Source of the DNA: Henricia sp. BOLD:AAB3569
Lineage: Eukaryota > Echinodermata > Asteroidea > Spinulosida > Echinasteridae
NCBI GenBank assembly: GCA_037783545.1
Contig: JBBELK010001420.1
Span: forward strand, 50,847-114,846
Length of the DNA: 64,000 nt
Reading direction: 5' to 3'
Positions 1 to 64,000 of the stretch are shown piece by piece (positions within the stretch are counted from its first letter, which is position 1; the number at the start of each line of letters is the position of its first letter). The translations under genes and the position numbers were made by a program. The notes beneath the pieces were generated by a model. It ran no database searches, was not told the DNA's origin, and saw only the letters and a program-made list of their open reading frames with translations.

Positions 1-450
1 CAAATTACTTTCAATGCTACTTCGCTTCGCTCACACGCATGAAAAGTAGTTATACTTTAATGAGAGAACAGGGACTGAAATAATTAAAGGTGGAAACAAG
101 AACAAGTTGTATTGCAATTATTTTTATTACAGCATGGGGATAGGTCTAGCACTGTGTGCCAAATGTACATAATGGCTGAAATTATCAAACAAACAAAATT
201 TAACAAAACAATCACGTTTGATTTAAAAGAAAACTGTAAGTTTCTCTTGTATTGGAAAATTTATACAACAAAATTGCTACTATAAGTTTCTCAGTACTTT
301 ATTTATATTCTATTTACGCTTTATTCGACATTCCAAGATCAGGTTCAAGTTTAACAGAACTCAGCCTGCTCTCCAGGACTCGGCCTGGCTTAGTTCTCTT
401 ATTTTTTTTTTTTTTTATGTTTTTTTTTTTTTTTTTTTTAATTTATTTTT
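1..450. other. Non-coding flank of the DIRS-type element
   Basis: No coding sequence is supported here. A T-rich run at about 401-452 lies just past the last tyrosine-recombinase codons of the minus-strand element, so on that strand it is an A-rich tract after the recombinase reading frame. The element's left terminus may lie here or outside the window; I could not identify terminal repeats. Confidence 0.5.
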
Positions 451-1188
451 TTAATGCAAAACTGATTTTGAAGCAGACAATCGTTTCTCTATGTTAGTCT
501 TTACGTATCCGTTTTTTGCTTCTTTCGTTTTCCACCTTCCGTGTTGCATTATCAACTCTTCTGGAACGTCGTTAAGCGCCATTTGTGTAGCCCCACCAGA
601 CCTAAGGCTGTGCAGACCGTATTCAAGGGGATTAGTCACACCTATGCGCTTAAGGGCTTCCAGAAACAGCTCTCTACACCTTGAATAGCTTAGGGGTCTG
701 TTGTTTGTACGCCTGTACGACTTTAAGCTAGAAAGAAATGATAAAGGTGTAAAAATGAATTCGTCTTAACCAATTTTAATACCAGAAGCAGATAAAAATC
801 TCAACAAAATTGACACCGGGGAATAGTTATCGTTAGTATCACAAAGAAAAGCTTTTGTTCCTTCCCTGAATATGTCGGTTTTAGATTTAGGGATAAAAAT
901 TGAAATACTATTGTGTGGACCAATAGATATGTGCGACGCTTTAATATCTGCTATCTCGTTATGTCTGAAAAGTAAAGCGAACTTTAGCGATATATAGCAG
1001 GCTGTTCTCAAGTCAGAGAGTGAACTGTCGGGACGAGCATAAGTGTCGATAATTTCATGTAGCTGTTGAAGAGAAAGGGGCTGTTTTTGAACTGGAGGTT
1101 TATGTAAGGTTTTCCTAGCACTCAGAAGAATTTGTTGGACTATCGGCGAATCAAAAGGATTGTTTCTTATGTTCAAAATGCAGTGCAA
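451..1188 (-). pseudogene. Tyrosine recombinase of the DIRS-type element, interrupted
   Basis: Two minus-strand pieces in the same frame, 1,188-766 and 639-451, form a lambda-integrase-like tyrosine recombinase with a break between them. The first piece has the probable catalytic arginine (R75 in FALLFRHNEIADIK). The second has H10-x-x-R13 (HSLRSGG), HGRW at 33-36 and the probable nucleophile Y45 (KNGYV). In DIRS-order elements this enzyme integrates a circular DNA intermediate and leaves no target duplication. The C-terminal piece is preceded by stops, so the gene is dead in this copy. Confidence 0.8.
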
Positions 1189-1454
1189 CCACTTTAAGGA
1201 GGCAGCAGTGGTAAATTGCTAAAATTTCATCACTTATGGGAAATTCGAGCTTGAAATTTGATTCCTTTAGCCAAGAGAGGAATTGCCTACATTTGTACAG
1301 GTATGCAGTGACTGTTCCTTCTGCCTTGGCTGTGACGGCTTCTTGAAGTATTCTGCTTTTGACATCTTGGAAAGTTTCCGGAAGATTGGACCAAAAAGGC
1401 TGAGCAAAGATGATCTGTGTAAAGATGTATAGTTGAAAGGAAAACGAAAGAATT

Positions 1455-2291
1455 TTACAAAGTTGAAAAATCTAACAGAGCTGCACCTACAAAACCATCA
1501 CATTGTGGAGAACCGAGGAGGGAATGAACATTTCTTCCATGTGTCAAGGCAAGGGAGCCTTTCATGGTGATAACGTCTTTAATCCAGGGTCGAAAACGAG
1601 ACCAAAGGAGTGGCCAGAAAGCATTAGATGGCCACCAGGGAAACACAAGTACACCTTTTGTCTTGCAAGTGTGCATGTGTCTCAAGACGCTTGGAATTAG
1701 GACGACTGGAGGCACGAGCAAGACGTTTTCGTCTGACCAGTTTTGCGCGAAAGCATCTACGCCTGCGGAGCCGGGGTTCCAAAATCTTGAAAAGAATTTT
1801 GGTAGTCTAGCGTTGTAAAAATTGGCGAAACAATCAACAGACAGTGGTCCCCAATGTCTATTGATGAAAAGGAAAAGGTCATCTGTAATACACCAATCGT
1901 CGGTGTCGACAAGCCTACTTACAAAGTCTGCTTGTTCGTTTTCGGATCTTGGGATCCACTCGACTTCTAACCTAATTCTGTTTCTTAAACACGTTGAAAA
2001 CATGTCTAACGCCAGTTGTTGCAATATGGGTTTCATGCTGCCAACTTCTATAATTCTAGCGGCACTTTGGCTGTCCGTAAGGATTTTGACTTCAGAATCT
2101 GAAATGATGGAAAGAAAAGATTTAAGAGCGAAAGAAATAGTCTCCAATTCTCTCCATGTGGAACTCTGAACCTTTTCGTCATGAGACCAAAGTTTGTGGG
2201 CTGTATGCGTGTTGTTACAGATTATGGCACCTGATCCACTAGCGCTTGCATCACAACATATTATCGTATTAGTACTGTGAGATGTAAACAT
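1455..2291 (-). pseudogene. RNase H and following domain of the DIRS-type element
   Basis: A 278-codon open frame starts with an RNase H domain. The four acidic residues are visible as D14 (CCDASASG), E48 (WRELE), D73 (LTDSQS) and D122 (EQADFVSR). This activity degrades the RNA strand of the RNA-DNA hybrid made by the reverse transcriptase. After it comes a segment with VDCFANFYNARLPKFFSRFW and PPVVLIPSVL, typical of the stretch between RNase H and the recombinase in DIRS-like elements. The frame differs from those of the reverse transcriptase and recombinase. The open frame itself is unbroken over the RNase H core. Confidence 0.8.
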
Positions 2292-2316
2292 GTGTCTTAT
2301 GTTCAGAAGGGAAACA

Positions 2317-3318
2317 TTATCTTGCCAAAACTTTTATCTCATCGATACAGTTCTCCTTCAATTTTAAAATCTTATTTTCATCGTTTGCAGATGCAATCTC
2401 TATCTGGCAGTTTCTTGTCATCAACCTAGATAAGTTACCAATCACAGGGGAAAGAGAGATTATCTGACCGACAAAAGAATGAAGTTCTCGGATAGTAACG
2501 TGAGGAGCTTGTCGTAATTGATCTATAGTTTGATTTATCTTCTCGATTCGTCTGTCAAGGACTTGGATAATACCTGCTCGCGTGTCCCATCTCATGCCTA
2601 ACCATTCTATGCAAGTGGTAGGATCCCAAACACTTTTGCTGATATTATAGATAAACCCAGCTCTTATGAGATCAGACTTTATATGAGAAGCAATCTCCAA
2701 AGCTGATTGTGAGTGAAGCTGTGGTGGTTGACCGGAACGAGGGAGGGATAATGATAATACCATCGTCAAGATATAGGGCAATGAGAATGCCGCAAGACCT
2801 CCAATGTTTCACAAGTGGTTTTAGAGTTTTGGTGAAAATATAGGGTGCTGATGAAAGCCCGAATGGCAAGACGTTAAACTTAAAATATCGCTGTACACCA
2901 TTTATGGTCCATGCGAAGCCTAGATATTGTTGACAGTGCGGAGCAATATCAATGTGGTGGTAACCAGATTTTAAGTCGAAGGAGATCATCAGTGCTTGTT
3001 CGGAGATGTATTGAATACCTATTTTCCAGTCGTCTATAGTTTAAAGTGATTTTTACACACGTACTTGTTGAGTCTACTGAGGTCTAGGATTAATCGTTTC
3101 TTTCGAGACGCTTGGGTGGCTACAGATAACGGACTTGTGACGTAGGAAGGTTTAGATTTTTCATATATTCTGCCGGAGTTAAGGAGCTCTAGTATGGAAT
3201 TTGTAACAAAAAGAGGTTCGCGTAACGCTGATTGATTATTGTGACAAAGCATGGGAGGAGGTTGATCAACAAAAGGAATAAAATAACCTTGCGATATAAC
3301 CGATATGAGGGGCTTCAA
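2317..3318 (-). pseudogene. Reverse transcriptase of the DIRS-type element, frameshifted
   Basis: Three minus-strand frames together give a reverse transcriptase. 3,318-3,034 carries the N-terminal fingers region with RLILDLSRLN. 2,989-2,672 carries FDLKSGYHHIDI, the LPFGLSSAP loop and the catalytic YLDD box. From about 2,781 down to 2,317 another frame carries the thumb/connection region (WLGMRWDT, RELHSFVGQI). The frame changes between 3,034 and 2,989 and again just after YLDD, so the enzyme cannot be made from this copy. The active-site aspartates are still present, which suggests fairly recent decay. Confidence 0.8.
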
Positions 3319-3458
3319 TATACTGCCAAAAACTCAAACACTGACTTAACCTCCCTTTAACGGGAACATTATTAGACAACAAGTGAACTCTGTTGGCAAA
3401 ATGATCTGGGCATGGTACCTGAAAAACATCTTTGAATTTTTCAAACAGAGATGAGTCT

Positions 3459-3938
3459 CTATGATGACGTATGAGAGGTTGAGGCGATGGCTGACGAGTC
3501 TGACACGGTTGCGGCAGATCTTGTCGCTTCTGGTCCGGGTCTTGGGCTTGCGTAAACCTGACCTCTTTCGGAGAATGGAACTTGCCACTTGTCGCCGATG
3601 TAGTTGATTGCTGGCGTTGACTTTGGTCGGGGTTTGATGAACTGGTAGGGACTGGTGTTGGGACGTGAGAAAGGGCAATGTCGAGACCAGTGTCCTCGCA
3701 TTCCGCACTTGAAGCATGTGTCATCATTTGACAAGCCTGTACAAAAAGGACAAAATGCAGGAAAACAGCAACACCGAACCACTAATTGGGTGGATGGGTG
3801 GTCGAGCGGGCGAGTGGATGAACCAAACTGACAAAATGGTGTATAGTATACGTGTACACTCGGCGGGTGCAAAGACCTGAATGAACCATAGACTAGACCA
3901 CTTAAGACTGCTAACACAGAAAACGGGTCAGTGAACAC
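3459..3938 (-). pseudogene. Gag-like zinc-knuckle remnant of the DIRS-type element
   Basis: A 159-codon frame contains one CCHC zinc knuckle, C75-x2-C78-x4-H83-x4-C88 (CFKCGMRGHWSRHC), followed by a Ser/Pro/Gln-rich tail. Such knuckles in Gag-like proteins of retroelements bind element RNA. Only the part around and after the knuckle is convincing. The first 50 or so codons look like unrelated read-through, and the usual Gag N-terminal region is missing here. The next module (reverse transcriptase) begins in another frame, so the reading frame is broken. Confidence 0.6.
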
Positions 3939-4027
3939 GCACTAGAAGCCCGTCTAAGGAACTGGATGAATTAGCATATGAATAGATACATACACAAACC
4001 CTGATCACTCAACCAAGCGAAACTATA

Positions 4028-4832
4028 TTTATCAGGAAAAGAAACCGCCTCTTTAAAATCGCCAAACGTACTAATGATGCACGTCACTGGCTAAAATACC
4101 GTGACATTAGACGTGACGTCAAAAGGCAAATTAAAAAGAACATTTTGGAGGTACGTTAAAACTCCTAAGACTGATCAATCGACGATAAATTGCCTAAATG
4201 TAAACGGTGTTAAAATAACTGACAGTGAATTTAAAGCCGAAGCTTTAAATAACCAGTTTCACTCTGTATTCAATACCGAAGACTCCTCTGACTCGCCGAA
4301 TTTATCTCACCTTGGAGAATCGATTACCACAATGAACGATTTTCTGTGTAGCAATTTTGAAGTCTACAAATTACTTAAAAACATTGATGTTAATAAAGCG
4401 CCTGGTCCTGACGGTATCCATCCTAGGATCTTGAAAGAAGGAGCCGAACATTTAGCTCCCTCACTCACTAAACTGTTTAATGTTTCTTTAACCTCGGGTG
4501 AGGTACCACAGGACTGGCGTAGAGCTAATATTTTCCCACTTTTTAAGAAAGGCAAAAAATATAACACAAGTAATTACAGACCAATCTCTCTCACCTCGAT
4601 CGTTTGTAAAATTTTGGAGCGTATTGTGAGCAAGAGAATTGTTGGTCATCTTTCCTCTAATAGTATTCTTAACGAGAACCAACACGGCTTTAGAGCCAAT
4701 CGGTCATGTGAAACGCAGTTAATCGATGCCGTTAATGATTGGAGCAGTTGTTTAGATTCTGGCTTCGATGTTGATGTCATATTTCTCGACCTAGCTGAGG
4801 CTTTTGATAGGGTCCAACACAATCTTCTTTAT
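4028..4832 (+). pseudogene. Truncated non-LTR retrotransposon reverse transcriptase
   Basis: The main frame (4,101-4,832) shows the motifs of a LINE-type reverse transcriptase in order: KAPGPDGIHPRILKE, DWRRANIFPLFKKG, NYRPISLTSIVCKILERIV, NQHGFRANRSCETQL and FLDLAEAFDRV. The last holds the first catalytic aspartate. A second frame just upstream (from 4,028, RKRNRLFKIAKRTND) matches the endonuclease-to-RT linker and is separated by a frameshift or small deletion near 4,140. The FADD-type box and everything after it are missing: at about 4,832 the sequence switches abruptly to the TGACGTCA repeat. A Jockey/CR1-like clade is plausible but unproven. Confidence 0.8.
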
Positions 4833-5262
4833 AGATCAGATCCTAGTCTACAATGTTCTTAGTGTAGGCATTTTCATCTGACCCTTCCTTCCTGGGTCAA
4901 TCGAAGGTCAAAGTTCAGCCAATTCAAAAATCACATTGTATTTTTTGTACTTATGAAGCAATATTACCTATTAAACTACGCTTGATCTTTATAAAACTAG
5001 GTACAGGCATGGGCCCCATCACAAACTTCCACCACCATCTAGAACATCACCATGACGTCAATGATTACGTAATTATAATTATTAAAAAAAGCAAAAAGTT
5101 GATTTTCGTCATAAAAATGAGCCAAATATGCATTTCGTGAAATGTTTCCCTCTATAAAACCACATGACCCAGGGTCTACATATTTAGCAGACATTATAGA
5201 TCAGATCCTGGGTCAATTGAAGGCCAAAGTTCAGCCAAGTCAACATTTCCGTATATACAGGT
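4833..5262 (+). repeat. TGACGTCA repeat family A, first copy
   Basis: About 430 bp that recurs in variant form at 7,261-8,300, 10,171-11,441 and 13,330-14,170. Shared landmarks are ATAGATCAGATCCT, CTGACCCTTCCTTCCTGGG, ACTAGGTACAGGCATGGG and CATGACGTCAATGATTACG. It cuts off the reverse transcriptase to its left. No coding potential is seen. Confidence 0.8.
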
Positions 5263-6640
5263 TGGATTTTAAAAAAACGAAACCGAGATATTATTGCTAA
5301 TTGTAACTAAAGTAGGGCGCGTATGAATGAACAGGAGATATCATCTGTTAGGGTTGAATCTCCTCTTTAAAATGACACCATGATCATGTCATTATGTTTT
5401 CGGTTGACTGAGCAGTGACCAGTGTTATGCCAGGAGCCTAGTTTTAGATTTGACCGTTCTCTATGCGAGCAAACTTCGCATAAATCAATTTTTACCGTAG
5501 ATGTCTATTCCGTGTGCCCTGTGTGACACGGCGCCGGAAGCAGTCTTTTAACTGTCTACCACGGACGTGTAATTCAACAGAAGATGGTTTAACAAAAGTT
5601 CAGTGAGTAGGATACAATCTTTCATGTTATTTCAGTCTTATTTAAGAGAGTCCACTCTCTACAAGAAAGTAATTGTATGCTATTGAGGGAATGTCGTAGT
5701 TTTGCCGTGAAGCATTCATTCCAATGTTTGTTTTCTTCCTTTTAGGTTTAGTAAGGTGCAAAGCTTAATATAGGCCTGATATCATTAAGTCATTGTCAGG
5801 ATTTTATTGAACCATCTTCAACAAATCTAATTACGAAATTGTTCCTTCTTGGCCAAACTATTTTCAATCTTAACAAATTATGTGCTCTGATTTCTGCCTT
5901 TGATGACTAATATATGTATATCAGTTTTTCAAGTAAACATCGGATTTCCATCCCAAATGTGAACAAAACAAACAATGAACAGTTTAGAATTCGCAAAGGG
6001 AAATAAAACTTGCCTCTAAACTTAGTTTTCAAGGTAAACTTTTTAAATATTTAATTTATAACTGCATGTGACATTATGACAAATAGTACTAATTTTACAG
6101 TAACTTAGGCCTAATTGATGTTTTTAAATGTGCAAAAACTGAAAACTGTCATATTTTCAAATCTAAACATATTTTCTGAATCGATGAAGGCTATAATATT
6201 TCCATTAAATGTACATGTTATTTTGTTTTATATGAAATTTGGCTCAATACTCTCTTAGTATAAATCCTGAACCTACATGTTATGATACTCCTCAAGGAGC
6301 TAATTAAGTAATCAAAGGTTTTTACCTGCACCATAACTTGGTATCTCACAGTTCATCAAACACCTCGAAGTGGTAGATCTGTATAGCAGTACTCCCACAC
6401 CCAGGCAAACTGACACAACTCAAAAACTGTTCATCATCAGGTATCAGATTAAAGGAGCATACAATTTAATGTTTTCCATATTCAAACATTCATAACAAAT
6501 CAGCCGATTGACCTATGATCGTGATTCATGCGCCACATACGATCACTAGCAAATGTCGTTAATTGATGACGTCATGATGACGTCATCACGTGGCAGATTA
6601 AAGGTGCATAAAATACAAGTATATGCAGACGCGCACATTG
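5263..6640 (+). repeat. Repeat module B, copy 1
   Basis: The first 750 bp or so are nearly identical to 11,442-12,172 (offset 6,180). The stretch from about 5,820 on matches 8,405-9,190 (offset about 2,590). The module includes a tandem pair of TGACGTCA octamers at about 6,566-6,585. No open reading frame with recognisable coding character. Confidence 0.75.
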
Positions 6641-6943
6641 CTTGACCTTTGACCTCGTTTCCTAGTGGTCAAATCTTCGTTGGCTTATAATTTTAAAGTG
6701 ATAACAAACAACACGGGACTCATAGCATTATGGTTAGGTATAGCCAAGCTTTAAAAAAAATGAAAAGGGTGACCTTTGACCTCGATAACCATTAGTCAAA
6801 CAGTTTTTGGCTTATAATTTAAAATTGTTCAAAAATAGATAATTTAGTTAATCATTGTATTCTGGTTAGGCGTTTTTCAAGTTTTGAAGTTAAAAAATGT
6901 GAAAAAGCCCTACGCTCTGTTCATAAAACAGACGGAGCTCTAG
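6641..6943 (+). repeat. End of module with Helitron-like 3' terminus (copy 1)
   Basis: Contains two variants of TGACCTTTGACCTCG and ends in a hairpin (about 6,911-6,936, arms TCTGTT/AACAGA) followed by GCTCTAG at 6,937-6,943 and then T. The same end occurs at 10,168, 13,310 and 15,990. A hairpin shortly before CTAG, inserted ahead of a T, is the textbook 3' end of a Helitron. The family call is inference. Confidence 0.5.
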
Positions 6944-7160
6944 TCGTTTTGATTTTTTTTCTTCCGTTTATTGGCTTTTTCGTTTAGGACGAAAAACCTT
7001 TGTTTTCGTTTTGATTTTTTTTTTTTTTTCCGTTTATTGGCTTTTTCGCTTTGCGGCGAAAAAGCCTTTGTTTTCGTTTTGATTTTTGGCTTTTTCGCTT
7101 TGCGGCGAAAAAGCCTTTGTTTTCGTTTTGATTTTTTTTTTTTTCCGTTTATTTCTTCTT
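6944..7160. repeat. Short tandem repeat of TTTTCGTTTTGATTTTT and GGCTTTTTCG
   Basis: Roughly three degenerate copies of a 60-70 bp unit alternate T-rich runs with CTTTTTCGCTTTGCGGCG-like inverted segments. It ends in a (TTC)n run at 7,152-7,176. Long phenylalanine- or lysine-rich translations of this stretch come from the T/A-rich composition. Confidence 0.8.
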
Positions 7161-7260
7161 CTTCTTCTTCTTCTTCTGATTTTTTTCCCATAGACAAAGC
7201 GCATAGGCGTTGTCGGCGCTTTTTCAGGTTGTTCCCAAACATTGATCTTAACCAAACTTG

Positions 7261-8300
7261 GTGACATCAAAGACATAGTATAAGAGGTGTGCACCCAAGA
7301 ATGGCTTCATTGTGACGTCATCAGTTACGTCATTATAACACTTTAAAAATGCCTAAAAAGCGGAAAATTTCCGAAATATGCACTTTTTAAAATGGTTCCC
7401 TTGCCCAAACCACATGACCCAGGGTTTTCATATTTGGCAAACATTTAGATCAGATCATGAGCTTCAATTTTCTTAGTGTAGGCATTTTCATCTGACCCTT
7501 CCTTCCTGGGTCAATCGAAGGTCAAAGTTCAGCCAATTCAAAAATCACATTTTTTGTATTTGTTTGTACTTATGAAGCAATATTAGCTATTCAACCATGC
7601 TTGATTTTCATAAAACTAGGTACAGGCATGGGCCCCATCACAAACGTCCACCACCATGTAAAACGTCACCATGACGTCAAGGATTACGTAATTATAATAA
7701 TTTTAAAATGGCACAAAAGTGGATTTTTATCATGAAAAGTACCAAAATATGCATTTCGTAAAACGCTTCCCTGTATGAACCCACATGACCCAGGGTCTTC
7801 ATATTTTGCATACATATATATCAGATCATGGGCTACAATGTTCTTCGTGCAGGCATTTTCATCTGACCCTTCCTTCCTGGGTCAATCGAAGGTCAAAGTT
7901 CAGCCATTTCAAAATTCACATTTGTTGTGTTTTTGTGTACTTATGAAGCAATTTTAGCTATTAAAGTACGCTTGATTTTCATAAAACTAGGTACAGGCAT
8001 GGGCCTCATCACAAACTTCCACCACCATGTACAACATCACCATGACGTCAATGATTACGTAATTATAATTATTTAAAAATGGCAAAAAAGTGGATTTTCT
8101 TCATAAAAATTAGCAAAAAATGCATTTCGTAAAATGTTTCCCTCTATAAAACCACATGACCCAGGGTCTTCATAATTAGCAGACATTATAGATCGGATCC
8201 TGCGCTACAATTTGCTTTGTGTAGTCATTTTCATCCGACCCTTCCTTCCTGGGTCAATTGAGAGCCAAAGTTCAGCCAAGTCACAATTTGCGTAAAACCA
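7261..8300 (+). repeat. TGACGTCA repeat family A, tandem monomers
   Basis: About two and a half head-to-tail monomers of roughly 375 bp; for example CTACAATGTTCTTCGTG at about 7,835 and CTACAATTTGCTTTGTG at about 8,210 are homologous. Each monomer carries one TGACGTCA followed by a TTACGTAAT-like site. No coding sequence. Confidence 0.85.
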
Positions 8301-8404
8301 TGCCAGGCCATGCACTCGCATTTTGCTACCGTGAAAGTGATATAGCGCCCTCATAGTGATACACGTATAGCTAAAGAGAGAATGCGCAATACGTGTAAAC
8401 ATAT

Positions 8405-9190
8405 AGTACATGTACTTATCTGATTACGAAATTGTCCTCCTTGGCCAAACTCTTTTTAATCTTAACAAATTATGTGCTCTGATTTCTGCCTTTGATGACT
8501 AATATATGTATATTAGTATTTCGAGTAAACATCGCATTTTCCACCCCAAATGTGAACAAAACAAACTAAAAATGAACAGTTTATAATTCGCAAAGGGAAA
8601 TCAAAATTGCCTCTAAACTGAGTTTTCAGGATAAACTTTTTAAATATTAAATTTATAACGCCATGTGACATTATTACAAATAGTACTAATTTTACAGTAA
8701 CTTAATTGATGTTTTTAAAAGTGCAAAAACTGAAAATTGCCATATTTTCAAATCTAAACAAATTTTTTCTCAATCGATGAAGGCTTCTGTACTATTTACA
8801 TAATATACATGTTATTTTGTTTTATATGAAATTTAGCTCAAGACTCTCTTAGTATAAATCCTGAACCTACATGTTATGATACTCCTCAAGGAGCTAATTA
8901 AGTAATCAAAAGTTTTTACCTGCACCATGACTTGGTATCTCACAGTTCATCAAACACCTTGAAGTGGTAGATCTGTATAGCAGTACTTCCCCACCCAGGC
9001 AAACTGACACAACTCAAAAACTGTTCATCATCAGTTATAAGATTAAATGAACATACAATTTAATGTTTTCCATATTCAAACATTCGTAACAAATCAGCTG
9101 ATTCACCTATGATCGTGATTCCTGCGCCATATACTGTCATTAACAAAGGTATTTAACTGATGATCCCATAATGACGTCATCACGTGTCAG
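8405..9190 (+). repeat. Repeat module B, copy 2 (partial)
   Basis: Matches 5,829-6,600 with small indels (offset about 2,590), including GATACTCCTCAAGGAGCTAA and CAGTTCATCAAACACCT. The first 550 bp of module B are missing in this copy. Confidence 0.75.
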
Positions 9191-10168
9191 ATTAAAGGTG
9201 ATACAAATATTATAAATATAAAATATTAACAAATGCGAGCTACAACCTTGATTCCTTCCCATATACGATCACTAGCAAAGGTCGTTAACTTTTGGCTTTT
9301 CCGTTTATTTCTTCTTCTGATTTTTCCCCCATTGACATAACGCATGGGCGTTGTCGGCACTTTTTGAGGTTGTTCCCAAACTTGAGGTTGTTCTTAAACA
9401 AACCTGGTAACATCAAAGACATAGTAGAAGAAGTGTGCACCCAACAATGGCGTCATAATGACGTCATCAGGTTAAGTTTAAAGGGGATGAAATTTAATGT
9501 TTCCATATGCAAAATTTCATAAAAAATCAACCGTTTGACCTACGATCTTGATTCTTTAGGCATATACGATAATTAATAAAGGTCTTTCAGATTCCCACAT
9601 GCCTTCACATTTGACCTCATTCCCTATTGGTCAAACAGACTTTGCCTCGCCATTTGAAACTGGTAAGAGGTATTTGGATGGGGTCAAAGGTGTTTGAGTT
9701 CGACTAGGGTGGGGTATCCAAAAAATATCGCCATAACCTGTGAACTTGCTCACTTCCGGTAGAAACCGGAAGTGCATTTAAATGAACCTATTTTGTGAAA
9801 GTGGGGAAAGCTGCCGAGATGCGGGTGTTAGTGTCTAAGGTAAATAGGGTTTCCAAAAATGTAAGTTTCTACGTCATTCCATAAAAGGGCGCCCTCTAGC
9901 GGCGAAATTAAAAGTCATAAAATGCTCTTTAAAAGCAGTGTTTGCGCAAATTAGCCCAGTAGTGGTGATTATAGAGTGCGTCGACCACCAAACATGTCTG
10001 TGTTGTTAAAACATTGATTACGTCATCAATCCTTTAAAGGTAACACATTAAAGGTAAACATTTTTTAAATTAAATAACATCTAATTTTGCAAGCTAAGCA
10101 TGCTTAAAAAAAGTTTTAAAAATTCGAAAAAGCCCTACGATCTGTTCATAGAACAGACGTAGCTCTAG
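9190..10168 (+). repeat. Repeat module C, copy 1, with Helitron-like 3' terminus
   Basis: Matches 12,310-13,310 over its whole length (offset about 3,100). It ends in a hairpin with arms CTACG(A)TCTGTTC and GAACAGACGTAG, then CTCTAG at 10,163-10,168 and a T. TGACGTCA occurs twice, at about 9,173 and 9,460. Confidence 0.7.
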
Positions 10169-10170
10169 TT

Positions 10171-11441
10171 TGTTTTCCGTTTATTTCTTCTGATTTTTTT
10201 CCCATAGACAAAGCGCATAGGCGTTGTCGGCGCTTTTTAAGGTTGTTCCCAAACATTGATCTTAACCAAACTTGGTCACATCAAAGACATAGTATAAGAG
10301 GTGTGCACCCAAGAATGGCTTTATTGTGACGTCATCAGTGACGTCATTACAATAGTTTAAAAATGCCTAAAAAGCCGAAAATGACCAAAATATGCACATT
10401 TTAAAATGATTCCCTTGCCAAAACCGCGTGACGCAGGGTCTTCATATTTGACAGACATATAGATCAGATCCTAGCCTACAATGTTCTTAGTGTAGGCATT
10501 TTCATTTGACCCTTCCTTCCTGGGTCAATCGAAGGTCAAAGTTCAGCCAATTCAAAAATCACATTGTTTGTATTTTGTTGTACTTATGAAGCAATATTAC
10601 CTATTAAACTACGCTTGATCTTTATAAAACTAGGTACAGGCATGGGCCCCATCACAAACTTCCACCACCTTGGCTGCTTTCGAGCGCGGCACCAGGTGCT
10701 CCATGGTGCTCGCCCGAAAGCGTGTGTAAGCATGTGTGTGACGTAACGTTTCCACCACCTGGGAGCACCAGGGACGAGCGCTCGAAAGCAGCCCATGTAG
10801 AACATTACCATGACGTCAATGATTACGTAATTATAATTATTTAAAATTGGCCAAAAAGTGGTAATTTTCGTCATAAAAATGAGCCAAAAATGCATTTCGT
10901 AAAATGTTTCCCTCTATAAAACCACATGACCCAGGGTCTTAATATTTAGCAGACATTATAGATCAGATGATGGGTTACAATGTTCTTTGTGTAGGCATTT
11001 TCATCTGACCCTTCCTTCCTGGGTCAATCGAAGGTCAAAGTTCAGCCATTTCAAAATTCACATTTGTTGTGTTTTTGTGTACTTATGAAGCAATTTTAGC
11101 TATTAAAGTACGCTTGATTTTCATAAAACTAGGTACAGGCATGGGCCTCATCACAAACTTCCACCACCATGTACAACATCACCATGACGTCAATGATTAC
11201 GTAATTATAATTATTTAAAAATGGCAAAAAAGTGGATTTTCGTCATAAAAATGAGCAAAAAATGCATTTCGTACAATATTTCCCTCTATGAAACCACATG
11301 ACGCAGGGTCTTCATATTTAGCAGACATTATAGATCAGATCCTGAGCTACAATTTCCTTTGTGTAGTCATTTTCATCTGCCCCTTTCTTCCTGGGTCAAT
11401 TAAAGGCCAAAGTTCAGCCAAGTCAACATTTCCGTATATAC
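10171..11441 (+). repeat. TGACGTCA repeat family A, tandem monomers with MITE insertion
   Basis: Close to three family-A monomers, preceded by the same CATAGACAAAGCGCATAGGC segment seen at 7,190. One monomer is interrupted by a 122-bp inverted-repeat element (10,672-10,793). No coding sequence. Confidence 0.85.
10672..10793. mobile_element. 122-bp MITE with GGCTGCTTTCGAGCGC ends
   Basis: The two ends are inverted repeats: GGCTGCTTTCGAGCGC at 10,672 and its complement ending at 10,793, with further internal pairing of CACCAGGTGCTCC and GGGAGCACCAGG. Homologous family-A monomers at about 5,022, 7,650, 8,020 and 11,161 read CCACCACCATGTA without it, so the insertion is polarised by empty paralogous sites. 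No clear target duplication. Confidence 0.8.
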
Positions 11442-12172
11442 AGGGTGGAAAAAAAAACGAAACCGAGATATTATTGCTAATTGTAACTAAAGTAGGGCCC
11501 GTATGAATGAACAGGAGATATCATCTGTTAGGGCTGAATCTCCTCTTTAAAATGACACCATGATCATGCCATGATGTTTACTGTTTACTGAGCAGTGACC
11601 AGTGTTATGCCAGGGGCCTAGTTTTAGATTTGAACGTTCTCTATGCGAGCAAACTTCGCATAAATCAATTTTTACCGTAGATGTCTATTCCGTGTGCCCT
11701 GTGTGACACGGCGCCGGAAGCAGTCTTTTAACTGTCTACCACGGACGTGTAATTCAACAGAAGATGGTTTAACAAAAGTTCAGTGAGTAGGATACAATCT
11801 TTCATGTTATTTCAGTCTTATTTAAGAGAGTCCACTCTCTACAAGAAAGTAATTGTATGCTATTGAGGGAATGTCTTAGTTTTGCCGTGAAGCATTCATT
11901 CCAATGTTTGTTTTCTTTCTTTTTAGGTTTAGTAAGGTGCAAAGCTTAATATAGGCCTGAAATCATTAAGTCATTGTTATGATTTTATTGAACCATCTTT
12001 AACAAATCTAATTACGAAATTGTTCCTTCCTGGCCAAACTCTTTTCAATCTTAACAAATTATGTGCTCTGATTTCTGCCTTTGATGACTAATATATGTAT
12101 ATCAGTTTTTCGAGTAAACATCGGATTTCCATCCCAAATGTGAACAAAACAAACTAAAAATGAACAGTTTAA
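11442..12172 (+). repeat. Repeat module B, copy 3
   Basis: Near-identical to 5,263-5,990 (constant offset of 6,180 over several hundred bp), including GTGTGACACGGCGCCGGAAG. The high identity points to a recent duplication compared with the 8,405 copy. Confidence 0.8.
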
Positions 12173-12189
12173 TTAAATATTTAAATTAA

Positions 12190-13310
12190 AATATATACGA
12201 TCAAACATTCCTAACAAATCAGGCACCTATGATCGTGATTCCTGCGCCATATACGGTCATTAACAAATGTATTTAACTAATGATCTCATAATGACGTCAT
12301 CACGTGTCAGATTAAAGGTGCATGAAAATATTTTAAAATGCAAATTACAACATTGATTCCTTCCCATATACGATCACTAGCAAAGGTCGTTAATGTATGG
12401 CTTTTCCGTTTATTTCTTCTTCTGATTTCCCCCCCGCCCCCCATTGACATAACGCATGGGCGTTGTCGGCACTTTTTGAGGTTGTTCCCAAGCTTGAGGT
12501 TGTTCTTAAACAAACTTGGTCACATGAAAGACACAGTAGAAGAGGTGTGCACCCAACAATGGCGTCATCATGACGTCATCAGGTGTAAGTTTAAAGGGGA
12601 ATGAAATTTAATGTTTCCATATTAAAAAATTCATAACAAATCATCCGTTTGACCTACGATCTTGATTCTTTCGGCATATACGATCATTAATAAAGGTCTT
12701 TCAGATGCCCACATGCCTTGACATTTGATCTCATTCCCTATTGGTCAAACAGACTTTGCCTTGCCATTTGAAACTGGTAAGAGGTATTTGGATGGGGTCA
12801 AAGGTGTTTGAGTTCGACTAGGGTCGGGTATCCAAAAAATATCGCCATGACCTGTGACCTTGCTCACTTTCGGTAGAAACCGGAAGTTCATTTAAATGCA
12901 CCTATTTTGTAAAAGTGATGAAAGCTGCCGAGATGCGGTTGGTAGTGTCACTGTCTAAGGTAAATAGGGTTTCCAAAAATATAAGTTTCTACGTCATTCC
13001 ATAAAAGGGCGCCCTCTAGCGTCAAAATTAAAAAGTCTTAAAATTACCCTTTCATAGCAGTGTTTGCGCAAATTAGCCCAATAGTGCTGCTTATAGAGTA
13101 AGTCGACCACCAAACATGTCTGTGTGGTTAAAACATTGATGACGTCATCAATCCTTTAAAGGTAACACATTCAAGGTAAACTTTTTTAAAGTTAAATAGT
13201 TGATATGCTAACATCTAATTTTGCAAGGTAAGCATGCTCATTTTTTAAGTAAAAAAAATGTGAAAAAGCCCTATAGATACGCTCTGTTCATAGAACAGAC
13301 GTAGCTCTAG
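12190..13310 (+). repeat. Repeat module C, copy 2, with Helitron-like 3' terminus
   Basis: Homologous to 9,080-10,168. It ends in a hairpin with CTCTGTTC and GAACAGAC arms, then GCTCTAG at 13,304-13,310 followed by T. It has three TGACGTCA octamers (about 12,293, 12,571 and 13,140). Confidence 0.7.
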
Positions 13311-13329
13311 TTTATTTTTTTCCTTCTTT

Positions 13330-14170
13330 TTCCACTCAAACGTTTCCAGAGCTTTTCTTCAAAACGGTTCAAGCTATCAACTTGAAACTTGGTAGGAACA
13401 TCAACCCCAATGTGAAGGTGTGCATACAAGTGTGACGTCATTGTGACGTCATCAACTACCAAATTACAAACAAAAAATGACAAAAATATGCATGTTTTAA
13501 AATGCTTCCGTCTGGAAAACCACGTGACCCATGATATTCGTACTTGGCAGGCTTATAGATTAGTTCATGGCCTACAGTTATTTTCGTGTGGGTATTTTCA
13601 TCTGACCCTTCCTTCTGTGGTCAATTTGAGGTCAAAGTTCAACGAAAACGAAAATCTCAACTTTTGCACTTATTGAGCAACAATGCCCATCAAACCAAGC
13701 TGAATCTTTAAGAAACTAAGTACAGGCATAGGTCCTATGGCAGACTTTCACCAGCGTGTATAATAGTATGATGGCATCAAGCGTGACGTCATCGTGACGT
13801 CATCAAGTATCAAATTACACCCCCAAAAAAACCAAAATATGCATATTTTAAAATGCTTCCGTCTCGAAAACCACGTGACCCAGGATCTTCGTATTTGGCA
13901 GGTTTATAGATGACATTCTGTGCTACATTTGTCTTTGTGTGGGCATTTTCATCTGACCCTTCCTTCTGGGGTCAATTGGAGGTCAAAGCTCAACGAAAAC
14001 GAAAATCTCAGTTTTTACACTTACCAGCAACAATGCCCATCAAACCAAGCTGAATCGTTAGTAAATTAGATACAGACATAGGCCCTATGGCAGACTTTCA
14101 CCAGCATGTATAGTATCATGATGGCATCAAGTGTGACGTAATCATGACGTCATCAGGTGTCAAATTACAA
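13330..14170 (+). repeat. Diverged family-A tandem pair
   Basis: Two diverged monomers (starting near 13,490 and 13,845) share ACCACGTGACCCA, CATCTGACCCTTCCTTCTG and GTGACGTCATCGTGACGTCATC. TGACGTCA occurs five times. A fragment of the same subfamily lies in opposite orientation at 44,870-45,065. Confidence 0.75.
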
Positions 14171-14960
14171 ACATTCAAAGGTTATTATTTCAAAAATTCA
14201 TATCTCAAGAACCGTAATAGATACTTGAACAATTCTTTCACAACATGATAAGTCTAAATGAACTGAACAAATCATACGATGTCATGACCCCTGTGTGACG
14301 CCTACTTCCGGTCCAAACCGGAAGTTGTTCGAAAATGTGCATTTTTTTAGCATTTTGAATGCAAATAGATTCAAAGTGGTAGTGAATTTGACCATATTTC
14401 TACGGAACGAAATGTTTCCACACATGTGGACTTTTTGACTATACCATTGGTGACGTCATCACATGGACGGTGGTTACGTAATGTGGTGTCAAAATACGCA
14501 AATTTTGAGCTGAATTGTTTAAAAATGCTGTATCTTGAGAACTACAGCAGATATTTGCATGATTCTTTCGCCACATTTAAGAACTTGATGTTTATCAAAT
14601 TGTTGAACAATTTGTGCACAACATTGTGACGTCATGATATCGTCACAGGTGTCAAATTATAAAAATTAAATGGTTGTTATTTCAAAAATTCATATCTCAA
14701 GAATCGTAATAGATACTTGAACAATTCTTTCACAGCATGATAGGTCGCAATGAACTGAACAAATCATGCAATGGCATGACCCCTGTGTGACCCAAACCTC
14801 CGGTCCAAACCGGAAGAGGTTCGAAAATGTACACTTTTTTAGCATTTTGAATGCAAATAGAGGCAAAGTGGTAGGGAATTTGACCATAGTTCTACGGAAC
14901 GAAATGTTCCCTCACATGTGGACTTGATGACTACATATATACCACTGATGACGTCATCAC
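14171..14960 (+). repeat. Module D, two direct copies about 490 bp apart
   Basis: TATCTCAAGAACCGTAATAG at 14,200 recurs at 14,692. Both copies continue through TTCTTTCACA, a CCGGTCCAAACCGGAAG palindrome and TGACGTCATCAC. A weaker third copy is traceable at 15,680-15,900. Non-coding. Confidence 0.75.
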
Positions 14961-15947
14961 GTTTGTTGGGTCCCTTGATAATTAAGCTAACTCAGTCGTT
15001 TGAGGGCGCTATGCCAAGCCTCCACTAATCTGACGATTTGCGCCCATATATAGTGCTCGACTTCTAATAACACGCCTATGTATCTCGATGTTTAGGCAGT
15101 TTCTTGTAGTTGCTGGGCACCTCTGAAAAACAGTGTTTCACTGAGAGGTTCCCCCAGGGTAAAGAATAAATAAATAATAATAGAACTTGTATCTAGGCGG
15201 CCTGTCTCGGGTCAGAGGTCATAATGTATCTTTTTAGGGAGGATGTCTTTGCCACACGGCCAATGATATACACGTACGTGCGCGTGTAGTGAATAAGTCA
15301 GACAGACGAGACATAATAAGCAGGGCTTGATTTACAACCGAGAAAATTTGACTTTTGAAGATGTAAAACTGCTAGTTTCCGTGGCATCATCGCCAGGAAA
15401 GTTGAATGAACACTTGATAGCACAAGGACATTTACTTTTGGTGACTTAGCTGTTGTATCTTGGGTGTAATTATGTACGGCTAGCCTTAGTCGGCGCACCA
15501 GAGTAAATATGTCTTCTCCCCGAAAACTGTGAATGTGACATGCTGGAAATCGTTGCTGTGTTGGAAATAAAATGGACATGGTGGACCGCAACTCAAGTTG
15601 ACTGGAGCGTCAGTTTATTCTAGATGCAATTGAACCCCAACTCCCCACACGGCGATATACTACAGTAATATGATTTCAAATGACAAAATCTTTAGAACTG
15701 TAATAGATATTGAAAAGATTCTTTCACCACATATACATGTCAAAACTTGTTCTTCAGTAGATACTTGAACAATCTGTGCACACAATAGTAACGTTATGAT
15801 GAGATTGACAATTTAATATGATGTCATCAGATACACAATTTTGGCGTTGAATAGTCAGTCATGTCTTGAGAATTCCAGTACTTTTTCAACATCAAACAAT
15901 CTCAAAACTGCATGTGTCGTCGTCATCATTTCAATGTTTATGTCACC
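14961..15947. other. Mostly unassigned sequence with a SINE-like tail
   Basis: At 15,065-15,185 there is a segment with CGCCTATGTATCTCGATGTT, as in the SINE at 49,447-49,813, running into an A/T-rich tail. From 15,660 weak module-D homology is visible. A 97-codon minus-strand frame at 15,298-15,591 has no feature I recognise. Nothing else is supported. Confidence 0.4.
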
Positions 15948-15990
15948 CGATCACCTTGCGTTTGTAAAAAACACAAACGCGAAGCTCTAG
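15948..15990 (+). mobile_element. Helitron-like 3' terminus, divergent stem (copy 4)
   Basis: GCGTTTGT and ACAAACGC form a stem, followed by GAAGCTCTAG ending at 15,990 and then T. The stem sequence differs from the other three copies but pairing is kept, and the terminal AGCTCTAG is identical. Confidence 0.5.
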
Positions 15991-16312
15991 TTATTATTAT
16001 TATTTTTTCCTGGTATTCATACCAAGGATTCCTCAATAGTGCTCATTGCATTGTCACTCGGAAGCGTGAGGAAACCCATGAAGAATTAGAATTAGAAATG
16101 GCCAGAGACATCTGGGATGTTTAAAGTGCGTTACCTAACACACTGGACCAACGGCTTTACATCCCTTCCGAAGGACGGAACAAGTATGGTTAAGTGGCTT
16201 GCTCAAGGGGACAAGTGTCACAACCTGTCACGGCCCGAAATCGAACCCACGTTCTAGTACTGGCACAGGAACTTGAGTTCGACGCGCTAGACCGCTCGGC
16301 CATAACACCCCT
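15991..16312 (-). mobile_element. tRNA-derived SINE, degenerate
   Basis: On the minus strand the right end looks like a tRNA head: TGGCCGAGCGGT (A box) and GGGTTCGATTTC (B box). It is followed by a body with TTGAGCAAGCCACTTAACC and a (TAA)n-like tail near 15,995. These RNA polymerase III-type boxes are the usual internal promoter of such SINEs. A close relative is at 49,447-49,813. The tRNA-like part is degenerate, so a functional tRNA is not claimed. Confidence 0.65.
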
Positions 16313-16527
16313 AATTTCGCTCGCCGTATTTCACTCGCGCTCGTGGGATAACTAATATAATGTACACTCACATTTCTGTGCAGACATCGTGCACTGAGGA
16401 CACAGTTTGCAACCGCGTGCTTATATAGCCAGCCTTAGTAAAACGAATTGCGTAATAGCCCCAAACACAATCGCCATACCATGAGGCATATATTAAGCCT
16501 CTGCGAAATCATCGGTGACATACTCTT

Positions 16528-16815
16528 TCACTGTGGCCCAACCCAATGGGGAACGATCGGCTGTTTGACGAGGTGAGTAGCGTCTTGTAGCTGATCTCTG
16601 GCGGTGGAAACATCCCCCGAGTCTAAGGAGTCGAAGGCGGTACCGATGAAGCCAAGATCTTTGTTGCCGTCACTTTTGAAATCATAGGGGGTTTCGTCGG
16701 CTGCAAGACGCTGTCGCTTAACTGCGGACTCGACATTTGAATCTATCGTGCTAGATAGTGAGTGAATGGCTGTTAAAATGTCCTGATTAGATGTCTCGAT
16801 TCCAAACGAATCCAT
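16528..16815 (-). pseudogene. DIRS-type Gag N-terminal fragment
   Basis: A 95-codon frame opens at a methionine and reads SAVKRQRL, then TPYDFKSDGNKDLGF, then STARDQLQDATHLVKQ. That spacing (basic patch, Y-x-FK-x-x-GNK, an amphipathic helix, then a K-rich segment) resembles the N-terminal part of Gag in DIRS/Ngaro-type elements. After VKQ the resemblance stops and a stop follows. It may be a remnant of a second DIRS-type copy or the displaced Gag start of the 451-3,940 element. The match is from memory of the family pattern, hence moderate confidence. Confidence 0.5.
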
Positions 16816-16924
16816 CGCGTACTACGCGTGGACGCACTGTACAATGAATAGTTGCATTGACAGGTTGATCAGTGAGGTGTGAATGCTCTACCGAGAGTGA
16901 AAGATTTTGTTGTTGTTGGTGGTG

Positions 16925-16928
<4 letters not shown>

Positions 16929-16961
<33 letters not shown>
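16929..16961. repeat. (AT)n microsatellite
   Basis: An uninterrupted run of about 14-15 AT dinucleotides. Confidence 0.95.
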
Positions 16962-16965
<4 letters not shown>

Positions 16966-17039
16966 CTTCGGCAACTAAGGCCCGTTATGCCATCAACTAT
17001 ACGGTTTTAGCTTTTAACTATACTATATTATCAACTTGA

Positions 17040-17222
17040 GATGACGAAGAAGGAGTTGCAGTTTTAGAAGTGGGAAATGCCCCAGGGGAAATGCCCCAGG
17101 GGAAAACCCACGCGGTCAAGTAGGGACTGCAAACGCAATCCACATACACCCCCGGATTCGAACCCGGGACGCCAGAGGTGAAAGGCGAGGAAAGAACCCG
17201 TACGCCAACCCGACCGCCCTGA
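17040..17222 (-). mobile_element. tRNA-like SINE head fragment
   Basis: On the minus strand GGGTTCGAATCCGGG is a good B box, preceded by a GGCGGTCGGGTTGG-like A-box region. A duplicated GGAAATGCCCCAGG lies on the left. Related to the interrupted SINE at 29,641-30,483. Confidence 0.5.
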
Positions 17223-17309
17223 AAGATTTTGTTAACAAAACCGCTTTATATAAGGCTCGCAACAGAATGCGTTACGTAATGTGTGCGCGCTCGAATGAGC
17301 GCTCACATC

Positions 17310-17555
17310 TGGGGCCAATTTCATAGAGCTGCTTAAGCATGAAAAATTGCTTAAGCATGAAAAACCTTACTTGATAAAATGAGGTTACCAGCAAAAAATT
17401 CACATGATTGTCATGGTAATGAAACAGTCCTGTAACACTGGTCAGTACACTATTTCTATCACGTGAGGATTTCACTGGTAAAGTTCTCTACTAAGAAAGA
17501 GTTTTTTGTGCTTAAGCAATTTTTGGTGCTTAAACACCTCTATGAAATTGGCCCC
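17310..17555. mobile_element. MITE with GGGGCCAATTTCAT ends (copy 1)
   Basis: Starts GGGGCCAATTTCATAGAG and ends in the inverted copy CTCTATGAAATTGGCCCC. Inner GCTTAAGCA repeats add more pairing. A second, diverged member is at 20,040-20,257. Confidence 0.8.
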
Positions 17556-17710
17556 TGTCGTCCGATAACGAACAGAAAATAACCTTTTGTTGATACACCT
17601 TGTGTTTACCCTCTTGGACAAACCTGATGAAACTCACTCAAATTTGTCGGGCCTTGTTCACATGATCTGAGATTTTGCTTATTATCCGTTGGAAAATGAC
17701 AGTTATTTAA

Positions 17711-18175
17711 AGATAGTATACATGATTGGTAAACTGTTACAAATAGTTTTATCCCCCCGTGTGATTGAAGATATGCATGATTAAAACCAACCTGAGCAAT
17801 AACCAGCTCCGTACTTCGTCTAACGTTTGAGAAAACAGTCAAAAAAGGGTTTGCAGTCATTTCGCCCCAAAACCACTTCGCCCTTAACCATTTCGCCCAA
17901 AACCACGGCCAGTGCACGAAGTGGTTTTGGGGCGAAGTGGTTTGGGGGCGAAATGGCACTTGGGCGAAATGGTTTTGGGGCGAATTGAATTTTCGTCTCA
18001 AGAGACGAAAACTAATTGTTTTGCTCATTTCTCAAAGACTATAGCACTTCAGACAGAACCATTTCAGGGGAAGTTTTCTGCGGTCATCATGTTTATACAT
18101 GTATTGTGTAAGTTAGGCGTAAATCTGTGAACATTTCTGATTTTCGAGATTACCAATGATGTATACTGCCAGCCT
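17711..18175 (+). mobile_element. TTAA-flanked MITE with GGGCGAAATGG boxes (copy 1)
   Basis: TTAA at 17,707-17,710 and 18,176-18,179 flanks ends AGATAGTATACATGATTGGTA and ACCAATGATGTATACTGCCAGCCT. The interior carries alternating GGGCGAAGTGG and GGGCGAAATGG boxes in both orientations (about 17,850-17,990). Other copies: 38,906-39,357, 52,727-53,206 and 58,587-59,010. A TTAA target fits Kolobok or piggyBac-type mobilisation; which one is unknown. Confidence 0.8.
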
Positions 18176-18871
18176 TTAAGATCAACAGTAGGACAGGTGT
18201 TTTTTTGACATGTAGTAGGTGCAGCATGGAAAACAATTGAAAGACCTAGAATTATGAATTTGCATTAAAAAAATATTTGGTGTTTTGACATAAAACGACA
18301 CGCAAGACCATCTTATTTTAAGTACACTTTTTATTGTAAACATTTAACGTACATTTTAGAAAACAGACATTCTTGCTGGCTTACTCTTACAACTCAACCA
18401 AAATGGTAGTCTACAAGGACACACGCAAGCAAAACGAAAAACAAAACAGCTTTATACCAAAACTGCACAATTTCCAATACTTGTACACTGATTGTTCAGT
18501 CGAACACGATTCTGTAAAACGATCATTAGTATGAGCATCCATACGTACTTGTGGCATTTACACAAATATTTTCAGTACAGTTTTGTTACCAACATTTACA
18601 CCCCAGTAAAAAATGGAGATCGACAGCGAAATGTGAAGCTCTTGGGGTTTAGCTGAACGTAGTCGTGATCATTAACCGTGCAAGCCTAAACCTCACTATT
18701 GATATCAAGGCATGTACGCGAATCTGCATTATATTTTTACAAAGCTGTTATTGACCCCCTTCGAACACGTGCAAATACGCCATTTTGGGAGGAAAATAAT
18801 GCGAGTCAGTGTAGAAGCGATGTGCGTGCGCGCTGTGTGTGTCTACGTCTCTGGTGGGCGTAACGCGGTTT
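18176..18871. other. No feature recognised
   Basis: A/T-rich sequence without convincing coding frames or repeats shared inside the window. Confidence 0.5.
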
Positions 18872-19023
18872 AATAAGCCAGTTCGGAATCTCACGCGCGC
18901 AAGGAACTATGGGATTGTTTCAAAGGTCATTTGAGATAAACAACAGCGGCCGGCATAGCTTGTTTATCTCAAACTAGTATCGGTCACGAGGCATGCGCAG
19001 TCGAAACTCCGAACTGGCTCATT
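18872..19023. mobile_element. Inverted-repeat element with AGCCAGTTCGGA ends
   Basis: AATAAGCCAGTTCGGAATCTC at the left and GAAACTCCGAACTGGCTCATT at the right are imperfect inverted repeats. An inner pair, TTTGAGATAAACAA and TTGTTTATCTCAAA, extends the foldback. Confidence 0.7.
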
Positions 19024-19050
19024 CACGAATTAGCCTATGTCATATTATAC

Positions 19051-19214
19051 AAATATTGACTGCAATGAGGGGCATGGTTAAGATTATAGGCCCAAGGTGA
19101 TCTCGAAGCCATGACTATGCCCCGAGGCGGAAGCCGAGGGGCATAGTCATGGCTTCGAGATCACCGAGGGCCTATAATCTTAACCATGACCCGAATAAAC
19201 AGCAGTCAATATTT
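19051..19214. repeat. Long near-perfect hairpin
   Basis: The arms (about 19,051-19,114 and 19,136-19,214) include GGTTAAGATTATAGGCC, GGTGATCTCGAAGCC and ATGACTATGCCCC with their complements. The loop is about 15-20 nt and the outer ends are ATATTGACTGC and GCAGTCAATAT. A foldback MITE is likely. Confidence 0.85.
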
Positions 19215-19654
19215 GATTTATATACTGAATGTGTAGATTTTTGTCATCTGGTTGGTTAAAAGTAACGATACATCATACAGTGGTCCTTCGAGTTTCGATT
19301 TCGGAAGCTGGTCTACGGCGGAAAAGTTGTATATTTACAGCAAACATTTGTAGCATAATCACCTGACACAGTTTTCACTGTAGGCCACTTTTCTTAAGGA
19401 CTTCATCATCTACGACAGACGTCGAGATTCCGCCATTACCGTCCTGATGAATGTTTACGTGAAGCGCCCAGCTGCATAGTTGGTGCACAGCAATGCTAAC
19501 ACATGTAATGCGCGCGTCCGGAACCCGCTAAATGACTATGCCCGGGGCATGGCAAAGACTATTGCCCGGTGGGCATATACGCGCCGGGTCTAGCCGATTC
19601 AATGCCCCCACTTTTAACCAATCAGATGACTGGAATCTACGCATGAGGTATATA

Positions 19655-19797
19655 ACACTCAAGCGTGACCAGTGCGCTTGCGCATTGAGGACCGAGAGCG
19701 GACAAATGTCAATATGCCGAATGGAACAAAGGGTTTAGCGTTTGTGTTCGGCCGCCATGTTGACAATTGTCCGCTTTAGTCGGTCACGCTTGAGTGT
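19655..19797. repeat. Inverted repeat ACACTCAAGCGTGACC
   Basis: ACACTCAAGCGTGACC at 19,655-19,670 pairs with its exact complement at 19,782-19,797. A second inner pair is GAGCGGACAAATGTCAA and TTGACAATTGTCCGC. Confidence 0.75.
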
Positions 19798-20039
19798 GTG
19801 ACAGAGGCTAATGGGAGCCTTAGCATTGCGCGTTACGCACGCTATGGACACACACAACGCGCACGCACATTGCTTCCACAACGACGCGGCATTATTTGAC
19901 TCCGAAATGACGTCATTGGCACGAGCTCAATACAAGAGGTGCACATTGTACACAGATCACACAGGTAGTTATCTGGCATTAAAAAAAGGCAAAAGGAAAA
20001 AAGAAAATGAAAGTACACATAGAAATATCTAAAACACCT

Positions 20040-20257
20040 GGGGCCAATTTCATAAAGCTGTTAAGCCAAACAAATTTGCTTAATCCAACATTTGTTTGCT
20101 TTATAAAAATCGTCCAAATTGTATGTAAACTTATGTTTTTAGCAAGAATAGCACAACACCAGTCAATTGTAATATACATTACATAAGAATTTGCTGAAAA
20201 CCCATTTTTCTAAAGCAAACAAATTTTGGATTAACACATTTTTATGAAATTGGCCCC
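20040..20257. mobile_element. MITE with GGGGCCAATTTCAT ends (copy 2)
   Basis: Ends GGGGCCAATTTCATAAAG and TTTATGAAATTGGCCCC are inverted. Inner arms are AACAAATTTGCTTAATCC and GCAAACAAATTTTGGATTAA. It lies downstream of the TPR stop codon. Confidence 0.8.
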
Positions 20258-20501
20258 TGATCTGTTGGCTTTGACTGATAATCCAGCTTTTTGCAAAAGT
20301 TTCTTCACCTCAATTCAATTGAGACTGTAACCCAAATTGTTTTGCAAATTAAGTTTTAAAATTTAAAAGCTTATAATTACAACAATATTTGATTACCCTG
20401 GTAATGATTTTCCTGATCTGTAACATAAACATTGATTAACATAAACATTCCTTATGCTATGGCATACAAGTTCTCATGGACTTTCATATATCCTAAGATT
20501 T

Positions 20502-20554
20502 TCAAAATCTTGGCTGGCCTTGACCTCTGGCGAATCGGTTTCCCCTTCCACGCG
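20502..20554 (-). CDS. TPR: TPR last coding exon, RG-rich C-terminus and stop
   Basis: Residues 973-989, ARGRGNRFARGQGQPRF, then TGA at 20,502-20,504. Acceptor GTTATTTCAG is strong. The RG/RGG character matches the vertebrate C-terminus and is a typical substrate context for arginine methylation (inference). The short size means the exon rests on phase, position and composition. Confidence 0.82.
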
Positions 20555-23500
20555 CTGAAATAACAGTATAAAAAAGGCAAAATAAAATATTACAAAGCGT
20601 TGGATTTTGAAACAAGACATGACACTCAGGGTTGTAGTCGAGTCCATCACAAGCCTTCACAAGTCAACCACTTAAAGGAGCATGACCAGAGTTTCTGGAA
20701 AATAGTTTTCAATGTAACTTACCAATATTATCAAGTAACTCCCATACACGCCTCCCATGTCTCAAAAACCCGAAAACATTCGCAATTTCCAGTAAAAAAT
20801 TGAACAAAACTATCGAGTCGGCTTTCAGCGGATAAACGTTGATACTGGAAAATTAGTTTACAAATAATCGGTGGATTTTCGACGATATCCTCGGAAATAT
20901 GCGGCCTAGAGGCGCGGGAGTTTCAGTTTCGTAATCAGAAAAATATAACGGATGTTATGATATAAAAATCTCATGACCCATAAGGTAAGTCCCGGGGAGT
21001 AAAAAAAAGTGATCTGGGCCCTATTGCATAAAACTTTAGGAATATTCCTAAGTAGGATTTAGGAACATTTATCATTCCTAAATCCAAATTGTTCCTAACT
21101 TTAGGAACATTCATAAAATTCTATTTCATAAAGCAATATAGGTAAAAAATCGTTCCTATCTTGGTTGAAATTGTTCCTAACTTTAGGACTGATCATAATC
21201 AGACCTAAAGTTAGGTATCACATGACAATTTGGCGGGAAAATTAAACACTGCTTCAGTTTTCTTGCTTGTCAACTGTGTACATGTCAATTTTGCTATGTT
21301 TATGGCTCTAGGCCTACTTGACAGGGAAAATAGGCGCGCTAGACGGAGAGAAAGAGTGTTCAAACTCGGTCATACAATGTGTAGTCTGTATAGTTTATGC
21401 ATTGTTCCTAACTTAGAATTGTTCCTAACTTAGGATAATTAATAATGCCTAAGTTAGGAATCTTCCCAATTAATTGTTCCTAAGTGACTAAGGAACAATT
21501 AATTAGGAATGTTCCTAAATAGTTTTATGAAATAGGGCCCTGGTCACACTCCTTTAATCAAATGAACTCCAACGAAGGCATTCTTTTCTGCGTGTCCATT
21601 CTTTATTTTTGTTACTGGACTTGTGATGGACTCGACTACAACCTTGTAGGCACTTTTTTCATCTCTATAAAGTCCACATTTTACACATGAACCCGCTAAA
21701 AGGGGGGTTGGGGGAGGGGGGGGGGGGAAATGTACAGAATGGAGACAGTACACTATTAGCCTTTTAGAAGTATGGTGGAACAAAAGGAGAGGGCTTAATT
21801 TTATTTCTTTACAAAAAAGTGTGGAGTGAAAAATGCAGTTATTTAATTCAAATGTATACCCAAATCAAAGTGCGCCCTCCTATAGACCTTTATCACGGTG
21901 CGTCCATCTTTGTCTTGTTCCCCACTGCATACGTGTAGGGCATGATCAGTGCATGTGCGTGTCTGCGCGATAGCGCGTGCAGTTTTCCGTTGTTGTTTTG
22001 AGAGAATCAATGTCCGCGCTGCGCGTTTTCTTGATCGCACCGCGCGCATGTCATTGTGATGCATACAATAAACAATTTCAACACGGGGCCAAACTATTTT
22101 ATTTCGGCAAGCCTCGCTTTGGTTACGTTCATTTCAATAGGGGAAAAGGGAAGATGGCCGCACCGTGATAAAGGTCTATTGTGTCTGGCACAATCACTTG
22201 AACGCGACTGAAGATTAATGCCAGTTTTTTAGAGTTAATTATACACTTTTGTGCCAAAATATTGGATAGAAAAGTTGCCTGCATTTCCAATATTTTTTTT
22301 TAAATTAAGAGGAAAATTCCAAATGGCAGACAAATTAATTTTGTTTTAAGCCATGGGCTTTTACCCATTAAAGTATGAGCTTGTTCAGATTTTTCTAGAA
22401 AATGAATTTCGTTCTAACCTAATAATCATATAAAATACCTCCCTAAAATTCTTTCCATGGGAAGAAAACATAAAATTTGCAATTTCCAATTTGGATGTGG
22501 AAGCAAAAATGTTGGTGTGATCACTGTACTGCTTTATGAACCTGGGTGGGTCAAAAATGATATCTGGACATCTTCCTTTAAAGTACAGAGAATTCACATT
22601 TTTAAAGATTTGACACAGACAATTTTACTTTGTGCCTTTAGACAAAAAAATTCGTTGTTACAATAACTTGCTGATCCCTTTACTGCGTTTTTATTGTGGT
22701 CCTTAAGAAACATGTATTTTGTTCATTAACTTTCTGCAGCTAGACTCGAGACTAGATTTTCAAAGACTTGGGGCGGATTGCAATAAAATCGACTTAGCCA
22801 ATGGTCTAAGACCGGTCTTTTATTGTCGGCTATCCAACTTAGCCAGTCTCGGCTAAGTCGCTGGTTTTGCGCCAGCCGAAAAACACGCACATTTTAATGG
22901 AAAGTGACGCAGCCGGCTATCCTTGCATGATTTCAAGCCAACAAACGTCCTCACGAAGCCACTTGATGACGTGTGTGTGGTGCAGTTTTTGCATAGAAAC
23001 TGACCGAGAAATAGCACTAAAAAGGCTCTAATGGGCACAATGTGAGTTTTGTGATGTGAAGATGTCGAAAAATTATAGCTTGCTCGCCGCGGGCTTAAAT
23101 TTTAAGACTGGTCTTACTTTAAGACAACGATATTGCAAGCGGGCTATAATTATAGACCGGTCTTAGTGGACGCCACGTTAGCCGGCTAAGCCTATAGACC
23201 TGTCTTAGACCACATATTGCAATCCGCCCCTGGACTCTGGACTGAGTCCACCCAGAGTCCAAGTCCACCCAGTTTTTGTCCAGCTTAAAGCAAGTTTGTG
23301 AGTTGCTAGAGATCGTATGCATTTGAAGGATATTATACTATGTGGCAAGTTGTCAGGTTTTTCTTTTTCTATTGAAGTTTATGAATGACAGCCCGTTTAC
23401 ACTCGATTCGCCTTTGCCGAATCAAACTTCGCAATTTCCAAAAAGGGGAGTCGAAGCTGGGTAGGCACTAAGTGTAAACGCAAAAGGTGAATTGAAAAAG

Positions 23501-26500
23501 GCGGATCAGACCCGGGTCTGATTCGCCTTTTTTAAGTCACCTTTGGGGTAGGGTTGAACCCCGCAATCGTCAAGGTCGCTTGTAGTGTAAACGCTACCCG
23601 AATACAGATTCGGCAATTTGAGTGTCCTTGGGGCGGTGCCCGCAGTGTAGTAGATTTAATTGACCAATCTGGCACTAGTGCAGCAACACCTAACAGCTCA
23701 CGCATGCGCTGCAGTTACATTTAGTGGTGACGATTTGGGGTGTAGTGTAAACGCGGCAATGGTTCAGTTTTGTGGTCGCAATAAAAATGCTGGATCTGTA
23801 TCCACCTTTGCCGGTTCAATGTAAACACGGTGTTACTCGGCAAGTGAAATGTACCAAGATGTCACTGACCTCCTGGCCCACCTGACCCCCTGGGAAAAGA
23901 GCGCTGTATAAAGCGACCTCGGCTCCTGAAGGCCGTGCCTCCTCGGCTTGGTTGAGGGCGCTGTTGCAACTGGCTGGGGCCTGGCGAATCCTGCCACACA
24001 ATGCGTTTTGGTTTGGGCCGCTCACCTTGCCCTTAGAAATGACAAATTTCCAGAATTAAAGACGGACTACATGATTGGAAACTATTAAAACGGTGTTATC
24101 TCCACGTGTGATTGAGGATGTGTATAATAAAACCAACATGTGTGTTAGAGCACCCCGTTCTCACTAGACAAATCGCTTCGTTCGACAAAGATTAGAGGAT
24201 GATTTGACGGAGAGATTTCCTGATTCAACAAAGATTAGAATCACTTCATTCGATGAAAAAATTAAGCAAATGGCTTCATTCGACAAAGAGATCGCTTCAT
24301 TCACGAAGCAAATTTCTAATGTGAATGCTTACTTTGTTTGACGAAGTGATTTGACACGTAACAAGATGGGAACCTTGCACAGCTTCATTTGATCTTCGTT
24401 AGCGGATGTTTAATGCGAACGGTACTGTTCTTCGTTAAGTGAGATGTGAACACACGCTTCATTAACTAACGATTAACTAATCTTCATCAAAAAAAGCAAT
24501 TTCTCTAGTGAGAACAGGGTCATACATGTATTCACCCTAGTCTATGCCCTAAACGGTCAATATTTTGTTGGATACCCGAATGCCGCGAGAGGGCGTAATC
24601 ACGACTTACCGATTCGATACACTCGTTCCTAGTCAAAGAAATGTGTGGGATTTTCTCACTATTTCCTCGTGAATTTAAACCTTTTAAAGTTTTCTAGTTA
24701 TGTTAAACAAAGAACTAGAACGTGTGTGGAATTTTTATACCCCGATATGTGGTGAGAGCCAAACAGAAAAAAATACCATGATGTACCTTCGGCAGTTAAG
24801 ACTCCGTATGGCCTACACTAAGTCTGTAGGGAATGACATAAAAATCTGGTGTTTTCAAACAAAAATTGTTATCAAGCAGTGCTAAAATCACATTTCTTCC
24901 AAATTTAAATTTAACATGTCGATCATGTACGGGTGGCGTATCGAATGAGTTCTGTAAAAATAGCCATTATGCATGGTTAGCCCAGTTTACGGGTCTGCTA
25001 TAGCACGTAGGGACTAAAATTTTCTCATTTCAAATCTAGCAATTAGGGATTTATCTTCTTATGAAAGTGCTATAGTGCTGGTTTTTGGAAAAACGACCAT
25101 AAACATTCGCCATGCACTAAGTCTATTGAGCACGACAAAAAACCTCCAAATGTTTTCAAAGAAAAACTTCATATTTTATCATTGCTAAAATCATGTTTCC
25201 TAACCAAATTTACACTTTCCGGGGCATTATGTCATGGAGAATTAGTGACGAAGCCAGTAAGGTCTATACCCTGGTTTGACAATGTAAAAAAACCATTGGG
25301 AGGGAAACGATGAATGGAAATGTCACGATTTAAAAAATGTTTCTTCCTTGTCTATTATGTTTTTGTGCCCGATCCACAAGTCGCCCAGATTGTACATATT
25401 TGCTTTTTTCGAGTTCATTCCTTTAAAATTTTGCATGAGCAATCGTCTTTAATTTTATGATTATAATATGGTAAAACTAAATGGGTAATATTCTATCAAA
25501 TGTTCCAGATTATTTCCTTAGAATTTTTAGTCACCGAGTTTTAGGCCAAACTTTTCAACGCACGATCAACGAACGTTGCCAACGCTTACGCACGCTTTAC
25601 CAACGTTACCAATGGCTTACCAATGCTTACGAAAATCGACGGCGAATGACCGTCTTCACAACATTCGCTGAAATTTAGGAAGCGCTTCCTAAATTGACCG
25701 ATCTTCGTAAGGAGGTGGAAAATGACTTGTGAACGTTCCGAATTTGTTACCAACGCTTACGAAGACACGGCGAATGTTGCGAAGTTTGAGCGATTGTCAA
25801 ATATTTCCATTCGTAAGCACATTCGCTAGCATATTCGCCACAGTGTGAGAGCAGCATAAAATATTATTTTCCCAAACTGCAGGGTGAAAAGCTGGCAAAT
25901 GTGTACAACTGTGGCCACGGTTATTGTTAGAGATCTTAAAAATGTGCAGTGTTCTCTATGTACAATTTTAAATTTTCAACCGAGCTTGATCTCTAAATAG
26001 CCGTGTGTGTCAAAATCAGGTTTTCTGCGGGGCAGTCACTTTCGCATTACAATTTTCCCGGCTCGCGGCCGCATGCTGTCGTTCCACTATGTTAGGACAC
26101 AGGTGACTAGACGTCGTGCATACATGCATAGTAGGCAGGCGACAGTGCGCGCTGCATACTATTATACAAAACAGGTGCGCGCGCGCAACGCTGTCACTAC
26201 TAAATTCCCTAGACGTTATCGGTTTTCGGGACGGACGCACGTTTAAAACAAAACAATAACAACGTCTAGGGCCTAGACTACATGTACATGTATATTCACC
26301 CCAGCACTTTATCATCCACATTCAAAGAAAACACTGAAATTGTGTCCGTGCTTTCAAGAAATTGTGCAAATCTGTCATCCTTATTTAGGTTGGTTCCATG
26401 GTCATATTGCATGGACAATGGAGCCATATATTTTCACTTCTCAAAAGGTATGACGTTATTGTAGGGATATTTCAGGGAACCTTAAAATGTTAACCCCCTG

Positions 26501-29500
26501 ATTGACATAAACTCCTCAAAAAAAGTTCGGAAAGTCAAGTTTGACTGACGATTTCTCTCTGGTTGCAAAATAATGTTCCTTTAATTGGAAAGCCCTGTTA
26601 TTCCTCTTTATGATGATGTGTCATTTGTTATGATTAAGCAATTGGGGGATGTGCAGCACAGCTGAATACGGGGGCGGGTGTAAAGTGAAATGTCACAAAA
26701 TGCATTGCTATTGTCAAAAAGTGCATTGACACATTCCCATCCTACAAGCAAAAGGGGAATGCACTGCATGACAATAGCAGTGAATTTTGTGACATTTCAC
26801 TTTCCACCTACCCCTGTATTCCGCCATACTGCACATCCCCCAATTGATTAATCATAACAAATGACACATCACTGTAAAGAGGAGTTACAGGGCTTTCCAA
26901 TGATACCAAATTCAAGGGAAATGATTTAGTAACAAGAGAGAAATCGTCAGTCAAACTTGACTTTCCGAACTTTTTTTGAGGAGTTTATATGTATTTCATT
27001 TTATTATTCTTATACACATTTTCTCACCAGCTTCAGAGCTCGTAGATTGTTCTGCCCTGTCCATCGATTCGGCACCCTCTGACGTTGGCACGGCAACGGA
27101 CGGCTCCTCCCCTTGGCTTTGTGAGGCACTATAAAAGTAAAAATCACCAACATTTGAGCAAAATGTATGTGCAATGTCCCCTTTTCTTTCCATTTGTGTC
27201 ATAAATCTGTGCTCGCGATTCCATATTGTCTGCCATGTTTCACTACTTGCAACTTCGTTATGGTTACCAGATACATACAGTTGAAGTCAAAAGTATAAAT
27301 GCAACTGTACGCAACCAAGTGTTGAAACTGGTGTGCTTACACCATTTTTGTAACAGTCTTTACTAAATTCGTGATTTTGTAGAATTCCTCACGTGCATGC
27401 AGTACTTAAAAACATAGCTTGTACACCTTGCAATGATTCGGGTAGTCCCGTTTACCATTTTGGGTGATGATGGTAGTGGTGTACATGTATTTATACTTCT
27501 GTATTTGTACCTCTGACTTCAACTGTTTGTACTATTAGTTATCCCACGAGCCCGAGTAGAATACGGCATATAATGTAGGCCGAAACAAATCCAATTTCCG
27601 CTCTAAAACACTTCAGAAGTACGGCCGAGTCATTCAAAAATTAGGTGTAAAGTCACCAAACATGTTTCGCTGGCTGCTGGTGTCATTATCATTCACTAAC
27701 CACGCATATTTATCGCATCGGCGACCCAATCCGTAATCGATAACGGCCATGACAGTGGCATGCATGTTTTGAACAGCGCCCTCGCACGGCGAACAGGGGA
27801 TTGATCAGTGTTCGCCGAGTGAGGGCGCTGCTTAGCGTGCCCAGACAAAATGTTTAGCAGTGGAGAACACTGGATACACCACGAGGACAGAGGCCGGAGG
27901 CCAGAGGCCGGAGGCCGGAGGCCGGAGGCGGAGTGGTATAAGTCTGTTTTCAAAACTAGAGATACTTTTTCACCAGGATCACAACTCTGTGCAATGCCAG
28001 TTATCTTCTCTCAAAACAAAAGAAATATCTTAAGAAGATAACTTAAGCAACAAATAGTGCAACAACATACCTTTCTGAAAACCCTGTGTACAAATTTCCC
28101 ATATAACATACATGTATGTAACATAGGACACATACTTTGTGACATTTGTTGGTGTCCTTGTTACATACGGTATATTGGAAATTTGCACACAGGGTTTTCT
28201 AAAAGGTATGTTGTGGCACTATTTGTTGCAGTTCTTTAGTTGAAGTTATCTACTTAAATCTATCTTAAGATATTTCTTTTGTTTTGAGAGAAGATGAATG
28301 ACATTGTACAGAGATATAATCCTGGAGGAAAAGGTCTCTCCAGTATTGAAAACAGACTTATATGGGATGCAGATGTACTACATTATGCCGTATTCCACGA
28401 GCGCGAGTGAAATAACAAATTTAACTTCAAGCAAACTTGACGCACAAATGCGTGAATGAGGGCGAGAAGTGCAACATGCAGAGAATCTCATGCATAACAA
28501 GCCTCATCGGATGCACACGTGTCACGCTTGAATTTGCAGTCATGTAGTATGCAGCTCTGAATTATTCCGTGTGGAGGACGCAGAGTGCGACATAAACATT
28601 GGAAGGAGTACATTATTAGTTATCCCACGAGCGCGAGTGGAATACGGCATCATGCAGTGCGTTTGCGTCCCATATCCCACGAAGCCGAAGGGCGAGTGGG
28701 ATATGGGACGCAAACGCACTACATCATGCCGTATTCCACGAGCGCAAGTGGGATAACGAATTTATCTTCAAGCAAACTTGACGCACTAACACTATGAGCA
28801 AAAACATGTACATGTTCATTGTAACCCCATTGTTAGTAACAATGGTGTGTGCCCAATTTCCATTGTTAGATGTTCATAGTGTAATAACGCGCACACTCTG
28901 CAGTCGCGCAGTCTGCAATACACGCGCGGGACGCAGTGCAGAGAATCGCGCGCATAACAAGCCACATCAGATAGCTAGATTGAAGTGTGCAGCTCCGTGT
29001 ATGTAGGGGACGCATGCATTTGGAATACCAGGGCGCATCACGCAGAGTGCGACATAAAATCGATAGACGGGACATAGGATAATGTCACACTGTTGTTGCC
29101 ATGGATCCACCAATCAGAACCACGGATTCAAGTTTGCTTGAAGATAAGGCTGGATCCGAATTAGTGGCTTTGGCTGTGGCTATGGCTGTTGCTATGCTGT
29201 TGCTATGGGCGGACAATGAAAATCCTTAGAAATAGCATAGCAACAGCCGCAGCCACAGCCAAAGCCACTAATTCGGATCCAGCCTAAAGTACAATGTCAC
29301 ACTGAGTGTTCCCATGGATCCACCAATCAGAAACACGGATTCCAGTTTGCTTGAAGATAAACATGTACATGTATGTCATTACACAAAGCCTTTCAACCAG
29401 GAAACCCACCCACAAGCTTCATACTGGCAAATCGAACACGATGGTGTAATTAGATGGTGTTACACATATATTAAAGCTAAACAAACGCCTTGAAATCAAG

Positions 29501-32500
29501 GTGAAAGACAAGTAATGTGAGATTTTTGTTTTATCAGTTTTATGGCAGTTTCATGGTTGTAAAGGTCAAAATGCCATTGTTTGCTACACAAACATAATCT
29601 CTGAATGGAAACCATCAACTGTCCATCCTAAAAGAGTTGCTACAATTATTATTATTAATTAATATTAATTCTTTCTGGTATTGAAACCAAGGATTCCTCA
29701 AAAGCACCCATGGCACTGTAGCCCGTAAGCCTGAAAAAACCTGTGAAGGGCAATTCCGCAAATAGGTGGGCATGAGGAAAAAAATAAAACCCCAACAATT
29801 TATTAGAAACTACTTAGGATGGTTAGAGTATGCCTTTAAGGTTGTAAATTTGTATAGGACACTTTGTATTGTCCGTTTTGTAGGTATTGTGGTATCCACT
29901 TTTTTGTTATAAGTTGTAATGACAGAAAATGTAACGTCAGTCACATGTAACGTCAGTCACGCATATTTTCATGTGTACACATATACTGATGCAATATCTA
30001 TGACTCCAAATGGTGTGTTTGTTAGGTCCAACTCTTCTATTTTGAGGGGTAAAATAACCATTTTGAATGTATCATTAGTTTGAGAAGAAATTGAAAATAA
30101 AGATTTATTGAAAATAAATATTTTTTTGCATGTCCTTTTTTTGTCACGTCAGTCACGCACATTTAATGAGCTCCCCTGCATACAATATTGCATTAGTAAA
30201 CAAAGTGACAGTTATTTTAACAGCTATGGTGGCTTAGCTATTCAGTTAGATAGAAGTAGGGGATCACCCTTGATTAACCTGGGGAATACAGAACAAAACC
30301 TGTAACGTCAGTCACTACGGAATTGCCCTGAAGAGAAGACGAAGAAATGCTCAGGTTTTCTGTATTGGGGAAACCCACGGAATCAAGCAGGGACTGAGAA
30401 CCCAATCCATGTACTGATCCAGACGGGATTCGAACCAGGGCCACAGAGGTGGAATGCTAGGAAAGTGTTACTACAACCTGATTCCCCACTGATCTCACTG
30501 GCATTTTACATGTAGTAAATTTTCCTGCACATTTGACAGCACAGTGAAAGTAATGTGAAAAAGCAATTAAATTCGAGGTGATTTCATAGTGTTATGAATT
30601 TTCACGGTGTTTTTACGGCAAAGAAAGTCTGTGGGAAATCGACTCACCCCTGAGATTCAACCGCAGTTTGGGCTTGTTCTTCAATACCGTCAGGCGCAGC
30701 AGGCGATGATTGTGGCACCTCACTGGGCAGTGTATCGGGCTCATCCTGGTCGGCTGTGGCTTGCAGCTCAGGCTGTGACTGGTGGCTGGCTTCGGTGGCT
30801 GTTGCTGGCACCGAGCGAGACGTGTCTTGACTAACGGGTGATGGCGACTCCTGCGTCTGTCTGGATGGACTGGATGTCAGAACAGTCGCTGAAAATATAT
30901 GACAGAGCTTTTTGTTAATCTCCAATGGGACTTATTTCACAGGCAAGGGCACAGTTAGGGGTGGAATACCAGCTTTTTTACTTGCAGAATACTCTATTAA
31001 TATATGTACCTCGAGACTGTACCATTTTTGAGCAACTCTCCCCCATCCCCCCTCCCCGCCCATTTTTCCAATGGGGTTGAGATGTTGATACCATATCGTC
31101 ATATTTTTCTCGTTACCATTCTAAAATTTCACGCCCTAAAAAATCCACCGAAGTTTAGTAAACTAGTTTATCCCGTTATATAAAGCAGTGCAATGATTAC
31201 ACCAACATTTTTGATTCCACATCCAATTTTGGGATTGCATATTCCCCGTTAATTGTTTCCATCAATAGTATTTTGGGGAGGTATTTTATATGATTGTTAG
31301 GTTAGAACAAAATCATTTTATTATTATTATATTTTTACATCTGGTCGCGCTCCAAATTTAATACAACTCAGGGTTAAAGTATGTCTGCAATGCTGTAGTC
31401 AAAAATAGGCCATTCAAGGTGCTTCACCAGAGCACTTTTTTACCACTCCCCCTCCCCCACCTCATGGGTGATGATATGTTAAGAACATACGTACATGGGT
31501 GATTATTTTAATTTGGGTACCAGTGGGTAAAATGTACTTTCATGGTGAATTGTCAAGCTATTTTAGTCCGCATGCTATTTTTTGTTTTATTTTTGTCACC
31601 AGCATCAATTTGTACTAAATAAAACTTTCAAAATGGGTAACATGAATATTCGTTTTCGTAATTTTGATCAAAAATAGGTAAAAATTATCACTTTTTATGC
31701 AAAAATTTGTGACATTTAAACATAGCATTATAAAATTAAGATTTTTCTTTTGGGGGGGAGGGGGGGAGGGGGGTTGGTTAGCTTGGTTCTTTGTAAACTG
31801 AAATTATTGAAACACGTATTGCTTTTGACAATAAAACTCGCAATTCATGAACAATTTGATATCTTCTTAACATAAAAGGTTTTGCAAAAAGTGTTTCACG
31901 TGTAACATTTTGGTTTCCTTGTTACATGTACACGTGAAACCTTTGTGCTATACGACTGAGTGTTTTGGCCATACTGCCACTTATAACTTCTTAATTTTCA
32001 TGTATAATGTAAGCCTGTGCGTAGTTTTAAATCAATTGAATGTTTAAACGTAAACATTTAAGCAAACAATGAAAATCTGGGCATTTTGAATTTGGACGGG
32101 CCACTTTGGTTTCCCCCTAATATTTCAGTTGTGAAACTTTAAAGACCACATTAACAACATTTGTGGAGTTATATTGTGTTTTCGTGGAGCCTTTTAAACA
32201 TGCAGCGCAACATTTTTGCAAACTTATTTCAGAATTGAAATTTTAGACAAAATAACTTTGGTTTCTTCCTAAAAGCGTTACACGTGAAACTTTGTTTTTG
32301 TATCATAAAAGTGTAATGAAAACACTCAGACTAATTCACAGAGTTTCTAGCTTCAAAATGACCAAGTCGTGTAATAAAGTAGACACATAAATATATGAAA
32401 CGGATTTTAGTGTGGTCCTAATGTCAATAAAAGCATTTTGGTTTCCTGTTACACGTGAAACCCACAATTTTTCGATGAATGGAGATATTTAGAGGGTGTA

Positions 32501-35500
32501 CATGAATCTTGAACCCCTGAAAAGAACTTAAGCGGGCCTCCCACTGTGCGATTTTTGCCACGAAATAGGTACGATTAGCTACGATTTGGTACGATTACTA
32601 GAGACTGTCTATAGACTCCACACATAATCGTACCCAATCGTAGGAAATTCGTGGCAAAAATCGCACAGTGGGAAGCCCGCTTTACACACCATCACTTTCA
32701 AGTAACTTATTAATAGAAATGAGTTTACAAAATAAAGGATGCATGGTGATGATTTATAGCCTAAAATGTGCATGTCACACTTTGGTACCCGAATATAAAT
32801 AATCACCCACATGTATCATATGCCATATTTTTCTCATTACCATTCTAAAATTTCACACTTTTCAGCCCCTATATTTTTTAAGGATATGAGGGAAAAAAAC
32901 AAAACACCATAAAATGTTTTGTAATCTAATTTATCCGTTCCATAAAGCAGTGCAATGATTACACCAACCTTTTTGCTTCCACACCCACATTGGAGATTGT
33001 AAGTTTCCTGTTTTCTTCCCATGGATAATATTTTAGGGAGGTATGTTATGATTGTGATATATGCACATATTGTTCCCCCCCCCACTCCTTTAGGGGAGAG
33101 GGGCAGTTTGGTCACATTTTTCATGGTGCAGAGTGGGGATTTTGACCCATTGAACATGTGAAAAAAAAAATGTCTGTGCAACTGAAAACTAAAACGTTTG
33201 AGCAGGGAAAAAAAAAACCCAAAAAAGACAAAGAAACAATATAGAAGCAATAGGCGATCGGAGATCAGCCCGATCACCTAATGCATAGTTCCGACCTGTC
33301 AATCAAGCCGAACCCGCCGACCAATCACAACAGTGCCCACATAGGTCAAAGTGCATTGCATCATATCACAAACAATCATGCGATTTTCTGCCCATACAGT
33401 TTGTATGTTGTATGCGCCAGTGACCGGGTGAATTTTGGTTGCAATGTCGGGCGATTCGCTGTTCAAAGGTAGGAAAGCGCATTTTTATGAATATATGTCA
33501 TCCCTGCATTACTAGCCCTTCGCTCAGTGTGTGCTACGGTAACTGTCGACCCTAAAACATTAAATACCTTTGAGTTTTCTCCAATGTTTCTGTGCTTTCC
33601 ATGCCGAGTCCCGTTGCTTTGTACGTTGTGTGTCGCCATTTTGTGCGATAGCTTGTGAGCACATAGCAACAGTATCTAAGGGGCGGGATTAACTGGGCAA
33701 TGTCGGAACTATGCATTACTGATTTGTCTGCATGACTGAATATGCCTTTACCTGGTGCATGTGTCTGCAGTGGAGTGGTTGGCACACTGCGACCTCCGTC
33801 CTCATCCCCTCCCAGCAGGTTGATTCTTGTGTCATCGAGACCCAGATCTGACATGGCACAGTACAACACAGAGGAAAATACTCAATACAAACATATCCAC
33901 AATGTCACATTTTACTACAAGGTGTCCAAGAAAATTACTCGGTATTGACTTGGAATTTTAGAAAACGGCAACTACTGTCTGTTTTATGATCGTACCTTTG
34001 TACACACGCTACATGTAGCGTGCTCCCTGCTGTGGTCAGCTGACCAATTAGTGCGCAACATTCTGAACACGTCATTCTCGCATTTAGCCTCATATTATAT
34101 TGACAGCGTCACCACGCCATTCTTGCATTTTGCTCTGACGAGTGCAAGTCGAAAAGTGCTTTAGCATGTCTGTGTTGTTAATTATATTTATAGTAATTTC
34201 TTATCTAGCTTTTAATGGAAATCTGAGCCTGCGATTCATTATCCAAATTGATGCACAGCATAATGCATACGCACAGCTATAGCCACAACCCCCATGTTTT
34301 AATGCCGGCTGTGATGTCAAAGGTCACACAGCCTACATGTATATAGTGCTAATCAAATTACATCAGGTTAGGGCAAAACAAACTTTGTTTAACTTGGAAT
34401 TAAAAGAACGTGTCCAGAATACATTTTTAACCCACCTTTTTTGCTATGGGTGTTGAGATTTTGATACCATATCATTTGTCATATTTTTCTCATTAACATT
34501 CTGAAATTCAAGGATATCATAAAAAAAACACCTACGTTTTGTAAACTAATTTATCTGGTTCCATAAAGCAGTGCAGTAATTACACCAACTTTTTAGCTTC
34601 CACATCAAAATTAGAGATTATATATTTCTTTTTTTCCCGTGGATAGTATTTTGGGGAGGTATTCTAAGATTGTAAGGTTAATAAACGAACACGCTAATTC
34701 TTTAAAGATGTTATGCCGTGGAGAGAGGAATTTACCAAAATTACACATTAAACCATTAAATACATCTAATTATGCCAGGAAAACTGTTCAGAAAAAAATT
34801 TGACTGTGCGAATGTTTTTTTACAATAGCAGTTTTTAGCCCACTTTTCAGCCCAAACTCGAAGCAAAATCTGAACAACAGCCGTCGGGCCTAAAAGTTTG
34901 ACATTGGAAAATCAACGGATTCGTGACGTCATTTTACGGACGCGTCCGGCCGACGGCTGTTTCTTGTTATTCCACAACGTGGCGTTTTGGAACAACATGT
35001 TGACAATTGACTCCAGTGTTGACGTTTTTTCCGATGGAGATAACGATGTTTTTTCTTGCTCATCGCATTCATTTCATGACGACAGCGATGAAGAATCATC
35101 CAGTGAATTTCTTACGGTTGAACCGTATCAGTTTGAGCCAGAATTAACCAAGGAATAAATCCGAGAACAACGCGAGTCCGGTGTTCGAATCGACGACCGA
35201 AGTCGAAAACAGGAAACTGGAACGGTACTGCCTCGGCTTTCTCTTTCTTTCTCAACTTTTTCTCAACCCTTTTTCGTCAATAATTCTTTTGTCCCTGGAA
35301 GTTTTCATGGTAAATGTACCATGTTTGTTTGAGCCGATTGCCTAAATTTTTAGACCATGTAAATGTGGAATTTATATTCATCGTAAAACTTACCGTGAAC
35401 GTACGTTGTTGAGACGAAAACCAAACCCTAAAATATCCGTTTGATGTAAAAACTTAGACCCGTTTTTTCCTCTTCATTTGATACAAGTTTTTGTGGATGT

Positions 35501-38500
35501 TAAATTTAATCCCAACACAGAACATCTATCCAGCAGTGTTTTGGGGGCGTCTTGTGATGTGACTGTGTCAAGAATGCAATGTAACAAGTTTACGAGAATG
35601 TTCAGCGCGCACTCGCTGAAACCATACCGGCTGGCGGGCCGTTCGTTCGGCGTGTACTTCACAAAGCACTTGATCACGCACGCACGCGGGCGAGCTTACC
35701 GACCATAGCGGTGGGATCAAGACCAAACACAGGTTTCTTCTTACACAATGTGTGCGGCACCAGACTATTGTATTGGCGCGGAGTGATATCGTGCGCGAGC
35801 CTTTCTTGGCTAAAAACGTCTCCGTAAAATGACATCATGAATTTGGCCAAATCTGTTTGCTGCCCGCAGCGGCGGGATTTCGACAGTTTCCAGAAAAGAG
35901 GAAAATCATGGGTTGGAATTAAGCCTAAAGTTTCACTTTTTTTATTAATATAAAATGTAAAACGAGATACGAAATCGATAATTAATATATCAAAGAATAG
36001 AAACATGCAAAAATAATTATAATTCCTCTCTCACGGCATAACACCTTTAAAGGGCAACTATACCCATGAAACAAAAGACCTTGTGCTCAATAAGTGCAAA
36101 TCGTAAATTACTTTAATGCAAAGAACAAGAAATATTACCCACTGGAAAGCGAATACGAACTTCACAAATAATGGCAATTTTAGCGATGCAACACACTATG
36201 GGCACTGCCATTTTGTCCGAATACTGGGCAAAGAATGACGTCTTTGCTTACAAGTCCTTTGTCCATTCATATAACAATACACACAAAAGTCGTCCGCAAT
36301 GGCCATTTCTTTAATTGTGAAGTCCGTATACAGTTTTCACTGGGTAATGCATTGTTCTTTGCATTATCCAATTAACGCCGGGATTATTTCAAAGTTGAAC
36401 ATGTTTATTTTAAGTTGAACATGTTGAAGCATGGAGGAAGGAAAACAACTGAACTCATTAACCATGCACGGTAAAGTATTGTTGTTATGACGATGCACCG
36501 TCATTGTACACCCCAATGTTGCTTTGTTATAAACTGTTTTGCCCATTTCCCTCGTCAATTACTGCGAGTGGAGATGTTAAAAGCAGTAACAAGTGAATTT
36601 CCCCCAGACCTCCCAACATTTGAATTTCAAAATTCGTAAGGCACAATACTTGAACATGGCGTCAATCGTCACGTACACTCATACCCCGGACAGCTTGTAC
36701 CCGGGACGACTCGTACCCTTTTTCACTATGTACACATTTATGAAACTGTTTCACTTATTTTTTTTTTCTGCCAGGACTTTTTACCCTACTTCAGCCCAAT
36801 CTTTGCCGAAAATTTTTCTGGCACTTTTAGACAGTTTTTCCGGGGCATATTTGCTGGGACTTTTGCCAGGACTTTGTTGCGACTTTGCTGAGATGTTTGT
36901 GAGAAATTTTGGCGGGAAGTTTGTCAAGACGTTGAGAAGAAAAAAAGAAGTAGTTATCTCGGGTGCGAGTTGTCTCGGTTACGAATAAATTTAGAAAGCT
37001 TACGTGTCTCTGTAACGAAAAATATAAAAACAAAAACAAATTTCCGACGTCGGGAAATGGAGATACAAGCCTTTTTATTAAAACGGGCTTCACATGTTGT
37101 ACATGTGCGCATACGCTCATATGTACATAGTATGTGTACAATGTACACATGTACGTGCACACAGTCTTCCCCCCATACACTATGCAGACTTCTTTTTGTT
37201 CTCATGTACTGTAGAAAATTTGGCCAACAATTTATTTTTTCTCAAAATCAAAATGCAGGATTTCGCCCTAACTTTACAATCAGCCTAAGGGGCATCATTA
37301 CACACCTCTCCTTTTTTTTGAAACCCCCTTTCCCACCCCTTATCCTTTTAAAATGATAAGACAACTCGTCTGCGGACCTGTGCAAGTCCACACAGTTACG
37401 GTGCTACCTGGTTTATGCGGACGTCTTTTGTCCGAAAGTTCGCATAGGTTATGTAATGCTCGTACACATGTACATTTACATCATAACCCTGTCGAATAAA
37501 AGACAGGGCCCGTCTTTTATTATTTCTTGTTTTTAATCGACTGGCATTAATCCTTGACGGATTTTGACGTTCTTGGTACCAAATGAAAGCTGATCTCTTT
37601 TTCTATTCTAGAAAAATAGCAATTTAACTTTAAAAAAATATTTGACGCTCAAATCAGCCTAAAATCGGACGGTGCAACTTTAAGCACAATGTCTTTTTTG
37701 GGGGGGATAATTCCCCTTTAACTAACAAAAGAAGAGCCTACCTCCTTGTGTGGCCAACTGAGCTAGTGCGGGAGCCATGGAGCGAGACGGCTCACCATCC
37801 GACACGCCGAAATGGAATCGTCCTTGGAGAAGTGGAGAGCTTCAATGGATACAAATGAATTATTATCGTTAAGCTTACTTTTTATCAAGATGGTAACGGT
37901 AGTAATCATTCTGTGAAATCATTTTGTCTGAAGTGCCCTATTCATAAAAAAAATGACAAACTTATTTGAATCTCACATAATAATAATAATGAATATTTGT
38001 AATGCGCCGGTATCCATCAAAAAGATGCTCAGGGCGCATCTCTGTAGCCATAATAAAGTTTCAAATATAGATAACCCATTTCATTCTGCAGTTTATCATT
38101 TAAAGGCCCTGTAGATGATCTGTTTTTGGGCGATTCTGCGAATAAAACCATTATAAATCAAAAGAAAGACATCAACAAACTCATCCGAAGAAATTTCAGC
38201 TTTGTCAAATGTACAACGTTTAAAAAAACCATGAAAATCCATATGCGTTTTCCTGGTCTTGGCGGGGTGTTTCAAATATTCGTTCTCAGTTGATCGGGTA
38301 CTATGTGGCTTGCGTCATGCACTCTGTGGCGCACATCATATACTGCGTGTGCGCGCAATCCATAAAAATGCATCGCGTTGGAACACGCACGCGGAGTACA
38401 CAGCGCCCATGCATTTTGGACCGCGTAGATGCGAACCAAAAATAAGTAAATCGTTTGCAAACGATCTAAATAATTTCATCTTTACCGATTATTTTCTGGT

Positions 38501-41500
38501 AAAATTATATCATTTGGAGCGAAAACCTTTCATTGGATCGTTGCTATTAATTCAATCTTTACTTTCAGAACTAATTTTCCCCTGTAAACTCGTCGATTAC
38601 TATTTGGGGTCATTGCAAATGATACACTGGGCTTTTAACAAGGATATAGAATTAAAGTTAGGTAAAACAAAAAAGCCATGTTACTTTTGCGTAACGTGAG
38701 TAACGCTAAAAAATGCTAGTCTGCTCGTATAACCGTATGGGATTCATTTCAAATTTTCACTTCTATATTTTCACTGATGGTAAGGGGTCACCTCAATGTA
38801 GAAATTAGAAAGTTCTATCCATTCACAGAAAAGTGAAACAACTTCATGTTGTAGGTAAATGGAGTAAATGTAATGTGAGTAATGCTGGAATTGTCCTTAT
38901 TTTAAAGGCAGTATACATGATTGGTATCTCGAAAATCAGAAATGTTCACAGATTTACGCCTAACTTACACAATATAAACATGATGACCGTAGAAAACATC
39001 CCCTGAAATGGTTTTGTCTGAAGTGCTATAGTCTTTGAGAAATGAGTAAAACAATTCATTTCGCCCCAAAACCATTTCGCCCGAGTGCCATTTCGCCCCA
39101 AATTTCTTCGTCCAAACAATATAAACAAAACCACTTCATGCACAGGCCGTGGTTCAGGGCGAAATGGTTCAGGGCGAAGTGGTTTTGGGGCGAAATGACT
39201 GCAAACCCTTTTTTGACTATTTTCTCAAAAGTTAGACTTACATGTAGTACGAACCTGGTTTTTGCTCAGGTTGGTTTTAATCATGCATACATGTATCTTC
39301 AATCACACAGAGGGATAGAACTATTTGTAACAGTTTACCAATCATGTATACTGTCTTTTAAACACCCCTAAACTGTATCAACTCAAATTAATTTTACAGC
39401 CCATTTGTTGTAGATGGTCAAGTATTTTCTTACTTGATTGCTTCTGCAAAGCCATCAGTTCTACGAGGCACAAAGAGGGTTGGGGTGCTCGGCACCTGAC
39501 GATCATCGCCGAAGTCCTCAAAGGGAGCGCCTGCTCCAAGGAACATGGGAGCTCTACCCAAAGTCGCAAGGCGCTGCATTGGCATAGTGCCATGCTGTAA
39601 TGGGGAGGGAAATATGACATGGTTTAAGGGTAGATTCCTGTCATCTGGTTGGTTAAAAATAGGGCTAATCAATGCATAGTTCCGACCTGTCAATCAAGCC
39701 GAACCCGCCGACCAATCACAACAGAGCTAGCAGGCATCGCCCACATAGGTCAAAGTTGATTGCATCACAACACAACAACATACAGTTTGTACGGTGTTGT
39801 ATGCAGTGATCCGGGTGAATGTTTTTGTTTCAAGGCCGGACGATTCGCTGTTCAAAGGTAAGAAAGCATGTACATGTATTTCATGATGATATGACATCCC
39901 TGTATTACTGGCCCTTTACTCCGTGTGTTCTAAGATAACTGTTGACCCTGAAACATGAATACCTTTGAGTTTTCTCCAATGAATCTGTGTTTTCCGTTGA
40001 AAGTCCCATTGGTTTGTGCATGTGTGTGTGGACATTTTGAGAAATAGCGTGTGAGGCATAGCAACAATATCCAAGGGGGCGGGTTAACTGGGCAAACTCG
40101 GAACTATGCATTAGCTTGGCTGGTATTTTAGAATGCCGACTACCAGGGCTGAGTCAATTTGAATAATTTAGAATTCGAATAATCTAACCAATTGTTTGAT
40201 CGAATATCGAATTTTTAATTTTTAATAGCGCTATTTAGTCATGATTTATTTGGTGTAAATTCCCAAATTGGCCTACATGTATGCCGTAGAGTCAATTTTA
40301 ATGCAGTACGATCGATCTAGAAATACAAAAATTAAGTCAACTACATACATTTGGAGCACCATTGAGAAAATACCACTCTTGTAAAAGGGAAAAAAATAAA
40401 AATCTTTTCTCCCCCAATTTACTGATCGACTCATTACTCATCAACATTCTCGAATACATGTATTCAAATACAAAAAACGTTATTCATATAATTGACACAA
40501 CCCTACTGACCATGCCCCAGGCATACATGTACATGTAGTCTTTAGCACATTCCAGTTGCATGTGTCACACGTGTAGCATAACTGTGCTATTTGTGTGTGA
40601 CCTGTCACCACAAAATGAGCTGAAAGTCCGAATGTTCAAAAATTTAGATATTGGTACATGTATTTTAGAATTTAGTAGAAAAAAGAGCTTTCCAATAGTA
40701 TAACACATAAGGTAAAACTATTTCCCCAACACAACACAGCTTGGAGAAGCAGTAGTGTTGAAACAAATTTTACAAATATTCAAACAAAATTTCTTACGAG
40801 GCACGAAGAAAGCTATCGTCAAAATTGGTCTGAAAATGGATTTTTTTAAATTGTTGGATGACGCTAAAAACTTGGAATCAAATAGAATAAGAGTTACTCT
40901 TTCCAAATATTAGAAAACCCTATAAACCCTAATTCTGGCAGCAAACCCCATAGCCTGTGTAGAAAGTGAAAAACAACTTTTTTAAGCCGGTAATTGGACG
41001 TTGAATAGACTTTTTCCCAGTCCATTTGTGCTCTGCAATCCAGGGGCGTGTTCAATAGCACAATACGTACGCCAGTATTGCATACCAAAAACGTTGAACG
41101 CAACCGAACGCACGGTATTCCCAATACGTGTTGCATTCCAACAATCCCAACTCGAACGTGGTACGCTTTACATACCAAGATGCCGGACGGATAAATTGTG
41201 GCTACGGCCTCAGGGTTTCAAGTCAATATTTTGCTTCATAGGAATTCAACATTCAGCGTGTCGAGAAGAATTTCGAAGTGTTTATTCTTCGACTGTGGAA
41301 GACCACTATCGGTTGAGTTAGCAGTTTTGATTTGCAATTTAATTGTCAGAATCTTTGCGTTAAGCGTGCAGCCGTAGTGCTTTGCAAACCACGTTGCCTA
41401 CAGTAGCCATGTTTGATCGTATGTTTTGGGATGCAGTCGTTTCGGTTGCAGCATACCGATACTGCCATACGTATTTCGGTATTGTGCTGTTGAACACGCC

Positions 41501-44500
41501 TCTGGCGTTGCGGCTACACTTCCAGGGTTTGTGAACCAATCGATCCAATTACCAATGCGCCCTTGCCACCTTACCTGGAATGGTACTCTCTCAATCTGCG
41601 TCTCTTGCCCCTGTGTGGTCGCTGGCTGTTCCCCCGGTGGTTCCACCCTCAGTTCCGGCATGACGCGGAGAGGTTGGTGCTCTTCCATTGGTTGTACCTG
41701 CTCCTGCTGTTCACTAGACCCAACCTCCATTTCATTCTCAGGACCTTCCGTCTCTTCATCCTCTGTTTCCCAAAGTTCAGTTTATAGAAACATTATCAGA
41801 TAGTTGGTATCAAAATTTAAAGGTTTTCTCTAGAACGAGGTACTGAGGTGTTTTTTCCTGATTTGGATATTTATAGATAAATTACATGATTGGAAAACTC
41901 TTAAGCCTACCGTACATCGACATTGCAACTGCAAGCAACTCAACGATCAGTTGCTGTCGATGTGTGCGTTGCGCGCACATCGACACAGCAACTCGGTAAA
42001 GCGCAGAGTGCATTGCCCTTGCAACTGGAAGCAGCTGTGCTTGCAGTTGCTGTCGATGTGCGCGCACGTGATCAGATGCACGTGAGCAACTGGCAGCAAC
42101 TAGTTGCAAGTACGCGTACATCCACGCAACTAACCGCAAATGGGTACAACTAGTTGCCAGAAAGTAGAACATAAGCAACTCGCGGCAACTGGGATTTTTT
42201 CAGTTGCCGGTTGTTGCAAGTGCGCGTACATCAACCTTTCTGAGCAACTGATCAGTTGCTCCCAGTTGCCGGAAACACCAGTTGCCACTAGTTGCTTCCA
42301 GTTGCAAGGTCGATGTACGCTATAGGCTTTACCAATGGCATTATCTCCACGTATAATCAAGGTCGAGTATAGCTCATTACCTTATCTACCTCCCGAGAAA
42401 ACAATAAAAACTGTTTCAATGCTTTCAAGAAATTGTTCAAACGGACATGAGTCCAGATTGGGCGATGTCACTAACAATGAAGACTGTCTAATGGCGTCTG
42501 ATCACCGTCAGTGGCTGTAAATCTGCACCCTGCTATTGCCGAGTAAGCCAGTCTATGTCAGCAGTCGCCATCATGGATGTATGCTTTGAACATGCTGGGT
42601 GCGTTCGGGCGTACAGTTCTCGTTACTCGGGAGTATTGCGTGAGCATTGACTCGGGTCACATCACGCGAACGGCAAGTCTGCGTGCCCGAATGGCAATCA
42701 GTGAAGATGGCCGTCTCTTGCCATCACTGCACAAAAAATGCTGTTTCACTGCTCACAAGAAACTGAGGAAAAACAGGCCGTAAGTCGTGAGAACCTTTGA
42801 TGCCGTCCACAACAAACCTTAGTAGTGAGTTGTTGTTTTAGTTATCGAGTTGACACGTTGAGCCAATTCACCAAAAATCCCACCCATATTCCACCATCTT
42901 CGTACAAATCACATGGCACTCGTCAGGAGTAAGAGCACACTCCTCATTTGTTGGGGAGTAGCAAGAGCATACTCTCACTGACCCGAGTGTCGTTATTCTT
43001 GCCGTTCGCGCGCGCAGGAGTATACTCGTGTTAACACAAGTACACGCCTGAATGCAGCCGCTGTGTCACACAAGTTAACATGTGTAATTTCCTTTGAAGA
43101 AATATTGCGGTTATAACAGTGTTTTTACACAATTTCTGACGTTGCGAGGGCCACTATAGTATGTTGACTGTGATGAGATTTTCATTTTAACATGAAAAAG
43201 AACTTGGTTAGAGATTCTGTTTGGAGCTGTGAACAGGACGGGACTGAAAATCTCTCAACCTGAAAGTATTGCATGATGAGCACCCCATTAAAATGAGCAG
43301 TACTTTATTGTCCGTGGTTCTCAGCAAATTCAATTTTTGTTGTCTCTCCAAACGAAGTTTTAAAGCATTTACTTTATTTAACGAAAAAACATCATACTTT
43401 GTATTTTAGACATTGACAACCCTGTGAAAAACGCCGTTTTTATACGGCCATTTTTTGCGCCTGAGCCAGACTTCCCCAAGTCTTACTTTCCATGTTTGGT
43501 CTGTGTGCGCAGCGTGCGGCGCACCCTCTGGGCTGGTGGCCCGTCTGATCTCTATTATTCCGTCTCGGAAGAAAGAAAACAGGTTGGACAGGCTGCTGGT
43601 TCGGGGGATGCTTTGCGCTGCGCATTGTGGGACGGGCACGGAAGGTCGGACTTGGGCAAGTCTATGCCTTGCCGAGAGTTGAATTATTGGCCGACCACCA
43701 ATAATTGAAAATATTTACAGTAATTGTTCGATAACTAAATGTTAGTCATTTTTTTTTTTTTGATGTCTCATTTGAAAGCGAATAACCTTTATTTTTCTCG
43801 AAAAATATCACTTCAAGAAAAAAAAATTTTTTTTTTGAGGTGTCACACCCAAAACACGCAGACACTATGGCCCGAATATACAAAAAGTTGATCATCGCAC
43901 GTTGAAATAACACGTGGGCAAGCGATAAACGCGTGCAACGTGCGGCTTAACCACGTGTGGCTAAACACCCGTGATTACCATTTATTACAAAGACAGAAAA
44001 TCAAGTGATTTTTTTGTCCGCTTGTAACTTGGGCGTTAGTAACATTCGGGTACTTTATTACTATTGTGCATAGCCTGGTGGCGTCGATGTGTCTATTGGC
44101 ATTTGAATCTGGCCGACGTAGTGCACGCAAGAAGCAAACATGTCTGGAAAGAAGTGTTCTGATAGTTATACACCAGATAAGAGGATGGCATTGATAAATT
44201 TGCTCAAATTCAAGTGCCATTGAAGATAAGAGAAGGATTCTTTGAAAATTTGATACCGTTTTAAGAATTCTGTATTTGTATAATCTTCTACCGGATGTGT
44301 CTTGTCCCATGAAAACTCATCTAACATCCTAGCACTTGCGCCTTCCAGCTTCCTGTGCAACTTCGAGCACCATCAAAGCATCCATTGTGACCAAGCAGTA
44401 CGGCTATCCGCTTGGAAATGCCAATTCGCTGGCAGAGTGTGACGTCAATTTCCGCGCGGACGGCTCACTTCTTTGCGACGGTTCACGCTACTTGCATGGC

Positions 44501-47500
44501 AACGCGTTTCTCCATTCGTTTTGCAACGGAGCCACAAAGGGAACATTTTCTGTTTAGTTTTTCTGTTACGAACACCACAAAATAAGGCGGTATGGTAGCG
44601 TATCGCTATGAGAGTAGGTATGAGCAAACCATTGCAAGTCATTATGGTCCTTATTTTTTAATATTTTCTTCTAAAAGAAAAATAGTAAAAAACACTGTGA
44701 GCAAACACAATGGATGTAAAACGTGAGCGTGAACCAGTAACCATAGTTACAGTCCAGTGCCCGCAATGTAATGTCACGACTCTGCCAGCGAATAACAGGC
44801 GAGTTAAACTACCCCAAACAGACTGGATTGTCATTTGCACTGAGGTGTCTAATTTTTTGACCTCCAATTGACCCCAGAAGGGTCAGATGAAAACGCCAAC
44901 ACAAAGAAAATTGTAGCCCATGATCTGATCTATAAGCCTGCCAAATACGAAGATCCTAAATTATGAGGTTTTCGAAACGGAAGCATTTTAAAACATGCAT
45001 ATTTTTGTTATTTTTGGGGGTCATTTTATACCTCATGACGTCACAGTGACGTCAAGCTTGAGGTGTCTAGCTTCTTGCCCCGAGTTACATGTGTGTAACA
45101 TAATCAGGTTTCGTAATTCGATGACTATTTATCAACACATAATTATCGTGATTATGAATGCGATTATGAAAAAACAACACCTTTCGTAAATTTGGGCCTA
45201 CATCTTTAAGTTATCTGGAAGTACCCACCACTGATTTCTACTACGTCATCATCATCCTCCATAACCTGGTCAGGTCTATCATCTCGACGGTCCCCAACAC
45301 TCCCTGCTCCTTCTAGCTGTTCCTCCATGGACACAGCATCTTCATCCGCTGCTGGATCATCATCATCATCCATGGACTCATCGATGTCATCATCATCACC
45401 ATCTTCACCCTCATCATCATCCTGATAAACAAAACCAGTGAGTGGGGCATTGCAAAATAACATGAAATATCAAATTCATGCCTTGTAAAGCCTAGCGTAC
45501 ATCGACATTGCAACTGGAAGCAACTCAACTGATCAGTTGCTGTCGATGTGTGCATAGCGCGCAAATCGACAAAAACTGATTAGTTCTACAACTTGCGGCA
45601 ACTGGGAGCATCCAGCTATATCTACATTTCCAGAGCGCGCACATCGACACAGCAACTCGGTAAAGCACAGAGTGCATTGCCCTTGCAACTGTGCTTGCAG
45701 TTGCCGTCAATGTGCGCGCACGTAATCAGATGCACGCGAGCAACTGGCAGCAACTAGTTGCAAGTACGCGTACATCGACGCAACTGACTGCAACTGGGTA
45801 CAACTAGTTGCCAGAAAGTAGAACATGAGCAACTCGCGGCAACTAGGATTTTTCCAGTTGCCAGTAGTTGCAAGTGCGCGTATATCGACCTTTTTAAGCA
45901 ACTGATTAGTTGCTCCCAGTTGCTGCGAGTTGCTTCCAGTTGCCGAAAACACCAGTTGGCACTAATTGCTTCCAGTTGCAATGTCGATGTACGCTAGTCT
46001 TAACAGGCTGCTCTGCATAAACTGTGTGTGTTAGGCATTACTTAGCTTATGTGCACTCACATTCTGGTATGATTGTTTTAAAGGGGTCATTCCATGAAAA
46101 CGGGACACAGTGTCTCCCTTACGTCATGACACTTTTGGAATTGATTTTGTATAATTAACGGCATATAACTAATATATATGACCTCGTGAATCGAACACCA
46201 CGTTAATCTGTTGATACTACCCAAAACATACCCTATCCCATGGGATACTCCCCAGCAAACCCCTCATCCTACTACTTGGTACCCAAGATGTCTACCTACC
46301 CCATACTCTATCCCACTGGATACTCCCCAGCAAACCCCTCATCCTAGTACTTAGTACCCAAGATGTCTACCTACCCCATACCCTATCCCACTGGATACTC
46401 CCCAGCAAACCCCTCATCCTAGTACTTAGTACCCAAGATGTCTACCTACCCCATACACTATCCCACTGGATACTCCCCAGCAAACCCCTCATCCTAGTAC
46501 TTAGTACCCAATATGTCTACCTACCCCCATACTCTATCCCACTGGATACTCCACAGCAAACCCCCTTATCCTAGTACTTAGTACCCAAGATGTCTACCTA
46601 CCCCATACTCTATCCCACTGGATACTCCCCAGCAAACCCCTCATCCTAGTACTTAGTACCCAAGATGTCTACCTACCCCATACCCTATCCCACTGGATAC
46701 TCCCCAGCAAACCCCTCATCCTAGTACTTAGTACCCAATATGTCTACCTACCCCCATACTCTATCCCACTGGATACTCCACAGCAAACCCCTCATCCTAG
46801 TACTTAGTACCCAAGATGTCTACCTACCCCATACTCTATCCCACTGGATACTCCCCAGCAAACCCCTCATCCTAGTACTTAGTACCCAAGATGTCTACCT
46901 ACCCCCATACTCTATCCCACTGGATACTCCCCAGCAAACCCCTCATCCTAGTACTTAGTACCCAAGATGTCTACCTACCCCATACTCTATCCCACTGGAT
47001 ACTCCCCAGCAAACCCCTCATCCTAGTACTTAGTACCCAAGATGTCTACCTACCCCATACCCTATCCCACTGGATACTCCTCAGCAAACCCCTCATCCTA
47101 GTACTTAGTACCCAAGATGTCTACCTACCCCATACTCTATCCCACTGGATACTCCCCAGCAAACCCCTCATCCTAGTACTTAGTACCCAAGATGTCTACC
47201 TACCCCATACCCTATCCCACTGGATACTCCCCAGCAAACCCCTCATCCTAGTACTTAGTACCCAAGATGTCTACCTACCCCATACACTATCCCACTGGAT
47301 ACTCCCCAGCAAACCCCTCATCCTAGTACTTAGTACCCAAGATGTCTACCTACCCCATACACTATCCCACTGGATACTCCCCAGCAAACCCCTCATCCTA
47401 GTACTTAATACCCAATATGTCTACCTACCCCATACCCTATCCCACTGGATACTCCCCAGCAAACCCCTCATCCTAGTACTTAGTACCCAAGATGTCTACC

Positions 47501-50500
47501 TACCCCATACCCTATCCCACTGGATACTCCTCAGCAAACCCCTCATCCTAGTACTTAGTACCCAAGATGTCTACCTACCCCATACCCTATCCCACTGGAT
47601 ACTCCCAGCAAACCCCTCATCCTAGTACTTAGTACCCAAGATGTCTACCTACCCCATACTCTATCCCACTGGATACTCCCCAGCAAACCCCTCATCCTAG
47701 TACTTAGTACCCAATATGTCTACCTACCCCCATACTCTATCCCACTGGATACTCCACAGCAAACCCCTCATCCTAGTACTTAGTACCCAAGATGTCTACC
47801 TACCCCATACTCTATCCCACTGGATACTCCCCAGCAAACCCCTCATCCTAGTACTTAGTACCCAAGATGTCTACCTACCCCCATACTCTATCCCACTGGA
47901 TACTCCCCAGCAAACCCCTCATCCTAGTACTTAGTACCCAAGATGTCTACCTACCCCATACACTATCCCGCTGGATACTCCCGAGCAAACCCCTCATCCT
48001 AGTACTTAATACCCAAGATGTCTACCTACCCCATACCCTATCCCACTGGATACTCCCCAGCAAACCCCTCATCCTAGTACTTAGTACCCAAGATGTCTAC
48101 CTACCCCATACTCTATCCCACTGGATACTCCCCAGCAAACCCCTCATCCTAGTACTTAGTACCCAAGATGTCTACCTACCCCATACCCTATCCCACTGGA
48201 TACTCCTCAGCAAACCCCTCATCCTAGTACTTAGTACCCAAGATGTCTACCTACCCCATACTCTATCCCACTGGATACTCCCCAGCAAACCCCTCATCCT
48301 AGTACTTAGTACCCAAGATGTCTACCTACCCCATACCCTATCCCACTGGATACTCCCCAGCAAACCCCTCATCCTTGTACTTAGTACCCAAGATGTCTAC
48401 CTACCCCATACACTATCCCACTGGATACTCCCCAGCAAACCCCTCATCCTAGTACTTAGTACCCAAGATGTCTACCTACCCCATACACTATCCCACTGGA
48501 TACTCCCCAGCAAACCCCTCATCCTAGTACTTAATACCCAAGATGTCTACCTACCCCATACCCTATCCCACTGGATACTCCCCAGCAAACCCCTCATCCT
48601 AGTACTTAGTACCCAAGATGTCTACCTACCCCATACCCTATCCCACTGGATACTCCTCAGCAAACCCCTCATCCTAGTACTTAGTACCCAAGATGTCTAC
48701 CTACCCCATACCCTATCCCACTGGATACTCCCAGCAAACCCCTCATCCTAGTACTTAGTACCCAAGATGTCTACCTACCCCATACTCTATCCCACTGGAT
48801 ACTCCCCAGCAAACCCCTCATCCTAGTACTTAGTACCCAAGATGTCTACCTACCCCATACCCTATCCCACTGGATACTCCCAGCAAACCCCTCATCCTAG
48901 TACTTAGTACCCAAGATGTCTACCTACCCCATACTCTATCCCACTGGATACTCCCCAGCAAACCCCTCATCCTTGTACTTAGTACCCAAGATGTCTACCT
49001 ACCCCATACCCTATCCAAATGGATACTCCCCAGCAAACCCCTCATCCTACTACTTAGTACCCAAGATGCCTACCCCATACTCTATCCCACTGGATACTCC
49101 CAGCAAACCCCTCATCCTAGTACTTAGTACCCAAGATGTCTACCTACCCCATACTCTATCCCACTGGATACTCCCCAGCAAACCCCTCATCCTAGTACTT
49201 AGTATCCAAGATGTCTACCTACCCCATACTCTATCCCACTGGATACTCCACAGCAAACCCCTCATCCTAGTACTTAGTACCCAAGATGTCTACCTACCCC
49301 ATAATCTATCTCTCCTTCCACTGGATACTCCTCAGCAAACTCCTCATCTTCATAATCCTCTGCATCCACATCTCCTTCATCGTCGACCACCTCATCGTCT
49401 TGTGACTGCTCATCCTCAGGCAAATCCTCCTGTCAATTTGATATTGAATAATAATAATAATAGCAAGTTCTTATATAGCGCATTCCATGTCTGTCGACAT
49501 CTCAATGCGCTTTACAAGTACCTAGAAACTGCCTAAACATCGAGATACATAGGCGTGTGGCGCCTTCGGCTGCCGAGCCAGAAACACCGGGGAGAATCCC
49601 CTTCTCTTTACGAATGAATGCTCTGGGATCTTTTAAGTGCGTTACACAACACACTGGACCAACGGCTTTACATCCCTTCCGAAGGATGGAGCAAGTGTGT
49701 TTAAGTGCCTTGCTCAAGGGCACAGGCACCGCAGCCGGGGATCGAACCCGCAACCCAAGGTTTTCACCCGAATAATGCGAGTCAGTGACCTAAACCGCTC
49801 GGCCACGGTACCTCAATTGAAGGGACTCTGTGTCACCATATGTGCATGCATACATGTAGTTAAATCTAGAACGCAGTGAATGCACAACATAGCAAAACGA
49901 CAAGCTAATTTTTGTGAGTTTTTCTTGTTTACACAAAAACACATTTATGAAGGGATTATATTAAAAGTAGGTTAGGATAGTCTTATACAATCCGTTTTAA
50001 ACCGGCTAGGGTCCTCTGCGCTGATAAAAATGATGTTTATGGTGTTTTTGCGTCACTCGTGCTGCATTTCGCTGTAGCTCTGTGCACAAAATGTTGAGGA
50101 CTCGGGTAACCAAAATGGAGATCCACTTTTTGGTAACCTCAACTCGAGGCTGTGATTGGTCAATTCCAAAATGGGCGGAGCTTACTGGATCGGTCTATTA
50201 TGGTTAAGTGCCTTGCTCAAGGCCACAAGAACCATGGCTGAGTGTTGAACCTGCAACACCAAGTTTTCAGCAACCCAAACCACTCGGCCAATTATGCTTG
50301 AATGAGTCATGCGATGGCGAACTTACATCATCACTGTCTACAACAATAACCACATCGTCGTCGTCGTCGTCATCATCCTCCTCTTCACTGCCTTGCTCCT
50401 CAAGCCCCGCCTCCCCAGTCTGCACCTCGAGCCCGCCCTCACTGCTGGTAGGCATGTCCTCAGGCGCGCTCTCAGTGGGGACAGCAAACTCAACAGTGGC

Positions 50501-53500
50501 CTCTGATAGGGCTTCTCCTTGCGTCGTCTCTGGTTCACTAGGAGAGGAGGCCACTCGTGTCCCAGTGCCGGCCTCATCTTCGCCTGAAGCAGAGGCAGTG
50601 TCAGCGGGTGTTTGGGGGTCCACTAATGACGGCAGGTCGGGTTCTTCCAAAGGTTGCTGCTGTAGAAGAAAAACATAGAAAAACATGTTTAAGACTAAGA
50701 CAACACAAATTAGTCTTGAGATCAAAGCTTATCTTAACAACTAGGATTCATCGTTTGGGTATTGCATATCGCATTCAATCTTGGCCATCCCTTATAATAC
50801 TTTAGTAATGCAGGCTTAGGTGTACCTTTCAACTGTCCTGTTGTCCTAAAAGCATTATTTTTTTATTCGAAGTGGCACAGTTTGCCATATTTTAGATGTC
50901 AAACGTCAATCAATGTAATGTCACCAGGCAGCCGTCCAAGGGTCGAAATTAGCACTGGTCTTGTCGTCCGAGACCAGTAAAAAATCAGAAGGACCACCAG
51001 ATCTGTCAAAAATGCTGGTCCGATGGACCAGTGAAAACATTTCCTGACTCATGGAAACATTCCCCGATGCCTAATCAACAGTAAACATTTCTTACTCAAT
51101 GCAAACATTTCCTGGTAAAACCACAAACAATTCCTGATCGCTTCAGACATTTTCAGATACATGTAACTACATTTCTTTCTCCGATCTCTTAAGACATGCC
51201 CTAGTGTTGGATCAAAAAGCAATCCCATCACTGACTGACCTTAAACCAGAAAGTGTTTCATATATCTCAGTACCATTATATCTCGGTACCATATAAAATG
51301 AAACCTTACTTGTTTTGTAAGATTTCTGCAAATTTTTGTCCATTTGGTATTTAAAAAAACTTCAATTAATTTCCAACGCTTACAAAGTTTGCATACGCTT
51401 TTGTAACTGCACGCATTGCACACAAGAGCAATCCATTAGGGAGGTTTAGATGCACGTAAAACGCAAACGTGAACGCGAAATGCTTTGAGCAATTGGTTGT
51501 TACTATGAGGAAATCTTAGAACAGACAAAAACAAAAATCCACAAAATAATGTGACTTTCTTGGCAAGATATCTCTTTTGCTGTGACCAAAATTCAAACCT
51601 GGGTTCTAGGACCTCCTACACTACCCATCAAAACTATGGAAACACTTTGGAAGTTTTAGATTTTTGAGAAGGAAGTATTATTCTGTTTATTAATAATAAA
51701 CCAAGTTATTAAAGCAAACGGAGGTGTAAGGGGTATCTGGAGAGAAAGCAGTCATCTGGAGTGCTGTCCATCATGGAATGGCCTGCCCAGTCACCTAATC
51801 TCAATCCCATTGAGCTGCTCCGAGTTGGATCGAAGGTCAAATGCCCAACCAGCGAAGAAAACCTCTGGAGTCTTAAAAGAGGCGTATTTCCACTGAATGT
51901 TTGGAGAAACTGACAATCAGGATGCAGAGATTGTGTGTAGCTGTCATAGCTGCTAAGGGGGGATTGTTTGATAAACATCAAGTTTAGCCGTTTCTTTTTG
52001 CATGCTCTCCAATTTGTTAATAAAGCCCGCTGCTGAGGCCGAAGATGGCACTAAAATTAACATGTATATATTCCTTTTTGTTAGAATACACCTACATTTG
52101 CTTTCCCAAAATTAACATTACATTTTCTTCTCAAAAACCTGACAATTTCAAGGTGTTTCCAAAGTTTTGATGGGTAGTATAAATATATGACCAATGCTCA
52201 AGCCATTTCGTGTCTGCATTTGTGTTTTCATTTTACGAACATAAACTAAACCTCCCTATTCACTCGATGCATGAGCGCGCATACGCGCTTGCTTTGGTGC
52301 AGATCGGGGCTCTGTGCTGCACAGTATCAGAAATGCACGTTATCCGCAAAAGCTTCATTTTAAATCATAATATAAGTTTCTGAATGTTTTAGCATACCGG
52401 TTGAGGGGTAACTCGCTGTCGTTTCTCAGCATGAGCCAACTCTTCGGTTGGAGTAGTTTCATCATCGTCACCTGACTCGTCACGCTGGCGTTTATTGCTC
52501 TGCTCTGGTCGAATTTCACTGGACGACGGTTTTCGTTCTTGAGCCAATTCTGACAATAAAAATGGGTAAGGAAAGTTCAAATTGACCTACTTCGAGAGGA
52601 GACATCAAAGCATTATTAGTCCCACCTGACATGTGATATTGTCACAACTTGAAAATGACTATAAAAATAAGCTGCTTTGGGCTGTTTGTTTTTTAAAAAT
52701 ATGAAATACCCCATTGTGGTGTTTAAAGGCAGTATACATCATTGGTATCTCGAAAATCAGAAATGTTCACAGATTTACGCCCAACTTACACAATATAAAC
52801 ATGATGACCGTAGAAAACTTCCCCTAAAATGGTTTTGTCTAAAGTGTTATAGTCTTTGAGAAATTAATATTAAAAACAATGAGACAAAAATTCCAGTGCC
52901 ATTTCGCCCCAAACCACTTCGCCCGAGTGCCATTTCGCCACAAATTACTTTGTCCAAACACTACATCGCCCAAATGCCACTTCGCCCCAAAACCACTTCG
53001 TGCACAGGCCGTGGTTCAGGGCGAAATGGTTCAGGGCAAAGTGGTTTTGGGGCGAAATGACTGCAAACCCTTTTTTGACTGTTTTCTCAAAAGTTAGACG
53101 AAGTTTAGAGCTGGTTTTTGCTCAGGTTGGTTTTAATCATATATATCTTCAATCACACAGGGAGATAAAACTATTTGTAACAGTTTACCAATCATGTATA
53201 CTATCTTTAATAGTGAATTACAATGTTGTACATAGTACTCGAGTCCAAGACCAACTCGGCCCCCATTGCATTGTGTACACACAAGTTAAAAATAAAAATG
53301 CTGGCGCCCCTCAGGAGCCAGTGGCTCCTTATTTTATTTTTCTCCGTACAGCGTTACGTGATTATGTACATGTATGTACACAGCCCCACCAGGCCGGCAA
53401 GGAGCGCACGAGCACGTCATAATTTCACATATTGTGTAAACGAAACTCAGATTCAGTTTCACTAATTTGGCAAACTCATGACTCGGACTCAATGAAAGTG

Positions 53501-56500
53501 ACTTGTGACTTGGACTCGGACCTAATGACTCGAGACTCAGACTCGAGGATAGTGACTCGAGACTCGGACTCGATTTTGGTGACTCGACTACAACACTGGT
53601 GAATTACTAATTGAAATAGTTGGAGTTATTTTTTCAGTAAAAGGGGGACATCGTCAATTAGGAAGACATTGAAGTGTCTCCCTAACTATTTTTTTCTACC
53701 AGTCAGAAGCGTTATTTCAAATTTTCCAGAAAAGTGTTTTTAGATATATGTCTAATTAAGAAAAATTGAAATTTCAGCTTTAGGGGAAGATAAATTAGGT
53801 GACAGTAAAGGTTTGTACACAAGTCTATGGGAGACACAGATCCTGAACTACAGAATTCTCTCAAAAATGGAAAATATCACAATTCATTATTCTGTTTAAA
53901 CAAGTCCACTTGGACCTAGCCTTTGTTAAGGCCTCACAGCTTGGTGAGTCGCGCGCCAGAACAAGAGCGCCACCATGCGACGAGGACGGGACGAGCAGCG
54001 CCAGCTGTGAGGCCTTTGCTGACCCGGAATTTTGCTACCTGAGAGGTAGCAAAATGCTAATGATCGTATGACACAGTGTGCGTGTTGCGTTGAATAGCTA
54101 ACAATGCGAGCCAATCAGGTTCGCGCGCACCGGTTTGTAATCACGCGCGTGCGTTTCACATACAACGCGCGCGCGCCAACACAAACATACATTCGCAGCA
54201 CAACAACGCAGGGATGAATAATGTAACAGGGGCTGTAATACATTAATAAATAATTTTTCCGGGACAGCAAAGGCCTCACAGCTGACGCTGCTCGTCCCGT
54301 CCTCGTCGCAGGGTGGCGCTCTCGTTCTGGTGCACGACTCACCCAGCTGTGAGGCCTTAACAGAGGCTAACTTGGACCTGTAGGAAAATCACTGAAGCAG
54401 AACTGTAATAAAAGCTATTCCAAAGTGTTTTTTTTATCAACAAGTTCTCTGTATTCAACAAACGTCTATTCTGGTCAAGAATTGATATTTTAAGAAATTA
54501 ATATTTTAAGATTATCTTCAAGCAACGTTTTCCCACCAGTATTTATGTAGACCGTTCCGAATAGCTGCCATCTTGTAGGAACAACTTTTGTCATTTAAAT
54601 TGGTCAACAATGTAAGCACAGAATGTGCAACCATGCCATACCTGCCAACATTGCAGAGTGAAAAAATTGGACTGTAGTGAAACTTGCAACGGTCGAGTTG
54701 GTACAACGGTCAAGTTGACCTAGTACTGCACCCGTTTTTGTGTACACAACACATGCGGCATGCGCGGGGAGTTAGGTCAAGTCGACCGTTCCGATTTTCA
54801 ACACTTTTAACACTTAAAAATAGGAACAAATTCGATAAAATCTGACTAGTTAGCAGGCATGCCATACATGTCTTCAAGGAACAAAAAAACCGCCCTACAA
54901 GATGGCAGGTATTCGATACTGTCTACTGCTTACCTGTTGACTCATCTTCAAACTGCTCATTTTCAGCCGTTTGCGAGGCCAACTCGTCCTCCGGCTGCAC
55001 TTCTGGTTCCAACATGGACTCCGTCGCTGGTTCCTCCCGATGTTCCACGACCGGTTCTTCATCTGGTTCCTCATCCGGTTCCACAATGGCTTCTGCCGTT
55101 TGAGTAACCCTCGGTTCAGCTCTAACCTCTTGCACATTGTCCGGTCTGGAAACCTCCTGCTGTTGTATGGGCTCTAGTCGTTCATCCTGTGGTCCTTCTG
55201 CTCTAGAGTCTGGCATTTGGTGTGGATAGTGCGATGATGGAGTGGTAGGCGGAGCTTGTTGGGTTGGAGTGACAGCCTGGATGGGAGTGGCTGAAGGCAA
55301 TGACAGGACGATGGGTGTTTCCACTGAGAGAGGTTCTTGAACTGTAGTAACAAGAAAGCTCCATTATCAGGGAATTTCCAATTTGCAAAGCGACGTAACA
55401 ATACCCCGAGGAAACACACGCAAATCTGTGGAGTGAGCCGGCTGTTGTCTTGAGCCAACTCACGCCCGAGTCATTTTGATGTAATTTAATCAATTCGGTC
55501 ATGTTATGCCGAAAAGAAACGATTTCTATACTTTCCAGAAATTGTATTGGGTTCCGTTCCTTATGACTGTCCCATTCCTACCAAACTTTCAAAAGACGAT
55601 CTTAATTTACTCCGCAGTTTTTCAAATTAATAACAGGGATGCATGCTGACGAATGTAATGGAACGGATTCCCCAGTATGCTTTAAATAGCAGCCAATCGC
55701 CGACGCGGACAACGGCCAGCATTACCGAGTACATGTATCACATGCATGCACGGTGTTTACAATCTGCGCGAGTTACATTTGAATGCCTGCAATCATGCTG
55801 CAATGCACTGCCAAGCGTCCTGATTGGTCCAGCAGAGGCTCACAGGTACCCATTTTACTTCTGGGTGGAGAGAAGCAATGCGTGGCAAAGTACCTTGCTC
55901 AAGGGTACATGCACCATGGATGGACCGGACCGGGATTCAAACCCACTACCTTTGGAACTAACCCAGGTTTTGAATACAATCCACTAGACCGCTCCGCCAC
56001 AGCACTCCACATGCATTACTCTGGAGTAACGAGAACTGTACGCTCGAACACACCCCAAGATTACCACCACTCACCCTGTTGTCTGTCGGTTTCCATGACA
56101 ACCGTGCTAGCTTCACTCTGTGTCTGTGGCATAACGGTTGCCATGGGCGTTGCCGATGAGCTTGATAACGCGCTGGTCACCGGAGTGACGGCGATGGGTC
56201 GTACGCTGGCCGTCATTCTCTGGCCGGACGGTGTTGACGATTTGGACACGGTCGTAGCCGGGGATGAGATGGGTTTGATGTTGGCTGTTGGGGGCGGCTC
56301 CTCGCTTCTGGTACTGTATGGTTTCAGAAAATTACCTTTTACTTTAAAGGTCCAGTGTATCATTTGCAATGACCCCAAAAAGTAATCGACGAGTTTACAG
56401 GGAAAAAGTAAAGATTGAATTAATAGCAACTACCCAAAAAAAGGTTTCTGCTCAAAATGATATAATTTTACCAGAAAATAATCTGTAAAGATGAAATTAT

Positions 56501-59500
56501 TTAGATCGTTTGCAAACAATTTACTTAGTTTGGTTCGCATCTACGCGGTCCAAAATGCGTAAGCGCTGTGTACTGCGTGTGCGTGTAGATGATGTGCGTC
56601 ACAGAGTGCATGACGCAAGCCACATAGTACCCGATCAACTGAGAACGAATATATATTTGAAACACCCCGCCAAGACCAGGAAAACACATATGGATTTTAA
56701 TGGTTTTTTTAAAACGTGGTACATTTGACAAAGCTGAAATTTCTTCGGATGAATTTGTTGATGTCTTTCTTTTGATTTATAATGGTTTTATTCGCAGAAT
56801 CGCTCAAAAACAGATCATCTACAGGGCCTTTAAAGGCCCAGTGTATCATTTGCAATTACCCCAAAAATAATCGAAGAGTTTACAGGGGAAAGTTCTGAAA
56901 GTAAAGATTGAATTAATAGCAACTACCCAATGAAAGGTTTCCGCTCAAAATGATATAATTTTACCAGAAAATAATCCGTAAAGATGAAATTATTTAGATC
57001 GTTTGCAAACGATTTACTTATTTTTGGTCCGCATCTACGCGGTCCAAAATGCATGGGCGCTGTGTACTCCGTGTGCGTGTTCCAACGCGATGCATTCTTA
57101 TGGATCGCTCGCGCACGCAGTTTATGATGTGCGCCACAGAGTGCATGACGCAAGCCACATAGTACCCGATCAACTGAGAACGAATATTTGAAACACCCCG
57201 CCAAGACCAGGAAAACGCATATGGATGTTCATTTTTTTTTAAACGCGGTACATTTGACAAAGCTGAAATTTCTTCGGATGAGTTTGTTGATGTCTTTCTT
57301 TTGATTTATAATGGTTTTATTCGCAGAATCGCTCAAAAACAGATCATCTACAGAGCCTTTAAAGTTTGTATTATGCCCCACCTTGGCCGTTCAGCACCCA
57401 TCGGCTGTTGAGGGGCAAGATGCTTTACTTGTAACTGCTTCTGCTGTTCCTCAACTTGTCTCTCCAATTCCTGAACCTTTGAGAATAAAACAGTAATACA
57501 CAAGAATGGGACTCATCATTCAAAATACACACGGCGAAAACATTATACAAATAATGAATGTTTATGAGTTCAATGGCACAAATATTTTCATGAGTTGAAA
57601 GATAGAATCTTCAATTCAACGAGACGGAGCCGAGTTGAATGGAATAATTCCATCTTTCAACAAATGAAAAATATTTGTTCCATTGAACGAATAAAAAACA
57701 TTCATAATTTGTTTTATATACTGAAACGCAAAAGAAACTTACCACTTGTTTAAACCTTTAAATAGCAACAATAACACTGCGTGTAGTAATGTGTGAACTT
57801 ATTTGTGGACAATAGTGTCCTCACTGTCAGACCAAATGGTGTCTGAAGGTCACTTGAACCTTTAATGGTCACTTCATGGCACAGCTGTTGAACAGCTGTT
57901 TTGACCGTCAGTGATTAGCCAAGGGGTATGGGATGATTGTAATGAGCTGCAGGTGATGTCTTGATGTTGGCTTTAAAAAGGCCAGTGCAAAATGGGCATT
58001 TCAAGCAACATGCCACGATTGTCGGGGGATCAAAGACTGGTAGGCAGTATGCGCCGACGATGCACTGCCTGTATTCAAATCAATGGTGGCCACACACGCT
58101 ATTGAAAGGGGACTGACATTGCACACTCTTCTGTTCATTACTGTAGAACAAACTGATGAAATGGTGTATCTTGGTCAAAAACTTGACATGTCATCAATAA
58201 AATGCCAATGTTTCAATTAGCAATTGTTGGTTTGTTTTATTTTGAACTGTTACAATTTCATTACATTTTAAACAAGTGGTAAGTTTCTTTTGCGTTTCAG
58301 TATATAATGCCCAAAGAGATCTTTGTCATTTGATTGGAGAACATCTGATAGCCTGAGATTATGAAAAAAGTACTTAAGACACTAGTCTCTGACATTCCTC
58401 GCATCACAATGACCGAATCCGACTCATCTATCACACGTGCGTCTTACGCAAATGCGTCTGATTCAGCATCGTGTAATGTCACATGTGTAAACGAACATGC
58501 ACTTGCAGTAAAAAAATGCATACAGTATCTGTGCTGTGCAATGAAAACAGGCGCGCCGTGCAATGGAAAAATCGTATGGAACATACAGATAGTATACATG
58601 ATTGGTAAACTGTTACAAATAGTTTTATCCCCCTGTGTGATTGAAGATATGCATGATTAAAACCAACCTGAGCAAAAACCAGCTCCGTACTTCGTCTAAC
58701 TTTTCAGAAAACAGTTTGAAAAAGGGTTTGCAGTCATTTCGCCCCAAAACCACTGGTTTTGGGGCGAAGTAGCATTTCAGCGATGTTGTGTTTGGACGAA
58801 GTGATTTGGGGCGAAATGGAACGCGGGCGAAGTGGTTTTGGGGCGAATTGAATTTGTGTCTCATGAGACGAAAACTAATTGTTTTACTCATTTCTCAAAG
58901 ACTATAGCACTTCAGACAAAACCATTTCGGGGAAAGTTTTCTACGGTCATCATGTTTATATTGTGTAAGTTAGGCGTAAATCTGTGAACATTTCTGTATG
59001 TATACTGCCTTTAAATGGTTAAATTATTTAACGCCATGTAACCAATTATCGTCCAATCAAATGATCTACTTGGGCGTTATATAATTAAATAATAAAATAA
59101 TAATAAAAAAAAAAAACAATGAATCTTTTCTAACATCTTCATTGCTTCAATGTTGTTTGATATGACCTCAAAGCTAGGATCAAAGATCATATGTTAACCA
59201 AAAGTTGTCGTTTCCACAACAATGCTGGTTTATCTTAGGGCGGGTTCCCACTGCACTATTTTCATCCGTCAGACGAACGTAAAATCGAAGTACGTCGTCT
59301 CCGGTCCGTTGATACATTTTCAATGTGAACCGTCCAAAGATCAGCTTCATTTACGTACGTCGAGTAGAAAAATCAATGTATCCGAAGGTTTCATACGTCA
59401 AATTGACAGATGAAGAGTTGATCCCGAAGTCTACTTGTCCGTCGGATTTTCATCCGTAGCGTCGGTTCTACGTACAACAGTGCAATCAAAATACATCCAA

Positions 59501-62500
59501 CATAGGATGGTTTTCTGAAGCGGTTCGCTGAATGAAAGATCCTGTGGTGGATGTATTCTTTGTTTTTCAATGTGTAGCTAAATGAAACACGTGGTGCTGT
59601 GACGTAAGTGAATTTCCTGCGCATGTGCATTTTGTTCAATTCCTTTGGATGCATCTAGTGTGAACCGCTTGTGGCAACGCGACGGACGGACGGATGTAAC
59701 TATGAATATAGTGCAGTGGGAACCCTCCCTTAAGTACCATCTTAGAAATTGGATGACAAAATGACAGTCTATGAATGCGCAGATGAATTGAGGTGTCAAT
59801 TTACCATTGCAAAACTATCCATCGTCCAAAATGAAAATTATTTATTTATCAGGCGCACACCCTGCATGCACATCAGGATCCACACCCATGTCAAAAACAT
59901 GCTTACCAGTGTGTTAGTTTAGTATGTATACAAGACACAAGCGCAACTTATTGTCACATTATGACTGCAGACCATGCCTTACCCTTGCTTGTAGCTCAGT
60001 CTGCTGCTGTTGTTGTTTCTGTTGCTCCTCTTTCTGGATTGTTTGAAGCTTCTCCTGTACAAAGGGAAAAGTTCAACAAATTAGAAATATCTATTAGAAA
60101 TACAAATTATTCAAGAAATATACGACTTCAAAGGGAGCCGACGACCCTCCAGCCGGGCGCACCCCAGGGCATGAATGGGTTTTGGTTAAACGCCCTTGTT
60201 CGGGCGGTCACGTGATAAACAGTGGCAGCGAGTCAGCTAGGAGCAGTCACACAATGGCCCGTAATCCGATAAGCTCTCTATTGTTCAGCGAACGTGGGCT
60301 AGGTTGAACATTGCCAATTATCTATCGTCTGGCCAGACAAGTTGAATCGTTTGCTTGTTCACTGAAAACGCTGCAACGGTGTATCGTTTATGTACCGTTT
60401 ACCGGTATACAGACCGTTTCTATTTTGACCTCGCGTCTAACTTAAAATCTTTAAGGCAAATATATGAAGAGCTTCTTAACAAAACGCTGTACATGTATAT
60501 AAGTCTGTTTTCAATACTGGAGAGATTTTTTCATCAGGATCATAACTCTGTGCAATGCTAGTTATCTTCTCTCAAAACAAAAGAAATATCTTAAGACAGA
60601 TCTAAGATGATAACTTAAGCAACAAATAGTGCAACAACATACCTTTCTGAAAACTCTGTGTACAAATTTCCTATTTAAGTATGTAACATAGGACACATAC
60701 TTTGTGACATTTTTTGGGTGTCCTTGTGACATACGGTATATTGGTATGTTGTGGCACTATTCGTTGCAGTTCTTTAGCTGAAGTTATCTCCTTAGATCTA
60801 TCTTAAGATATTTCTTTTGTTTTGAGAGAAGATGAATGACATTGTACAAAAGGTCTCTCCAGTATTGAAAACAGACGTATCTATTTTTGGCATTTTGAGA
60901 AAACTGCCATTTTGTATTACAACTAAGTACTACACGGAATGGCAAATTCCAATATAAAGTAAAACAGTTTTTGTGGGACATAACAGTTTGACAAATGTGT
61001 AGGACCACCGTTTGAGAATGTACATGTACTGACACCAATATCTAAATTTTATTGGATTTGGCGTTTACAGCATTTCGCAATAAAACTCTTCAATAATGAT
61101 CCCTTGGCTCTACTATCAACTACACCGCGTCACCCAGCAACCTCTCATCGACAGAAACAAGCGTATAGTCTGCTGACCTGTTTCTCCTTGGACTGTTTGA
61201 GGTCCTTCTCTAGCTGCTCTACTTTCTCTTCTAGTTGTTTCTTATCAGCTTCCATCTGCCTCTCGCTCTGAATCTGCAGTGACTCCATGGCAGACAGCTG
61301 GCCTTTCAGTTCATCAACCGATGACTGTGACTTAGTTTTCTCTTCAAGGGCCTTGCTACGTTCAGCTGGGGGGAAAGTTCATAATAGACCGTGTAAGTCT
61401 CACGGCGGGTTATACTTCCAGGGACTAGTCAGAGAATGGCAATGGAGTTTTAATGTTGTGACGATAATCTTTGAATTGTCACTTTAAAGGCAGTATACAT
61501 GATTGGTATATCTGTTTTGCATCCGTCCGTCACATAGCCACATGTCAAAATGGATGAGTTGAATTTGTTCCAGACACTGTCCGTTCCAAACATTTTCCCT
61601 AGAGGTTCACACTACTGTACATAGATGCATCTGACCGCATGGAAACTGAACAAACGGCGCGAAAAATTCACGCACCGCGGACTGCGCTGTTTCCTCGCCA
61701 ATTCAGCTCACTAAAGCTAACTGAGCGATTCAGCCACCATTCAAACACACAATCGAAAACAAAGAATACATCCACACATTTTTTTCTCCAAAGAACCGCT
61801 TTGGAAAATCATCCTGTGGCAGATGTATTTTGATTGCGCTGTTGTACGTACAATGGACTTGACTGACGAAAATTCAATGGACAAATAGACCTCGGATTAA
61901 CTCTTCCATCATCCGTCAATTTGATGTTCGGAACGTTTGGATACATTGATTTCTCCACACGACATACATGAACATAAATGAAGCTGATCTTTGAGACGGT
62001 TTATATTGAAAATGCATCAACGGACCAAAAACTGACGAACCGGAGACGAGGTACGTCAATTTTACGTACGCCTGACGGACGAAGTAAGTGCAGTGTAAAC
62101 CAACCCTAAAGAATATTCCATTTCCAGATTGCAAAATGTGCAGATGAGCAAAAACTATACATCGATCCGACAGCTGAAGTCCTCTTCTCTGTACGTCTGC
62201 CATAACTGGGGGCCATCCAGTGCCATGAACTGTGCGTTTTGTGTTGATGATAAGCTGTTACATTATGTTGTCACTTCGAACAATTTTGCATGTTTATTGT
62301 AAGCTTGTGAAGGCTTGTAAGCCTATGTAAGCCTGTGTAAGCGAAGGGGCGCGTTGTGCGCTGTTCGATTTAACAACACAGAACGCCCAGTTCATGGCAG
62401 TGGATGGCCCCCAGTAATAGTGGATGTGCGGGGAAGGAGTCCTTAGCAACCGTATTCATCTAAACTCCTAAAAAAAAAGTTCGGAAAGTTTGACTGACGA

Positions 62501-63050
62501 TTTCTCTCTTGTTGCAAAATAATTTTCCTTGAATTTTATATCATTGGAAAGCCCTGTTATTCCTCTTTACGATGATGTGTCATTTGTTATGATTAAGCAA
62601 TTGGGGGATGTGCAGCACAGCTGAATACGGGGGCGGGTGTAAAGTGAAATGTCACAAAATGCATTGCTATTGTCAAAAAGTGCATTGACCCATTCCCATC
62701 CTCCAAGCAAAAGGGGAATGCACTGCATGACAATAGCAGTGAATTTTGTGACATTTCACTTTCCACCCACCCCTGTATTCCGCTATACTGCACATCCCCA
62801 ATTGATTAATCATAACAAATGACACATCACTGTAAAGATAAATAACAGGGCTTTCCAATGATACCAAATGCAAGGGAAATGATTTAGTAACAAGAGAGAA
62901 ATCGTCAGTCAAACTTGACTTTCCGAACTTGTTTTGAGGAGTTTATACTTGAAACAGCGAGTCCGAGAGCTTACATGTGAGCTGTAAGATTTTCTGCCTC
63001 ATAGACTGCAGTGCTTTCTTGGATCTTTCCTCTCTTTCATCCTTCTCAGT
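20502..63050 (-). CDS. TPR: Nucleoprotein TPR, C-terminal part (18 exons; 5' end outside window)
   Basis: TPR forms the filaments of the nuclear basket on the nucleoplasmic side of the nuclear pore. It has a long N-terminal coiled coil and an unstructured acidic C-terminal tail. I joined 18 minus-strand exons with AG acceptors, GT donors and matching phases: 989 codons plus stop. Visible residues 1-130 are coiled coil. Then come PPPTANIKP and SVRPIAVTP, a basic segment (KRQR, EKRQRVTP), an acidic tract with VVIVVDSDD, VPSTPTLFVPRRTDGFAEAI, GGRSVPTTPLQ and an Arg-Gly-rich end. The order matches my recollection of vertebrate TPR. Exons run 62,975-63,050; 61,178-61,365; 59,983-60,054; 57,382-57,476; 56,075-56,307; 54,934-55,341; 52,398-52,549; 50,327-50,659; 49,298-49,429; 45,229-45,421; 41,575-41,762; 39,434-39,594; 37,742-37,839; 33,752-33,847; 30,648-30,888; 27,028-27,128; 23,882-24,031; 20,502-20,554. 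No poly(A) signal was recognised. Confidence 0.93.
20555..21015. other. TPR last intron, unassigned part
   Basis: No exon or repeat recognised apart from the MITE that begins at 21,016. Confidence 0.5.
21016..21540. mobile_element. MITE with GGGCCCTATT ends and many TTCCTAA motifs
   Basis: Starts GGGCCCTATTGCATAAAACT and ends AGTTTTATGAAATAGGGCCC (inverted). Both flanks are filled with TTCCTAA/TTAGGAA palindromic clusters (about 15 copies). Confidence 0.8.
21698..21729 (+). repeat. G-rich run
   Basis: Several runs of four or more G in about 32 nt, able in principle to form a G-quadruplex. On the TPR sense strand it reads as C-runs. Confidence 0.8.
21882..22179. mobile_element. MITE with ATAGACCTTTATCACGGTGCG ends
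   Basis: The left end ATAGACCTTTATCACGGTGC and the right end GCACCGTGATAAAGGTCTAT are inverted repeats of about 28 bp. The interior is GC-rich without coding features. Confidence 0.8.
22385..22565 (-). repeat. Repeat family E, inverted fragment
   Basis: Reverse-oriented homologue of the segment at 31,066-31,325, 32,815-33,062 and 34,440-34,690 (landmark AAAGCAGTGCAATGATTACA). Non-coding. Confidence 0.7.
22770..23230. mobile_element. MITE with GGGGCGGATTGCAATA ends
   Basis: GGGGCGGATTGCAATA and TATTGCAATCCGCCCC are inverted. Inner arms carry AGACCGGTCTT-type palindromes and TTAGCCGGCTAAG-like pairs. Confidence 0.8.
23391..23831. mobile_element. Probable MITE with GTTTACACT/GTGTAAAC motifs
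   Basis: Begins GCCCGTTTACACTCGATTC and ends CAATGTAAACACGG, with several internal GTAGTGTAAACGC copies. The terminal repeats are imperfect. It ends about 40-50 nt from TPR exon 17. Confidence 0.5.
23882..24031 (-). CDS. TPR: TPR exon 17, basic and Arg-Gly-rich
   Basis: Residues 923-972: GQGERPKPKRIVWQD, then Arg-Gly-rich FRSRGRFIQRSFPRG. It corresponds to the KPFRRVRLQ...RGRQF tail of vertebrate TPR. Acceptor TTTCTAAG. Two donors 12 nt apart, GTGGGC (exon start 23,882) and GTCAGT (23,870), give the same phase; the second adds four residues. Confidence 0.85.
24154..24519. mobile_element. MITE with CCCGTTCTCACTAGA ends
   Basis: CCCGTTCTCACTAGA and TCTAGTGAGAACAGGG are inverted. The interior has repeated ATTCGACAAAG and TTCGTTA motifs. 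Confidence 0.75.
24520..26506. other. TPR intron, mostly unassigned
   Basis: About 2 kb without a supported exon. At 25,555-25,830 there is a cluster of CAACGCTTACG, CAACGTTACC and CGAATGTTGCGAA-like motifs in both orientations, suggesting another foldback repeat; its ends are unclear. Confidence 0.45.
26507..26988. mobile_element. Palindromic MITE with ATAAACTCCTC ends (copy 1)
   Basis: ATAAACTCCTCAAAAAAAGT and its complement bound a 482-bp element whose arms stay complementary almost to the centre (for example TGACAATAGCA, GTGAAATGTCACAAAAT). The second copy is at 62,461-62,946. TA flanks hint at Tc1/mariner-type mobilisation. Confidence 0.85.
27028..27128 (-). CDS. TPR: TPR exon 16, acidic/Ser-rich
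   Basis: Residues 889-922 (GASQSQGEEPSVAVP...STSSEA); compare SEGISSEAG in vertebrate TPR. Acceptor TTTATAG, donor GTGAGA. Confidence 0.88.
27129..27888. other. TPR intron, no feature recognised
   Basis: Unassigned; at 27,538-27,570 a CCCACGAGCCCGAGTAGAATACGG motif resembles the hairpin at 28,618. Confidence 0.4.
27889..27932. repeat. Short (GAGGCCG) tandem repeat
   Basis: About five copies of a GGCCGGAG-type heptamer in tandem. Confidence 0.9.
27937..28362. mobile_element. MITE with TATAAGTCTGTTTTCAA ends (copy 1)
   Basis: The left end TATAAGTCTGTTTTCAA and the right end complement at 28,346-28,362 are inverted. The arms share CAAAACAAAAGAAATATCTTAAG and GTGTCCT...AGGACAC. The second copy is at 60,498-60,880. 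Confidence 0.85.
28618..28757. repeat. Hairpin of CCCACGAGCGCGAGTGG
   Basis: Two long arms, including GTGCGTTTGCGTCCCATATC and its complement, meet in a short loop near 28,685. The outer ATACGGCAT and GTTATCCCA motifs recur singly at 28,386 and 27,538. Confidence 0.8.
29081..29360. repeat. Hairpin element between two direct repeats
   Basis: A near-perfect hairpin (29,147-29,285; arms AGGCTGGATCCGAATTAGTG and TGGCTTTGGCTGTGGCT) sits between two direct copies of a 66-70 bp sequence (29,081-29,146 and 29,293-29,360; AATGTCACACTG...TTGCTTGAAGATA). Confidence 0.85.
29641..30483 (-). mobile_element. SINE interrupted by another element
   Basis: The left part has the ATTATTATT tail and CCAAGGATTCCTCAA, as in the 15,991 SINE. 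The right part has a B-box-like GGTTCGAATCCCG on the minus strand. The two halves are split by the element at 29,749-30,328. Confidence 0.65.
29749..30328. mobile_element. MITE with GGGCAATTCCG ends and TGAA duplication
   Basis: GGGCAATTCC and GGAATTGCCC are inverted; TGAA occurs directly on both sides. The interior repeats TAACGTCAGTCAC five times in variant form. It is inserted in a SINE. Confidence 0.75.
30648..30888 (-). CDS. TPR: TPR exon 15, Ser/Thr/Gln-rich
   Basis: Residues 809-888 (ATVLTSSPSRQTQESP...). Low complexity, as in the vertebrate counterpart. Acceptor ATTTTCAG, donor GTGAGT, phases consistent on both sides. Confidence 0.9.
31066..31325 (+). repeat. Repeat family E, copy
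   Basis: Homologous to 32,815-33,062 and 34,440-34,690. Landmarks are GATACCATATCGTCATATTT, AAAGCAGTGCAATGATTACA and TTTTGGGGAGGTATT. Non-coding. Confidence 0.8.
31326..32530. other. TPR intron, no gene
   Basis: A/T-rich sequence with a G-run at about 31,750-31,776 and several TTTCACGTGTAAC/GTTACACGTGAAAC palindromes (31,896-31,940, 32,277, 32,450) whose origin is unclear. Confidence 0.45.
32531..32681. mobile_element. MITE with AGCGGGCCTCCCACTGTGCG ends
   Basis: Inverted ends AGCGGGCCTCCCACTGTGCG and CGCACAGTGGGAAGCCCGCT, with TTA on each side. Inner arms are TTTTTGCCACGAA and TTCGTGGCAAAAA. A TTA duplication is typical of PIF/Harbinger. Confidence 0.85.
32815..33062 (+). repeat. Repeat family E, copy
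   Basis: See 31,066-31,325; the same landmarks in the same order and orientation. Confidence 0.8.
33279..33718. mobile_element. MITE with TAATGCATAGTTCCGAC ends (copy 1)
   Basis: TAATGCATAGTTCCGAC and its complement bound 440 bp. The second copy is 39,671-40,113. Both lie within 80 bp of a TPR exon (33,752 and 39,594). Confidence 0.85.
33752..33847 (-). CDS. TPR: TPR exon 14, SVPTTPLQ motif
   Basis: Residues 777-808, ending with GGRSVPTTPLQTHAP, a strongly conserved TPR motif. Acceptor CATGTCAG, donor GTAAAG. A MITE (33,279-33,718) sits only 33 nt inside the downstream intron. Confidence 0.95.
34440..34690 (+). repeat. Repeat family E, copy
   Basis: Third direct copy of the family (see 31,066-31,325). 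Confidence 0.8.
34706..36047. mobile_element. TTAA-flanked DNA transposon, 1.34 kb
   Basis: TTAA at 34,702-34,705 and 36,048-36,051 flanks inverted ends AGATGTTATGCCGTGGAGAG and CTCTCACGGCATAACACCT. Unlike the small MITEs it carries an 86-codon frame. No transposase motif was found, so it is probably non-autonomous. TTAA targeting fits Kolobok or piggyBac superfamilies. Confidence 0.8.
34898..35158 (+). CDS. Acidic 86-codon ORF inside the TTAA transposon, function unknown
   Basis: The frame runs from an ATG to a stop and ends in an Asp/Ser/Glu-rich stretch (DDSDEESSSEF) followed by VEPYQFEPELTKE. The YQFEP-type end recalls N-termini of some invertebrate proteins with P2X7-like tails, but this is only a recollection. 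Downstream, GC-rich sequence to 35,880 may hold further exons; none could be confirmed. It could be a captured host-gene fragment or part of the element's own gene. Confidence 0.35.
   Translation: MTLENQRIRDVILRTRPADGCFLLFHNVAFWNNMLTIDSSVDVFSDGDNDVFSCSSHSFHDDSDEESSSEFLTVEPYQFEPELTKE
36052..37741. other. TPR intron, no gene
   Basis: Unassigned. Direct CCAGGACTTTT-type repeats at 36,770-36,930 and a TACATGTGCGCATACG/ACATAGTATGTGTACA palindromic patch at 37,090-37,160 are visible. Confidence 0.4.
37742..37839 (-). CDS. TPR: TPR exon 13, QGRFHFG segment
   Basis: Residues 744-776 (NSPLLQGRFHFGVSDGEP...LAQLATQG), aligning with the SPQ..GVPRFRFG...LGQLASQGG part of vertebrate TPR. Acceptor ATTGAAG, donor GTAGGC. 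Confidence 0.9.
37974..38060. repeat. SINE-tail-like fragment
   Basis: A (TAA)n run followed by GTAATGCGCCGGTATCCATC, similar in design to the TATATAGCGCATTCC tail at 49,445-49,500. Confidence 0.4.
38099..38639. mobile_element. MITE family F (TTTAAAGGCCC ends), copy 1
   Basis: TTTAAAGGCCCTGTAGATGATC at one end and AATGATACACTGGGCTTTTAA at the other. Two further copies lie in tandem, in opposite orientation, at 56,344-57,362. Confidence 0.8.
38906..39357 (-). mobile_element. TTAA-flanked GGGCGAAATGG MITE (copy 2)
   Basis: Inverted relative to 17,711-18,175; TTAA on both sides; ends AGGCAGTATACATGATTGGTA and its complement. Located between TPR exons 13 and 12, 77 nt from exon 12. Confidence 0.85.
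39434..39594 (-). CDS. TPR: TPR exon 12, VPSTPT motif
   Basis: Residues 691-743, containing FEDFGDDRQ and VPSTPTLFVPRRTDGFAEAI, one of the best conserved parts of the TPR tail. Acceptor CCATTACAG, donor GTAAGA, phase 2 out. A MITE copy starts at 39,671, 76 nt upstream of the acceptor. Confidence 0.95.
39671..40113. mobile_element. MITE with AATGCATAGTTCCGAC ends (copy 2)
   Basis: The same family as 33,279-33,718, with the shared internal ATCAAGCCGAACCCGCCGAC segment. Confidence 0.85.
40114..41042. other. TPR intron, no feature recognised
   Basis: A/T-rich, with no exon or shared repeat seen. Confidence 0.5.
41043..41503. mobile_element. MITE with GGGGCGTGTTCAATAGCACAATAC ends
   Basis: GGGGCGTGTTCAATAGCACA and GTGCTGTTGAACACGCCTC are inverted; the arms continue through ATACGTACG and CGTATTTCGGTATT. 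It ends about 70 nt from TPR exon 11. Confidence 0.8.
41575..41762 (-). CDS. TPR: TPR exon 11, Gln/Pro/Glu-rich
   Basis: Residues 628-690 (EDEETEGPENEMEVGS..., ending ERVPFQ). Acceptor GGAAACAG is weak in pyrimidines but gives the right phase. Donor GTAAGG. It corresponds to the variable stretch ahead of the VPSTPT motif. Confidence 0.82.
41904..42328. mobile_element. Harbinger-like MITE dense in GCAACT/AGTTGC (copy 1)
   Basis: TTA at 41,901-41,903 and 42,329-42,331 flanks AGCCTACCGTACATCGAC and GTCGATGTACGCTATAGGCT. The interior holds dozens of CAACT/AGTTG pentamers, often as GCAACTGATCAGTTGC. It sits in a fragment of the family seen at 24,061-24,125, which gives the empty site. Confidence 0.85.
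42329..45228. other. TPR intron, no gene
   Basis: At 42,590-43,030 GC-rich sequence with GGGTGCGTTCGGGCGTAC and opposing motifs suggests a decayed foldback. At 43,490-43,700 there is GC-rich sequence without a recognisable frame. At 43,814-43,838 an A-run meets a T-run. At 44,870-45,065 a reverse fragment of TGACGTCA family A contains two octamers. Confidence 0.5.
45229..45421 (-). CDS. TPR: TPR exon 10, Asp-rich
   Basis: Residues 564-627: DDDEGEDGDDDD and SMDDDDDPAADED, then MEDDDDVVEIS. Acceptor TTTATCAG (phase 0), donor GTGGGT after one nucleotide. It is the core of the acidic tail. Confidence 0.9.
45489..46000. mobile_element. Harbinger-like MITE dense in GCAACT/AGTTGC (copy 2)
   Basis: TAA at 45,486-45,488 and 46,001-46,003 flanks ends AGCCTAGCGTACATCGAC and GTCGATGTACGCTAGTCT. 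The same family as 41,904-42,328 in the same orientation, somewhat longer. It begins 68 nt upstream of the TPR exon 10 acceptor. Confidence 0.85.
46219..49297 (-). repeat. 75-bp minisatellite derived from TPR exon 9/intron junction
   Basis: About 41 head-to-tail copies of a 75-bp unit, with variants such as CATACCC, CATACTC and CATACAC and occasional 1-bp changes. On the TPR strand each unit reads GATGAGGGGTTTGCTGGGGA, then GTATCCAGTGGGATA, then TATGGGGTAGGTAGAC. That is the exon 9 end, its donor GTAGGT and about 30 nt of intron. Because 75 is divisible by 3, the other strand shows long but meaningless 25-residue-repeat frames. The unit has an in-frame TAG where exon 9 has extra bases. Confidence 0.95.
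49298..49429 (-). CDS. TPR: TPR exon 9, acidic; source of the minisatellite unit
   Basis: Residues 520-563, 44 codons (EDLPEDEQSQDDEVV...EGEIDYG). The donor GGG|GTAGGT gives phase 0, as exon 10 needs; the neighbouring GTAGAC does not. The last 53 nt and the following intron bases are homologous to every unit of the 75-bp array at 46,219-49,297. A SINE tail ends about 18 nt upstream of the acceptor. Confidence 0.88.
49447..49813 (-). mobile_element. Full-length tRNA-derived SINE
   Basis: On the minus strand the head (49,813 to about 49,725) resembles a tRNA with a long variable arm. TGGCCGAGCGGTTTAGG is the A box and GGTTCGATCCC the B box. The body with GGCACTTAAACACACTTGC and GTTGGTCCAGTGTGTTG follows, then a tail TATATAAGAACTTGC(TATTAT)n ending about 18 nt before the TPR exon 9 acceptor. 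Transcription by RNA polymerase III is expected from family knowledge. Confidence 0.8.
49814..50326. other. TPR intron between exons 8 and 9, remainder
   Basis: A second partial SINE fragment lies at about 50,200-50,290 (TTAAGTGCCTTGCTCAAGG). Otherwise nothing recognised. Confidence 0.5.
50327..50659 (-). CDS. TPR: TPR exon 8, acidic with VVIVVDSDD
   Basis: Residues 409-519. Pro/Ser/Glu-rich sequence ends in a run of aspartates and VVIVVDSDD, comparable to the VIVIDSDDEEE stretch of vertebrate TPR and similar to a SUMO-interacting core (inference). The acceptor is a CAGCAG tandem, so one Gln may be optional. Donor GTAAGT. Confidence 0.92.
50660..51438. other. TPR intron, no gene
   Basis: At 50,940-51,060 opposed CTGGTC/GACCAG motifs; at 51,045-51,190 a run of AAACATTTCCTGA-like direct repeats. 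No coding content. Confidence 0.45.
51439..52256. mobile_element. TIR element GGGAGGTTTAG with nested Tc1-like element
   Basis: Outer inverted ends are GGGAGGTTTAG and CTAAACCTCCC. Inside, CTACCCATCAAAACTATGG (51,621) and AAGTTTTGATGGGTAG (ending 52,177) bound a Tc1-like element with transposase remains. The outer element is therefore the older insertion. Confidence 0.75.
51767..51913 (+). pseudogene. Tc1/mariner transposase C-terminal remnant
   Basis: A 49-codon frame reads EWPAQSPNLNPIELL, the signature around the last catalytic acidic residue of Tc1-like DDE transposases, followed by TSEENLWSL and then a stop. The upstream part of the enzyme is missing or frameshifted. It lies inside matching inverted repeats (51,621-52,177), so this is an internally deleted copy. 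Confidence 0.75.
52398..52549 (-). CDS. TPR: TPR exon 7, basic clusters (likely nuclear localisation)
   Basis: Residues 358-408. Two basic clusters, SNKRQRDES and AEKRQRVTP, flank an acidic/Thr stretch. This matches the KRTREEE...KKLKSVTP region of vertebrate TPR, which contributes to nuclear import. The import role is inferred. Acceptor TTGTCAG, donor GTATGC. Confidence 0.88.
52727..53206 (-). mobile_element. TTAA-flanked GGGCGAAATGG MITE (copy 3)
   Basis: TTAA on both sides, ends AGGCAGTATACATCATTGGTA and ACCAATCATGTATACTATCT. Same orientation as copy 2. It holds about eight GGGCGAAA/GTGG-type boxes. Confidence 0.85.
53466..53600. repeat. Minisatellite of GACTCGAGACTCGGACTCG
   Basis: Several degenerate tandem copies of a GACTCGGACTCG/GACTCGAGACTC unit. 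A similar CTGGACTCTGGACTGAGTCC patch is at 23,231-23,275. Confidence 0.8.
53917..54369. mobile_element. Foldback transposon with 9-bp target duplication
   Basis: ACTTGGACC is directly repeated at 53,908-53,916 and 54,370-54,378. Inside, TAGCCTTTGTTAAGGCCTC and GAGGCCTTAACAGAGGCTA start arms of more than 100 bp (GCTCGTCCCGTCCTCGTCGC and complement). A 9-bp duplication and long arms fit Mutator-like elements. Confidence 0.85.
54934..55341 (-). CDS. TPR: TPR exon 6, Pro/Glu-rich
   Basis: Residues 222-357: low-complexity Pro, Gln and Glu, with a repeated EPDEEP motif and EPEVQPEDEL. Acceptor TTACTACAG, donor GTAAGC. This is the largest coding exon in the window. Confidence 0.88.
55342..56074. 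other. TPR intron between exons 5 and 6 with SINE fragment
   Basis: A degenerate tRNA-type SINE on the minus strand (about 55,848-56,008: GGCGGAGCGGTCTAGTGG and GGGTTTGAATCCCGG boxes) lies just downstream of exon 5. Confidence 0.6.
56075..56307 (-). CDS. TPR: TPR exon 5, Ser/Thr/Pro-rich linker
   Basis: Residues 144-221, with EEPPPTANIKP, ASVRPIAVTPVTS and MATVMPQTQSEAS, which closely resemble the segment right after the rod in vertebrate TPR. Two AG acceptors 6 nt apart (56,307 or 56,313) keep the same frame. Donor GTGAGT. Confidence 0.93.
56344..56833. mobile_element. MITE family F, copy 2
   Basis: TTAAAGGTCCAGTGTATCATT at the left and GATCATCTACAGGGCCTTTAA at the right. It shares its right TTTAA with the next copy. 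Confidence 0.85.
56834..57362. mobile_element. MITE family F, copy 3 (tandem with copy 2)
   Basis: AGGCCCAGTGTATCATTTGC to CATCTACAGAGCCTTTAA. With copy 2 it occupies nearly all of the intron between TPR exons 4 and 5. Confidence 0.85.
57382..57476 (-). CDS. TPR: TPR exon 4, end of coiled coil
   Basis: Residues 113-143: the last heptads (VQELERQVEEQQKQLQ), then a Pro-rich turn (HLAPQQPMGAERP). Donor GTGGGG was chosen because it gives phase 2, which the next exon needs; an earlier GTAAAG would break the frame. A MITE begins 19-20 nt inside the following intron. Confidence 0.85.
57552..57707. repeat. Foldback palindrome AATGAATGTTTATGAGTTC
   Basis: The arms pair AATGTTTATGAGTTCAATGG with its near-complement and ACAAATATTTTCAT with ATGAAAAATATTTGT around a centre near 57,628. 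Confidence 0.75.
57721..58300. mobile_element. Tc1-like deletion derivative with 34-bp perfect ends
   Basis: CTGAAACGCAAAAGAAACTT at the left and AAGTTTCTTTTGCGTTTCAG at the right extend to 34-bp inverted repeats, each next to TATATA. A short transposase-like start (58,010) remains inside. Confidence 0.85.
58010..58105 (+). pseudogene. Transposase N-terminus remnant in the Tc1-like element
   Basis: Thirty-one codons opening MPRLSGDQRLVGSM and then a stop. The MPRLS-x-DQR start resembles the first residues of Tc1-like transposases, ahead of the helix-turn-helix. The rest of the enzyme has been deleted. Confidence 0.4.
58587..59010 (+). mobile_element. TTAA-type GGGCGAAATGG MITE (copy 4)
   Basis: Same orientation as copy 1. 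The right end CTGCCT is followed by TTAA; the left flank lacks TTAA. The box region is shorter than in the other copies. An isolated end of this family (AGGCAGTATACATGATTGG) also occurs at 61,489. Confidence 0.75.
59238..59729. mobile_element. Harbinger-like MITE with GGGCGGGTTCCCACTGCAC ends
   Basis: TTA at 59,235-59,237 and 59,730-59,732; ends GGGCGGGTTCCCACTGCACT and AGTGCAGTGGGAACCCTCCC. The terminal CCCACTG core is shared with the 32,531 element. Confidence 0.85.
59983..60054 (-). CDS. TPR: TPR exon 3, Gln-rich coiled coil
   Basis: Residues 89-112: 24 whole codons with a QKQQQQQ run, ending in QAR. Acceptor TTTGTACAG, donor GTAAGG, both phase 0. Confidence 0.88.
60498..60880. mobile_element. 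MITE with TATAAGTCTGTTTTCAA ends (copy 2)
   Basis: Homologous throughout to 27,937-28,362, with a short central deletion near 60,740 and a decayed right end. Confidence 0.8.
60881..61177. other. TPR intron remainder, nothing recognised
   Basis: Short unique stretch leading to the donor side of exon 2. Confidence 0.5.
61178..61365 (-). CDS. TPR: TPR exon 2, coiled coil
   Basis: Residues 26-88, an uninterrupted coiled coil (for example LEEKVEQLEKDLKQSKEKQ). Acceptor CCCCCCAG; donor GTCAGC. The split serine codon joins exon 1 in frame. Confidence 0.9.
61516..62107. mobile_element. Relative of the 59,238 MITE, opposite orientation
   Basis: Shares CAAAGAATACATCCAC, GCATCCGTCCGTC and a right end AGTGCAGTGTAAACCAACCCT with 59,238-59,729. 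Its left terminus is lost against a stray TTAA-family end at 61,489. Confidence 0.55.
62461..62946. mobile_element. Palindromic MITE with TAAACTCCT ends (copy 2)
   Basis: Nearly identical to 26,507-26,988 over 480 bp, including the GGGGGATGTGCAGCACAGCTG segment. It lies 28 nt downstream of the TPR exon 1 donor. Confidence 0.85.
62975..63050 (-). CDS. TPR: TPR exon 1 of window, coiled coil
   Basis: Visible residues 1-25 (TEKDEREERSKKAL...), highly charged heptad-type sequence of the rod domain. Acceptor CAACAG precedes it; donor GTAAGC follows after one nucleotide of the next codon. Upstream exons are outside the window. Confidence 0.85.
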
Positions 63051-63115
63051 CTGTTGATGTCAATGGAAACAACCATATGATGGGTTAGTTTAGCCACATG
63101 TTGTGCAAATTTGCC

Positions 63116-63969
63116 TAGCCTTGTCCAAGGGCTGTGAAATTTTGTGAATCCGTGAAGAATTTGCCTTTATGCTATGCAGCGAAAGTGCGCCACCGCGCGG
63201 TGAATTGTAGCCAACTGCAAAATAGTCTGTTTACCGAAATATCTTGGTCTGAATCCTGACTTCTCGGGCGAGGCTGTATCACAGCCTTGTTCTTTATGTA
63301 CTTGATGTGTTTTATGGGCGGGGACTCTTTATGCTAAAAGCTCATTGGTTAACGGTTGTTTTGACAGAACAATACGGTGCCGTTTGAAAAATAGCAGATT
63401 TTTCGTACGTAGCCTATACCCAGTTGGTAAGTTCACAAATACGTCATACCTTTACAGAAAATATGTGAGGGATATCTTCTGGTCTTCGTGAAAGTCATCA
63501 ATTTGCAGGCTGCATAATTCAAACTACCGTTGATTTCCTCAGTTGTAACACTATGTGTGATGTCGCCATAATTACATCAGACAGGCTTGCATACTGTACA
63601 CTGCACATGTACGACGTACAAACGTTTATGCTTGCAAACCGGTCACGTACGCACCATTTGACCCGAGTAGTGAGCTCTGATTGGATGTTATGTAAGAAAT
63701 GAATATTTATAAGCACTCGGGTTTCGCATAAGTAATTGCGTCGGATTTCCAACGCAGATATAAAGAAACACATAACAAATCGAATACAGAAACAACAAGG
63801 CTATGATACAGCCTCGCGCGTGAAGTCAGGATTCAGACCAAGATATTTCGGTAACCAGACTATTTTGCAGTTAGCTACAATTCACCGCGCGATGGCGCAC
63901 TTTCGCTGCATAGCATACATGCAAATTCTTCACGGATTCACACAATTTCATAGCCCTTGGACAAGGCTA
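63116..63969. mobile_element. Element with long (about 170-bp) inverted repeats
   Basis: TAGCCTTGTCCAAGGGCTGT at the left; the complement ends at 63,969. The arms stay similar for about 170 bp through CCGAAATATCTTGGTCTGAA and GGCTGTATCACAGCC. It lies in the intron upstream of the first visible TPR exon. Confidence 0.8.
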
Positions 63970-64000
63970 TGCATTGCCTAGATGATAGTGAGAGCTGCAT

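Follow-up and report, generated by a model that had tools for sequence, protein, structure and literature searches.

A minisatellite that probably arose from the end of a coding exon and its splice donor in a sea star TPR gene

IFI6 (6-16, G1P3) has a minisatellite with a short repeat unit of 12 bp. It is reportedly a splice-donor minisatellite, and is said to have been presented as one by Turri et al. in 1995. According to the portion of the literature compared here, the IFI6 minisatellite offers multiple splice donors, and two of the downstream repeat donors are used, giving rise to three mRNA species (PMC4526556). In rainbow trout irak3, as far as the compared text describes it, the first 15–17 nt of exon 5 are present as four repeats in the intron immediately preceding that exon, and intron 7 holds a repeated exon 7 (PMC6763605). 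Parts of a further source describe tandem duplications that create introns, with examples in vertebrate ATP2A1, in repeated 24-bp segments of fission yeast, and in potato RdRp (PMC4974935), and another reports intron minisatellites in the GH and MSTN-2 genes of sparid fish (PMC3045353).

The array considered here lies in a stretch of 64,000 nucleotides from the sea star Henricia sp. BOLD:AAB3569 (contig JBBELK010001420.1, positions 50,847 to 114,846), referred to below as the window, and within the nucleoporin gene TPR. As in IFI6, it is a minisatellite within a transcript and has splice donors in its repeat units, those of the TPR array being putative; it differs in that its unit is 75 bp long with 44 nt of exon tail, and in that strong TPR decoys would truncate the protein. 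The trout irak3 repeats are either on the acceptor side and few in number, or are whole exons with both splice sites, whereas the TPR array is on the donor side and has 41 copies. With the intron-creating duplications it shares the tandem duplication of coding sequence together with splice signals, but the TPR piece contains a donor and stops before the acceptor of the intron, so that the old intron would have become longer and no new one would have formed. The text compared for the sparid GH and MSTN-2 repeats does not state whether they contain exon sequence or a donor (PMC3045353), and the TPR unit has both. Relative to the portions of these sources compared, the TPR array is set apart by its long exon-derived part, its copy number, its position on the donor side, and its uniformly truncating decoys; no other such donor array was found in the parts consulted of the open-licence literature on exon-spanning and exon-derived minisatellites.

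Assignment of the gene to TPR, as the earlier note had proposed, is firmly supported. In a protein search with the joined exon translation all ten matches at E ≤0.001 (among the 8000 best candidates scored) are named TPR, and the best three are from the sea stars Acanthaster planci (1.4e-169), Patiria miniata, and Asterias rubens, with identities over the joined exons of 63.9%, 66.0%, and 60.1% respectively. The Acanthaster TPR protein gives fifteen tblastn matches (E below 1) in order along the minus strand, from 63056 to 20505, and six of the eight exons that we designate A to H match it in order; the other two, exons E and G, which are also acidic, have no tblastn match to it at E below 1. 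Exon F, which borders the array, is a weak match by tblastn alone (E = 0.007) because it is low-complexity acidic sequence, and it was placed by the YPVEG motif together with its order and phase; the reading frame stays open from exon C through exon F to exon H. Exon F had been numbered exon 9, which is probably wrong: judged by the Acanthaster orthologue it codes for approximately residue 2100 of about 2500, and residues 1–1540 of the Acanthaster protein have no match in the window among the tblastn matches listed. A Pfam search with six exon frames found no family above the cut-off, exon A alone retrieved nothing of use from the PDB, ARAGORN found no tRNA, and there is no Rfam family at the gathering threshold. 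The features of the region, all on the minus strand, are as follows.

45229..45421, minus strand: TPR exon G, the next downstream exon, with acceptor tttatcag (from frame, phase, and splice signals)
45422..49297, minus strand: intron between exons F and G, 3876 nt, of which the array is the first 3079 nt and the other 797 nt lie beyond it
46219..46268, minus strand: last unit of the array, farthest from exon F, truncated, degenerate, and without a GTAGGT donor
46227..49310, minus strand: 75-bp minisatellite of 41 units, 39 of them with the exact donor 9-mer GGGGTAGGT (from TRF bounds, unit split, and donor count)
49267..49297, minus strand: intron part of the source segment, 31 nt, consisting of the real donor GTAGGT and 25 nt more (from the unit alignment)
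49298..49348, minus strand: exon part of the source segment, 51 nt, of which 7 nt are missing from every unit (from local and unit alignments)
49298..49429, minus strand: TPR exon F, 132 nt, 44 codons, acidic C-terminal region, phase 0/0 (from the open reading frame that links it to exons E and G, splice signals, and register with sea star TPR)
50327..50659, minus strand: TPR exon E, the preceding exon, ending in DSDD (from frame, phase, and splice signals, with a VVIVVDSD-like end aligned with the sea stars)

In the single assembly analysed, TRF reports one large tandem array at 46227–49310, with a period of 75 bp, 41.1 copies, and 96% matches, and these values are those of a minisatellite (head-to-tail units of roughly 10–100 bp, in many copies and of high identity). 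It lies in the TPR intron immediately behind exon F, and splitting it at the start of the exon homology yields an exon-borne source segment of 82 nt followed by 41 units, of which 40 are 70–77 nt long and the last is truncated, in agreement with the roughly 41-fold amplification directly behind the exon that had been noted before. An RNA fold of two units has a z-score of −2.2. The plus strand of 46227–49297 is C-rich, and 37 of its 152 AGs are preceded by a pyrimidine share of at least 0.75; these acceptor-like sites would face any antisense transcripts. Long plus-strand frames across the array (up to 299 aa) are a by-product of the 75-nt unit.

Other repeats are present in the window. Just upstream of exon F in the transcript sense, 49450–49815 resembles by eye a tRNA-derived SINE-like or similar short repeat, in which ARAGORN finds no tRNA. 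Short arrays with a 15–16 bp period (CATTTCGCCC.. and its complement) recur at 17858–17984, 39057–39197, 52893–53059, and 58754–58856, and those at 39073–39197 are arranged as an inverted repeat whose arms, of 41 nt each, are 71% complementary, perhaps part of a mobile element. One flank of exon B (56342–56373) matches 38609–38638 and 56828–56859 over 30–32 nt at about 93%, and the other (56017–56055) matches 42597–42635 over 39 nt at 90%; since both flanks have matches elsewhere in the window, repeated elements seem to lie close to this exon. TRF also finds a tandem repeat with a 371-bp unit at 7407–8283 (2.4 copies, 87% matches).

The relationship between exon F and the array is evident from their alignment. 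Exon F has the acceptor ttgacag and the donor GGG/gtaggt, and its last 51 nt (49348–49298) align with 44 nt of the unit consensus with three substitutions and one 7-nt gap; the alignment score is 62, compared with a mean of 17.1 and a maximum of 35 in 1000 dinucleotide shuffles. The first 31 nt of the intron, donor included, are identical to the unit consensus at all 31 positions, and the join from exon F into the first unit is unbroken. The earlier note had described this uninterrupted match, with the donor and some 30 intron bases included in the unit, and these points are borne out, as is the exon homology, although the exon share is 51 nt and not the 53 claimed. The six or seven extra bases that it ascribed to the exon are narrowed to seven by the unit alignment, the check it had itself suggested, in which all 41 units lack the same 7 nt; these are within the EGE codons of exon F. 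Two of the substitutions are likewise fixed in all 41 units, and at the third site there is a G in 33 units, a T in four, and the exon's A in four. The source differs from the units by three substitutions and one indel in its exon part and by none in its intron part, but this difference is too small to serve as an argument and we have dropped it as such.

Copying of the exon end together with its donor has filled the intron with potential splice sites. The exact 9-mer GGG/GTAGGT is found in 39 of the 41 units (GGGGTAGGT), giving 39 intron copies besides the real donor, as in a splice-donor minisatellite of the IFI6 type where each unit carries the exon's own donor; 34 of these decoys also share the next 12 nt with it. 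On a donor weight matrix, the real donor has a moderate score of 6.82, sixth of the eight TPR donors scored; 40 sites in the array score at least as highly, 39 of which are this 9-mer, and one GT in the 797 nt past the array outscores it (8.81). All 40 of the array donors are predicted to give the same truncation, with the protein ending after VGRHLGY. An in-frame TAG had been noted in the units, and the frame is right, but read-through would first encounter a TAA, the eighth codon past the donor.

We also considered the units as cryptic microexons, which we regard as unlikely. The sense strand of the array is G-rich, and its 350 AGs are preceded by pyrimidine shares of no more than 0.56, with none reaching 0.75, although this is a coarse test in that, of five genuine TPR acceptors compared, all but one fall short of 0.75 and two do not reach 0.56 (E 0.81, G 0.69, C 0.69, F 0.50, and H 0.38). 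Moreover, at 44 nt the exon-like part of the consensus is not divisible by three, and it contains a stop when read in frame with the exon. Recursive splice sites (TAG/GTAGAC) were weighed on the sequence alone and set aside. The units appear unlikely to act as exons, and the splicing outcome would depend mainly on the choice of the first donor, and that at 49298 is most likely the one used.

The exon tail and the units differ in their content of purine-rich and G-rich motifs. The exon tail contains eight purine-rich GAR hexamers but lacks any stretch of four G; 36 of the 41 units have no GAR hexamer and the other five have one, while the exon-like part of each unit has between one and three stretches of at least four G, and the whole array has 211 runs of three or more. 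Three of the four common differences between exon and units remove a GAR enhancer-like motif, two of these also create a G-run, and the remaining one (T to G) has no bearing on the GAR loss. In a simulation devised after we had seen the alignment, 0.9% of 200000 trials with random changes of the same size lost all GAR hexamers. The loss may be neutral; together with the gain of G-runs, it is also a possible way of separating the true donor from the decoys.

The order of the units provides some indication of how the array expanded. Unit variants recur in a similar order, as in units 8–22 and units 23–35, with two extra units in the first block. A gapped self-alignment of the unit order, a test picked after one of ungapped runs had fallen short of significance, scores 28.5, compared with a mean of 9.4 and a maximum of 20.3 in 500 shuffles, none of which reach it; without gaps, the two blocks share a run of at most four identical units, which is not significant alone and is reached in 112 of 2000 shuffles. 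Changes outside the six shared variable columns are in units 1, 3, 4, 12, 18, 37, 40, and 41, mostly near the array ends, and in unit 41 they mainly reflect its truncation. This pattern fits block duplication with homogenisation via unequal exchange.

As a whole, these observations are very probably best explained by the following history. A segment made up of the final 51 nt of a TPR exon and the initial 31 nt of the intron with its donor would have been duplicated in tandem in a sea star, with the copy placed just behind the original. Since this segment brings along a 5′ splice site but does not extend as far as the acceptor of the intron, most likely neither a new exon nor a new intron was made. 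An early copy would then have lost 7 nt and gained substitutions, which remain visible as fixed differences, and this altered copy would have expanded to 41 units, partly through duplication of many-unit blocks, to give an intron carrying 39 decoys that match the real donor exactly. Choice of the first donor would come about through exon definition, favored by the acceptor and the shortness of the exon, and through the purine-rich, enhancer-like character of the exon tail, which in the units has given way to G-runs. Because use of any decoy is predicted to lead to the same premature stop, selection may keep the exon distinct from the units.

The direction of this process, from exon to array, was previously inferred and is now well supported by sequence comparison. 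The EYPVEG...YG residues are invariant in the window and in Acanthaster, Patiria, and Asterias TPR, in register with exon F, as are the E and G of the EGE codons, and the exon tail therefore predates the split of these sea stars. In a wider alignment, EGD is in register in both of two sea urchins and in one of two crinoids, weaker evidence in that register is uncertain in such acidic sequence, and it is missing from the second crinoid as well as from the sea cucumber and acorn worm aligned. The converse, that the minisatellite is older and that the 3′ end of the exon was recruited from its outermost unit, would fit the continuity of exon and array and the full match of the intron nucleotides to the consensus, but we consider it extremely unlikely: besides this conservation of the tail in three other sea stars, and of its EGD part further afield, the unit consensus is interrupted by a stop when read in frame with the exon, and exon F contains, within conserved codons, 7 nt that are absent from all units, so that a present-day unit cannot simply have yielded the exon. 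It is also very unlikely that the array, or its length, is an artefact of assembly. The block repeat of approximately 1.1 kb could reflect assembly trouble, but the units carry different variants whose order is structured, change is greatest in the units at the ends, and a difference between exon and units would not be expected from misassembly.

The origin from the exon that we favor is compatible with a function for the array. Decoys could be used in some tissues or conditions to produce NMD-targeted TPR mRNA that tunes the TPR level, or the U1 sites and G-runs could aid splicing or block early polyadenylation. The exact donor in 39 units, the early stop shared by all 40 array donors whose scores equal or exceed that of the real one, and the 211 G-runs are all consistent with such a switch, but homogenisation and recent expansion would suffice to keep the donors intact, and the real donor, and hence each of its copies, has only a moderate score; we regard a functional switch as quite unlikely. 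A related idea, which we offer as a speculation with a small chance of being correct, is that the exon-derived half of the unit has been selected to read as intron, making 39 identical donors tolerable, and that array length might tune unproductive TPR splicing. If this were true, the locus would be a natural test that context, and not donor sequence, decides 5′ splice-site choice.

The TPR array is probably a minisatellite born at an exon–intron junction, with its source identified and lying next to the copies. A single natural intron has a real donor and 39 copies of the same 9-mer, making the question of 5′ splice-site choice directly testable, and the locus suggests a route by which an intron may lengthen without a change in the mRNA.
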